Positions 1 through 64,000 of a stretch of 64,000 nucleotides of DNA are shown piece after piece. A program made the position numbers and the translations under genes. The notes under the pieces were generated by a model. That model did no database searches. It saw nothing but the letters and a program-made list of their open reading frames with translations, and was not told the origin of the DNA. The DNA comes from Pyrus communis (lineage: Eukaryota > Streptophyta > Magnoliopsida > Rosales > Rosaceae), in assembly GCF_963583255.1 (NCBI RefSeq), contig NC_084814.1:21500762-21564761 (forward strand), in the 5' to 3' direction. The number at the start of each line of letters is the position of its first letter. Position 1 is the stretch's first letter.

Positions 1-512
1 TGCTGCTCAAATATTCAAGAAAGTGACATCAGTAAGGGCTTCATGACCTTTTTATGCATATTTTCTATGTCATAGTTGAGAAGAATTTCCTGTCCTTGAA
101 AGTTACACCAATTAAAAGTGTGGACATGAACAGTCACTGGATCTATCAGACTCAAGTTTTTTAGTATTTTAATTTTTCTAGATACATTGCATTATTATTT
201 CTTTTGATTGTGGTTAATGATTCATCTCATTGGATTGTGATGCATGATTCAGTTGTTTAGCTTATTGCACTACAGGAACTTTGGATCCTTTCCCACCAAT
301 AGAAAGGTTTATACTTGTAATTCTAGGCATATTTGCACAAACGCCCCTTGATCTCCTGTTCCAGGACGAGCATAAATTTTGTTAGTTTGCCACTTTTCTG
401 AAAAATAAAGTTGTTAGGAGGATTGTGGCGAATGATTGTGATACATTCTAACATGGTCCTTGAATCAGTTATAACATGCTACTTATATCGGTTCTCTTTT
501 TCATTATGGGAG

Positions 513-1869
513 GGAGTAAAGCCAGCATCGTTGGCAAAAGTGACAGATCCTGGAGTTAAAGCATTCATAGAAAAATGCATTGTGAAAGTTTCAGAACGCT
601 TGCCTGCAAAAGAACTTCTTATGGATCCTTTTCTCCAATCAGATGACGATCGGGAAAGTATAACTCGCTCTCTACGACCCAATCATTACTCAGGTAAAGT
701 GAGTTTTTTATCTAGTGCTCAAAAGCTTTTTGTGTCATTCTCCTCACATTGTGACATGCTAGATGCAGAAGGCAGTTCTGATCAGATTGATATTGAGACA
801 AAGGATATGGACCCTTCTCATGAGACAAATCGAGACTTCAGTGTGCAAGGTCAGAGGAAAGATGACACGATATTTCTGAAATTACGAATAGCAGATTCTA
901 CAGGTAGCCTTTTGTTTCTTTTTTTTTTTTTTCCCGCTTTTCCAGTTTATTTACTTTTCAGTCAAAGAAGTATGTTTTTATGCCAGTTCCTGGTCTTAAA
1001 ATTGAGAAAGTTTCCACCTGGGCCCAGGTCATTTCCGAAATATTCACTTTCCATTTGACATTGGGGAAGACACTGCAATTGCTGTTGCCAGTGAAATGGT
1101 TCAAGAGTTAGACCTGACAGATCAAGATGTTTCAACAATTGCTGAACTAATCGACTCCGAAATCCATTCCCACATTCCAGATTGGCCGATCGGAGAAAAT
1201 TCTGGAGATCATATTGATGGTGAGGCCTCAACTCCTTATAGCCATGCTTCTGAGTATAAGGAGGATGCTTCCCCCGTGATACATGAGGCCCTTCTTTCTA
1301 GTAGTCTTGCGTTAGAAAGATTGCCTTCAGGCCGCAAGTACTGGTGTGAATCACCCAAGGAAGGCGGTGGAAATTCTCCAGGGAAGTATGTCATTACCAA
1401 TTTGAATTCTCCAGCCGATTCGGTCACTGCAGGAGGTGCTGAAGAAAACGAGAACTCTCCTGGTAGCAGCCCTAGGGAGGAAGATGATGAAATTGGTGCT
1501 GGCGCATCAAATTCACCAAATGGTGGTGTTGAGGAAGATGAGAAATCTCCTGGTGGCCATAGAGAGGAAAATAATCCAAATGGTGATGGAGCCTCTGAAT
1601 CACCGAGTGGTGATAGTCATGCAGCTACTGATCCACATCTTATTAATGGAGTTCATCCATTTGAATCAGAAGAAGTAAAGATCATTGCCGAGAAACTTGA
1701 GAATCTATTGGTACAACAGAAAAAGGAGTTAGACGAGCTCAAGAGGAAGCATGAATTAGCAATATCAGACCTATTGAAAGAACTCCCACCGGTTTTCTGT
1801 CAAAAAGTTTTAGATAAGTGTAAGACAAGATTTCCAGACTACAAAGTGCGGTATGAGGGAGACAGCTAA
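513..1869 (+). CDS. WNK (with-no-lysine) kinase, C-terminal part (5' end outside window)
   Basis: Three exons fit GT/AG and frame: 513-693, 763-903 and 1028-1869. The first encodes the end of a WNK kinase domain ([16 protein letters not shown], then [10 protein letters not shown]). The second and third carry the PF2/OSR1-like regulatory domain ([11 protein letters not shown], joined across the intron to [16 protein letters not shown], ending near IPDWP). A long Ser/Asn/Gly/Glu-rich linker follows, with repeated SPGG/SPNG/SPSG motifs, then a Lys/Glu-rich coiled coil near the C-terminus (about 1670-1770) and stop at 1867-1869. WNKs are cytosolic Ser/Thr kinases; in plants they are linked to flowering time, ion balance and stress responses. 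The catalytic core upstream of the activation segment is not in the window, so activity cannot be judged. Bases 1-512 read as intron. Confidence 0.9.
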
Positions 1870-2677
1870 ACCAATCAATTTGCAGATTCAGCGTCCCGTT
1901 TCCATTTCATATCTCCACTGCCAATGCTGGGATATATAGATTATTCAATTAATTTTCCAGTGACGGAAATAGAAGTTGCAGATATATCCTGTACTTCGGT
2001 AAAAGGTTGGGGAGCATGAGCTAGTAGCTGTGTTTTTGGCTGCTGGATGTGGATATTGAGGGAGATTTGTAATCTAGATCAGCTTGTAGAGTGACCCGGG
2101 AAGCCCTACAGATTCCGGCAGTTGGAACTCCCGCGAGGCAACACATGAGTCTGATAAGTCGATTTGATGCCCGAAGATCAACAAGCTCGCCTGCATATAA
2201 CGAATACGCGGTAGCCATCACATGGAGTACATACCTGTACAGATAATTCTTTACCCTTCTTCTTTCGGTTATACCTCAAATCAGTGCGTTGAGCAAATGT
2301 GAAAATTAATTCGAATTTCTTAGCTTTGGGGGTTTTACTTGTTTGTCAAGCTATTGCTGTGGCATGCTTTGCCCTTGGTTTATTGTTAAATTGCATAATA
2401 ATCATAACATGAAAGTTGAAATTTATAATTTGCCCTTGTATTTTTCTGGATTCCAAAATATGAGGTTGGTGTTCGTGGCACGTTTGCCATGGTAGATTGT
2501 GACTCCACAATCCATGGTTTCATATGATTTGTTTCCAAAAATTAAGGTATTTGCATCAACTACGTGGCACAAAGGGAGTCTGGCTTTTGTGGGTTGCCAT
2601 CACATAATGGACACAAATCACCATCGATCAGTCGACTGCACATACTTTGGAGCCACAACTTGATGAGGTGCATTACG

Positions 2678-2886
2678 TCGTTTTGGAATTTCTTTTAAAA
2701 TGACTGAAAGTGATTTTGATGAGAGTGTTTTTAGAATTAATGCTCAGTAAAAATGCAAGTGAATCATGAAAAAACACTTAAAGTGTTTTTTGATAAAAGC
2801 ACATAATTGTTGATTCTTGCAAAAGTATTTTAGTGTTTTTAAAATCCAAAAATATTTTCAATCATCTTTAAATTACTTTCAAACGA
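2678..2886. mobile_element. MITE with imperfect terminal inverted repeats
   Basis: The left end (TCGTTTTGGAATTTCTTTT, then AAAATGACTGAAA) is imperfectly inverted at the right end (TTTCAATCATCTTTAAA, then TTACTTTCAAACGA). The interior is AT-rich with many AAGTGTTTTT/AAAACACTT motifs and no ORF. A related copy lies near 57876-58086. No clear target duplication was identified. Confidence 0.5.
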
Positions 2887-3437
2887 AGCCTTCTCAAATG
2901 AATTTAAGAGCCCCATGGGGATTTTTTTTTCTTTTACTTTAAAGAAAATAAATTTTTACAAGCCATTTTTCTCTTTCTTAACATTTCTGTTTACTTATGT
3001 TTCTTAATAATCATTTGATTTATTCATCAAATGATCGGTGGTAAACTTGAGTGTATAATGGGACGGAAGAGAATGTGTGAAAAGCAGCTGAAATGTTTTC
3101 GTTGAAAAAGAGTACGATGGTGAGTTGCCAAATCAAACTATTTTCAAAATAATTTAATAGTTTAAGCTTTGAAATTTATAGAAAACTCGGAGCTTGAGGA
3201 TGGATATTCATACTCCAGAAGTTCTTTGCAATTGGAATTGAAATCGAAATCCCTAAAAATGCAAATAAGAGCAGGAAAGGTTTTATTTTCACACGTGTGA
3301 GCCCACAACCCTGGTTGCACAGAAACGCCAAATTCCCACCAGTAATCCACAAAGACTAATCCCTCCAAAACTCTGAGGCAGAGAAATGGATAGACCACCC
3401 CATATGAGGTCCTCTGTGTCTTCCTAACCAGATAACA

Positions 3438-3502
3438 CTCATCTCACTCTCTCACTCTCTCACTCTCGCTCTCTCTCTCCCTCTCGCCCTCTCTCTCTAA
3501 AG
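3438..3502 (+). promoter_or_regulatory. CT-rich leader upstream of chloroplast EF-Tu
   Basis: A nearly uninterrupted CTCTCACTCTC / CTCTCTCTC tract ends 13 bases before the EF-Tu ATG. Pyrimidine tracts in core promoters and 5' leaders are common in highly expressed plant nuclear genes for chloroplast proteins. The transcription start was not determined. Confidence 0.45.
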
Positions 3503-3515
3503 ACTCAGTCTTTCC

Positions 3516-4970
3516 ATGGCAATTTCCACAGCAGCAGCTGCAGCTGCAACCTCAGCCTCCTCAAAGCTCACATGCCCATATGCCTCCACAGCCTCCCCAT
3601 CCCCCACAACCTCTTCTTTCTCCATTAGACCTTCTTCCAAGCTAACCCACCTCTCCTCCTCCTTCCTCAACTCCTCCACCATCCTCCACCTCACACCCGC
3701 CTCCACCACCCGCCACCACCGCCGCAACTTCACCGTCAAAGCCGCCAGAGGTAAGTTCGAGCGCAAAAAGCCCCATGTCAACATCGGCACAATCGGCCAC
3801 GTCGACCACGGCAAGACCACCCTCACCGCAGCCCTCACCATGGCCTTGGCCTCCATCGGCAACAGCGTCTCCAAGAAATACGACGAAATCGACGCCGCCC
3901 CGGAAGAGCGCGCCCGTGGAATCACCATCAACACCGCCACCGTCGAGTACGAGACCGAGAACCGCCACTACGCCCACGTCGACTGCCCCGGCCACGCCGA
4001 TTACGTCAAGAACATGATTACCGGCGCCGCCCAGATGGACGGCGCCATTCTCGTCGTCTCCGGTGCCGACGGCCCAATGCCGCAGACCAAAGAGCACATC
4101 TTGCTGGCGAAGCAGGTGGGTGTGCCGAACATGGTGGTTTTCCTGAACAAGCAGGACCAGGTGGACGACGAGGAGCTCCTGCAGCTCGTCGAGTTGGAGG
4201 TGAGAGAGTTGCTTTCTTCCTATGAATTTCCTGGTGATGATGTGCCTATTATTTCTGGATCTGCATTGCTTGCACTAGAGGCTCTAATGGCGAATCCAGC
4301 CATTTCGCGAGGCGAAAATCAATGGGTTGATAAGATTTATGAACTTATGGACTCTGTTGATGATTACATTCCGATTCCTCAGAGGCAGACTGAGCTGCCA
4401 TTTTTGATGGCCATCGAAGATGTGTTTTCGATCACTGGCCGTGGCACTGTCGCCACTGGCCGTGTCGAGAGGGGGAAGGTTAAGGTCGGAGACACCGTCG
4501 ACATTGTTGGCTTGAAGGACACCAGGAACACAACTGTCACCGGTGTCGAAATGTTTCAGAAAATTCTCGACGATGCCATGGCTGGTGACAATGTGGGGTT
4601 GTTGCTTAGGGGTATTCAGAAGATTGATATCCAGAGAGGGATGGTTTTGGCCAAACCCGGGACTATTACCCCGCATACCAAATTCGAGGCGATAGTGTAT
4701 GTGTTGAAGAAGGAAGAGGGGGGCAGGCATTCACCGTTCTTTTCGGGTTACAGGCCGCAGTTTTACATGAGGACTACTGATGTCACCGGGAAGGTGACTT
4801 CGATTATGAACGATAAGGATGAGGAGTCGAAGATGGTGATGCCTGGCGATCGCGTTAAGATTGTGGTCGAGCTGATTGTTCCGGTGGCCTGTGAGCAGGG
4901 GATGAGGTTTGCTATCAGAGAAGGAGGGAAGACTGTTGGAGCTGGTGTTATTCAATCCATTATTGAGTGA
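3516..4970 (+). CDS. TUFA: Chloroplast translation elongation factor EF-Tu (nuclear-encoded)
   Basis: Intronless, 484 residues. Residues 1-75 form a Ser/Ala/Thr-rich chloroplast transit peptide ending near [11 protein letters not shown]. The mature protein starts at [17 protein letters not shown], which contains the G1 P-loop [15 protein letters not shown] (switch I), [12 protein letters not shown] (G3), NKQD (G4) and [10 protein letters not shown] (G5) follow, then EF-Tu domains 2 and 3 with [12 protein letters not shown] and a C-terminus rich in [21 protein letters not shown]. It delivers aminoacyl-tRNA to the plastid ribosome with GTP hydrolysis. All catalytic motifs are intact and the length is normal. 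The ATG follows a CT-rich leader and the stop is at 4968-4970. The 5' half, up to about 4200, is strongly C-ending at third codon positions, while the 3' half is not. Confidence 0.97.
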
Positions 4971-5648
4971 TAGAAAATACAAATTATGTGGTGGTCTCAA
5001 CTTGTTTTTGCAATTTGCTGCCAAACTTCAACTCTCTCAGCTTCAATTTTTATCTAGTTTTTGACATTTTGAAGCAATTTCCCCAATGAAATGTTATATA
5101 TTTTGTAGGTTTCATCATCCCAATTTGCTCTGCTTTTTGTGATCAATAACGTTATTGTTGCATTTTATAGCTCATATTTTGTATGTTACCAAATGAATCA
5201 ACAGCTAGAAACCGCTTATGTCCGACCGATTTGCCATGCCGCCGCTGTATGAGCTTCAAACGATATGGCCACGGGGTTGCCTAAAAATTAGGTGAACAAA
5301 AATTTGGTACTAGTATATAGATTAGTAGATAATATATTCACTAAACCTGCCATTATCTGCTAATCATCACTAATTATAAAAAGTCTGCCTTTAAAACAAG
5401 CTGTTTATATATAAATAGACAATTAACGACACATTGTACACGATATAGTACACATATTGCCTTGCTGCAGACAAATATTGTCCATCTCAAAGACAACTTC
5501 TCTCTTACTTACTTGCCTAACATAGAACTATCTTACTTTCCTAAAACCATGCTCCGCTGTGTGTGCTGCGAGTGCCGGATGATACACCGTCCTTAGCGAC
5601 TAAGATCAGTCCTCGGCGTCCTCCAGAAAGCTTTGTATTCTGATGAGT
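4971..5648. other. Convergent intergenic region between EF-Tu and Di19
   Basis: 3' flanks of two converging genes. AT-rich, with a likely EF-Tu poly(A) region near 5085-5105 (AATGAAATG, TATATTTTG). No further gene or repeat was recognised. Confidence 0.5.
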
Positions 5649-8600
5649 TCATATATCCAAGAATATGGTTGATGCAATCAACTCTTGCACGAATGTCGCC
5701 CTCTGCCTCCTCTCTTCTCTATCCTTTTCACAAGCTTCATCTGGCAGAGATGGCTCGGCGCTGCACAGACAAAATGCATCAGTAACGGGGCATCAACAGG
5801 CATCACCATGATATCACATATCCTAAATGTTAGTTAGCGAAACCAGTAGAACTTGCAGCGGAGTCGTGTCATCATGACTTTACCCAACAAAGTAGAAGAA
5901 GGGCAACGGAAGAGTAATAAAGGGAATTAATAACAACTTGGCGAATTACCCACTTACGACAAATATCAGGGCAAAATGAAGTGAAACAACCGAAGAAGCA
6001 TTAATAACAAGTAGTGAATTACCGACTTACGACAAATATCAGGGCAAAATGAAGTGAAACAATTTAATACTGCATCTTGATGAAATATGTCAGACACAAC
6101 TGAGGGATAATGGTTGGGTTTCCTTGTTTCCTGCTTCCTATTTCACTTCATCTCCCCCACAGAAAACTGCCTAACTGGTGTGATGGAATTGTAACTGTCC
6201 TTCACTTTTAGTGCGAAAGTGAAGTTGGTTGGAATTGAAGTAACATAACATTTCAAAAACTAAAGAGCCCAGGTAACGTAAAAAAGCACTATCCCATAAT
6301 TCCCAGATGATTATGCAACTTTTCAGACATGTACAGTTAAGGTGTCAACCATATATTTCGAACGGTAGTAAACTCATCAGATAAAGTTCCAAATCAATAC
6401 CATACAAAGCTACTAGTGTTCATTGGTTATTAGAATCGGTGAAAGTAAATGATTAAACAAGAGGTTACGAGACGAAGATAGGAAACAAGAGGAAAGAGAT
6501 ACAATCATATTACGATAACTTAGACCCTAACAGAACTAAACAATTTAAAGGATTTGCAAAATCAATATATCTTGAAATTTTTGAAACCGGAACTGAAATC
6601 AGATTTAGATGCAATGTAAGCCTTTCCCAGATACCAAATAGTTATTAGGGTTGGAAAACATTTATAAATCACAAATCTTCTTTTTTGGAAAGCTTATAAA
6701 CAGAAGATCTTTCGTACTATTGGAACATATAGTAAGGACATTTAGTTTCTGCTTTATGAAATCACTATACACCTGGGTTTTGAAGACCCATTTGCGATCA
6801 TATCATCAGTCCATAATACATGGTGATATTAAAATAAAGATTTCTAAAGTTTGAAATCCCTATTGTACCTCACACTCAAACAATCACTAATATGGTATCG
6901 TTAAACTTTCATAAAACAGCACAAGGAGTGTACCTTTTCAGGCCGCAAGTGACACGGGAATCGATATTGGAACAAACATCTTCGGGGATACCTTTAGGGT
7001 CTGGAAAAGACATATTGCAGATAAATGGTGAGAGGAGAGGATCAGGTGCAGATTCCTGTGCATATGACCTTCCATTTTTCAGCAGTGCCTTCCCAAGCAT
7101 TGCTGAACTACCAGGCCACAAACCGGATTTTTGCGATTTTCTCCTGTGCTGAAAGATAACAGATGAATCCCTTAAGGGTCCGACAATGATCAACAAAGTT
7201 ATTGGCTAAATTGACTATTATGAATCCCATGACCCAGTACAGGTAATAATACCTTGAAGGAGCTTGCATGATGTACCGTAAAATGTGCAATTACATCTTT
7301 CCCCAGATTCGCAGCGCACAAAGGACAAACCTGGAATAGCGGGATTAAAGCTACCATCAGGTTCAAATTCTAACTGAAACATCCATCAATTTCACACAGC
7401 ATCTTTTTTGTCGAAACCTTAAAGGAATGACCCAAGAATTCAATTTTGATAACATCTATCTCCTTTAAATCGCACTCCGACAAAATATCAGGTAAAGGAA
7501 AGCGCTTACTGCATTTTTAAAGTCAAAGCAGTGTTCTTCCTCCAAGTGGCCGCAGAGCAATGGGACTTCAATATCCACATAACAGAAAGGGCATGGAAAA
7601 CAAGATTTTGCATCGTCATCTCCTTCAGAATCTTCCAAAGCCATATGATTATCTATTTAACATATATAGAAGATAGGAGATCTATCAATAGAAATAAATC
7701 GCAGATGTATATATGCACACGTGTATATGTGCGCACACGTGGATTTAACAAGAAGAAATCAAACGCTTCGTGAAGGTTGATCTCAGTATTAAAAGAAGGT
7801 ACTTGTCGTTTCCATTAAAGCAACATCTCAAATGTTCAGCCATTTAAATTACGGGATCAAACACATGCAGACAAGCACACATGCACATACACTCAAACGG
7901 ACACAAAAATGACTATATTAGAATGATAGAACCTAACACGCAGCTATTACTCCGGCCCCAAGAAATTACTGTAAGTGAACTCTTTGCCTCGCATTGGGCA
8001 ATCAAGTACGAGATATTCATGAAACAAACACCATTTGATTCTTCCCCAATCGGACAATAGGCAGAGACTAAGAAAATATGAATGCATCTTGTTATCTATA
8101 CACTGTATAAACTGCATATGAATTAACCAGTCTCAACAACCATCCAAAAGCGGATTTTTCATCTTTCTCCATATGTTTTTCAATCGAACCCTCAAATTTC
8201 TCACCTTCACAAATAACAACACTAGAAGCACCAAGCTCAGATTTTCCTTCACCCAAGGCCTTGGACAAAAGGGCTTCTGCTTCCTTCAATATCTGCTCTC
8301 TCAGTCTCTCCAGATCTTCCCGATAACACTCAAGTTCTGATTTGTCTACATTTCCCTCTCCAAAATTTTCGTGCCCATCATATTCTTCACATTCACTATA
8401 ATTTTCCTCATCTTCTTCATCCCCAGTATAATTTGTCATGCTGATAAATCCTCTTTAGTCTCTCTTTTGTGGGGTTGATTAACCCCAATATAATCAAACT
8501 TTCTCCACCTAATTAATCAAAGCTTCTTGATTTCCATGTGGTCTATACCAAACCCTAATTCAATCAGAAATTGAGAGGCCCAAATAATCACACAAACAGG

Positions 8601-9192
8601 CAACCCTAAGTCCCTACTGCAATATTACAAACAGGGAAAGCTTTTATGAACAAATCTAGGAAACTTGATAAAAATACCAATATTGCTCATACGAGATATG
8701 GAAAATCTCAGATTTTTCGGACTTTTTTATTTTATTAAAATGTGATATTTTCCCATATTTATATTTCAGGATAAAACATTATCCGCTTGAAAATTCAAGC
8801 AAAAATAGATCACTTAAAACAGGGTTTAACAAAAAAATTAGTAAAAAACAATGTGCCAATTTCTTTCTTAAATCCAACCAAAGTTTTAAACTTTAATCCC
8901 AACCCAGTTCTAGAAATCTCTCACACAAGCATTGCTTCACTCAAACATAAAAAATAAAAATAAAACTGAATCGGTGCAAGTTTTATTAAAATTTAAGGAC
9001 CTCAATTAACGGATTTTTAGTTCAGGACCAAATTTAAAATATGGTGAAAGGAAAAGGACTACTAAAGTTTACTCAAAAGAAAATGTTAAAGCAAAAACAG
9101 AAAATTGAAGTACCATAGTGAAGGCGAGCAGCATGAACAGCAGAAAAGCTCTTAACTGTATGAACCCTGGAAGCCCACAAGTCAGCGTCCAT
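5649..9192 (-). CDS. Di19 (drought-induced 19) family zinc-finger protein
   Basis: Five exons read on the minus strand: 9192-9114, 7652-7510, 7330-7253, 7148-6934 and 5760-5649. They sum to 627 nt (208 aa) in one frame. The start gives MDADLWASRVHTVKSF, the Di19 N-terminus. Two atypical Cys2/His2 fingers follow: CPFCYVDIEVPLLCGHLEEEH and CPLCAANLGKDVIAHFTVHH (the latter alone on exon 3). A basic region HRRKSQKSG comes next, then the C-terminal Di19 helix EKDREERRQRATFVQELIAS. Di19 proteins are nuclear, bind DNA or partner proteins and are phosphorylated by calcium-dependent kinases in drought, salt and light responses. All zinc ligands are present. Intron 1 (7653-9113) is 1.46 kb and contains a separate acidic ORF; intron 4 is 1.17 kb. 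Confidence 0.93.
8092..8439 (-). CDS. Unrecognised acidic 115-aa ORF inside Di19 intron 1
   Basis: An ATG-initiated ORF on the same strand as Di19, lying wholly in its first intron. The product starts with a very acidic stretch (DEEDEENYSECEEYD), followed by a Glu/Arg/Lys/Leu-rich probable helix or coiled coil (CYREDLERLREQILKEAEALL). The composition is far more protein-like than the surrounding AT-rich intron. About 100-150 bp upstream on the minus strand is a TTAGGGTTTGG motif (near 8550), the kind of telo-box seen in plant 5' leaders. It could be a nested gene, an alternative Di19 first exon, or a captured exon. The family is not recognised. Confidence 0.35.
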   Translation of the reverse strand: MTNYTGDEEDEENYSECEEYDGHENFGEGNVDKSELECYREDLERLREQILKEAEALLSKALGEGKSELGASSVVICEGEKFEGSIEKHMEKDEKSAFGWLLRLVNSYAVYTVYR

Positions 9193-11438
9193 GGTGAGCC
9201 AACTCTCCGGCGACCCAAGTCAGCTTTTTCCGGCGACAAACGGTGGAAACGGTCCCCTTGGGAAATGGGTTGGGATCAAAAGGCTTAAAGTTCCAAGCTT
9301 TGAGAGAGATTTTGGGGTGTGAGTGTTGTGGTGATGTTTTGCTTACTCACTCTCCTCTCTCATATATTGCTCTGACACTGAGTTTTTTCTGACACACAAA
9401 AGATACTTGATGGATAGATGGCACGTAGACTTTTTATTTATTTATTACACTATTGTTTTTTTTTTTTTACCAGATGAAAACATGTTAAATCATTTGTATG
9501 GTAACGCAAATTTGAATTTTATCAATGATTAATTTAACATCTAATTTAATTAAATTTATGGTTTAATAAAGAAAAATATTGTACCTGATTAATTGCAGTA
9601 GCTGCAGTTCTGCTTGTCAATTGTCAATCTTTTTGTCAAAGTGCAGAGAAAACCATGATTTTATTCTATTTTTGTTTAATTATTTAAATATTATATTTGC
9701 TTTCATGCTGCATTTGACATGTATTAAAGCAGGATTAGTCTTATTTAATAATTAAGTCATTGTTTTGTTATTTTTTTGGTCAATTAATTAATGTGATTGT
9801 TTAATGACCACAAGAAAAGAAAAAAGAAAAAATGGAGTTGGTTTTATTTTATATGACTTGTGTGAAATAACCTTTCTGCGCATCACATGGAAGCTTTTGG
9901 CAGGTCTTGAAAGCCATTGATGCTGACGTTGCACTTCTTTTGGGACCTTTATATTAAGTGTGAATGACGTGCGGTAATTTGGTGAGATTTGGATTCTGGG
10001 AGTAAGGCTACAAGCCTACAATACTTGACGGATAGTGATAGTCATCCGCTTATTTTTACTTATCACGTAAGTTTTTTAATTTTCAATCGTCGGATCAAAT
10101 AAATTGAAAAATATCATTAGTTAAAAATTAATAAAAATATATGAAAAGTAAAAATAGATATTTGAAATACTACTTAGAGTCTTTAAATCCAATTTAATGG
10201 TTGTCTAATTTCTTTTTATAGACGTTAAATTGGATCTAACGAATCTAAGTAGCAGAGTACTTAATATTTTCATGTATTATAGAATAGATTTCTTGAAAAT
10301 TGTGTTCATTGTTTATAAAATTCAACGTAATGTTGCTTTAAATGTGACTCTTATGATATTCATTTATTTGGAGTTAGGAAAATCACGAATTGAAATAATA
10401 TTTATGTTTTAATAAGGAAATTGTTATTAACACTCCAAAAATCTCATTCTACACTCCTCACAAATGTATTTTTCTTTCTAATTATAGAAAATTTAGAGTG
10501 CCAAATGAGATTTTTAAAGTGCTAAAACAAATCCCTTTAATAATTGTACGAAGAGCAAGATGTGGAACTCTTAGACGAGATTCACTTTCAAGAAATATAT
10601 AATTATAAAAGTATCTCACACATCACGTGATCAGTCATTCATATACTAATTTTGCACCCCATAATCTTAAAAATGTACGTGAAAACATACTACACTAAAA
10701 TATATATGCGATAACTTTACTTTCTAATGCATCTCCAATTTTACGTCTAGAATTCGTTTGGTAACAAAACGAGCATGTGCCGCCTTGACAATTACAAGGT
10801 AGGTTATTTCCAACTTACCTCCACACTTGTCGGGGTTTTCGAACTCGTGCCCTAACCAGAAAATACAAAACAATTAGGTTTTAGGTGATCAACTTTGATA
10901 CACAAAGATTAATAATGCAAAAAAAGATGGGGAAACAGATGGGGGTGACAAGGACAACCTAATAACCCAAGGGTCAAAAGACGCAAAGCATAGATAAGCA
11001 TGCGATAACAAGTTGGACAAAAAGTTGCTTTGGTGAGGAGGATGGTGGTGACTTAGCGAGTGGTTCATGCATGAACTTGGGCTAGGACGGTGCACTACAC
11101 CTAGAAAAAGAGCCAAAAAACAAATGCTCAAAAGATGTGGTGGGACAACTTATTCTCTTAAAGGGATTAGCTCAATGTTCTAATTTCTAAAATACTCAAA
11201 CCCACCAAAGGGGATTTGTAGTTCTCTTTTGTTTTCAACTTATAAAATAATCAATATTAGAGACTAGTTCTCCATAAGTTTAGTGACAAGTAATAGTTTG
11301 CTTGGCATGAAAGGAACTTAACAAAATCCAAAAGACATGTGAAAAGGAACTAAAATCTCGTCTGATGACTCAGCCTAAATTGGATTGTTTTAATTGAATT
11401 AGATTAATATAGTAGTCACTTTTTGATGAACTTGTAAA
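9193..11438. other. Di19 upstream region and gene-free AT-rich DNA
   Basis: 9193-9390 is the Di19 promoter and 5' leader. The rest is AT-rich with no protein-like ORF apart from chance frames, and includes one MITE (10414-10537). Confidence 0.5.
10414..10537. mobile_element. Short hairpin MITE
   Basis: The left arm, TTGTTATTAACACTCC then AAAAATCTCATT, is inverted at the right as AATGAGATTTTTAAAGTGC then TAAAACAA. The element is about 124 bp, non-coding and can fold into one hairpin. Flanking TTAATA-like bases may be a target duplication but are too AT-rich to be sure. Confidence 0.55.
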
Positions 11439-12097
11439 TGTTAGAATTAAGCTTATTAAATTGGAAAGGAGTCCAATATATTATGTCTCCCAAGTGTTGT
11501 TAGAAGGGTTAGACATAATAGGATTGGCTTGTACTCAACTCCGATCTTAATCCAATCTTAGCCACCAAACAAGTATAATGGAATCACAATATAATCAGTG
11601 GATCCCAATTGGGATTGAGGCTAATTCAGGCTACACAAAATAACTAATGTTTGGGATTTGTTAGTTTTGTTGACTAAGTAAAACAATAATCCACTCAAAT
11701 AGGAGATGGATTATGAAGACATGATTAATTTACATATTAATAATGATAATATGAGAAATATGCTTGGAATGGTAGACTTGATCTAACCTAAGATGCTCCA
11801 TCCTAAACCGTAGCAAGACCACTATAAATACAGGTCTTGCGGAAGGGTTAAAGGCATAAAAAAACAGCAGCCTCACACTAGCCAGCCGAAATTCCTCTTG
11901 AGAATTTCCTCTCACCCTCAAAGTTTTCTTAAAACACTCGGTTCACCAAGGTGGAGGCGCTGTCCATGAAGGTCTAGCTTGTGTGTCTTCGTTGTTCCTC
12001 GCTCGAAGGTCGCAAGAACAAGACAATCGTTCGACTCAAGGCATAACTTCTAACTTGAGTATTCGTATACGTTTAACACGTACATATATATCCAACA
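11439..12097 (+). mobile_element. Probable solo LTR, Copia-like
   Basis: Begins TGTTAGAATT and ends TATCCAACA, giving TG...CA ends. It has a TATA box (CTATAAATACAGG, about 11823), a C-rich leader-like region downstream and no coding sequence, which is the layout of a plant LTR. No second copy or internal region is present, so it is solo. A 5-bp target duplication is not evident; GATGAACT occurs just outside both ends (11425-11432 and 12100-12107), so the exact borders may differ by a few bases. Confidence 0.5.
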
Positions 12098-13860
12098 GGG
12101 ATGAACTGATATTTTCTTTGAACAAATACTAGGAAGGACTTAGCCCAAAGTTTGAGAATTGTGAAGAGATCCAACATTAGAATGGGCCAAAGGTGCTCAT
12201 GGTAGGGGGATATCACTAGCCTTGACAAAAAAGGAAGCTAGGAAATCTTTTCATGGATATCTAAGACCACTTTGGACATATTTTTTCTAGGCAGATACTA
12301 TTGTTTTGTGTGGATTTGATTTGATTTGAGGGACAAGTGGACAATCATTAGGGAGAAGTCATGGCCTTTTGGCAATTGTATGTCTCTTAATTTGCTAACA
12401 CTAAAGCTTTAAGCTTTCATAAAGACACATTTTTAGTTTTTTTTTTTTTTTTTAATTTACATGGACCAATGAAGATATGGATATGTTAATTGTCCCTTGA
12501 TCTGCTGCCTCAATTTGTTCAAACTTAAAACAGAAAGAGAGTGGGACCGACAAAAGGCCAAGCTAAAGTCATTCTAACTATTTACCTTTTATGAGGATAG
12601 AACTTTAGACCAATAAGGCTACAAACAAGGCGGATATTTTTTTTTTCACCATTTTTAAATGATGGTAATATTCATTATCTTATTAATCATCGTTGAATGA
12701 GTTTTAAATTTTGAGATATGTGTAGTGGATCGGTACAAATATTAAAATTTAAACTCATCCAATAATAATAAAGGAAAGTAGTAACATTTCTGCCAGATTT
12801 CATGATATCATGATTCCTCCTCATTCCTCACTTCAATTATTCATTATTTCCCATCATTTAGTTAGTAAGAAAAAAAGAGTAAAGAAAGAAGAATATGATT
12901 ATAGTACTCAAGAAAGCTTCATTAGCAGACTGATGGTCAATAGTCTACCTATGCTTTTCAAATCGGGATGCTATGCTCAATCTGTGCATGGTAAACAATT
13001 TCTACACCATTTTTCCTCTCCCTTTATGTACACATGTTTAACATTTTTCTTTGATTTTATTTGAGGAGCAACGGCATTGTTGTTTCTTTGTGACCGACAG
13101 GTTATTGGTTCAAGTTGTGTAAACAACCTCTTTGCAAAGTAAGGGCAAGACTCTCTCTTCGATTCCCGCAAAGCGAAAAACGTTACTAGCTTGTTTCTCG
13201 TATATAAAAATGGTGTGATGAACAGTGGTTCTAACGTCCAGAGGGAACCAGCACCAACCATTGTGGTAAATCTGACAAATAGGCCCCAAAACCTAGAGGA
13301 CCATCACTCATCAGATGTCAAACTTGAGTTCCCCTAGCAATGGAACGTATGACATGTCCTTTCCTTTAGGGATAATGCTTGCATCACTGTGTGAATGCAA
13401 GTATCTCATCCTTTACAAATAAGGTATTTTTACCGTATACATTTCATATTGGAGCTATTTAATTTCTTAATATACATTTGAAGATTATCCCTACAAAAAT
13501 CATTCGAATCATTTAAAGGCTTTCGTGTGGAAAATACATTTTCTTGTAGTGGAAAGCTATTCAAAAACCAGGCAGCACTTCAAAGTTTATCAGTCTCTTC
13601 TGGACTTCTGGGCTGTGCACTCTTCAATACTAATATTACAAATGGAAATGGAAATGAGTTTCTTCAAGACTTTTGTTGGGTCTTACTCCAGTTTTCTTTA
13701 GATTTTTACCAAAACATATGAACACCGTACTATTTTTGGTCGCAGTAGAGATACGTATAACTAAATTACATGAATATATATACCATATAGGCTAGTAATT
13801 TGAAATCTAGCTCAAATCCAACCCTAAGAGAATGCTAAAGCTATTAATTCTTATTCTACA
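12098..13860. other. Gene-free AT-rich DNA
   Basis: Poly-T/poly-A runs (12428, 12630) and chance ORFs only. No recognised protein, RNA gene or bounded element. Confidence 0.4.
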
Positions 13861-13868
13861 TAATATAT

Positions 13869-13870
<2 letters not shown>

Positions 13871-13916
<46 letters not shown>

Positions 13917-13922
13917 GACTGC

Positions 13923-13963
<41 letters not shown>
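13871..13963. repeat. Compound (AC)n-(AT)n microsatellite
   Basis: A run of about 30 bases of CA repeats is followed by two blocks of TA repeats separated by GACTGCATAGTGCA. Likely length-polymorphic. Confidence 0.9.
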
Positions 13964-13965
<2 letters not shown>

Positions 13966-14129
13966 CAACTGCAAAGGCATAATTGAGACTAGGTCTTTTC
14001 ATTACACATCCGTACTACATTAAATCTTACAAGAGAATGAAATATGAGAGCCTGACGGCATCATCATATATAGAATATATTTGCTGCATAAACTCAAAAC
14101 GAAAAAACCTAAAAAAACTAGAAATCAAA

Positions 14130-14500
14130 AGGAAAAAGAAAAGAAAGAAATAAAATAAGGTGATTGATCGGACCAGGAGAGCTTCATTCCCCAGTTAATG
14201 GATGCTATATATCCATTATATCACTCTTGGCTTGGAGAGACCCCAAAGTTCTTTAAATGGCAGTTCCAAGAAACACCCATCTCTTGAAATTGAGGAAGAA
14301 ATTAACCCTAATTTGGTTTCAGTACTGCACTGGAGCACCAAATATTTCAGAAACAGTTCCAACATCGTGATCATGGAGAGAGAAGATGTGCAGTCGAGTG
14401 AGAGTAAGAAAGAAGGCAGCAGAGTTAGAGAAACTCATAGAATATGTTCACATGGTACACACACACATATATATAGATGGACGTATAAATAGCTATATCT
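14130..14500 (-). ncRNA. Candidate small non-coding RNA gene carrying a miR166 target-mimic site
   Basis: On the minus strand, TATA-like sequences (CTATATATATAAC near 14518-14506, then CTATTTATACG near 14490) precede a moderately GC stretch of about 300 bases. That stretch differs from its AT-rich surroundings and contains no long ORF. It ends with the miR166-complementary site at 14192-14168 and then pyrimidine-rich sequence. Known target mimics such as IPS1/At4 have the same plan: a short, capped, poorly coding RNA with one bulged miRNA site. The transcript limits are inferred, and expression is unknown. Confidence 0.5.
14168..14192 (-). promoter_or_regulatory. miR166 endogenous target-mimic site (4-nt bulge)
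   Basis: The plus strand reads TCGGACCAGG, then AGAG, then CTTCATTCCCC. The first and last blocks are exactly positions 1-10 and 11-21 of the conserved plant miR165/166 family (miR166). A minus-strand RNA therefore pairs with all 21 miRNA bases and carries a 4-nt bulge (CUCU) opposite the cleavage position (10/11, or 9/10 by a one-base shift). This is the geometry of target mimicry: binding without slicing. A 21-of-21 match by chance in 64 kb is negligible. Confidence 0.8.
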
Positions 14501-14529
14501 AGAATGTTATATATATAGAGCTTTACATC

Positions 14530-15538
14530 AGGGAGAGAGAGAGAGAGAGAGGTGAAATATTGTGAAGCACGCATAGTGTGGACTGTGGAAGTGTGGACAT
14601 CTTATATTCCCGCATGCAGGTTTCTTCTCTTTAAGAACAGTGCTATAGGGCACGTTTCCACAGGGAAAAAGGAACACCCAACAAACAAAAAGGGGGACGA
14701 CACACACACTGGTCACTGTGGACTGTGGAGGCAAATGTGTGTGTGTGTCTAATTTTTATCGTGGTTACATTTTTGTGAAGGCAAAGCAAAGTAGCAAACT
14801 TAAAGCATGATACATTGGTGCCCGTAAGGTGGGGCTAGCTAGCTCCCTAACCTTTGAAAAAGGGTCTTTATCTATGTACAGGTGTTTGAATTTTTGGCTC
14901 TTTCTCCCTTTTATCTTTTGGTCGGTTCATATCGAAAAGGGTTATAATTTTCTTTTTGTGTTGCCTTTCATATGCTTTTGTGGTTTGATTTAGGTTTACT
15001 TTATTTTCAACATCTTATGAGATTAAGTTAAATATCAGAAATTTAGCGTAGTTTGTGAAGTTGGTTTGACCATCAAAACTTCGTTAACGCACATTTAATT
15101 AGACCAAGACTAATTATGTCTTACCATGTGCAAATTGGTTGTTAACATTCTTCTTCCCCAACCTGCATTTCAGTATAAGAATTATTGTATAGTGGGGTTA
15201 ACTGCATTGTTAAGTGTAAATATACCGTCATCTTATGATATTGACAGATATAACGATTTTACCGTTGATAAGATTGTGCCAAACTTGGCAGCGTATGTAA
15301 ACTTGTAAATTGTAACTAAATAGGTCATTAAAGTGATTTATGGGTGATAAAGCCTAAGCCAAATGAGATATGTTGTTAGAAATCTGTTTGAAACATCTTC
15401 GATTCCGGATTAACAAAATACATTCTAAGTTTCTAACAGTCAGCCACCAATTAATTCTAAGCCACAAAACCCTTGTTTCCGTTGTCAGAACAAATTGGTT
15501 TCTGCATGAAAGCTGTTCACCTTGATTTTAGCTATAAC
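14530..15538. other. Region upstream (minus sense) of the mimic candidate; gene-free
   Basis: Contains a GA/CT run (14533-14552), two copies of the GTGGACTGTGGA motif (14578 and 14719) and short GT runs. It is possible promoter sequence for the minus-strand RNA. No protein gene was recognised. Confidence 0.4.
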
Positions 15539-16800
15539 TGTTGATCCTAAAAATTACAAAGCCTACGTGGCGCGCAGGCCGAGTAACTAATAAGCTAACT
15601 ACGTCCTTCGGTTGAATGCGGGGCGTGCCAACTCGTCGGCCGAGCTCGGCCGAGGAGTAAAATTTGTTGATGTTGCGTTGAGCGCGTTGTTGACTTCTTT
15701 ATCTTGCGACTGCGGCCGAGGAAGGAACAAATCTCGGCCTTTGGATTCTCGAGCCTGAAGACAAGGCTGCTAGTTCTACGAAGTTCAATATCAAATTCAG
15801 CTCTCAAGGTGCCGAATGTAGTAACCTGGTAACACCTCACTTCGCCGAGAAGGCTAATGAGATGACCTCTGCCAATAAGGATTTGAAAATCCTTCTCGAC
15901 CGAGACTTGGATAGATAACCAGTCGGCCTCGACGCAGTGCTGTTTATCCAAACTGAAGGTGCTTCGGGAACGGCTGATTCTACGGCAACAGTGCTGTTTA
16001 TCCAAACTGAAGATGTTCGCCGGTTGCCTTCACAGTGCTGTTTATCCAAACTGAAGATGTGTCGGCGGAAAAAAGAAAATAAAAAATCTCAAGATGTTTG
16101 AGAGGTTTTGCGCGGGGCAGTTGGGTGTTGAATTCGAGGTCCCTTGAATGATGCCCGTTGCACTGTATTTATAGTCTTGAATACCCAAGCCGTGCAAACC
16201 AATCCTAATTGCATTGTGACTCTGAGTCCTTATTTGTTGATGCTGACCACGCACTTATCCCAATCATAATCACTATAATTAAATAAAGCTCTGAAAACTT
16301 TATCTCATATGCATATAAGTCCACGCCTAATCACCTTAACCAAAGCTTGAACCCATCTTTTCCATCCTGACCTTCCAATTCAATCCTATTTGCGCCATCA
16401 CCATCATTCAAAATCCACGTGATGCAGTCCCACTTTAACTCTGCATCTTGCATGCAATCCCACCTTTTCCTGGATGTGATAATGCATGCAATTTCATTAA
16501 CCCCATTTAATTAAAATACTTGGCATCCTGCCAAGATACTCGGTGGCTATGATTCTTCCATATCTACACATGTTGTTTGAACTCTTCCGTGCTTGAATTA
16601 TTAGAAGATAATCTCCTAATATGCTTAAAATGGGCTCACCAAATTTTTTAGAAATAATTTTCTTAATAATTCGCCAGATAACATTGTGATTATTAAAATC
16701 ATAATATTATCTAGACAATCTTCCAATCCAATGGCTCAGAATTTTACTCATTCTACGGTCTCGATTGCTCAGGCCGATAGTGTAAAATCGGGTCCAAACA
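15539..16800 (-). mobile_element. Solo LTR of a retrotransposon, perfect 5-bp target duplication
   Basis: A 1,262-bp element with TG...CA ends: TGTTGATCC on the left, and CCAAACA on the right, which reads TGTTTGGACCC on the minus strand. It is flanked by identical ATAAC duplications at 15534-15538 and 16801-16805. A minus-strand TATA box (CTATAAATACAGTG, about 16160-16175) and the downstream leader give its orientation. GC is locally high compared with flanks (CGGCCGAG motifs). No second LTR or internal region is present, consistent with unequal LTR recombination. Long minus ORFs here (15595-16254) are frames through the LTR, not genes. Confidence 0.88.
15935..16056 (-). repeat. Three copies of a 24-bp motif inside the solo LTR
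   Basis: Identical 24-mers beginning CAGTGCTGTTTATCC start at 15935, 15989 and 16033, separated by unequal spacers (30 and 20 bp). They lie just downstream of the inferred LTR transcription start, in the R/U5-like region. Confidence 0.85.
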
Positions 16801-17479
16801 ATAACATATCCAAAAATCAGAACATCCAACTCATATCCAGCCAGCTCCAGGCGTCGATCTGGGCAGAGGCTGTGCGGGTTACTCGGATCTTATCGTTTCA
16901 GGTTGTGAGTGAAGAATGAAGATGCAAAGGAAGACAACATAGAATCCATGAAAAATTTAGTCAAACCATGAAGCGGTAAGTTTAGGATTATAATTTACAG
17001 ATTTTACTTTCATATTTCATATCGGAAGTTGATGAGTAACTAGTTCGTGATGAGTAAAGGGGTTCATACAATTGAAAGATTACATGTGTCATGCTAAATA
17101 TTTGGTTGTCTTCACATTGCATCTTTGATATAATACACACACACACACACACACATGAAAAACTCTAGATATTGCTTTAAATATGTTCGCATGTTATATA
17201 GAAAGCCAACGGAAATGGTAACTGTGCAGCACAATTTTTTTATGGCTAGATGACCAATTTACCCTTGCATAATTTGAAACATGATTTTGGGCAAGTTTTG
17301 AATTTTTTGGCTGAGGAGCATTTTGGTCCACTTATTTTTGTCGAAGCGCATGACACCAAAATTTTTGTCTCATGTGCGACCCCAAATTCCACTGTTCTCC
17401 ACTGTTCATCAAAGAAAAGAACAAAAAAAAAAAAATGAAAGGAAAGAGAGAAAATAATAAACAAATGACAAAGTTGATG

Positions 17480-18631
17480 TGCTCACGTAATATAAAAAAT
17501 GTCTTTCATGTGCGGATAATAATGTGATTAAATAAGTTATCAAATGATTGTTTTTTTTTTTATGTAACAAACAATATTATCTACACTAAAGGGAGGGGGT
17601 GGGCTTAGTCTCACAATGGATTAGCAATAATGTGATTCGATCAGTTGTTTATTAAATATTATTTTCTCTATTTTTAAACATGTTCAAAACATCGTAAGAA
17701 GCGTGTAATGCCTGTTATAAAAACGGTCTTTCACATGCGGATAATAATGTGATTAAATTAATTGTCAAATGATTTTTTTTAACACACGATATTATCTACA
17801 CTAAAGGGGAGATGGTTAGCTTGGCCTCACAATGGCTAACAATAATGTGATTCAATTAATTGTTTATTAAATATTATTTTCTCTATTCTTAATGTAAATT
17901 CTATAGAAACCGATTTTATTATCTAAATTCAGCTGCTTTAATTGGTTTATGAGAAGTTACTTCTAGCATGATCTAAAATTATTTATTTACTTCAATATTT
18001 GACTTTTCTTTTGTCAATACAACGATAAACAGTGTTTTAATATTTTACTATTTAATGTACATTGTTAAACAGTTTTTTAATATTTAACTTTTTCCTGTAT
18101 AGTTTTTATTTTATTTATTTATTTTTTATTTTTATTTTCTTAATAATTAGTACCTCACAATGAGTGATTCAATCAGTTGTTTATTAAATATTATTTTCTT
18201 TATTTTTAAACACGTTCAAAATATCTTAAGAGGCATGTAGTACCGGTTATAAAAAAAAGGTATTTCTCACGCGCATAACGCATAATTAATTCTTTTTGTA
18301 TACTTTTTTAATATAAAAACATTTAAAAAGTGTAAGTCCATCGTAGCACACCGTGTTTTTTTATTTTTTGTTTTAATAATTAATACCTCACAATGAGCTA
18401 GCAATAATGTGATTTAATCAGTTGTTTATTAAATATTATTTTCTCTATTTTTAAACACGTTCAAAATATCTTAAAAGGCATGTAGTCCCGGTTAAAAAAG
18501 ATCTTTTGCACTCGCATAACGCATAATTAATTCTTTTTGTACAATTTTTTTTAACTTGTAAGTTCATCGTAACACGCCGTGGTTCAAAAAATATATTCTG
18601 CACGTGCGTGACTGGCGTGCATGAAGGCTAG
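17480..18631 (+). mobile_element. Helitron-like non-autonomous element with internal tandem repeats
   Basis: At least four degenerate units share AATAATGTGATT, CAGTTGTTTATTAAATATT and TTCAAAATATCTTAA with a TGTAGTACCGGTTATAA-like end. Units begin near 17505, 17720, 18155 and 18385, at about 215-235 bp spacing. The right end has a short GC-rich palindromic stretch (GCACG...CGTGC) followed by GAAGG and CTAG at 18628-18631, with T next. This is the 3' terminus expected of a Helitron (hairpin, then CTRR, inserted before T). The same terminus recurs inverted at 36919. The 5' end (TC) was not located, so the left border is approximate. Confidence 0.45.
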
Positions 18632-18897
18632 TGTAAAAATTGAATTAAGAAACAAAATTTCATTTCTTTCTCCTCAATGAAATGAGGGAAACTCCGATTG
18701 ACTTGATCCCTTTATCGAGTAAATAGGCAAATTAACTCGAACAATTGATGCAACCAATAGGAAAAAAAACAAACAAAATTAATTGGTACTATGTAACTCG
18801 TTAAGCTTAGTCAAGTTTTGGGGTTTGTTTTAGGAGTGTGACATGTGAGATCATTTAAGCATGTCCTAAGTTATATATGTGTCAAAATACTTATGTA

Positions 18898-18898
<1 letters not shown>

Positions 18899-18933
<35 letters not shown>
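18899..18933. repeat. (AT)n microsatellite
   Basis: About 34 bases of perfect alternating TA. Confidence 0.9.
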
Positions 18934-18935
<2 letters not shown>

Positions 18936-20175
18936 GAGGTTCAATATTTTCTTATGTGAAACTCCCTTTGTTAGTTAGTGTGTCTATATTTGTCCTGACA
19001 ATCGCTTGACACACACCCCTCTAAAGATAAGAACAACCATTCTGTCAAGTTTGCTATTGAAAAACGAATAAAAGGACTACCGTTGTTATGTTGCGTGAGT
19101 TCCCTACTCGATCCTTTCCGCGGTTCCACCGTCCTCTTTTCTCCTATAAACACCCGCCACGTGTATTCAGACTCTGCAGAACTTCCCGCACGCCGTTGAG
19201 AAAAAAGGGTGAGTTGCCGGTTCACTTTTATATCCGACACGACTTGGCGTGAAAGAAAATCAAGGTGCGGCCCAGGTGAAGAAATTTTTCATTGCGATGG
19301 AATACAAGTAATACATCACGTGTTATTATATAAATGATGAAAATTTTAATTTTTTTAAGTTATTAATTTTTTAACACACATATCTTACTATTTGTATAAT
19401 GACACTTTGTATACCATCCCGTATTTCGATCACATTGAAAAATTTCTTTCCTAGGTGACCGTTCTTACAACATTGGTGGGTCCCTACTTGTGAAGGTCCT
19501 ATATAAAGTTGAGAAATTTACACAAATGGCAGGTAGACTTTTTAATTTCTGTGTTTTTACCCCCGAAACTAGAAGAGGTTACAATTGACCACTTTCACTT
19601 AATATGTTTTGACAATATTTCACTTGCGTCCAATTCTATGCCAAAATTAACCTGTGTCCAATTCAACCCACAATTTTGTTACGTATAATCATGTGACATG
19701 TACGATCCAATTGTTTGAAATCGTTTTTAGTTAAGGAAGGTAACGTATATTTGATTGGTCCTCAATTCTACGGGATGAGCGCAAAATGAATGTAGATGGT
19801 ATGTTGTCAAAATAACTGAATAAGGAAATTGACCTTCGAAGTTGGTTTGTGCAATTAACGTCCTCGAATTTTAGAGGATGAGTGCAAATGAATGTGAGTG
19901 GTATATTGTCAAAAGTAACTGAAGTCCGGTCATTGTATAAAAGTGGAAAAGTATGTTCCAGTTTTGCAATTTTCTCATAAAAGTACCATGGTCCCTATTT
20001 GGGTTGTGAAAAGCCCATGGATTCCCATTTGGGCCCATCAACATATGACGCAAGAGAAAATAACTTGCAAGTCCACAGTTGACCCAATTATATTCGGGTT
20101 GGCCCGGAAAATGCTTAAACCCTGGAAATCCCGTCAATGTCTCTGTAGGTTGTCCCAGTGAGAAGTTTGGCAGCC
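18934..20175. other. PPR gene upstream region
   Basis: No gene recognised. It contains a MITE (19274-19458) and an imperfect direct repeat of about 90 bp (about 19765-19820 and 19865-19925; shared GGATGAGTGCAAATGAATGT-type sequence, then GTATATTGTCAAAA and TAACTGAA). Confidence 0.45.
19274..19458. mobile_element. MITE with AAGAAATTTTTCA terminal inverted repeat
   Basis: Left AAGAAATTTTTCATTG is inverted at the right as CATTGAAAAATTTCTT. The interior shares TACATCACGTG, AAGTTATTAA and TTTTTAACACA with a second copy at 36428-36605. AGGTGA flanks both ends (19274-19279, 19453-19458) and may be the target duplication or part of the TIR. Confidence 0.6.
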
Positions 20176-22137
20176 ATGAATCGAGCAATGGCGGCGTTTC
20201 TCACTACCCGCCGATTCGCCAACTCGCTCGCGGCGGCTCAGTTCGACGTCATAACTCGGCCGCTTTATTCTCAAGTGACTCATTCCTCTCACCTCTCTCG
20301 CTTCCTTTCAAATCAATCCCACTGTCATTCCCATTTCCTCAACACCCATCAAAAGCTCTTCTTTTCCTCGACCCCCAACTCGGTCCTGCAACTCGTTCTG
20401 GCCAACAAGTGGTCTGCCGAGTTGGAGACCGAGTTGTCCGAGTCGTACCCATCACTAACCCACGATGTAGTAATCTATGTTTTGAAGAAATTGGATAAAG
20501 ACCCACGAAGGGCTTGGGATTTTTTCAATTGGGTCTGCGAGAAGAACGGATTTAGGCCGAGTTCTTCGGTGTTTAGCTTAATTCTTAGGGTTTTAGTGCA
20601 TAAGAGCTCGATGATGGAGTTTTGGATTGCTTTGAGGAAGATGAAAGAGCAGGGGTTTTTCATCGATGAGCAAACTTATGTGGCAATTAGAGAACAGTTG
20701 AAAACGGGGAGGATGGATAGTGATGTCGTGGCTTTCAAGCATTTTTACCAGAGGATGATCGAAGATAACGCGGTGGATGATGTTGTGAAGAGCGTGGTGG
20801 ATGTTGTTTCGGGGTCGGATTGGAGTGATGGGGTTGAAAAAGAATTGGGGGAGCTCAAAATTGAGTTATCTGATAATTTTGTTGTTAGGGTTTTGAAGGA
20901 TCTTAGGAATTACCCGGTGAAAGCGTTGAGGTTTTTCCGTTGGGCTGGTCAGTGTTCTGGTTATGAACACAATACAATTACATACAATGCAGTTGCGAGG
21001 GTTCTTGCAAGGCCTGATTCGATAGGGGAGTTTTGGAGTGTGATTGAGGGGATGAAGGGTGCAGGTCATGAGCTGGATTTGGACACCTATATAAAGATTA
21101 CGCGGCAGTTTCAGAAGAGCAGGATGATAGAGGACGCGGTGAAGCTGTATGAGTTCATGATGGACGGCCCTTATAAGCCCTCTGCTCAGGATTGCAGCAT
21201 GCTTTTAAGGAGCATCTCAGGGAGTGATAAACCGGATCTGGATATGGTGTTTAGAGTTGCAAAGAAGTTTGAGTCTGCAGGGAATACCCTCTCCAAGGTT
21301 GTTTACGATGGGATTCACAGGTCTTTGACAGGCGCAGGCAGATTTGATCAAGCGGAGGAAGTTATGAAGGCTATGAGAAATGCAGGGTACGAGCCGGACA
21401 ACATTACATACAGCCAATTGGTCTTTGGACTTTGTAAGGCCAAGAGACTTGAAGAAGCCTGCAATGTGTTGGACGAAATGGAAGCAGACGGATGCGTTCC
21501 TGATATCAAGACTTGGACCATTTTGATTCAAGGGCATTGCGCCGCTGATGAAGTTGACACGGCGCTGATTTGTTTCGCAAAGATGATGGAAAAAGGCTGT
21601 GATGCGGATGCTGATCTGATGGACGTCTTGATAGAGGGGTTCCTTAAGCAGAGGAAGATAGATGGTGCATATAAACTGCTTGACGAAATGGTGAAAAAAG
21701 CTCGTTTAGTACCGTGGCAAGCCACATACAAAAATCTAATCGAAAAATTGTTGGAGGTCAGAAAACTCGAAGAAGCATTCAAACTTCTTCATTTGATGAA
21801 GAAACAGAACTACCCACCTTATTCAGAACCGTTTGTCCAGTATATATCGAAGTTTGGTTCTGTGGAGGATGCTGCAGACTTTTTCAAAGCATTGACTGTT
21901 AAGGAACATCCGTCATCTGCAGCGTATGTCCATGTTTTGAAAGCATTCTTTAAGGAAGGTAGATACTCCGAGGCGAAAGATCTGCTTCATAAATGCCCTC
22001 ATCATATTCGAAAGCACGGTGAAATTTGCAAACTTTTTGGTTCTACGGCAGGCAAGCTGAAGCAGATTACTACAGAAGATGAAGGCAAGCGGAAGCAGAC
22101 TACTACCGAAGACAAGCAGAAGCGGACTACTACTTGA
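20176..22137 (+). CDS. Pentatricopeptide repeat (PPR) protein, P class, probably mitochondrial
   Basis: Intronless, 653 aa from the first in-frame ATG (20176); the frame stays open upstream only through a GTG. The N-terminus MNRAMAAFLTTRRFANSLAAA is Arg/Ala/Ser-rich with no acidic residues, as in mitochondrial presequences. Degenerate PPR motifs cover about residues 85-310. Canonical ones follow, for example PDNITYSQLVFGLCKAKRLE then EACNVLDEMEADGCVPD, about 400-470. No E, DYW or SMR domain is visible. P-class PPR proteins bind organelle transcripts and act in intron splicing, stabilisation or translation. It resembles the plant family with a WDFFNWV...GFRPSSSVFSLILRVL N-terminal block, but its target cannot be read from sequence. 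The C-terminus carries three Lys/Thr-rich repeats (KQITTEDEGK, KQTTTEDK, KRTTT), unusual for the family. Confidence 0.93.
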   Translation: MNRAMAAFLTTRRFANSLAAAQFDVITRPLYSQVTHSSHLSRFLSNQSHCHSHFLNTHQKLFFSSTPNSVLQLVLANKWSAELETELSESYPSLTHDVVIYVLKKLDKDPRRAWDFFNWVCEKNGFRPSSSVFSLILRVLVHKSSMMEFWIALRKMKEQGFFIDEQTYVAIREQLKTGRMDSDVVAFKHFYQRMIEDNAVDDVVKSVVDVVSGSDWSDGVEKELGELKIELSDNFVVRVLKDLRNYPVKALRFFRWAGQCSGYEHNTITYNAVARVLARPDSIGEFWSVIEGMKGAGHELDLDTYIKITRQFQKSRMIEDAVKLYEFMMDGPYKPSAQDCSMLLRSISGSDKPDLDMVFRVAKKFESAGNTLSKVVYDGIHRSLTGAGRFDQAEEVMKAMRNAGYEPDNITYSQLVFGLCKAKRLEEACNVLDEMEADGCVPDIKTWTILIQGHCAADEVDTALICFAKMMEKGCDADADLMDVLIEGFLKQRKIDGAYKLLDEMVKKARLVPWQATYKNLIEKLLEVRKLEEAFKLLHLMKKQNYPPYSEPFVQYISKFGSVEDAADFFKALTVKEHPSSAAYVHVLKAFFKEGRYSEAKDLLHKCPHHIRKHGEICKLFGSTAGKLKQITTEDEGKRKQTTTEDKQKRTTT

Positions 22138-22447
22138 CTTGTACGTAGATAGTTCTTGTAGTAATTTCATGGCTAAACCCCAAGAATTTTGTAACCTCTA
22201 CTCATTTTTCAAAACATCTACCAAGTTTTTCAGACAAGATTGTTGTCCACACCAAATTGATTACATGTTATTTGCCAAGAACTCGAACCATGCCTATTTT
22301 TGTATGATTTGTTTTTTGGTAGAGATACTTGATGACATCTTCATCACAAAGGGAAGCTACGAATGCTTTAAAATGAATTAGATTTTGCGTCATCGTTTGC
22401 AGTAAGTGTAAGAATACATTGTTTACAAGATGTGAAAACTGTTTAGT

Positions 22448-25400
22448 TCAGTCAGGTAGCTCAGAACGCTCCCTCCTAGCCGTATCTGTCATTGTACTCA
22501 AGAACTTGCTAGGGTCACAACCGTAAGGATTTGCGAGAGCCGCATGTGCTAGGAACGGAAGCTTTCTCAATGATCGCCCACTCAATCCCTAAAGAAACCA
22601 GAGACAAAATCAACTATCAGATAGACTGAAAAGGGCCTAACTTACAACTTTAGAAGGCAAGGAATTGAATCCGTTGCTGACCTCGCATGCTTCTGCAGTT
22701 TCGAACAATTGTTTACACAGGCGTAGTGGCGTCTGGGCATCTTGTACCTCAGGTATATTCAGTTTCTCTTTCAAGCTAGCAAAGTTAGGAAGCATGCTTT
22801 CACAATCCTACAATTTACAAAGTTCATTACGAATGGCTTGGAACATTCCCACATACTCGAGGGAGAATTTTAATATGTTAAAACTTTAGTTACAGTATCA
22901 GAACAGAACAAGGTTAGCCAGACAAATGCACCTCTAGATGTGATAAGATTCGTGTTCGTATAAGTTCATGCAAGCAGGATCTTAGGATTTCATAACGCGC
23001 TTGCAAAGTTGGGGGACCAACATATGCTTTGATATCAGCTCGATCAACAAACGCAATATCTGCAACCCAAGAAATGGTAAATCCATACATACTAGGATGG
23101 TGAAAGTTAATTTTTTTCCCTTCCACAGAGAAAATAAAGTATTTCTCTTTCTCTAGCTTGTCAGAACCAGAGAGACCTCGTGACTGACAAGAGAGACTGA
23201 TAGAAAGAGAACCAGAAAGAGACTAAACTCTTTAATATAAGGGAAAAGTATATCAACTCTTGGCAAACTACAGTTTACCTCTCCAATCTACAGATGAAAA
23301 ATTGCAAGCAAACCTCGAGAAATTCATTTGTAGCCTTACCAATTGCAGCGGTTATGTTCGACGTTGTCAGAATTATAACATTTGGTGCTGATTTCAATTT
23401 ATCCAGCTGAGTTAGCAGCGCATTCACTACCTGGCATGTCAATGTTTAGGTGTTAAATGAACTCAAACTGAGCTATACTGAACTGTATCGAAAATGTTAA
23501 ATGTAAATTGTCTGCATTATTCAACCAAAAAGCTTAGAAAGTAGTCTGGAATAGGATAAAGGAGAAAGTACGGTACCCGAATAGAATCTGAAGGTTCGGA
23601 GCCAGATAAAGCAGCTTTTCTAGCAGCAGCAAGGCTTTCTACTTCATCTGCAACATCACCGTATATTCATGAATTATAATCCAAATGGAAGATATATGAT
23701 CATAAAATGAAAGCTCACAGTGAAAATAAATCTCACCAATCAAAACAAATACCAGATTGTTTTCCTCCTCAACCATCTCCTGAATTTTTGAGAAAAGCTT
23801 CGCAACCTACGATTGAGAAATACTTTTAATGAAAACAGAGAACTGCATGTACCAAATCCAACTCCTGTTAACAAAGAGCAAAAGCACCTTTTAGGACTTG
23901 CAGTATCAACTACATACCAACTTGCCACTCTCAGAGAACCATTTACTGAATAAAGAATGTGCATTAACTTCAATCAGTTGGCATTGCGGGTACCTGCAAA
24001 GAATAAAATACTGAGTATGGGAATCTACACGGATGCACATCCATTTTAGTGATGCATATTCATCTGAACAAGATAATACATCAACAAACCTGGAGTTAAA
24101 TCGAATAGAAAGTTTTTGAGCCAGTGCTTTGCATAAAGAAGTTTTACCAGTCCCTGGAGGTCCGTGTAAAAGAACAATGCTGCAAAGAGATAAAAACAAT
24201 CATATAGGTGCCAGAAAGCAATTCCTCATCAATAAAGGAAATAACAAGCATATGTGTATAACTGTACATAGATGAAATCAACAAACAATTCCTTACCGAT
24301 TCCACGACACAAGGAAAGGATTGACACCCTTTTCAGTAAAAAGCAATGCACTAGCTGCATAACGCAGCAACCTTTGCTTGAGACCAGATTCATAAATTAG
24401 GCTGCAAAAGTAGATGAGCACTGAGCACGTTACATTATCAGTTGATTTCAAACTACGAAGGAGAAGAAAATTAGAGAAGTTCCAAACCAACCTTTCCCAC
24501 ATGCCATCGAATTCCTTTGCAGGAAGGATCCATTCGTTGAAGGTGGAAGGTTGTCCATCCCCACTTATATCCTCACATGCTCCCTCTTCGCTAAGCTAAT
24601 GAGCACATACAAGCAGGAGATCAACACTTGAATAGATATCGAGTCCCAAAGTAGTCCAGATGGTACACCTATTACCTGGAAAACATGCACAACAGGTTTC
24701 ACTTGCCAGAACAAAAGGATCTCATGGTTCTGCACCCACTCATCTACAAAAACAAACAGTTCAAGCATCAGAACCGGCAAATATCTTAAGACTTCATCCT
24801 CCTCCTCCTTTTTGTAGTACGTAAAGTATCACAAATTTTGTGCAGTCAGATTTCTGTTTTATCAGATGAAAAGTTGCAGTATTGATTATAGCTGACCATC
24901 AGTTTCAAAATTTCTTCACTTTGCCTTCAAAAAAAATAACCCGTGACTAGTTCAAAGATAAAAAAGAATACCCGTATCGCAAATACAGATACTTTGCACA
25001 TTTTCTGTTAGAAACCGATCATCAAGAGGCACCGGCACGGGTCCATCAGAATAGCTCAAACTCCTCTTTTCAAGCATTCTAAGCATTTGACAAAAGAAGA
25101 AGAAGAAGAACAGAAAACAAAAGCACATTATGTTAATCCTCAGCGCTGATTACCGAACTTTGCCAAACCGTTAAGCTAAGCAGGCATTTCATCAAACACA
25201 TAAGACCCAATTGAGAAACAACTGAAAAATCAAAATCGATGATTCTAATTAACGAATTTAACAGCACACCTCTCAACGGCAGACTGCACGTCGTTGGCCC
25301 GAGCTGTGCTGGAGGGCTTGAGGCTGACTTCAACTGAAACCCACAATCAATTTCTCTTAAAGAAAGTAAATTTACGACTAAATCATCAACACAGCCTCAA

Positions 25401-25604
25401 ATTAGAACAAATTGGCTCAAAAACTAAGAGCAACAACTAATTGAAGGCAAAAACGACGCCGTACACACCTGAAACGAGGACTTTGTCTTGGGGAAGAATG
25501 GGAGAAGGAGCTGAGTCTACTGTGACGCCGCCGTTTTGGTCGGGGATGCCGGCGTCTTCTTGGGGGTTTTGCATAGAGACCTCCATGGGACTGGGAGCGC
25601 TCAT
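22448..25604 (-). CDS. PCH2: PCH2/TRIP13-family AAA+ ATPase (pachytene checkpoint protein 2 homologue)
   Basis: Multi-exon minus gene. The ATG at 25604 gives [17 protein letters not shown]. Exons include 25604-25469, 25333-25270, 25078-24972, about 24743-24677, about 24597-24493 and about 24403-24298. Further exons encode Walker A ([20 protein letters not shown], about 24180-24100), Walker B/sensor ([20 protein letters not shown], split near 23740 and 23640), the arginine-finger region ([19 protein letters not shown], near 23350/23050) and the C-terminus ending ERSELPD at 22448. The N-terminal part matches the PCH2 adaptor-binding domain. The enzyme remodels HORMA-domain proteins (HORMAD/ASY1, MAD2) in meiotic chromosome axes and the spindle checkpoint. 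All ATPase motifs are intact. In plants it is also called CRC1 (rice). Confidence 0.92.
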
Positions 25605-27258
25605 TCTTTGGGGGTTTAGGGTTTAGGGGGGGCTATGAAGTGGAAAGCATCAGATAGCTGAGAGCAGCTTGGAGAATGGAGGAGATGAGCGAAACCCTAG
25701 ACCCCAACAGAAATCTGGGAAATTGTTCTTCGAAATGAGCGGGAAAATTTGAAGGATTATACTTCTGTGTACATCGATAATGCTATTATGCATTTTGGAC
25801 CGACTACATTTCACACCTCTATATGTGATTTTGAAACAGGCCATGAAGTTTTAATTTTCTCACATTGCTCTTTACCGTTTTGAAATTATAGCAATTTACA
25901 TATTTTTGTCTCATGAATTGTTTAAATTTCACTAAATTGATGATATAGTGAGCATAAAATTCGTAACAGAATTGATATATAAGCCGCATTTACATCACAT
26001 TCGTCACCAAAAAACTCATCACTGCAATTAGAAATTCAAATCTATCAAAGGTGAAAATTGATACAATTTTAGGATCTTAAAAGAGAATATGAGAAAATTG
26101 AAATCTCATGGTCTGTTTTAAATCACTTCAAACTTTGAGGATGCAAAATGTAGTTAGCCTATATATTTTTTCTTAGCTCAACAAATGTGATTGCTTGTTC
26201 CCTTTAGGAATAAGTTATATGTTTTTTAAAAAAAAATTGGTAAAATATGTTTTGGTTTACGTGCGGAAAATCTACAATAGCTTGCAACTCAAAATAAAAT
26301 GAGTTGAGATTTGAAGAACATATTGTACATCTTCATCACATTTCTCTACTCCACAGATATACCAATGCACTTAAATCACGAGATATTGTAGCCACACTCG
26401 TTGATATGAATGACATAATTCGACAATTAACTTTAATTTGCTACATTTTATCGCCCAAAGAATACATTTGTGCTAAAAGAATCAAATGTCGTCACTTCTA
26501 TAATAATTTATGTAATAAATAAATAAATTTAAATGTGTGTGTGAAGAAAATTGAGATTTCCCCATAAAACCAATTGACAATATAAAAAGTAGCTCAATTA
26601 CTTATAAGCATATGCAATGTTCATTTTTCTTTTTTCTTTTCCGGGATGTGAAATTAATATTCTCAACAATGTGTCACATACCCTCAATTTTAGAGTACTT
26701 TCGTCAAGTAATGTCTCTCTTGATGTCTATAACAAAAATAAGACTTTTAAGTAAGGGTGCAACTTAGGTAGATTGACGCAGATTGACCAGTCACCGCAAC
26801 CCTAACTTTGCTTTCATAATTTTGGGATTGGGTTTCAGTCAGGTTAGGCTCACTTGGGTTGGGTTAGAGTTGCACAACTTTACTCAGCTCAATCGTGTAA
26901 CATCTTGTTTACAAGATTTTTTTGGAAAGTTTGAGCTGAATAACGTGAATACTAGTTAAAATTTGGACTTCGAAATTATGCCAAAAGTTTGATTCAGGCT
27001 ATTCTCCTAAAAAGTACTTTCTCATTCTATAACACCAGCAATGAGGCTAGCCCAGCCCATTTTTCATGCCCATTTCCCGATCTGTAAGCGTTCACCTCAC
27101 AAGCTTGTGAAAGACAAAATTCTTACGCCCACAAAAAGGATATGGTTGCCTAAACTTATCTCCGTTTGACACAGTACCAATTTCTGAGGCTCTAAGTTGC
27201 TCAAAGACAACATGCATGGCCCATACAAGACTTTGTTAGAGCAAAAAACTAACTCACC
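25605..27258. other. Divergent upstream region between PCH2 and the 135-aa gene
   Basis: The PCH2 5' leader and promoter lie in about 25605-25760. The rest is AT-rich with no recognised gene. A GGTTGGGTT-type dispersed sequence occurs near 26830-26870. Confidence 0.4.
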
Positions 27259-27666
27259 ATGAAGCAAAAGTTACAGCTTGAAGATGACAGAGAACTTGAA
27301 ATCCTCAAGGCTGTGGCACAAGCTTGGTACAGCCACTCCGGCAGCTCCCGGCCCATGTCCAAATTTGACGCCCGCCCGAGAAATTACAACGGCCAATCGC
27401 CATCCCGGTTCAAGCTTGAAGCAATGAGAAAATCATCATCAGCTGGTGGTACAAAATGGGATTTCGGGCAGTCACTATGGGATGCTTATGAGATTGTGGC
27501 CGTTTCGAAAAGGTTAGAGACAGGGCTAGTCCTTGATGAGTTGGAGAGTGTGGCACGAGTCCGTCGGAGGCGTAGGGAGAGCAAGCACAGCCTTAGAAGT
27601 TTATTCAATAAAATATCTTTAAGAACATTTGATGAGGCTAATGTTCCCCCAGATGACGATCCATAA
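27259..27666 (+). CDS. Uncharacterised small basic plant protein (135 aa)
   Basis: Single-exon ORF with ATG in good context (CACCATGAA). No signal peptide or membrane segment. The N-terminal third is helical and charged (QLEDDRELEILKAVAQAWYS). A Ser/Arg-rich linker with PSRFKLEAMRKSS follows, then a conserved-looking aromatic block (KWDFGQSLWDAYEIVAVSKR) and an Arg-rich segment (RVRRRRRESKHSLRSLF) that could act as a nuclear-localisation or RNA-binding patch. The acidic tail is DEANVPPDDDP. Composition and codon use are gene-like. The function is unknown; no domain recognised. Confidence 0.7.
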   Translation: MKQKLQLEDDRELEILKAVAQAWYSHSGSSRPMSKFDARPRNYNGQSPSRFKLEAMRKSSSAGGTKWDFGQSLWDAYEIVAVSKRLETGLVLDELESVARVRRRRRESKHSLRSLFNKISLRTFDEANVPPDDDP

Positions 27667-28442
27667 TTCGTGGCCTTGTTTATTTTTTGCAGCATTATTG
27701 CTCTTGTTAACATAATTTTTTCTCCGAATATCTACGATTTTGACACTAGGAGTGCAATAAAAAAAAGGAGAAAAGTCTGAATTATATGTGTGTTATTTCT
27801 TTTTTGTGTGAAGAAATTGTTAATCTTTCAATCTTCATTTGCTTTGTTGGAGATCAAAGTCCTTGTGTTAAGCTAAAGTAGTACTGCGCATCGTAACTTT
27901 TGGCAAGCGAATGGTGTATCGCGGTATGTTACCAACAATTGGTTTCGATTGATTTCTGCAATGATGTATAAAAGTTCTATGTTGGAGAACCAAACTAAGT
28001 TCTGCAGATGGCATAAGACATGAGGTAGAGCAGGATTTTACCAGATGTTTTCGCCCGTCTCACGGAAAAAACACCAAGGATTAGCATTTAGCATCAGTTC
28101 TTTTACCGTCAATTCTCAAACCATCACAAAGTCTTACACACTTACTTGCTGCGGGAGTAAATATCACACATACCGCTGCTGCTGCAGTCTTGTTTCAATA
28201 ATTAAAGATTAATAACTGAGACAAAAAGGAAAAAGAAAAACTAATAACACGAGAATAACAATAAGTAATAATAACTTGTTTATTTAGGAAGTGAAATACA
28301 TTAAACATGACGATGGCATCTTATTAAGAGCCTAATTAAGGAAGTTCATCAGAACGGAGAATTGCAGGCACTTTATTTATATAAGTCATGGGTTGCTTAT
28401 AGTTTGCCCGCCAATCATCCTTGTCAAGAACTCTCCGGCACC
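27667..28442. other. Convergent intergenic region
   Basis: 3' flanks of the two converging small genes. AT-rich; nothing further recognised. Confidence 0.4.
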
Positions 28443-28808
28443 TTAGCGTGGTTTGAAGGTCCTCCACTTGAAGAGCTCAAACCCCTTGTGCTTCTGCTGG
28501 ATGTAGCCATCGGCCTCAACATCAACAGTTTCCTCAGACACGACACAGTTCCCGTCTTTGTCGCACTGCGTGACTCTCTCGGTCACTTCAACCGTCTTGT
28601 GAACTTCCGGCTTGTACTGCGGGTTCTGCTGACGCTGTTCGTAGTACTGACCGCCATAGCTCTCTCTCCCAGGGGCCTGGTTGCTGAATAGGGTTTGGCC
28701 ATGAGGGACATCAGTGAGGACACTAGGGGTTCTTGCCATCCTATGCACATGGGAGTAATAGTCGTTCCCATTTTGGTGCTTGGTTGGGTACTCGTAGCTT
28801 CGCCTCAT
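28443..28808 (-). CDS. Uncharacterised small hydrophilic protein (121 aa)
   Basis: Single-exon minus ORF starting MRRSYEYPTKHQNGNDYYSH. The N-terminal half is rich in Tyr, Asn, Gln and Gly (GRESYGGQYYEQRQQNPQY) and probably disordered. The C-terminal half is a Val/Glu/Thr-rich block with CDKDGNCVVSEETVDVEADG, which resembles a short EF-hand-like or beta segment but lacks a full calcium loop. It ends GFELFKWRTFKPR. No signal peptide or TM. A TATA box sits 80 bases upstream on the same strand, supporting a real promoter. The family is not recognised. Confidence 0.7.
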   Translation of the reverse strand: MRRSYEYPTKHQNGNDYYSHVHRMARTPSVLTDVPHGQTLFSNQAPGRESYGGQYYEQRQQNPQYKPEVHKTVEVTERVTQCDKDGNCVVSEETVDVEADGYIQQKHKGFELFKWRTFKPR

Positions 28809-28887
28809 TTTTTTCTTTTTTTTTTTTTGCAGTCACAAATTCACAAGTACCTTGAACTTGAAGCATTAGGAGGATGCAAAAGCTTCA

Positions 28888-28896
28888 ATTTATAGG
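28888..28896 (-). promoter_or_regulatory. TATA box of the 121-aa gene
   Basis: Minus strand CCTATAAATTGAAG, about 80 bases upstream of the ATG at 28808. The spacing fits a 5' leader of roughly 50 bases that includes an A-rich run. Confidence 0.55.
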
Positions 28897-29118
28897 CAAA
28901 TTGGTTTGGCCTTTATTCTAAAATGATAAGGGTGGCATCTAGTTCTGCTGACATGGTTCTAAAAATCTCCGCCTAACACCGCTTAGGCGCTAGACGGCTG
29001 GCTATCATCCCGATTAATGCCTAGACATTTGAAAATTAAGAAAGGATGCCTAGACCTGTTGAGGCACCCGCTTAGACCGCCTAGAGACCTGCCTAGCCCG
29101 TCTAGACCCATCTAGGCA

Positions 29119-30133
29119 TGTCACACCCCGAGCCCGAAAATATTAATTTCGGGAAATGATATTGGTGACAGCCCAAAAACGTTGCTTTATTTCGCAGAAT
29201 TTTAAATCACGATTCTTTATTTAAATTCCTTAACTCCCTCTCAATAAACATAAACATAAACATAATTAATTTATAAGGTTAATTCTCATTTTATTTACCA
29301 ATTTCCTTTTCTTTGTACCAATTCTCAACAAAGGATTTAATTCGATTATTTAAGGCTGCATCTAACACAGTTAGACTGCCTACGTACCCTGGAACGGGAT
29401 CAAGCCTTTCGCAGTTCACCTTTCCATAAATTCAAACCAAATCCAAATATATTCATTTAATCCCACATATACCACAATCGTATTAATATTCAAACCATAG
29501 CAATTAGGTCTCAAAAGCATAATTAGAATAACGAAGTTCGCATAAAAACACAATGTCGGCTCCCTGGTGGCGGTCGGCCGCCCCGGCTTACCGAAAAGTT
29601 CAACTATTTCTAAAAATTCTCAAAAATTACAGAAATGAAGATCTCAAAGAGTAGAGCAAACTTTATACCTACAGCCAAGTCCAATTTGGCCTGAAAATGC
29701 TCCAATTTGCCTCGAACTCACGGGAAACCCTATAATTTAGGTGACCTCGATCCATGTCCTCCGTTGTTCCACCACCCCATCCAAGGCTTGGGACATGTTC
29801 TTTGGTTCACAAGGAGTCCATTGATAGTGGTGGTGGTCGGATTTGGCTTCAGAAAACGGCGGATTGCCGCCAAGGAGCTCTGGTGCACCCCGCACCCACC
29901 ATGCTAATTACACGATTTCCATAGCCTCTTATCTTGAGTTTTTGGAGTGGATTGGGTAAAGGGGAGGTCGTGAAATGATTTCCCAAGGTTTGATCGACGT
30001 GATTCGCCGGGAAACCAATGAAAACCACCGGAGAAGATGAGGAAAATGGGTCGGATCGCTGGGTCCATGTGATCCAGTGTTCCCCCATCTCTATCCCTTT
30101 CCTCCTGGTTCTCTCCTCCCATTGGTCACCCCC

Positions 30134-30164
<31 letters not shown>

Positions 30165-30561
30165 TCCTTTCTTCCTTTTCTCATTTCTATTCTTTCCTTT
30201 CAATCACAGTCGTCCATCACTCATTTTTTCTTTCATCACAGCCACACACGTGGCACAGCTCATTGCTCCAGATTTTCTGGAGCCTTCTAAAATGGAGTAA
30301 AATTACCCAAATATCCCTGACTTTAAACGTTAATAACTTTTTCGTTATAAATCCGTTTCACGAACGATTTTCACCTACGTGCTCGTAGGATCATCCTCTA
30401 TCCAAATATGTCAAGAGATATGCCAAAATATATGAAGATAAAATACATTACCATATAATTACGTTAAGCCAACTAGTCGCATTTAACTTCTCACAACCAT
30501 AAATCGATTTATTTTCGATTTTCTCCACATATTCATATCTTTAAATTTTCAGGGTATGACA
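29119..30561 (-). repeat. 3' LTR (minus sense) of the non-autonomous element
   Basis: Begins TGTCACACCCCGAGCCC and ends GGGTATGACA. Compared with the partner LTR it lacks about 90 bp after CTAGTCGCATTT (30480), a deletion between short TTT repeats. It contains a C18-type homopolymer at about 30129-30156. Confidence 0.9.
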
Positions 30562-30571
30562 TTCACCTCCT
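30562..30571 (-). promoter_or_regulatory. Polypurine tract
   Basis: Minus strand AGGAGGTGAA lies immediately before the 3' LTR, at the position where plus-strand DNA priming occurs. Confidence 0.75.
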
Positions 30572-32234
30572 GTTAAAATAAATCTCGTCCCCGAGATTTC
30601 AACCACCAAGTTACGAAAATAAATTAAAACTAATTCCACTATTTCTTTTATGGTGAATATAATTATAATCTCAGTCTACAATTTTATTCAAGCTCCGGAA
30701 ATAATTAAACCAACGAATAGTAATCGTGATTCTCACTCACACTCTCAAATTCTCAGCCACATTCATTGGCAAAATAAGTATAAAAAATTCTAACCATGCC
30801 CAATGGCAAAATAAATATCCACATTAAGCCAAAATTTCTCATGGCCTCCGTTGGCTATACACAGCCGTTACCACAATTGTTCTTCTAATTTTTTTTTTTT
30901 TTTACCACCATTATTAACGATACCAACAAAAAAAATACTCAATATTGGCAGCATACATATTATAAATTTCCAGCCATAACTATTTTCAGCCAATTTAATA
31001 TCAAAATTCGAAGTCATCCATTAGTAACCTAGTAGAATCTCAAAATTTCAAGCCAAAGCTTTATAATTGACAAACCGAATATCAAAAATTTCAACCAAAT
31101 TCATTGGAAATTCCCAATCACACTCACTGATTAATGGAAAGAAGATTAAAGCCAAATTCCAAACACCACTAACATAAATTCTCATTCTATGATTCCTTTC
31201 ATTTTCGCAATTAACTAAATTGCCCATGGTAAAAATTTAAAGCCTTTTAAATCTTTCTTTCAATTGCTTTTCTTTTTAATTTACTTCAAAGTGCAGCCAC
31301 AATTATAATAAATGAGTGACTCACTCTTTCAGAATGCCATTCACATTTCATCAATTAAAAGAGAAAATTGAAATATGTAACACTCTATTAACCAACAAAA
31401 ATAAACCTTATTTATCACATAGCCACAAGAATAAGTGCTCGTCCTCAACTTGGTTCGCAATAACCAATTCAACAATGACAATTTATAACTGTGGTAACCA
31501 AACCCATTGAAATTAAATTTACAAACTTCTCCATCAATTCTAGCTGTAATCGTCAGTGGCTAAGTAAATATCACAATATCAAACCAAACCACTAAAATAG
31601 ACCTTAGCAAAAATTCCAACCAAAACCATAGTCATTATTTTGGTAAGAAAATAAAAAGAAGTATATGAACATGTTGTCATGAACCCACACAACACCCCCA
31701 AATTTGTCACGATACCACATACTTATTTTGGCATGTCAAGAGGCAACAAATTGTGTAGAAAATAGAGCATCAATGAATCTCTTTTAACTAAGAGTGGTCC
31801 AATAATTTCCTCTTACATTTACAAATCTAAAGGCAAATCCCAAGCCGTGACTATCATGGCTAACAAAATATCATAATTTCATGCCATAATTCCTCTTATT
31901 TTAAATGAACTCAAATTTCATTCCATAATTTCATTCATATCCACCCACCATTCTCATTATAATGGAAAACCATAATCACAGTTTGTAATTTCATTCCCCT
32001 TCAACAAATCACCATATCTTCCACAAATATTAACATTTCCAACCACATTTATTGTTGGCCATAACATTTTAAAATTTCTATCTACACTTATCATTGACAA
32101 AACAATGATTTCACCATCATTTTCTTTTATTTCAATTAGTGACTAGTAGGCTGGAAAAGATTGTAATATACCTGGCCAATACACATCACACTTTCTTTTT
32201 CTTTTCTTCTTCTATTTTTTTTTTTTTTGGTCCT

Positions 32235-32425
32235 ATTCACATCTACGGGCCTTTTCCACCCAATTTCACATTCACATGCCTTTCTTGCCCAATTTCACAT
32301 TCACGGGCCTTTTTCGCCCCATTTCACATTCACGGGCCTTTTTTCGCCCCATCTCACATATCCACGGGCCTTTTTGCCCAATTCACATATCCACCCTTGT
32401 ATCCACGGGCCTTTGTGCCTAATTC
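32235..32425. repeat. Tandem repeat, about 30-bp unit, in the internal region of the LTR element
   Basis: Five to seven degenerate units built on CACATTCACGGGCCTTTTT, then YGCCCAATTT, with the unit length varying from 24 to 33 bp. Confidence 0.8.
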
Positions 32426-32917
32426 AATTTCTCAAGTGCCAGGTATAATACAAATTCTCCATCTACTTATCACCACCTCACAATCACCTTAACATTCAAC
32501 ATTTTCATAATGCATAGCCTAATATCGATTCAATTCAAGATTAATCCAAAACTTTAATCAAATGCTCATCTTCGAAGCTATAACATGAATACGATATTTT
32601 AAAATTTTCCTACTCCCATTCAATTCAATTCAAGGCATCATAATTCACAATATATGCATTCCACATAATTCCCGTCATACTCATAGAACTTATGAAATAA
32701 TGCAATATAAACGCAAATCACAATTCCCATTAACGAAACTTTCATATTTACCAAGGAAATTGCACCACAATCATAATACAATTTATATATGTATTTCACA
32801 TATAAAACGTGAATGCCACTTTATTCCTAAAAATATGAATTAATGTAACCACAATGCATGTCATAATTCACACCAACAAGACTCACGAATAGTGTATCTT
32901 GTAGAGTTGGATCATCT

Positions 32918-32929
32918 GCTCTGATACCA
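32918..32929 (-). promoter_or_regulatory. Primer-binding site, initiator tRNA-Met
   Basis: Minus strand TGGTATCAGAGC, complementary to the 3' end of plant initiator tRNA-Met, located two bases inside the 5' LTR. Confidence 0.88.
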
Positions 32930-32931
32930 TT

Positions 32932-34454
32932 TGTCACACCCCGGGCCCGAAAATATTAATTTCGGGAAATGATATTGGTGACGGCCTAAAAACTTTGCTC
33001 TATTTCGCAGAATTTTAAATCACAATTCTTTATTTAAATTCCTTAACACCCTCTCATTAAACATAAACATAAACATAATTAATTTATAAGGTTAATTCTC
33101 ATTTTATTTACCAAATTCCTTTTCTTTTTACCAATTCTCAACAAAGGATTTAATTTGATTATTTAAGGCTGCATCTAACACAGTTAGACTGCTTACGTAC
33201 CCTAGAACGGGATCAAGCCTTTCGTAGTTCCCCTTTCCAAAAATTCAAACCAAATCCAAATATATTCATTTAATCCCACATATACCACAATCATATTAAT
33301 ATTCAAACCACAACAGTTAGGTCTCAAAAGCATAATTAGAATAGCGAAATTCGCATAAAAACACAATGTCGGCTCCCTGGCCGTGCGCCGCCGTTGCGGG
33401 TGGCTGTCGGCCGCCTCGACTCGCCAGAAAATTCAACTATTTCTAAAAATTCTTAAAAATTACAGAAATAAAGATCTCAAAGAGTAGAGCAAACTTTATA
33501 CATGTGGCCAAGTTCAATTTGTCCTGGAAAGGCTCCAATTTACCTTGAACCCATCGGAAACCCTATAATTTGGGTGACCTCGATCTATGTCCTCCGGTGT
33601 TCTGCAGCCCCATCCAAGGCTTGGGACATGTTCTTGGGTTCACAAGGAGTCCATTGATAGTGGTGGTGGTCGAATTTGGCTTCAGAAATGGAGGATCGGC
33701 ACCAAGGAGCTCTGATGCACCCCGCACCCACCGTGCCAATTACACGATTTCCATACCCTTTTATCTTGAGTTTTTGGAGTGGATTAGGTAAAGGGGAGGT
33801 CGGGAAATGATTTCCCAAGGTTTGATCGACGTGATTCGCCGGGATACCAATGAAACCACCGGAGAAGATGAGGAAAATAGGTCGGGTCGCTAGGTCCGTG
33901 TGATCTGGTGTTCCCCCATCTCTCTCTCTTTCCTCTCGGTTCTCTCCTCCCATTGGTCAGCCCCCCCCCCCCCCCACAAATTCCTTCATTTTCTCATTTC
34001 TATTATTTCCTTTCAATCACAGCTGTCCATCACTCATTTTTTCTTTCATCCCAACCACACACGTGGCACAACTCATTGCTCCAGATTTTCTTGAGCCTTC
34101 TAAAATGGAGTAAAATTACCAAAATATCCCTGACTTTAAATGTTAATAATTTCTTCGTTATAAATCTGTTTCACGAACGGTTTTCGCCTACGCGCTCGTA
34201 GGATCATCCTCTATCCAAATATGTCAAGAGATATGCCAAAATGTATGAAGATAAAATACATTACCATATAATTACATTAAGCCAACTAGTGGCATTTTCG
34301 TCATTTCCACTTAACAATAATTTTACTACGAAAATTATAATAATTCTCGGAAACAGAACTTTAAAAGTTTTCAATTTAACTTCTCACAACCATAAATCGA
34401 TTTATTTTCGATTTTCTCCACATATTCATATCTTTAAATTTTCAGGTTATTACA
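32932..34454 (-). repeat. 5' LTR (minus sense) of the non-autonomous element
   Basis: Begins TGTCACACCCCGGGCCC and ends GGTTATTACA. It aligns along its whole length with 29119-30561 apart from scattered substitutions and the block at about 34290-34375. Confidence 0.9.
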
Positions 34455-34660
34455 AGGCACCCGCCTAGGTCACAGCTCACTTAGACAGAAAATATATCAC
34501 TTTCATTTTGCATTTTTTTTCAATAAATTGTAAGAAACTTGTTGCATGCTTAAATAAACACACATTATATCCTTGTTTCCCATATTTTCATTAGGCTCCA
34601 GCCCGCCACTCGACCAACGCCTAGTGTCTTTTAAAACCTTGTGTAGAATAGATGGTTAAG

Positions 34661-34805
34661 TGGATTGAAAATGAAATAGACCTAAGGAAGACAAAAGGAC
34701 GCAGTGAAAATTTACATATTTGTTGTCCAAGCTACGTTTTGGTGCATTGAAGATGAAATAGAACGAAGGAAGACAAAAGGACGCATCGGAAATTTACATA
34801 TTTAG
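34661..34805. repeat. Tandem duplication, about 70-bp unit
   Basis: Two copies share GGAAGACAAAAGGACGCA and GAAAATTTACATATTT-type sequence (34661-34730 and 34742-34805). Confidence 0.75.
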
Positions 34806-35136
34806 CTATTCAAGGTCGTCTAGACTTCCAAAACAGCGTTTTAAAGTTTGTAATAAAATTCAAACTTTCGATTTACCGTCCGATTTATGTCATTTCAATG
34901 TCCCTAAGACCCTTGAACTCCCTCATGGCTGAGTTTAAGTATATTTAAGTCTTTTGGCTTTGTAATATACATTCAAGAATTAATCAAATAAACCTTTCAG
35001 TTTTCTTCCAAACTCTGGTGGATTTTTCTTCTAGGGTTTACGTTTGTATCTCTTGTTATGTCGGGCCCCTTTCTTTGAGTTCAAAAATTAGAATATCGTC
35101 TTAGTCAAATAAGAAGGTGGTATCTAGTTTTACTAA

Positions 35137-35633
35137 GAGCAACTCCACAATTGTTAAAGCCCCCTAGGGCTATTCACTATTTAATCCATCCAGTGAACAA
35201 TAACTGCCTTTAATGAACAATAACTAGCTTTTGCATCTCCACTCCTACACTGAATAGCCCTGACAATAGGCAATAAAATAGAAGTATTTTTTTTTTAAAT
35301 AATACAAAATAATTTTATTTGTAATTTCGGATAGGATTTTTAATCGGTTTCGTTATACCACTTTCTATTAAAATTTTAATTAAATATTAAAAAATTAATT
35401 AATTAAATATTTAAAACAAAAAAAAAACACAAAAAACCATCCACACCCAGATCCTTCCGCCCCACCACCCCTCGCGCGGAAACTTCCCATCAACCCATGT
35501 CCCCCCCCCCCCCCAAACAACACACCCAAACCTTCCTTCAGCACTTCACTGCCGCCTCTCTTCCTCCATCTTCACCATCTCACCTAGCTCAGCCTCCATC
35601 AACAGTCCCAATCTTCCCCACTCCCTAACCAAA

Positions 35634-35664
<31 letters not shown>

Positions 35665-36105
35665 CCCCCAAAAATAAATCCCAAATCATGCGATCTGGGC
35701 GCTCAAGTGGAAGGAGGGGGATTGCGAGTGTGTGGGGGCAAAGGCGATTTGTCTGTGGGGTACGACGGCAGCTGCGGCGGCGGAGGGACTGGATCTTTGC
35801 CATTTGTCTGTGGGTGTATCAACAACCTTGACGACGAACTCCTGCGAGAGCCGTTGAGTTCGAAGCCTACTGTGTTTTACATTTTTTTTTTTAATTTTTA
35901 TTAATTTTATATTATAGCTGACGTCGCCCTGACGTCAGCCTTTTGTCACGTTGCCTTCGAGCTCTCGGGCCAGCTACTCATGTTGGACCTCTACCATGGG
36001 CCTGCTCGGGCTCCCTTGCCAGCACACGGTGGACCACCTTCCTCGAGCTATCTGGCCCTATTTGAGAGCCAGTCCATAAGGCTATTGCCCATTGTGGAAC
36101 TACTC
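35137..36105. mobile_element. Non-autonomous TIR element, about 970 bp
   Basis: Left GAGCAACTCCACAATTG is inverted at the right as ATTGTGGAACTACTC. The interior includes a C-run, CT microsatellite (35635-35658), GC-rich portions and no transposase frame. It appears to have inserted into a short dispersed repeat (GTGGTATCTAGTT-type) whose relatives lie at 28930, 36205 and 36325. Confidence 0.6.
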
Positions 36106-36427
36106 TATCAAGAGTAAGACTAGTTTATTAAGCTATTATGCCGGCCTATTTTATTTAAGTTTGAATTTCTCTCTCTACAAATACCGTCTTGTTAAATAAA
36201 TAAAATAACATCTAGTTCTGTTGATGTGAGTTAACCTAATTTACCAAAGCAATACGTCGACCTCTTTACATTCAAGTTCAAGTATTTTTCTCATGTAAAT
36301 TAGAATACTGTCTTGTCAAATCAAAAGGGTGTAGCATCCAGTTCCCTTGTCTATTTCAAACTGTTGATTCAAGCATATGAATCTAACATGGCTGGAAAAA
36401 GGAGGTGAGCCAGAAATAGGCCTCTTT

Positions 36428-36605
36428 TGAAGAAATTTTTAGTTGTAACGGGAATACAGGTGGTACATCACGTGTTTTTATATAAGTAGTGAAAAATTTT
36501 ATTTTTTAAGTTATTAACTTTTTAACACATATATCATATCATTTATATAACGACACGTGATATATCATCCCGTGTGATAGTCACACTGAAAAATCCCTCC
36601 GCAAG
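36428..36605. mobile_element. MITE, second copy of the 19274 family
   Basis: Shares GAAGAAATTTTT, TACATCACGTG, AAGTTATTAA, TTTTTAACACA and CACTGAAAAAT with 19274-19458 in the same order. The ends are more diverged than in the first copy. Confidence 0.6.
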
Positions 36606-36725
36606 GTTTCATATCTCCCAAGGCATAATATCAGTTTCCATCCTGATATTAAATTATTCTCACACTTTTCCAGAAGCTCCTGTTCCTATTTCATCCAACA
36701 ACTTGCTACTCACTTTAAAGAAAAC

Positions 36726-36910
36726 GGATTTGGATCCTCTCCTGATCCTCATGATTAATCATCGTGTACCGTTGAATTTTTATCCAACGGTTACAAACTG
36801 GGAGGTTCCTTTAAAGTTATAATAATTGTAGCTGTTAAATAAAAATCTAACGGCTCATGATGATTGGTCAGGAGGATCCTCTCCATTAGCTCAGGAGAGG
36901 ATCCAAATCC
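36726..36910. mobile_element. Mutator-type MITE with 20-bp perfect TIRs and 9-bp TSD
   Basis: GGATTTGGATCCTCTCCTGA at 36726-36745 is exactly inverted at 36891-36910. AAAGAAAAC at 36717-36725 is duplicated at 36911-36919. A 9-bp target duplication is the hallmark of Mutator-like elements. The 185-bp element has no coding capacity. Confidence 0.9.
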
Positions 36911-36918
36911 AAAGAAAA

Positions 36919-37645
36919 CTAGCTTTCATGCACGCGTTCACGTGCATGCAAAACATATTTTTTGAATCAGTGTGTTATATGCGAATTTTTGTTTGAACGT
37001 GTTGTCTATATTTAATCTAACAACGTAACATGCAAATAGCTCGAAGACAAGGAAGTGTTTACATAAAAGAAATTGGGACATTAAAAAAACACCCCCAATA
37101 TTGAACAAAATGGCAATAACAACCTTTATTATCCCTCCCGCCAAACCCAGCACTGTAGTAACTATGTATGCGGTTCAATATTTTAGTAGATAGAGTGTTG
37201 AATTTCCATCCATACGTTCAAAATTCAGAACTCCTCCTCCCTTAAATTCTTGTAATGGTTTTGATCATTTAATGTTCATAAAATCTATTTTCGTGACATT
37301 TTCGCTTCATCCTAAGCTTCGTAGTGTTATTGCAAAATGATTTTAGAGATGTTCTGGCCGACGAAAATCCGTTCTTGCTATTTTTAATTGATTTTCTGTA
37401 TTTCAGCTCAAAAGTTCAACCAAAATTACTTATGTGACAAAATAAATGGTCAAACCGCTTCCAAATCATTATCTGCACGCAGAAGAATCTACGAAAAATT
37501 AACAGTTGCATTTTTACACAAATACCGTCAGCATTAATGCAAGGTTTGTCATCGTTTTTGTGAAGTTACAGCTTCGATTTTCCGAGCAAATGGAAGCCGC
37601 TTCCGATGAAGAAAATTCGCATATAACACACCGTGATTCAAAAGT
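36919..37645 (-). mobile_element. Helitron-like element (3' terminus at 36919)
   Basis: On the minus strand the end reads TGCACG, TGAACG loop, CGTGCA, then TGAAAG and CTAG followed by T. This is a 6-bp perfect stem 6 bases before a CTAG terminus, the Helitron 3' signature. The adjoining TATTTTTTGAATCA is shared with the element ending at 18631. An inverted copy of the GTGTGTTATATGCGAATTTT sequence lies at 37611-37643. The 5' limit is uncertain. Confidence 0.45.
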
Positions 37646-37898
37646 ATTAGCTACCAGACGTTGAAGAATATCAAATCGGGGTTAAGATCCTACACATCGA
37701 CAAGATCCAGCGGAACATTGGATAGATACAAAGTGGTGTATTCGACAATTGAACTTGATGAAATTCGACACTGATCAGCTTAAACATTTACCATGTTAAC
37801 AAAATGCACCTGATCGGACTAGATTCTGGTGTTTACGATCTTACCTCCGAACGTTATTGACCCGAAAGACGGATTTTATGGATCTTCTCTTCAACTAC

Positions 37899-40450
37899 TC
37901 AATAACACTGGTTAAAGCAGAAGAAAAAACCTTTTGGCTTGTCTTCCATTTCTCCTAATTTGGGCGTCTCCCCTGAGCCTTCGCGTGCTGCCATCAAGGC
38001 GCTTGTACCAGGAGACTCTGGTGGCAAGACAGTGTTCTCAGTGAACATCCGTGATGGAATGACAGGTTCGGGAGGAGATATGGTGTAAAGAAAATCGAGT
38101 AGCATTTGAATTATTTGGCTGAAATTAGGCCGAGCATTTGGGTCCTCCTGCCAGCATGAAGTTAGGATGATGTTCAACTCCTCAGGGATGTTCTCAGAAC
38201 TAGGCCTCACATTCTGAAATGTTAAGTATCCATCAAATAATTAGTAAAACTTAGCAGCACCATAAGCATTTTGGAGAATTAATGGTTGGAATCGGAAATA
38301 ATGTATCGATGAGGAAGATATGTTTACTTTAAATGCAGCTGCATATGCTGCCTGGAGATTTGACATGCCTTCGAAAGGCAATTTGTTGTGTAAGAGTTCC
38401 CACAAAACAATTGCGAAGCTATACGCGTCCACTTTGTGGTTGTAATGCTTTCCCTCTCCTTGCCTTAATGTAACAGTACTGTACAACTGCCGAAAAATAG
38501 GAAATATCAACTCAATAAAGAGGTATTTTTAAGCGTCAACAGTTCATGAGAGTGTGGGGGAAGAAGGGTAGTACCTCCGGAGCCATCCAACGGTATGTCC
38601 CGGTTTCTGCAGTCATCATCTCTGTTAATGACTCTTCTCTTGCCAACCCAAAATCCGCTAATTTAACTGTTTTGTGGTCTGCAGTCAAGAGCAAGTTTTC
38701 TGCACCCAAAAGTTAAAAAAAGACAAAATAAGTAAGAACATGAGGTAAAAGACAAGTAATTTTTCAAAACCCAACAAATAATTCACCCATCCACATCAAT
38801 GCATTGAATCATACAATGCAGATCCGTTGTTAGAAACGTAGAAACAAGGGAAATCCACGAGTCGAGGTTTTTATTCAAAAATGGAACTGGAGAGGACTAA
38901 ACCGACTATAAGCGGTGTATAACCCTCAGTTTGGAGCCCCTCGGGTTCTGTTTTTGAATAAAATCTTCTACTCCTTGAAGCGCCATCTTACAAAAATTAG
39001 TCTGAAGTCGAATTTGGGAACTTAAACATATGACTATCTACTATCTACTCTTTTTAATATAACAGTACAGTTCAGAATAATAATTCCAGCCTGACGGTAT
39101 GGCAGTGATGAAATCTATCATCGTAATGCAAACACGGAAAATATTTATTAAAAATTTAATACCAAAAGAAAGTTGGGTGAATGAGAGTTATTGCAGCCAA
39201 AAAAGTCAGAAAATATTGACTACAGAAAAAAATACGACAATCCAGTTCTGAAACAGTTTATGAATCTAAACCTTCTTAAACTTACTCACACTTATCGAAT
39301 TCAAAGCAGTTAAAATGGGATAGGAAAAGTTACCAGGCTTCAAATCACGGTGTATGATCCCATGAGAGTGCAAGCACTCCATCGCACGAGCAATATCCAA
39401 TGCGAAACCAACAGCAACACGTATGTCCAAGCACCTCGGCCGCATGTTTAGACAATATTTGCGCAATGTACCTCCCAACAAAAGCTCAGTAACTATCACC
39501 ATTACTGGCTCCTTGCAGGCACCAATAAACTGTTGAGAGGCAGGGTACCTTTATTAATTATCAGATGTCGACACATAACAATTTGATGTTCATGACTACA
39601 CAATGTAACCATTGTCACCCGTTACCACAATGACTTATCAACTAAATGGCGGCAATTAAATCGAACCTTCACTAAATTTTTATGTTGAACTCTCGACAAC
39701 ATTGCAACCTCTCTGGCAAACCGTCCTTCTTTCTTAATAATCTCCTCTGGAGTTTCTCCTCTATGAACAACTTTGATTGCAACAGTCTGGTTTTTGTATC
39801 TGATTGGAATCCAAAAGGCCGAAATCAAAAGGAGTGAGATAACTGCAGCATAACAGAACTCAAAATTGAACCATAATTACTTCCAAGCTGCCAATCTAAT
39901 CGCTTAAGAAACTCATTTTTCGCCCTCAAACCAAATTCATCAGGTATCTTCTACTGAACTACAATTCACCAAAAACCTGACCATTTTCGGGATCCTACCA
40001 AAATTTGAATCTAACCACTAAACCAGATTAAATTTTCAGCAAAACCCAAAATGCAGTTCAGAATGCAAAACAAGAAAGGAGAAAATGTATTGCGAATCGC
40101 CACAAGAACGCAATCGTAGTTTACCTAATCTAAACAAGATGAACCAAAAACTTGCAAATCTAAACAACATTACTCTCAAATGAAACGAAAATGCGAACCG
40201 CGGAAACGTCATTAGCCACAAATCAAGACACAAGGTTTCCACTTATGCAGACCAAACAATTCATGGGTACAAATCGAAAACTCAAACAATTGAAAGTGAA
40301 GCGAAGCTGTACAACTTACTTGCCCTCATAGACTTTGGCATGAGCTCCCTCACCTATTCTTGGCCCAACAAACAGATGCTTGGGATCAATCAGCCATTTG
40401 GCATCCAATCTGAACTCATCAGCTGAGTAAAACCTACTCCCAGATTCCAT
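37899..40450 (-). CDS. Raf-like MAPKKK / ATN1-type protein kinase
   Basis: Six exons: 40450-40320, 39799-39667, 39529-39334, 38699-38575, 38486-38328 and 38213-37899. They total 1,059 nt (352 aa). The N-terminus is [19 protein letters not shown]; the kinase domain starts at about residue 26. Glycine loop [18 protein letters not shown] (catalytic Lys), HRDLKPENLLL (Asp and Asn present), [21 protein letters not shown] and [13 protein letters not shown] are intact. The C-terminus is short and ends FFFCFNQCY, with Cys and aromatic residues that might be lipid-modified. The length and motif set match the small plant Raf-like C-group kinases related to Arabidopsis ATN1. These act in cytosolic or membrane-proximal stress and hormone signalling. 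No regulatory N-terminal extension is present, normal for this subgroup. Confidence 0.93.
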
Positions 40451-42434
40451 CTTTCTACACAACCAAACAATCCAGCATCAAAACCCAAAATCCATATAAC
40501 ATAATATCTGAAACCCAAAAGCCAAAAAGCACTTGTTGAGAAGCTAATTCATTCATTGATTCTCTGTGAGTGGATTAGCTGACACAAAAGAGATAAGCAG
40601 CATCCCAAAGCTCAAAAAACTCACAGGAAGGAGGATATGGTACTTACATGTCCTTGGCGAAGGCAAAAGCATGGAACCCCACATGTTCTACCAGATAGCA
40701 GACTGACAGCAAAAGCCCCAAAACAAAAGCTCAATGCCCGAAGTGCTTTTTTTTTTCTTGGCAAGTTTTTATGGGGAAATGTGAAAGAAAAAAAAAATCC
40801 CTCAGAAAGGCAAAACCAGAAGGTCCAGAAGCAGATTAGCAAAAGCACTTCCCCAGGTGAAAACTAGAGTACTGCATACGTATGCTAGTTTGATTAAAAC
40901 TCCATAGTCCCCATCATTGAGGGTAATTAAATGGGGTGTGATGGGATTTGTGGGATTAATTAACCTCTGATGGAAACAGTGGTTTCAGTCTTGATCTGCA
41001 GCTGGAATCATGGGAAGGGAGAGAGCCTAAAGATCAAGTTTTTAAGAATTTGGTGTGTGTGTGTGAGGAGAGAGAGAGATGAGAGAGAAGGGAGTGTTGA
41101 ATATATTGTAGTTAAGTGGGTGGGAGCCATAAACTAATCTAGAGCACATGGAAACTGATCTTGTCAACATGGAGGGTAAACTGGTAAAGCTACTCAACAA
41201 CATGAGTACTATCGAGCTCCTTCCTATCTTTTACTTGTACTTCACTTCAATCATGGCTAATCATTTAATTTCTGGTTTTAACCGTCTGCATTCTAAACTG
41301 AACCACCGAATATTTTACGACTTATGCTTAGAAGATAAGTGTTATATACGTAGTTCTGGATAATTAATAAAGATCAATTCGTTATATGTAAGCAGTCAAG
41401 CAGTATTACTTAAAAAGGAAAGATGTGGCAAGAAATGCGAGGGTGTGGAGGGCAGTTAAAAAGACGAGAGGCAACCGGTGGGAAAGGAGATGAGATATGT
41501 CGGTAAACGAGCAATCCATGCAGCAAAAAGTCTTATCCTTTCCCTCCAAATCACTTGCAACGTTCTTGTCGTGGACCAAAAAAAGGATATACAGGATAAG
41601 TCGCTTCGACCGTCCAATTTGCCGTGTAAAATTGGCAACTCCAGTTACTCCACCTTATTTCCAAAGGCACGAGACCGGACAAACGGGTTATTTTTGTTGT
41701 CTTTATGTAACATTCATATTATCTTAACAAATTATGTCTTATTAAATTAATTACCTAAATAGATTCTTAACAAATGATCCATTAAAAATCCGACTTGTGA
41801 ATAGACCGTGCTATTTTGTGTCGAATTAATAAGTCACGCAAAAGAATTTTATACTTTAATGTCTAGACCTGCAAATGAATTGTGCTCGTGTTATTTACGT
41901 GTCATGCTTCTTACCTTAACAATTTTTTAACAAATAACTCAATAACAACCTAATCCGTTAACAGACAGACTCGAAACTTGTTATTTTTGTGTTATTTCAT
42001 GCTAAATTAACAAATCACACCGTACCTACCTTACATGCAACCAGAATACTACAACACCTATATCTCAAGCGTATCCACACACCAGAGCAATTAATCCTTT
42101 TAAGATACTATCATCTTGACGTCTCGGTGGCATATAACCGAACTATAAAATGAAGTCGTGGGACATTAAAAAACATAGAAATCAATAAAGTAAATGGCCA
42201 CATGAATACATGACATAGACTATAAAATTAAATCCAAAACTTAGATATCAGTACCAATTTACTAATACATAATTACATACTACGAAAAAGATGCACATGG
42301 ACATGGTCCCCAAAAGCAAGGAAAGCATCATATTGCATATCGCAAAATGTCAGTCCATTATTTCTGAGATAATACACACACACACACACGCTAGGATTAT
42401 ATAATAACATGATTTATTAGTAGCTGTCTTCCAA
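40451..42434. other. Kinase 5' leader/promoter and NBR1 3' flank
   Basis: 40451-41100 is the kinase upstream region, with GT and GA runs near 41053-41082 that probably belong to its promoter or leader. 41690-42030 is repeat-like (ACAAATGATCC / ACAAATAACTC and related sequence). A CA microsatellite lies at 42372-42389. No gene was recognised. Confidence 0.4.
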
Positions 42435-45400
42435 CTAAAGCTGCTCCCCGTTTATCAGATCCATAACCACACGCTTGATGCTTCCATTGTTCTTCACCAG
42501 CAGCTTCTTGTTCATTTCGGCATCACAGAAACCCTGCACACAGCGATCGTACTCAGAATACACTGAAAATTTGGAGAGGGAACTCTCCGTCAAGGTTTTG
42601 TTACAGTCGGGTTGTACAAACTTACCATTTCCTGCAGCTCTTCAAGGATGGGATCCCAGTCCGAAACCTCGCAGAGATCATCGACAGACTGCTCCATGTT
42701 GTATTCATTCATACGTAGAACCTCCTTATTCAAATTGACCTGCTTAAATCCCATAGCCTCGAGCTCCTTCAGCATGGTGTCTTCCACGGCATTGTTTGAA
42801 CTGGTCCCTTCGGATGATGCTGGTGCATTGACAACAGGCGACAATTTGGGGGAGGGCAGAGATGGTTTGAAGATATTGACGGTGGGATACAACACGGTTG
42901 AAGAACCCTGTGGCTTAACAGTGGGAAACGACACAGCTGAAGAACCTTGTGGCTCGACAGTGGGGTACAACACAGTTGAAGAACCCTGTGGCTCAGTAGG
43001 GGCAGAAGCGCTGTGGCCAACTAGCAAGCTATCGTTGATGGGGAAGTGGAGCTCCTGGTCATGTCCAGGTAGCTCAGTAGGCATGGGCTTCACCGGTTCC
43101 TTAAGTGGGCTGGAACCAGAAGGCCGGAGAAAGTCGCTGCCAGCAGCTGGTTGAAGGTTCACATCTATTTTTTCAGATTCTTTTGGGGGCAGATTCAAGT
43201 TCAGACCCTGAAAACTATCAAAGAATGAATCCTTCAAGGATGTATCAACCTGCACAAGGGAAAAAAGGATAAGAAGAGTTGTCTAGTTACGGGCATTAGG
43301 TATAAAGTTGTTCCGGAAACATCCGCCTGTATGCATAATAAAAGTAGAGGTCATCAAAAGAACACAATTAATAATAAGGAAGATACCTGAATCAGGACCC
43401 AAACGCGTTGCCCAAACTTTTGGCCAGATGAGGTTGCCATCCGCCAGTATGAGATGTAGCGACCAGGTGACTCGGGTGCAGTAAAATCAACGGCAATGTC
43501 AATTTCATTTTCAGCCGGCACACCATCCCCAGGAATCTGTAACGAACCATGAAATTAAAAAATGACAACAAAAAATCTCTGAAATAAAAGAACTAAAACA
43601 AAAATGAATAGAAGTGCCAACTAAAACCCAGGAAATACGGAAAGACAACAAAAAAGTAAATATTAAATGCGACTCGAACAATTCCAGAACAATGTCAAAG
43701 TATGCCACCTCTATTTCAACTGAATCTGAAGTGCTAAATCTGTCACCCCCAATCCACACAAGTGTTGTTCCTTGAGGCCACACCATACCACCGTTGTTGC
43801 GCATCCGCCATATTTTGGTAAATGGAGTAGATGGGGCTATAAAGGTACCATCCATTACATTGACATCCAAAACAAAGCGGCTATCAAGCTTAGGGCGGCC
43901 TTGCTTCATACTACCTCTCAATATTTTTGGCATAACTGGGGGACCTACCCATGGAGGCTATCATTAAGAATGAAAAAGAAAGGTCAAATTCATAACAAAA
44001 ATAAAATATGGTATCTATGGGGAAGAAAAAGTATTAGAGGGATCTACATACTTGCTCATACAACCCCTTGAAGGGCCGTGGATGACGATGAGAGATAGGG
44101 TGGTCAATCCTAATGTAATCAGTTGCATTACCCTTACTGGCAAAACAGATCTGGCAGAGGTCATAATCCTCTTTCCTGCAGAAAAGAAACAGAAAGTAAC
44201 ATCAATAATCTGAGTTCAACAACATTTCACTACCAACTTAGCATCAGAGATTTGGTAAGTTCCATTCTTACACTACTGACTTGAATCGAGGTCCAACAAT
44301 TGGATGACAACCACATCCATCACAGCGAACACCTGTATGGAACATACCACCCATCGCTTCGGAGTGATTTCTTTTGAAAGGAATGCGCCGACAGGCAGCA
44401 GGAGTAGCTGAGTCATTTGCAATGGGAGTCCCTGTAAACGGACATTCGTTGAAACGATTACCAATCATATCATGAATATTCCTCGCAGGACGAGCTGAAC
44501 TTGCAGACGGACCACAACCAAAAGGCTTCTTGTTGTGAAGTTTCTTTTGAATATTGAGAAGACCATTGGGAAGCTCCTTAGACTCCTTCCTTGCATCACT
44601 GGTGTGAAGACTTGATCCAGCTGGTGAATCATTAACGGGCGTGGGTCCTGATAGATTAGAATCAGTAGGAAGGAAATTGAGATCAAGAGTTGCATAAAGA
44701 GGTGGAGCAGACATCCCCACATCCTTGGTCACATTCACAGAGTCTGTCGCCTGACCTTTTTTGGTGCTTGATTCCTCAGCTGCAGAGATGGGTTCTGACC
44801 TGCCATCACCCTTCATATCATTTGACTTAGAAGCAGCTGGGGGATCCACAGGACTCTTAGAGGCGCCGCTTTGCTTGCCCGAATCTCCAGCAGTCTGAAC
44901 CTGGGCATCTGGAATCATGTACGACAGGCCCATCTTTGAAAAGCAGTCAACAAGCTCCGCAAACACCGGACTGGATGATGCGGCTTTTGAAGCCAATTCA
45001 AGAGGAAACTTCGAAGCAAATTCCCGAAGTGGCTCTGGCAGGGACTTCAAAACTTCGGCAGCGTCAGCATTAAAATTTGGTATTGGAGTTTGACCTTGAG
45101 GGGACCTCAAAGGAGTAGAACTTCCACTTGACTTAGTAGATTTCTCCTTGTTAATCTGTACATATATCTTCAAGAATTTGAGCTTCTGCCTCATTGTGTC
45201 ACGCAGATCACCATCATCAACAAGAGTTACTACATCACCATCTTCATCAACGTAGGCCAAAGTAATGTCAGCATCAGGGTGGAGATTGAAAAGACTCAAG
45301 ATCTTTTCTCGCAATCCACTCATGTCAAGATCCAGTTGACCGTTCTCATTGACACTGGCATTGAAACGCCTTAGTGTTTCCGCATATTGAACCTTTAGAA

Positions 45401-46221
45401 CAACCAGTTACATATTAGTACATACGAAAGTAACCAAATAAACATAGAATGTAATTGCACCATGCTGTTGACTGACTTGATATAACTAACAAAGAGTTAC
45501 ATATGCAGCTATCCAGCTAGAACATTTATTAAAATTCAAGACAACTTTAAGATAAACACAACAGGTAACAGATATCCCCAGTCTAATCAAAACCTAATCA
45601 TTACCCTGATAGCGCAACGATGAAAACGACAAATAACAAACCAATACATTAAATTATTCTGAAATGGATTAACGGTTAATAAGCATACACATCGAACAAG
45701 AGCAGTAATACAACAGAGAGAGAATTAGAAAATTAATAAACCTTTTCAAACCCAAGAATTCAATAAAAATGTTGACACCTGCAAATGACAAAATCAAATT
45801 GGAGTCTGAAAACAGCACACAAATTTTGCCAAAATTCAACCGACCCATGAACAAACTAGTGAGGGTTACCTAGATTAACCACGTTACTTCTCCGATTATC
45901 CAAATAAATCAACAATCTTTCCGAGAAAATAACATTCAATCAAATTAACATGCCAGGCATCAAAACTCAAAATTCAAAAAATTATCATCACATAAACCCT
46001 CTTCAATTACCAAAAAAAAAAAAAAAAAAAAACCCAACATAAATTCATCAATCAAGAACCCCATTTCATCCCACAGCTCAGTTGCATGTCAAATTTCCAA
46101 ACCTCTTTCCCTTATCCCAAATTTTTCCCGTCAACCAAACAGAGAATAACCAAAAACCCAAATCAAATTCAGAAACGAAAGTTCGAAAAGATCGCACCTT
46201 GATAACCTTGGTCGACGCCAT
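42435..46221 (-). CDS. NBR1: Selective autophagy cargo receptor NBR1 (Joka2 type)
   Basis: Seven exons: 46221-46198, 45392-44272, 44175-44052, 43957-43709, 43536-43387, 43249-42626 and 42533-42435. They total 2,391 nt (796 aa) in frame. PB1 domain at residues 1-90 has the basic Lys of VIKVQY and the acidic OPCA motif DEDGDVVTLVDDGDL. ZZ zinc finger at about 360-410 (GVRCDGCGCHPIVGPRFKS, joined to KEDYDLCQICF). The four-tryptophan (FW/NBR1) domain at about 435-550 includes FTKIWRMRNNGGMVWP and GRYISYWRM. C-terminal UBA region has KELEAMGF and an LIR/AIM core WDPI in SDWDPILEELQEMGF. NBR1 oligomerises through PB1, binds ubiquitin and ATG8, and carries aggregates and viral proteins to the vacuole. 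All modules are intact. The linker contains PQGSS repeats. Confidence 0.96.
42890..43000 (-). repeat. In-frame tandem repeats in the NBR1 linker
   Basis: Three successive units encode EPQGSSTVLYPTV, EPQGSSAVSFPTV and KPQGSSTVLYPTV (about 39-51 bp each). They lie in the disordered linker between the FW domain and the UBA region. Confidence 0.85.
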
Positions 46222-46270
46222 AGCTGTAGAAACAACCACTGTGCTCCAAATCCGATAACTAAAAGTAAAA

Positions 46271-46289
46271 CCCTAACCCTAACCCTAAA
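46271..46289 (-). promoter_or_regulatory. Triple telo-box in the NBR1 5' leader
   Basis: CCCTAACCCTAACCCTAAA on the plus strand is three telomere-type repeats, 50 bases upstream of the ATG. Telo-boxes (AAACCCTAA) bind Myb-type factors and are common in 5' regions of growth and translation genes. A CT-rich tract (46379-46415) lies farther upstream. Confidence 0.6.
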
Positions 46290-46645
46290 CAATCACAGAA
46301 CCGTTCAGGAACGAGAAAATCGAACGTTATCTCGGAATCCCAAGCGTACCCGTCAGCCGCTACTACCGCCTCTTTCCCCTCTCTCTCTGTCTCTCTCTCT
46401 CTAGCTTTCTCTCTCTACGAAACGCAAAGCGGAAATACAGACGGAGTTTGAGTGTCTGTATATTTATATTATTATATATCGCTCTTGGCTTGGCGAATAA
46501 GAAAAATAATTATTGCTGGTTTTCTTCTCGCCAAAGATAGGGGCGCTGTGCGCGGATATATTAAAGGCGCGGTTGTGTTCTGGTGGTTGAAGGACCGTCG
46601 TAATGGTGTGGAACCTCATACGTGGAGGCGTTATTTTTTTTTAGG

Positions 46646-46785
46646 TGTGTTATCCACACATTCCTTTTTATTTCTCTCACACATCTTATTAATTTCTTTC
46701 CTTTTATATTCTTCAATTCATCCGATCCGATGGTCGAAAATTAAAAAGATGTGAGAGAAGTAGAAAAATGTGTGTGGATATCACA
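46646..46785. mobile_element. Hairpin MITE upstream of NBR1
   Basis: Left TGTGTTATCCACACATTCC and TTCTCTCACACATCTT pair with right AAGATGTGAGAGAA and ATGTGTGTGGATATCACA. The element is about 140 bp, non-coding and almost entirely self-complementary. It lies about 425 bp upstream of the NBR1 ATG. Confidence 0.75.
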
Positions 46786-47566
46786 TTTTTTTTTTCTTCT
46801 GTGTGTAATCTTAGTGGTTGTGTTGACCCAAAGCCATTCTTGATAAACATGGAATTTATGACGCTAAAATTATAATGAAAATATATGGGTGGAAAATGAT
46901 GAAGATTCACAGCACAGTTACGTAACGTTATTATTGTACTTATATTATAGCATGTGCCTAATCATGTGGTCCCTTCTTATTAAAACACGAAGAATGATAT
47001 AATCACGCTACATGTGTTCCTAACACTAATAAAAATTTCTCGTGCTACATGTTTATTTACATGAATTAGAGGAGAGAATGAATGAGTACATGGTATTGTG
47101 ATCAATTGCCCCATTTAATCAATTTAATTGCTTATCTTTTTCACGTATTAAATTAGAGATTTCTGTATAAGAACGCACTTTATTTGATTCTATATGTGCT
47201 AAGAAACGTAAGAGAGATTGAATACTCATGTATTAACCATATCAAGATTTACTCTCAATACTTACGTATCAGAAATCAACTATTAATAATTTTTATAACT
47301 ATAAGTAAACATTTGATCTTTTCCATGAAGTGCTCTACAACTCAAGCAATTACGAGCATTCATGAAATACAAAGAAGACAATCAACTCATATCACAAATA
47401 AATTAAAGAAAAGAAACAAGCTATATATAAATTCCAATTCCAATGTATATGTTAATTGGCCGGCAGACTCAAAATTGCTGCACAAGCCAAAGCAACAAAG
47501 CCTCCCTTTTTCTTTAAGTTGAGCACAAAAACAAGCTCACTTGCAGAGGAGGTGTTGTAGAAGCAA
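46786..47566. other. Intergenic between NBR1 promoter and NBR1-like 3' end
   Basis: AT-rich. Short chance ORFs only; no gene recognised. Confidence 0.4.
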
Positions 47567-48482
47567 TCAACAATCCGATCCATGTCGCCGGGATAATAAC
47601 CGGACCGACACTACGAGGGCCAACGCCGCTAACCACAGTTTCGCGACCTTGTCATTGCAGGCGCGACAGCGAATGCCTGCGTCGCACATCATACCACATT
47701 CGTCTTCAGATTGTTTAACCTTAGGACTAACAGGGTGATCATAATTTGCCAGATGGAATTCATCAAACACATTGCTATTACTCACATCACTTGTTGCATT
47801 TACAGCATCCGTCACGTGACATTTTCCGGAGCTTGAGTTTTTGCCGCAGTCTTCTTTGTCATCGTTCATCAGCACATCGATCCTGAAGGGCTCCAGACGC
47901 TGCCTCATTGCTTCCCGCAGATCATCATCGTCCACAAGAGTAACGACATCGTAGTTTTCATCAATGTACGTCAGAGTAATGTCAGCAGCGGGTGGGAGGG
48001 CACAAAGGCTGCGAATTTCTCTCCGCAATGCTCCCATGTCGAGATCCAGTTCGCCATTGTTATCAACACGAGCACTGAGATGCCTCACTCTGCCGCCGGC
48101 TCTAACCTTCATCACACAACCAGTGAGATGTTAGTAGCATTCAAAACTAAGCAACCAAATAAAAACATAACACAATCTGGAAAGTCTCTGTACCCAGAAA
48201 CACAATTTGCAAATTAATTTTCCCAGTAAGATAAAATTATCAATTTTATCCGACTAAGGCCTGTCAAGATTTTAGAGAGACGGGCAAGCGATGCTCTACA
48301 TCTCATACAGATATGATCCACACAACTTGCATCTTACAACCAACTAGCACATCATATTTTCTCCCTGATTTTCTCAGCAACCAAACAGATCAGAGCATAA
48401 CAAAACCCAACAAACTATAAACTCACATTCTTACCTTAGAGGTTCCGAAATACCGGACGTCGATGACCGCGGTGGAGGCCAT
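47567..48482 (-). CDS. Truncated NBR1 paralogue: PB1 domain plus hydrophobic C-terminal tail
   Basis: Two exons, 48482-48435 and 48106-47567, encode 195 aa. MASTAVIDV and ARVDNNGELDLDMGALRREI, then ADITLTYIDENYDVVTLVDD, align with the NBR1 PB1 domain, and the OPCA acidic motif is kept. The linker (VTDAVNATSDVSNS) still resembles NBR1 (VNVTKDVG). The ZZ finger is broken after GIRCRAC. The protein then ends in a hydrophobic stretch, KLWLAALALVVSVRLL, and a basic tail SRRHGSDC. The FW, UBA and LIR modules are absent. It lies 1.3 kb upstream of NBR1 on the same strand, as expected for a tandem duplicate. The reading frame is open throughout, so it may be expressed; otherwise it is a young pseudogene. 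If made, it could join NBR1 oligomers without binding cargo or ATG8. Confidence 0.75.
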
Positions 48483-48705
48483 CGCTCCACAGGAGCGGTC
48501 AGAGAAGAATGAAGTTGGAGAAGATGATTCAGAGACTATAAAGATTCAAAGTCTTCGCAAGCCCTCGACTTTTTGGGTTCAAAATTCCAACTTTTGGTTC
48601 TGCCGTTCACACTTGGGCGGCAAAAAGATAATAGGGGAGAGATTGTCTTGGACGTAATCGTAATGGCGTATTTAATCTCTTGCATATATTTGACGGCAAT
48701 TACTC

Positions 48706-48827
48706 CTTATTTTTGTCAAAAATGTCTATTGATTTGGCCAAAATAAAGACTTTCGAGTAAATTTCTTATTTTTGTCAAAAAAAATGTCTATTGATTTGGC
48801 CAAAATAAAGACTTTCGAGTAAATTTC
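48706..48827. repeat. Tandem duplication, about 60-bp unit
   Basis: Two nearly identical copies containing TGTCTATTGATTTGGCC and AAAATAAAGACTTTCGAG. They differ by a few A residues in the poly-A part. Confidence 0.9.
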
Positions 48828-49041
48828 AGAATGCTTTGTTGTTCTACGTTAAACAAAATAAGGAGGAAATTCCTACAACGAAAGCAGAATATAAGAAAAA
48901 AATATCGAAAGGTCCTACATTTGGACGTACATTTCCTGGTTTGGACTACGTTGCTGATTTCGTATCGCTATCCGGCCGAAAGCTCCAAAAGAATCTGTGA
49001 TCTATCTGAATGTGAATGATAGTGAGGCTAAAGAGTGTGTG

Positions 49042-52000
49042 TCAAAGGGAAATGTCTTGTCCCGGTGCCAAGAGAATCTCCCGCTCGACGAATTCGAATA
49101 TTTCCTTGAATCCATGGGCGAATTTCCCTATGATGTTGCGTGTGACCCTGTCCTGAAACTTTGTCCTTTTAAGCCAGAAGACCCTGACATGAACATTGCA
49201 TTTACATGCATTATGAGCCATGGCAGATTTCTCGATGCGGTACCTGAGCTGAACCTGCACGATGAATCGAATATCTGTATTAAGCGAAAATGTAGGCAAT
49301 GTCAAAAGGTAGCGATTCTCAGTTTGATGTCACGTACACGAAAGTGATCCTCAAATGGAATGCCGTGCAGAGCCATAACTTCATCCACGATCCATCCTTC
49401 ACCGTTTGCCAAGGGGGACTTTTCTTGTCTGCATGTAACCTCTCCTCCAAAGATCGAGACCTGGCGGTTGAACCTGTAAGATAGTTGTCGTTCAAAGACA
49501 TCCGGCTTTTTTGTAGGTTCCCAAGCGGCAGTTACATAGTTAAGACAGCATGATTTCCCCATGATTTTATGCTCCAACTTTCCTCCCTCGAAAATTTCCA
49601 TCAGAGATTTTGTCTGCGCCAACTCTAATTGTTAGTCACCCATGTTACGTTGTCAAATCGTCAACCAAGGCTATGAAGTCAGATACAATTTCACATGAGC
49701 AACAGTCTTCGTTTCACTAAAGAAACGAAGTTCAAAGCTGAATAACAAATCATGCAGTATAAACTCTTTAACGATTAACAAAGCAATAAAAAGGAAAAAG
49801 AGAAGATAACCAACAACTTACGTTAATAGGTAGTTCTGCAGTATAAACTTTGGACATCTTTTCATACTCAAGATTGAGTATGGATTCAGTGTCTTCAAGC
49901 ATTATGGGGATGTCTTTCTGATCAAAATGTCCTTCAGCAATTTGTGTTTTCTGTTCAGCACTAAGTGTTCTCGTTCTCCACAAGCCCATTATTGTCCTGC
50001 CAGGAAAACATAATCAGTCATCAGCTTTCTACATGTATAAAGACTGGCAAAAAAGAAATCATTTGTCTTAAACATTTATATAGTTCCCTAATATCACTAC
50101 CTGCTGGCTGAATTAGATGATACAAATGATTGGAAATTAAATTTCAGCCTGCCTTCATCGTCTTGACACTTCGCACCATGCCTTGCATCAATTCCTCGAT
50201 CCTTTTTTAGAACAAAGGCCAGCAAGGGGCTACCCACAGATGACAAGGATGGGGGAAGAACTTGGATATCTTCAATATCCTCCCAAAGAAAGAAAAATTT
50301 TGTTTTGTGTCCAAACAAGTTCGAGTAAAACCCAACTATCCTTGCAGATAGAAAGAGTCGGCCCTGCACCAGCAAGTCATCGTTGCTATAATCAGATATG
50401 CGCACGCACTGAACATGCATGCACACACACAAAGGCTTCATAGTGCTCAACGCAGCGGAATTTTTCATTCCTCATCTAACTCATACCACACAAATAGAAG
50501 CTAACATATCTTTCTTATCCCGTATAATAGAGCTCAGAAGAACCCAGATTTAATTGGAATGCTAGAAGATCTAAAATATCTATCAATTTATTGTAATTTA
50601 TTCTTTATTTTTCAAGTAGTTGAATAGCATGATAGAAACCAAATATGGCACCTGTAAAGGCATTTTCCTCCTCAGGGAGCATGTAAAATCACTGATAAGA
50701 AATTCTTCTGGTGGCAACCCAAACAATTTCTGAAATGTTGAATTCCTCTGAGGTGATCGCAGATTCAACTGTCAAACCAAGCAGAGTTTTGATCAACATC
50801 TAGAGTAGAAATTAGGCTCAATTGTAGGTTTTTTTTTTTTTTTTTTTTTTGTCAAGAGATAATGTTAAACGTGCACCAACAAAAATATAACCTGTAAGAG
50901 GGAAACTCACGCACATAACAGTTAGGTTAACTCAAGAAGAAAAGAAAGAAGAAATCGTGACGCAAAGTCCTCACCTTCTTTCCAACTTCCTTTTCCATTT
51001 TGGTCATATAATCCCTAATTGTTTCAGCTCCCTTGTTATTGTCCAAAAAGATTCTGACGTGCAACTTTGATTGAGAAGACTGAGCAAGCTTTCCGTCAAG
51101 GGAGACCCACAAATCTGCAAGTTCGGTAGCTGAGTGTTTAAGAAAATTGATCTCAGCATGTCCAAGTGATGTAGCACGGTCAAATGGGCCATCAAAATCA
51201 AAAACTTCAACATCCAGAACTGATGGCGGTTCTTCCATAGCACCAAACTCAAGTATATCTGCATCACATTTGCAAGAAGGCATCTGTAAATATATGGTTG
51301 GAAAAAAAATGGACAAAGAAGGAAAAAGTCGTCACCGTTCCATTGAGGATCACTTGTTTGAAGCTTGACAGAGCTTGCTCTTGTTTTACCATTGCAGGTG
51401 AAAACCACATAGGGATCAGAGAACCCTGATGAATCCAAGGATGCTAAGCTGTTCCCTTCAATCAAAGCAACAGTAAGAACCCATCCATCACCTTGTGCTT
51501 TGACTCCATTATCACTTCCTATTGAAAGAGACCGAACGATTGAGTAAATCCCAGGACAGTGTTAAAGATGTACATCAAGTGTGAAGGCACCGTAGACTCG
51601 AATAGTTTAGTAAAGTTAATGCGATGCTATAAATGTGCTTACCTTTCTGCAACCTAGCTTGTACAAAGTGTAAAACCATGTTATAAACGCGCTCTAACTG
51701 AAGGATGAGAATTCCACATGTGATGAGCTCTCCAAAACTGTCTGGCAAATCAAGTCCGATAAATTCCAAGCCCTGGGGTGTACTGGGCTCACAAAGTAGA
51801 ATATGAACCAGGACATACAGAACCATAAAGATAGTGGTAAATAGAGTGAAATTCCAGAAGTATTCAGTTGCCAACTTCAAATCTGATTGTTGCCCTGCCT
51901 GCATACTTGCCAGGATATGATCCTTGTCAGACAAGTCTGTTGAATCCAGCATTTTGAAATTCCGAGCCAGCAAGCTGGAAAACTGACCAAAACTCTCCTC

Positions 52001-55000
52001 AAGTCCCTGTCGAACTCCTCGCTCAATCATGCCTTTCATCATTGTGTTCTGGAGAAAGTTAATGTCCCAGGATACCACCAGACGGGAGGATTGTTCCACT
52101 GAAGGTAGCTCTGGTCCAGACATTATCTTGTAAAGCAACTGAATCTTGAATGAATTTCCATATGGAACATCAGGTGTACTCACACTGATTAATACAGCAA
52201 ATTCCTTTCCATCTGCTGTGATGTACGTTTGCTCCTCTGTGGCTTTAACAGCCTTAACTAACCTTGAGGCAGCTCTTGTGTAGGAAACAACTCGTGTCAA
52301 ACATGGCATCTCTCCGGATTTCCACGTCCAAGGCCCCTCCTGTAGATCTGTTGTCCCCTGAAGTTCTGCAAGATCTCTCCAAAACTGTGAATTTGGGGTA
52401 AAAAGAGATGCATTAAGATCATGCCGTGAAACAGCATATTCCTGATCAATAAGAATCCCTCCCAGCAGTTTTTCCGGCAGTTTTTGTTCGCTTCCTCTTG
52501 ACCGCATCATCTCAAGAGACTCTTCAAAGCTACAACTACTTTGATGCTCCTCCACACAATCTTCATAATCAGATACTGAAGTAGACAACTCCGAAGAATC
52601 ATCTGTTTTTGAGGCTTCATCGTTCTTATGCATAAGCTTGTCCATACGTCTCACAATAGCCTTCAACAACGGTATACCACCTGGCATCTTGGAACATAAA
52701 GATTTGGAAGAAAAGACACCGTGAGTTGACATAAATGGACTGTCCACCTCATTAGCTTCCTCAAGGCTTATATTTGAATGATCACTAAGAACGTGATCAA
52801 TGGAAGCATCATGGCCTTTTTCATGCAGAGAAAGGGTGAGAAGAATTTTCCCTGCATATGAACGGCAATGATTCAATCAATACAGAGATCCCATTGATGC
52901 CTAAAATGCTAGAAAGGACATAATGCGTCGTAACAATGCCCAAGTCAACAACTTTGTTTGACAAACTAAAGCTTAGGTCTAAGAGGAAGACAATGGCAGG
53001 CAATTTAGTAAAAAGGCAAATTTCTTCCCTACCAGAATTTTTCCCATGATCCAATAAAAGGTGATAAACTGAAAATTACGACTCAACAGTAAGAGGAAGA
53101 AAAATATACATACTGCAGAACTACTCAGTGCTACTGAAATACACCACAAGTTTCTCTACTAAATATTAAGCACATACCTTGATCATCTGATTGAATTCAG
53201 AACAACATAGAAAAATCCAAAGCCTTACATATTTTTATTTCCTTAAGATGTGAGGCATAGAAATTCGCATGACGGATAGACAATCATCACCCTCGACCCA
53301 AACTAATGTACACAATAAGAAAATGAACAATCTTGTCCAGAGCAGCAGAACTACATTAGGGTCAGATGAGATGCTACCCTTCCCACCCCACCCCCAAGAA
53401 AATGACTATAATCAGCCGGTTAATCTTCAAATAGTCAAAACAAATGATATTTTTTTACCAAAAAAAAAAAAAAAAGTCTGTTGATGCACAAAATTAGTGA
53501 AGGTTTTGGTACAACATAAAGTGTTAAGTTTGTGACCTTCGCTCAGTTGCTCCAATCACCAATGAGGATAAATATGTAAAGAGATAGGGATAGGGAAGCA
53601 AACACAAGATGTACGTAGTTCACCCTAAGTTTGGCTACGTCCACGGAGTAAAGGAGTTCTCATTAATAGTGAAGGGTTTACACAAATACATAGGTTCAAG
53701 CATAATCATCATTAGTGAGTTCTAATGACTAGTTTAAGTACAGTAATGACATTAGGGATTAATTGTAGGAGATTGGTCTCCTTTTATAGTTGAGGAGAGT
53801 CTTTAGCTTTTGTACGCGGTCGATGTGGGACTCGATGAGATTTATTATGACGGTGACATGTGTCATGCTGTGATTGGCCTCCTTGTTGGAGGGAAACTCT
53901 TGTGCTTTGACAGGGGTGCCTCAGCATGAACCCCTCAGTGGGTCCTTGAAGGTATGACGTTGACCAGTGCTCGGTAGTTTCGGGATTGGTCAAGTATGGC
54001 ACAAACAAAGTCAAAACAAATGTGATTTAAAAAAATTTTGGTTTTCTAGATATTAATTTTTTTCGTCTCAAAAAAAACTCCCGTGTATTTAATGATTTGC
54101 CCCAGCATACAAAATCCTAGCTCCACCCCTGCTTATCTAAAACTATGAGAAAGCAACAAAACCCAATAAAAGGGTAAAATCTCGAGCGATTTTCATTCGA
54201 TTTCAAATGCACCTTCATAAATAAATTAAGGGTAAATTACAAAAAATTACCTCAACTATTGGGTCATTAACAATTTCATACCTCGTCTTTAAAAAGTTTC
54301 AATTTCATACGTTATCTTCGAATTTTGTTGCAATGTCATACCTTCCGTCAGTTGTCTGTCAATTCCTCTGTTAAATGCTGACGTGGCATGAGACGAGCCC
54401 ACTTTTTTCTTTTTTCTTCTTCTTCTTCTTCTTCTTCTTCTTCTGGGTTACAGGTTGGGTTGGGGGGGGGGGGGAGAGGGATGAACTAGGTTTGCTTTTT
54501 TCTTTTTTTTTCTTTTTTCCCCTTCTTCTTCTGGGTTGCAGGTGGGTGGGGTGGGTGGGGGGGGGGGGGACGAACTGGGTTTGCTTCTTTTTTTTTTTTT
54601 TTTTTTCCTTCTTCTTCTTCTGGGTTGCAGGTTGGGTGGGGGGAGGGGGGACGAACTGGATTTGCTTTTGTTTGTTTGTTTGTTTTTTTTTTTTTTCTTT
54701 GCTTCTTCTTCTTCTGGGTTGCAGGTTGGGTAGGGGAGAAGGGGATGGGGTTTCGCGTCGGGGGGTGATGGGATCTGGGTTTAGTTTTTTTTTTTTTAAT
54801 TTTTTTTTTTAATATTTAATTAATAGTTTTAATTTTTTTTTTAATTTTTTTAATAAAAAATGGATCTCGCCTCATACCATGTCAGCATTTAATAAAGGAA
54901 CTAACAGTCAACTGACGAAAGGTATGATATTGCAACAAATTTGAAGATAAGGTATGACATTGAAACTTTTTAAAGACGAGGTATAAAACTGTTAATGACC

Positions 55001-55790
55001 AAATAGTTGAGGTAATTTTTTGTAATTTACCCATAAATTAACCTTAACTCATTGTGCTTAAATTTCTTCAATCCATAATCCAGTACAACTGAGATCTCTA
55101 TTAACAACAAAACCAGTTTTTCTTATCATGTTCATATCAATTCCTTGAAAACGGATGCAGAATATCATATCATATAATAAGGTATATAAATTGCTATAGC
55201 ATCCATATAAATCCAAGTTCTAATTAAATGTCTGTGAAAGCAAAGAAAAACACAATATATGAGCAAAAATAATCAAAACGAAGAGAAATGATTTTCACAC
55301 GCTCATTTTTTCCCATGCAGACCCAGATTATTTCTCTATCCTAAAAATAAATGGAGAAAAAGTGTGCAGAAATCATTTTCCCTCTCGAAAACCCGCTACT
55401 GAAACAAACCAGAACAACAGACATAAAAGTTCACTAACCACAATCTTTGCTAATGAACTTCCCAGTCCTGGGACTTTCAAGAGCATACCAAGCCGGAGGC
55501 AAGGTGCAAGTACTCTCAGCAGCAACAGACGAAACCGGAATCGAAACCCGACCCACCAACTCAGACCCGCCATAGAACAAGCCAGACTGCTCCTCATCCT
55601 GGTGATACACAGACACCACAAGCTCCTCATTCACATCATGCACCCCGAAAACAAACTCCTCATTCCAAACCGGGTTGGTGGTACTTCTCAAAACCCGGGT
55701 CTTGGACTTGTGCCTCCGCACCTGGAGCTTCACGTACGACTCCCTCACGGGCAAGTCCTGAGCTTCCATCACGTAGACGTAAAGCCTCAT
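49042..55790 (-). CDS. C2-GRAM-VASt domain membrane protein (plant C2 and GRAM domain-containing family)
   Basis: A minus-strand gene of many exons; the first two are 55790-55439 and 52851-51643, separated by a 2.59-kb intron. Domain order: N-terminal C2 (MRLYVYVMEAQDLPVRESYV, residues 1-110); acidic/Ser-rich linker; VASt domain 1 (about 250-420, ending near WDINFLQNTMMKGMIERGVR); hydrophobic segment LFTTIFMVLYVLVHILL (about 450-470); second C2 (VVFTCNGKTRASSVKLQTSD, about 51460-51200); GRAM (GRLFLSARIVGFYSNLFGHK, about 50380-50250); VASt domain 2 (YVTAAWEPTKKPDVFERQLS, about 49540-49330). The end is at 49042 (LLAPGQDISL). The family is about 1,020-1,030 aa and is proposed to act at membrane contact sites; VASt domains are StART-like sterol or lipid-binding folds. 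All domains look intact. The large first intron carries two transposon insertions. Confidence 0.9.
53522..54007 (-). mobile_element. Solo LTR in C2-GRAM intron 1
   Basis: A 486-bp sequence with TG...CA ends. On the minus strand it starts TGTTTGTGCCATACTTGACC and ends AAACTTAACA. Minus TATA box CTATAAAAGGAG lies at about 53776-53787. GC-richer than the surrounding intron, with no ORF. The flanks (TAAAG / AAGTC) give no convincing target duplication. Confidence 0.65.
54230..55032. mobile_element. Long-TIR Mutator-like element with internal tandem repeats, in C2-GRAM intron 1
   Basis: An 803-bp element whose terminal inverted repeats extend about 170 bp: GGGTAAATTACAAAAAATTA on the left, exactly inverted at the right end, and continuing through GACGTGGCATGAGAC-like sequence. 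The 9-bp direct repeat ATAAATTAA flanks it (54221-54229, 55033-55041). The centre is a tandem array of simple-sequence units. No transposase is encoded. Confidence 0.9.
54411..54745. repeat. Tandem array of TTCTTCTTCTGGGTTGCAGG units
   Basis: Four or five units of about 80-110 bp, each made of a poly-T/TTC tract, CTGGGTTGCAGGTTGGGT, a G-run and GACGAACTGGGTTTGCTT. Strong purine/pyrimidine strand asymmetry. Confidence 0.85.
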
Positions 55791-57470
55791 GGTCTGCTGG
55801 TTCTACAGGACTTTCGTCAAACAGTTGGTGGGCAACAAAACGGAGGAGATTAATAAAACTAAGAAATGGGTTCTAGTGGGGTTGGAACATGGAGAAATGG
55901 GTCCGTGAAGAGGATGGTTAAGGAGGAGGAAGTGTGAGTAAGAGACCATTAGAAAACGTGGAAGCAGAAGAATACGGACACGATGGCAGTGAGAAGAAAA
56001 TAAGAGAATAAGTGACGAGGCTGGGTGAGTCGGTCTTGCCTTTGGAGAAAGGAAGGTCGAATGGTATGGAGGCGCATGTTACGTAACGTTGGACAAGTTT
56101 GTGCGGAAGTTTTTGAAAGTAAGCCGCAATGATGCGTAGCATTGCTAATGTTCAAACTTGTAATATAACTAAACGATAAAGTTGAAGTTGATACATGCGT
56201 CTGAAATAGAGAAATGTTAAACTAATTCTTTTAAAATTAGGCTCTTCATGGATTTTTGCTCATTCATGTTTTTTTTACAAAATTTTATAATATTGTCACG
56301 GAAATTGACTTTAAAATTGTGAGTTGGTAAAGAATCTATGGATAGTCTCACTTTTAAGAGAGTCCTTAACATTTTTCCGTGAAATATGATATGTAATTAA
56401 TAAATACATATATTATAATATGAATGAATGATATGTATCAGAAAAAGTATTGGAGTTCGTGAGTTTTCTATTCTTCTAGTGTTCAGTGAGGATTTGATTC
56501 CCCCAAAATATGATGTTTTAGAGGCTTTTGAGACTGAGATTAGGCTGAATTACCAAATAAACAAAGGAGATTAGTGAAAGAGTTTGGGACCACTTTTCTT
56601 GTGCTCGTGGCTTTTTGAGGAATCTAAACTTTGTCTGTTCATTGGCACTGTCAACATGTATGCGTAGATTTTGAAGCAATTTAGGTTGAACGTGCAAAAG
56701 CATGGCACATGTATTATATAAATAATATGGAAGCTTTGTTTTTGTACATCAGGATTCTTCTAGTAATCTGTGAACTTATGAACAAGATATTATAATATCA
56801 TAATATGGCTCAATGATAACTATATACTTTAAGATGTAATAAGAACTACGGATGAGTAGCAGTCAAATGTTTATGAGCAGCGCTACACTTATCATCTTGT
56901 ACAATTATTTGTATCACTTTTTTAATAGAAGTAGCCCACCAGCACATATAGATCGTATATCTTATTAGAGAGATGATACATATAGTATTTTGCATGTTTA
57001 TTAAAAAAAAAACTCTACACTTATCATACTTTTCATACCACATCCATATCACCTTTTAATGAGCATACATGTTTTTGTGAGTCAGACCTCTATTAAAAAC
57101 ATAATTCAAATGTGATATAAAAATATGGTAAAAGTAGCATTTTTAAGAGAAACAAAGACAAAACATATGTTGTCCCTTGTCCTTAGTTGAGGTCGGCACA
57201 ATCTCTCTTGATCTATTCCCTCTCTCCCACCCATCTGTCTCTTATCTTTTTCTTTGGCGATAAGTCTTCACGTTGTGATTATTCTCTGACTCTGTCGAGA
57301 AAAACTTTTGTAACGGCTATGGCTACTGCCCAAAATTAAATCTTTGAGTGTGGGTTGTTGTTTAAAGTAGATCAATGATGGTTTTTGGGTTTTTTATGTG
57401 CAAGACAAATTTCTATGAGAGGAAGGTAGATAATTGTTTGAGGTGATTCATAGCAAGAGTTCTTTGCCGT

Positions 57471-57668
57471 AAAGAGATTTTCTTCGGATCTCTTCCACCA
57501 CCAAGATCATCGGATCAAGTGATCCAGACATATAAAATTTTATCAAACGGCCAAAATTATTATAGGTTTTAAAAGATCAAAACAAGTGGGCCGTTTGATG
57601 AAATTTCAAAAATCCAGGATCACTTGATCTGATGACCTTGGTAGAAGAGATTCAGAAATGATCTCTTT
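57471..57668. mobile_element. Hairpin MITE, about 198 bp
   Basis: The left arm AAAGAGATTTTCTTCGGATC, CTCTTCCACCACC, GATCATCGGATCAAGTGATCC pairs along its length with the right arm ending GATGACCTTGGTAGAAGAG and GATCTCTTT. AACGGCC / GGCCGTT sit near the centre. Nearly the whole element is one imperfect palindrome. Confidence 0.8.
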
Positions 57669-57875
57669 CCTTATTTGCCAACTATTATACAATATAATCA
57701 TCAAAGGTTGATGCAGTATTTCCTTTAAGAATACGTCTTTCAGTGGCTAAAGAATTGAATCATATTCACGATGATTATATAATTTAGTTTAAAAAAGAAA
57801 AATGTTTGGGAGATTAGATTTTTATGTCGTTTGTAGAGCACATGATGTGTGGATTGATGGTTGGACTTTTGCTTC

Positions 57876-58086
57876 AATGATTTAAAAGAGTTCATGCATC
57901 AATTGTCAAATTATGTGAAATCAATCCTTAGTAAAAATTCAAGTAGATCTTGAAAAAGCAATTTAAGTGCTTCCAGCGAAAAACACATATATGATGTTTT
58001 GTCCAAAAAAAACACTTAGTACTTTAGGAACCCAAAATTAATTTCACCAAAAGTGTTTTCAGTTATTTTAAAAGCATTTTCAAATG
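57876..58086. mobile_element. MITE related to the 2678-2886 element
   Basis: Shares CTTAGTAAAAATTCAAGT, AAAACACTTA and TTTTCAGTTATTTT-type blocks in the same order as 2678-2886. Its ends are AAAAG...CTTTT-type inverted and imperfect. Confidence 0.45.
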
Positions 58087-58240
58087 GAAGTGCACAAAAA
58101 ACTAAGTGGTGTCACGTGGGTTTCACATGTTCTCTTCACATCTCACCCGGAAAACAGGAGAGAGATACCCAGTCGAGCAGGTCCTCTCCCTCCACGGTCA
58201 CTGAGGTTTGTACGGAAGCGCTCTGTTCAGAAAGAGAAGA

Positions 58241-60063
58241 ATGTTACAGTTCCCGGGGTTCATGAAACAGTACCCATGGTCAACAAGGACCATTCCGACG
58301 TCGTTTTTGCTTCCAGCCCAATGGCCCCAACCCCACAGCGAGGAGCTCCTCCTCGCCATGGAGGAGTCCGATTTCGAAGAGAAGGTACTTTCCGATACTA
58401 CATATTTTCCCATTTTCCCATTTGCATATCTAATTTTACTTTATGCATTTGTACGAATTGCCCCTGATTTAAAGCTAATTGAAATTTTAATCCAAAGAAC
58501 AAAGAGGGAAATGCTCCAATGGCTGGAAATTTTGAAAAAAAAAAGACCCTAATTTGAAAGTTTGAAGCCTAATGAATTCTAATTTTGAAAGAAAGGACCA
58601 TAATTTTGTGAAATTGTAACTAAAGTAACCATTTTTATTGTTATCACCGTTTGAATTGGCTTAATGTGAAGTATTTGGATGTTGGAGGATTGAATTATTT
58701 CCTCTTTCATTTGTGCTAGTTTTCGTGGGAAATTCTTAATAGGGTAAGATATGCTTGTAAAGCTTTGAAAGTTTTTGTTTGGTTACTAGGGTTCACCTTG
58801 TTGAAAGTTCCTTCTTTTAGTGCTCTAAAATTCGAAACGTTTCGGTTTTTATTCCTGTAAGCTGTGTGAGCTCTACTGATGATCAGATTTGCATTACGAT
58901 ATGTTTATTTTGGTCACTTTTTCGTCTGTTGGTGTAAGAGCTAGGTTAAGTTATGAAAAACTAAGAAAGTTGGATTATTTTGAGACTTGTTAGCCTTGAT
59001 GCCTGTTTACTGGATTCAAATTCTTGTTGCTATGTATGTCTCGTTCGGAGGCTGTAATTCTCCGTTTTGAATCTGAACGTTACATGTTGGTGCTGGTGAA
59101 TCATGTCACTCCTGTGGGGGAAGGACAAAAGACAGCATCCCGACATAGCATTAGAGTCCAGCAGCTAGAAGAATGGACACTACTCGATGATATTTTCATT
59201 AATTCGGTAAGGGAGTCAAAGTTGTAGGTTTTTGAAGTGAGGGAGACCTCCAGGTTTCGGGATTCCAATAATAGAAGTGAGTTTCGTTTAACACATGTGC
59301 GAGTTACATGAGTCCCTGACCTTAGGAATTCACAGAAAATTTAGGTTTGCATTTTGGTGTAAATTTTGATCATGATGTGCTATTTCAAATTATTGTGAGT
59401 TAGAGGCTGCTTGAAAAGTGTAACAAACCAAAAGGGTGGACGTATGTTTGACATTTTTTTATTTCATCCAAGTTTTATGCCTATCAGAGTAAACAAAACC
59501 TCGAGGAAAAAGACTAGTCGAGTAATTTGAAGTGTATTCTTTATACGACACAACACCTTGATGACTTCAGCGATATCTTCCACTAAGCGAACTGGGTTTC
59601 TTACCCTGATTTCCAGTAGCTATTCTATCTTTTGAGAAAAGATTTTGCTTAAATCTAGAGATAGCTAGGGTTTGGAATTAAGTGGGACAGCCTAGTTCTT
59701 CCGAGAGTTGGGTGCAATCCCAAATGATATACCTCAAGTCGCCTGGAGACGATAATATAAGTTTAGGCACATTTTTGCAGTTTGTTTGATCCGTGTGTAT
59801 TTTTAAGTATCTAGAAACTACATTTGAGGGCAGTTATCTTCCTTTTCTTCTTTATGTTGGCTTACTACCATTAGCATTTATAATTTCTTACGAGGTAATT
59901 TTTGCAGTGCAACGAAATCAGAAAGAGTAGCAGCAGCATGGCTGTGATTGGGAAAACTGCTGTCGACAACGATAAAGAAGACTACGACAATGATCCCGAC
60001 GATGACGACGTAGACAATGCAGAGGACTCCGAGGGGGAAGAGTTTGAGCAGGAAACCAGTTGA
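58241..60063 (+). CDS. Small acidic protein of unknown function (99 aa)
   Basis: Two exons, 58241-58384 (48 codons) and 59908-60063 (51 codons plus stop), separated by a 1.5-kb intron. The N-terminus is MLQFPGFMKQYPWSTRTIPT, then SFLLPAQWPQPHSEELLLAM. The second exon gives CNEIRKSSSSMAVIGKTAVD followed by an acidic tail of Asp/Glu (about 25 of the last 35 residues) ending FEQETS. The first ATG in frame (58241) is used; upstream codons are open but lack ATG. No membrane or signal segment. The acidic tail suggests a histone- or nucleic-acid-associated role, but no family is recognised. The second exon is partly duplicated at 62730. Confidence 0.72.
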
Positions 60064-61812
60064 AATTGCTGACTTCCCTCGTTCTGTTTCTGTTTGGACG
60101 ACCACAAACCTACATCGAATGCGGCTTTAAGTTCTTTACGCATATCATCATACATTATCTTAAACAAATTTGCTGAATTGTGCGACTTCTCTCTATGGAT
60201 AAAGATAAAGCTTGTGCCTTTTGTGTTTCTCTGTCCTCTTTCATGGTCCTTAATTAGTACTAAAACATATCCGTATTCATGCTTGTCAAAAAGAAAAAGA
60301 AAAAGGAAAAGAGATAATTCAAGAAGGTAGTGTCTTCAACTTATGAGCCGTTCAAACCTTTTTACTTCAGGATAAGAACTTCCATGAAACGAGTTTGCCG
60401 CTACGTAGCGTCATGTATCCAATAATACATTGATAAGTGCAAGCTTTTCTTGACATGACAATATATTATTACAAGAGACACCACGTGACGGTAGACTCAT
60501 TTCATATAAGTTGCTCCCTAAGTTTAGATGTATGTACTAAAGATATTGTTAATATGTGTTAATGGAGTTTCAATGGATTAGGTAGATGGGCAGCTCCCGG
60601 AAATTTGATTTTTGTTGCCCTTGCGGAGAGGCGTTGGAGGATGTTGGTCCAACAGTTGGGGATGACTTTCAAACCCGTATTCGACACGGTATGTTTTGAG
60701 TTAAATTATTAACGCTGGTAAACATGCGATGGTGGTCAGAACGAGATTGAAATGTGAGTCTTCCCAGCACCAGACTATCGTGACAAAACCTTTAGATGAT
60801 CTTTTTTGTATAAAATAGGTAAATTGCTTAGATTAAATTTTTCTTTGCAAGAATTATAATACTTAAAAAAATAGACAGTTAGCTGAAATTAGTTATCACT
60901 TCCTTTGAAACTATTCATTAAGTCAAATAGTTCAAATTAGTCTATTTTCTTTTATGCATATATACGAATTGCCCCTGATTTTGAGCTGAGTGAAATTTCA
61001 ATCCAAATGACATAAAGGGAAATGCTCCAATGGCCGGAGATTTTGAAAAAAAGGGACCCTAATTTGAAGTTTTGAAGGCGAATAAAGTCTAATTTTGAAA
61101 AAAAAAGACCCTAATTTTGTGAAATTGTAACCAAAGTAACAATTTATTTTTTATCACCATTTGATTTGGAGGATCGAGTTATTTTCTCTCTTTTCTTTTG
61201 TGCTAGTTTTTGTGGGAAATTCTTCGTAGGGTAAGGTATGCTTGTAAAGCTTTGAAAGATTTTGTTTGGTTTACTTGGATGCACCTTGTTGAAAGTTTCT
61301 TCTTTTGGTGCTCCAAATTTTGAAACGCTTCGGTTTTTATTCCTATAAGCTGTGTGAGCTCTACTGATGATCAGTTGGTGCTCCAAAATTCAAAACGTTT
61401 CGGTTTTTAATCCTATAAGCTGTGCGAGCTCTGCTGATGATTACGAAACGTTTGTTTTGGTCACATTTTTTGTCTGTAGGTGTAAGAGCTAGGTTAAGTT
61501 ATGGACAACTAAGAAAGTTGGATTATTTTGAGACTTGGTAGCCTTAATGCCTGTGTACTGGATTCAAATTCTCGTTGTTATGTATGTCTCGTTTGGAGTC
61601 TGTAATTCTCCGTTTTGATTCTGAACATTATATGTTTGTGGCGGCGAATCATGCCACTCCCGTGGGGAAGGACACGGGACAGCATCCCAACATAGCATTA
61701 GAATCCAGCAGCTCGAAGAATGGATTCGGGATTCCGGAAATAGAAGTGAGTTTTGTTTAACACATGCGTGAGTTACATGAATGCCTGACTTTAGGAATTC
61801 CCAGAAAATTCA

Positions 61813-62408
61813 GGACCCGTTTGGTATTCTATTTGAAATTTTTTATCATTTCTCAAAACATTTCTTAAGAACATTTATTGAAAACAATTTTATTTAAGAC
61901 TCAAAAATTTAATTGGTTTGCGATTTAAAATTTTTAAATATTACGACTTAAACTAGACAAAAAGATCTGAAAAGAGGGAATCACAGGAAAAGGAGAAAGA
62001 GAAGTGATGAGGAAAGAAATTAAGAGATGATTGAAGGAAAGAGGAAGAAGGGAGAGGATCTGAAGAGATAAAGAGGAAGAGGAGAGAGAAAAAACCGAAA
62101 GAATGAAAATGATTGGAGAAGACACGAAAAAGGTAAAAAAAAAAAAGAGAGAAAGAAGAAGAGAGAGAGAGAGAGAGAGATTTGAAGTGAGAAGGGAGGA
62201 TTGAGGGAAAAGAAATGAGTGAGTTTAAGTTAAAAAAAAATCTAAAAACTCACTTTTTATGTTTTTAGATAATAGACTATATTTTTTTAGTTAGTCTTAA
62301 GTTCAGTTTTTTAAAATAATTCTACCAAACAAGTTTTTAAGGCCTAAAATTTGAAAATTGTTTTTGAATTTAAAAAGTTTGATTCAAGTAGAATACCATA
62401 CAGATCTC
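61813..62408. mobile_element. MITE-like element inserted only in duplicate copy 2
   Basis: Absent from the matching place in copy 1 (59338). The ends ACCCGTTTGGTATTCT, then ATTTGAA, are inverted at the right as TTCAAGTAGAATACCATAC. The interior is A- and G-rich with GA microsatellite (62160-62180) and no transposase. Confidence 0.65.
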
Positions 62409-62729
62409 TACCTCCATATTTGGTGTAAATTTTTGTCATGATGTGCTTTTTCGAATTTTTGTGAGTTAGAGCCTGCTGGATAAGTGTAACAAACCAAAAG
62501 GGTGGAAATATGTTTGAGAACTTTTTTTGCTTAAATCCAAAGATGGCGAAGGTTTGGAATAAGTAGTAGGATCCCCAGAAGGCAAACGTCTCATGGGGGA
62601 CAGCCTTGTTCTTCCGAGAGTCGGGTGCAATCCCACCTGATCTACCTTAAGTCGCCTGGAGACGATAGGTAAAGGCACTTGTCTTTCTGTTCTTCTTTAA
62701 GTTGGCTTCTTATGAGATAATTTTTGCAG

Positions 62730-62788
62730 TGCAACGAAATCAGAAAGAGTAGCAGCAGCATGGCTGTGATTGGGAAAACCGCTGTCGA
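62730..62788 (+). pseudogene. Truncated duplicate of the acidic-protein second exon
   Basis: Preceded by the same TTTTTGCAG acceptor, it repeats TGCAACGAAATCAGAAAGAG through GGGAAAACCGCTGTCGA. It then jumps to sequence that in copy 1 lies about 430 bp downstream (near 60380). The acidic tail, stop and 3' leader are deleted, and no exon 1 is present in this copy, so it cannot make the protein. Confidence 0.85.
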
Positions 62789-64000
62789 TGGAACGGGTTT
62801 ACTGCTACGTGATATTCCGTATCCAATAAACATTGACAAGTGCAAGTTTTTCTCGACATGATAATGTATTATTGATCGGAACGCCACGTGACGGTGAACT
62901 CATTTCATGTAAATTGCTTTCTAAGTTTAAAGATGTACTAAAGATATCGTTAATATGTGTTCATGGAGCTTCAATGGATCAGGTAGATGGGCAGCTCCCG
63001 GAAATTTGATTTTTGTCGCCCTTGCGGGGAGGGGTTGGAGGACGTTGGTGATAAAATTTGATTTGTTGCAGTTATTTAGTATTATAGTCTGGTATTTTTT
63101 TATATATAAGTGACGGGTCTTAGGTTTGAATCTCTTTAATGACGAGTACCATACCAATTATTCCTTATAGTAATAGAGAAAACATAGGATCATTGACTGC
63201 TCGTGATATCAACTCTTGGTTTAGTGTTTGTTTTGACAAAGTTGATCAGGTAGATGATAACTATTTGTTGGCCAACTCTATACTTCATCTAAACAATCAA
63301 AACCAAGTTTCAATCCATATATTACCTGTACAAAATTTTATCCCAAGCCAAATGTGATTGAGACAAATCACCGAGGGATGATCTAATAGTTGCGGACGAA
63401 TTCCAAATCTATGTTTCATACAGCACGTTCTGATCGAGTTCAATTACTGGCTCTGGTAAATCACGCGATAGTGGTCAGAAGGAGGCTGAAATGTGAGTCT
63501 TCCCCATAAGGATGGACTGTCGTGGGCAAGGCCACCAAATGGTCTCTTTTGGATAAAATAGGTAAATTGCTTAGATTGAATTTTTCTTTGCTAGAATTAT
63601 ATATGAATAGATACTTAAAAAATAGATAGTTTAGATTGGTGTAAAATGCAAATTATATATGAATAGATACTTAAAAAATAGACAGTTTAGATTGGTGTAA
63701 AGCTAGTATTTAACAAATTGGATGGAAATATCGATATGTAAATTTGTGAAAATATCCATGAATATATCAAATATTGATATTGATATAGGTTGCTTTTGAA
63801 GGAAATGATGAAAATTTAAAATGAAACTTTAGGAATTGTCAAACATTGATTTGAACGAAATATAAGCGTTTCTCTGATATTTAACAGTTCTGTCATAATT
63901 ATGGATGATATATATCAATTTTAGTCTAAACTTAAGAATTTTGGTTATCACTTCCTTGAAACTATTCATCGAGTCAATAGTTCAAATTAGTCTAAAATAA

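Follow-up and report, generated by a model that had tools for sequence, protein, structure and literature searches.

A candidate target mimic of miR166 with a four-nucleotide bulge in intergenic DNA of pear

The microRNAs miR165/166 set the dose of the HD-ZIP III factors, and these in turn shape leaves, meristems and vasculature. A preliminary description of a 64-kb stretch of Pyrus communis DNA (the window, 64,000 nucleotides) pointed to a short minus-strand sequence that is complementary to miR166 on both sides of a central bulge. The locus was proposed to be transcribed as an unannotated intergenic RNA that would serve as a sponge for miR166. Does this sequence act as a decoy, is it what remains of something else, or is it an accident of base composition?

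The site and its predicted pairing

The plus strand at positions 14168-14192 reads TCGGACCAGG-AGAG-CTTCATTCCCC, and the minus strand GGGGAATGAAG-CTCT-CCTGGTCCGA. The miR166 letters used for matching the site are also printed in a table of a paper on melon (PMC7003419). The site can be divided as follows:

14168..14192, minus strand: candidate site of miR166 mimicry, with every one of the 21 miRNA bases paired and a 4-nt bulge (sequence and predicted pairing)
14182..14192, minus strand: 5' block GGGGAATGAAG, predicted to pair with miR166 positions 11-21
14178..14181, minus strand: CTCT bulge facing junction 10/11, where slicing would occur; the 9/10 reading shifts it by one base in the 3' direction
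14168..14177, minus strand: 3' block CCTGGTCCGA, predicted to pair with miR166 positions 1-10

When calculated with RNAduplex, the miR166:site duplex has an energy of -37.2 kcal/mol and all 21 bases are paired around a single 4-nt bulge. Sequence and calculation thus agree with the pairing originally described, which comprised all 21 miR166 bases and one CUCU bulge of 4 nt on the minus strand. An unbulged perfect miR166 site would reach -44.1 kcal/mol, so that the bulged site attains 84% of the optimum, while an HD-ZIP III-type target gives -37.4 kcal/mol with miR166 and is level with the bulged site. The corresponding value for miR165 and the bulged site is -33.3 kcal/mol. Opening of the site was calculated to cost 10.1-10.7 kcal/mol across three assumed transcripts, against the -37.2 kcal/mol of the duplex. 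The bulge had been placed at 10/11 or 9/10, and this placement holds, as a bulge after miRNA position 9 or 10 leaves no mismatch while one after position 11 leaves a single mismatch. Sequence comparison also bears out that the site has the form of the miRNA complement and differs from the HD-ZIP III target form. No second miR166 site was found within the 64-kb window, where the only other trace is one half-site with one mismatch at 31989-31999.

Genomic setting and putative transcript

An EF-Tu gene is found at 3501-4967. The minus strand has Di19-like exons at around 7.0-7.7 kb; their Pfam scores are 20.3, 20.6 and 26.8 against cut-offs of 29, 27.5 and 27.5, and such scores below the cut-off might be expected of a gene split by introns. 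A Di19-like start (MDADLW...) is found at about 9.19 kb. When all six frames were searched, 6.9-12.0 kb gave Di19-like Pfam matches only, all below the curated cut-offs, and there was no Pfam match at E<=0.01 from about 9.19 to 20.1 kb, nor in a search of 16.7-20.1 kb. On the other side of the site the frame 20149-22134 encodes a PPR protein, the orthologue of At3g48250, that has 98% identity to one of Malus domestica (95% query coverage) and 80-82% identity to Prunus proteins. The site was described as intergenic, and the nearest recognised coding sequences are indeed about 5 kb (the Di19-like start) and about 6 kb (the PPR reading frame) away. This exceeds the 200 nt from neighbouring genes used as a strict eTM criterion, with the reservation that genes lacking a Pfam domain would escape. 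The surroundings therefore contain no recognised gene, which is not the same as no gene.

A repeat origin of the site region was considered and rejected, since positions 13600-15099 have no match elsewhere in the window except for one A+T-rich microsatellite stretch. Repeats are found in other parts of the window. A short unit on the minus strand at 15840-16098, read as SLDKQHC or VWINST depending on the frame, recurs several times; it is probably a non-coding repeat that has diverged. On the way from the site to the PPR gene, 17491-18550 contains a cluster of diverged repeats, both direct and tandem, with lengths of about 60-190 bases (one has a tandem period of 215), and the PPR coding frame has at its 3' end roughly two copies of a 33-base tandem repeat (22050-22126). 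A sequence beginning with TGTCACACCCCG is present twice in direct orientation, at 29119-30561 (about 1.44 kb) and 32932-34454 (about 1.52 kb). The copies share 90% identity along most of the sequence and are separated by about 2.4 kb. The DNA here is strongly skewed, with a GC skew between -0.2 and -0.4 at 30-36 kb, no Pfam match was found in five of six frames, and the pair looks like a non-autonomous LTR element. Serial direct matches of 81-96% identity between 58429-60858 and 60941-63601, offset by about 2.4-2.8 kb, represent a local duplication.

If the site is transcribed, two features of the minus strand are of interest:

13990..14450, minus strand: hypothetical short transcript, its ends guessed from weak motifs
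14216..14374, minus strand: longest ATG reading frame, 52 codons, which stops 23 nt before the site and is probably not a gene

The motifs in question are TATA-like sequences at 14473-14475 and 14513-14517 and an AATGAA at 14003, all on the minus strand. As TATA-like and poly(A)-like signals these are weak, and motifs of this kind are cheap in DNA so rich in A+T. Six reading frames of 15-52 codons were listed for the hypothetical RNA. A homologue search for the 52-codon frame found no candidate sharing three common 5-residue words, and the same was the case for the plus-strand frame 14202-14489. A frame of 20 codons (14125-14187) overlaps the miR166 site; ribosomes translating it might clear the site, and this counts against a mimic. 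The hypothetical RNA folds no better than shuffled sequences (z = +0.74, with 75 of 100 shuffles folding at least as well).

From the sequence we consider it moderately probable that the site is an endogenous target mimic (eTM) of miR165/166 of the IPS1 type. A short and probably non-coding minus-strand transcript would then be made, perhaps from around 14450 to 13990, and would pair with the full 21 bases of miR166 loaded in AGO. With 4 nt bulged out at 10/11, the cut site would stay unpaired, so that the RNA would not be sliced and the complex would be retained. This would lower the amount of active miR166, and possibly its total amount, and the HD-ZIP III mRNAs would be expected to increase. 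The transcription, stability, abundance and effect of the mimic are what we infer, and the same applies to the proposal that the locus gives rise to an unannotated intergenic RNA acting as a miR166 sponge.

Coincidence, relic or decoy

Someone who reads genomes searches millions of intergenic bases, and the bulge rules leave some freedom; both could in principle produce a convincing site by coincidence. The numbers argue strongly against this. The window contains one bulged miR166 match, while none of 100 dinucleotide shuffles contained any. Markov models of order 0-3 predict, for one bulge length, 5e-9 to 1.2e-8 matches per 64-kb window and 5e-5 to 1.3e-4 (of the order of 1e-4) per 0.7 Gb, the approximate size of an apple genome. 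In a prokaryote collection of 257 Gb the two halves 1-8 nt apart match once, and that match spans 29 bases and so has an 8-nt bulge; viral contigs gave no match to two halves separated by 1-8 nt, and both collections may lack records near the source genome. Both strands of the window were also scanned with 26 miRNAs, allowing a bulge of 1-6 nt and up to four mismatches and demanding perfect pairing at positions 2-8. Two places were found, the miR166 site and a miR159-like site on the plus strand at 60981-61007. The latter has a 6-nt bulge and four mismatches, a quality that is also reached by shuffled miRNAs. For comparison, the 26 miRNAs were shuffled 200 times, and with bulges restricted to 3-5 nt these control sets gave 119 matches, of which 103 had four mismatches, 14 had three and two had two, while none had one or zero. 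The improbability of the site is thus shown, like its sequence and predicted pairing. A chance origin of the miR166 pairing is very unlikely, and we give next to no credence to the site being a pure coincidence of sequence. This leaves a working decoy and a relic as the two readings to be weighed.

The plus strand carries the miRNA-sense sequence, and the site could in principle belong to a MIR166 gene. A MIR166 hairpin was not found on the plus strand, whose folding was equalled or bettered by 189 of 200 shuffles. Rfam mir-166 is absent from the 26 matches obtained at E<=10 in 13800-14800, although the 4-nt insert could hide a short relic from such a search. Of these weak matches, all below the gathering scores, 24 fall on a CA/TA microsatellite at about 13854-14018 and the others at 14337-14455 and 14466-14544. 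Of two miR166 star sequences compared with 13868-14492, neither gave a better match than shuffled versions did. A MIR166 precursor is not supported, for want of a foldback, a star strand or an Rfam mir-166 match. Neither an HD-ZIP III domain nor any other Pfam domain was found in the six frames of about 12.0-16.8 kb at E<=0.01; this, together with the miRNA-complement form of the site, also speaks against an HD-ZIP III gene or its relic. Both rivals are thus weakened. With no MIR166 context found around the site, the paired blocks stand alone.

There is still the reading that the site is a non-functional relic, that is, a fragment of an antisense MIR166 or of another miR166-complementary sequence that received a 4-nt insertion by CT slippage and is no longer used. 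Plant genomes carry many MIR166 loci from which such a fragment could have come, the exact miRNA-complement form is what would be expected of an antisense MIR166 copy, the CTCT insert resembles dinucleotide slippage, and a block of miRNA length is all that remains. Against this, neutral decay should strike the 21 bases as readily as the flanks, but 21 of 21 are intact, and a random insertion would land on the slicing junction in only about one to two of 20 places. The flanks hold no MIR166 remnant that could be found while the sole change within the site is at the slicing junction, and the MIR166 foldback, Rfam mir-166 match, star-like sequence above shuffles and HD-ZIP III domain were all looked for without success. 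We regard the relic as unlikely, though the strongest of the rivals. A site that is transcribed might also be part of an intron, or of an RNA that is unstable or retained in the nucleus, and would then not act on miR166. A pyrimidine run is found just 3' of the site together with acceptor-like ends at 14087-14121, and a rough hand-made score gives donor-like sites on the minus strand at 14306, 14466, 14851 and 15124. The nearest upstream donor is, however, weak, and no exon in which a domain or homologue could be recognised was found nearby on the minus strand, making this reading distinctly improbable. As for how an endogenous target mimic could have come about, it may be a decoy of recent origin in the apple lineage, in which a cleavable, perfect antisense miR166 site became a 4-nt-bulge sponge in a single step, through one slippage insertion at the slicing position. 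This is a speculative proposal that we consider rather improbable.

Bulge size and comparison with known mimics

Wu et al. (2013), cited through PMC4274897 and PMC5148581, set strict rules that prescribe a bulge of exactly 3 nt, and according to PMC5148581 the same rule is applied in PeTMbase. The site pairs perfectly at miRNA positions 2-8, its bulge (9/10 or 10/11) lies between positions 9 and 12, and it has no mismatches outside the bulge, where up to three, G-U pairs included, are tolerated, but the bulge is 4 nt. Wider decoy rules accept bulges of 1-5 nt (PMC3121747) or 3-5 nt (PMC3441763), and the 4-nt central bulge with no mismatches falls within them. According to PMC3121747, decoys for an artificial miRNA in Nicotiana benthamiana worked best with 1-4 inserted nucleotides, less well with five and weakly with six to seven, and miR171 was depleted by a decoy with a 3-nt bulge. 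By analogy, the 4-nt bulge of the site is inside the active range of that assay. This largely answers the reservation, made in the preliminary description, that the bulge is 4 nt and not the classic 3 nt (PMC3121747). The site is consequently not an eTM by the strict 3-nt rule, but should work like one.

If the site is a mimic, apple or a close relative would possess a natural decoy and with it a tunable control on HD-ZIP III dose. The site would also be a natural mimic with a 4-nt bulge, of a kind missed by prediction rules and catalogues that accept 3 nt only. In Rosaceae, mimics of miR156 and miR3699 are on record for apple (PMC8215657, PMC12946679) and of miR399, miR319 and miR482 for pear (PMC11891480). 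No miR166 mimic in this family was among the matches listed from the open-access literature, which is not proof of absence.

Close structural parallels are IPS1 and At4, which bind miR399 through a near-perfect site in a non-coding RNA with a bulge at 10/11 (PMC3441763, PMC2908682), as at the pear site. In IPS1 the bulge is 3 nt and the partner miR399, whereas the candidate has a 4-nt bulge, pairs with miR166 and lies in a putative transcript. Mimics of miR166 are reported to be active in Arabidopsis and tomato (PMC6162444, PMC4683531), and have also been reported in citrus and maize. Among them, ath-eTM166-1 (Wu et al., 2013; via PMC6162444 and PMC4683531) resembles the candidate in its miRNA and in having a mid-site bulge. 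Overexpression of this RNA altered leaf shape, and the likeness to the candidate is by description only. Long non-coding RNAs that mimic miR166, as the candidate would, are slylnc0195 in tomato and csi-eTM166 in citrus (PMC4683531, PMC8215657 and PMC8861278). These two come from RNA data, whereas the candidate is known from genomic sequence.

Pairing on either side of an insert is likewise the principle of STTM165/166. The artificial MIM165/166, as described in PMC2908682, also pairs on either side of an insert that is left unpaired where the miRNA would cut, and the candidate follows the same principle. In Arabidopsis, MIM165/166 gave rounder leaves and cup-shaped young leaves (Todesco et al.; PMC2908682), and by analogy this is the kind of effect expected of a strong decoy. 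Both MIM165/166 and STTM165/166 are designed transcripts with 3-nt bulges, whereas the candidate is a natural sequence with a bulge of 4 nt.
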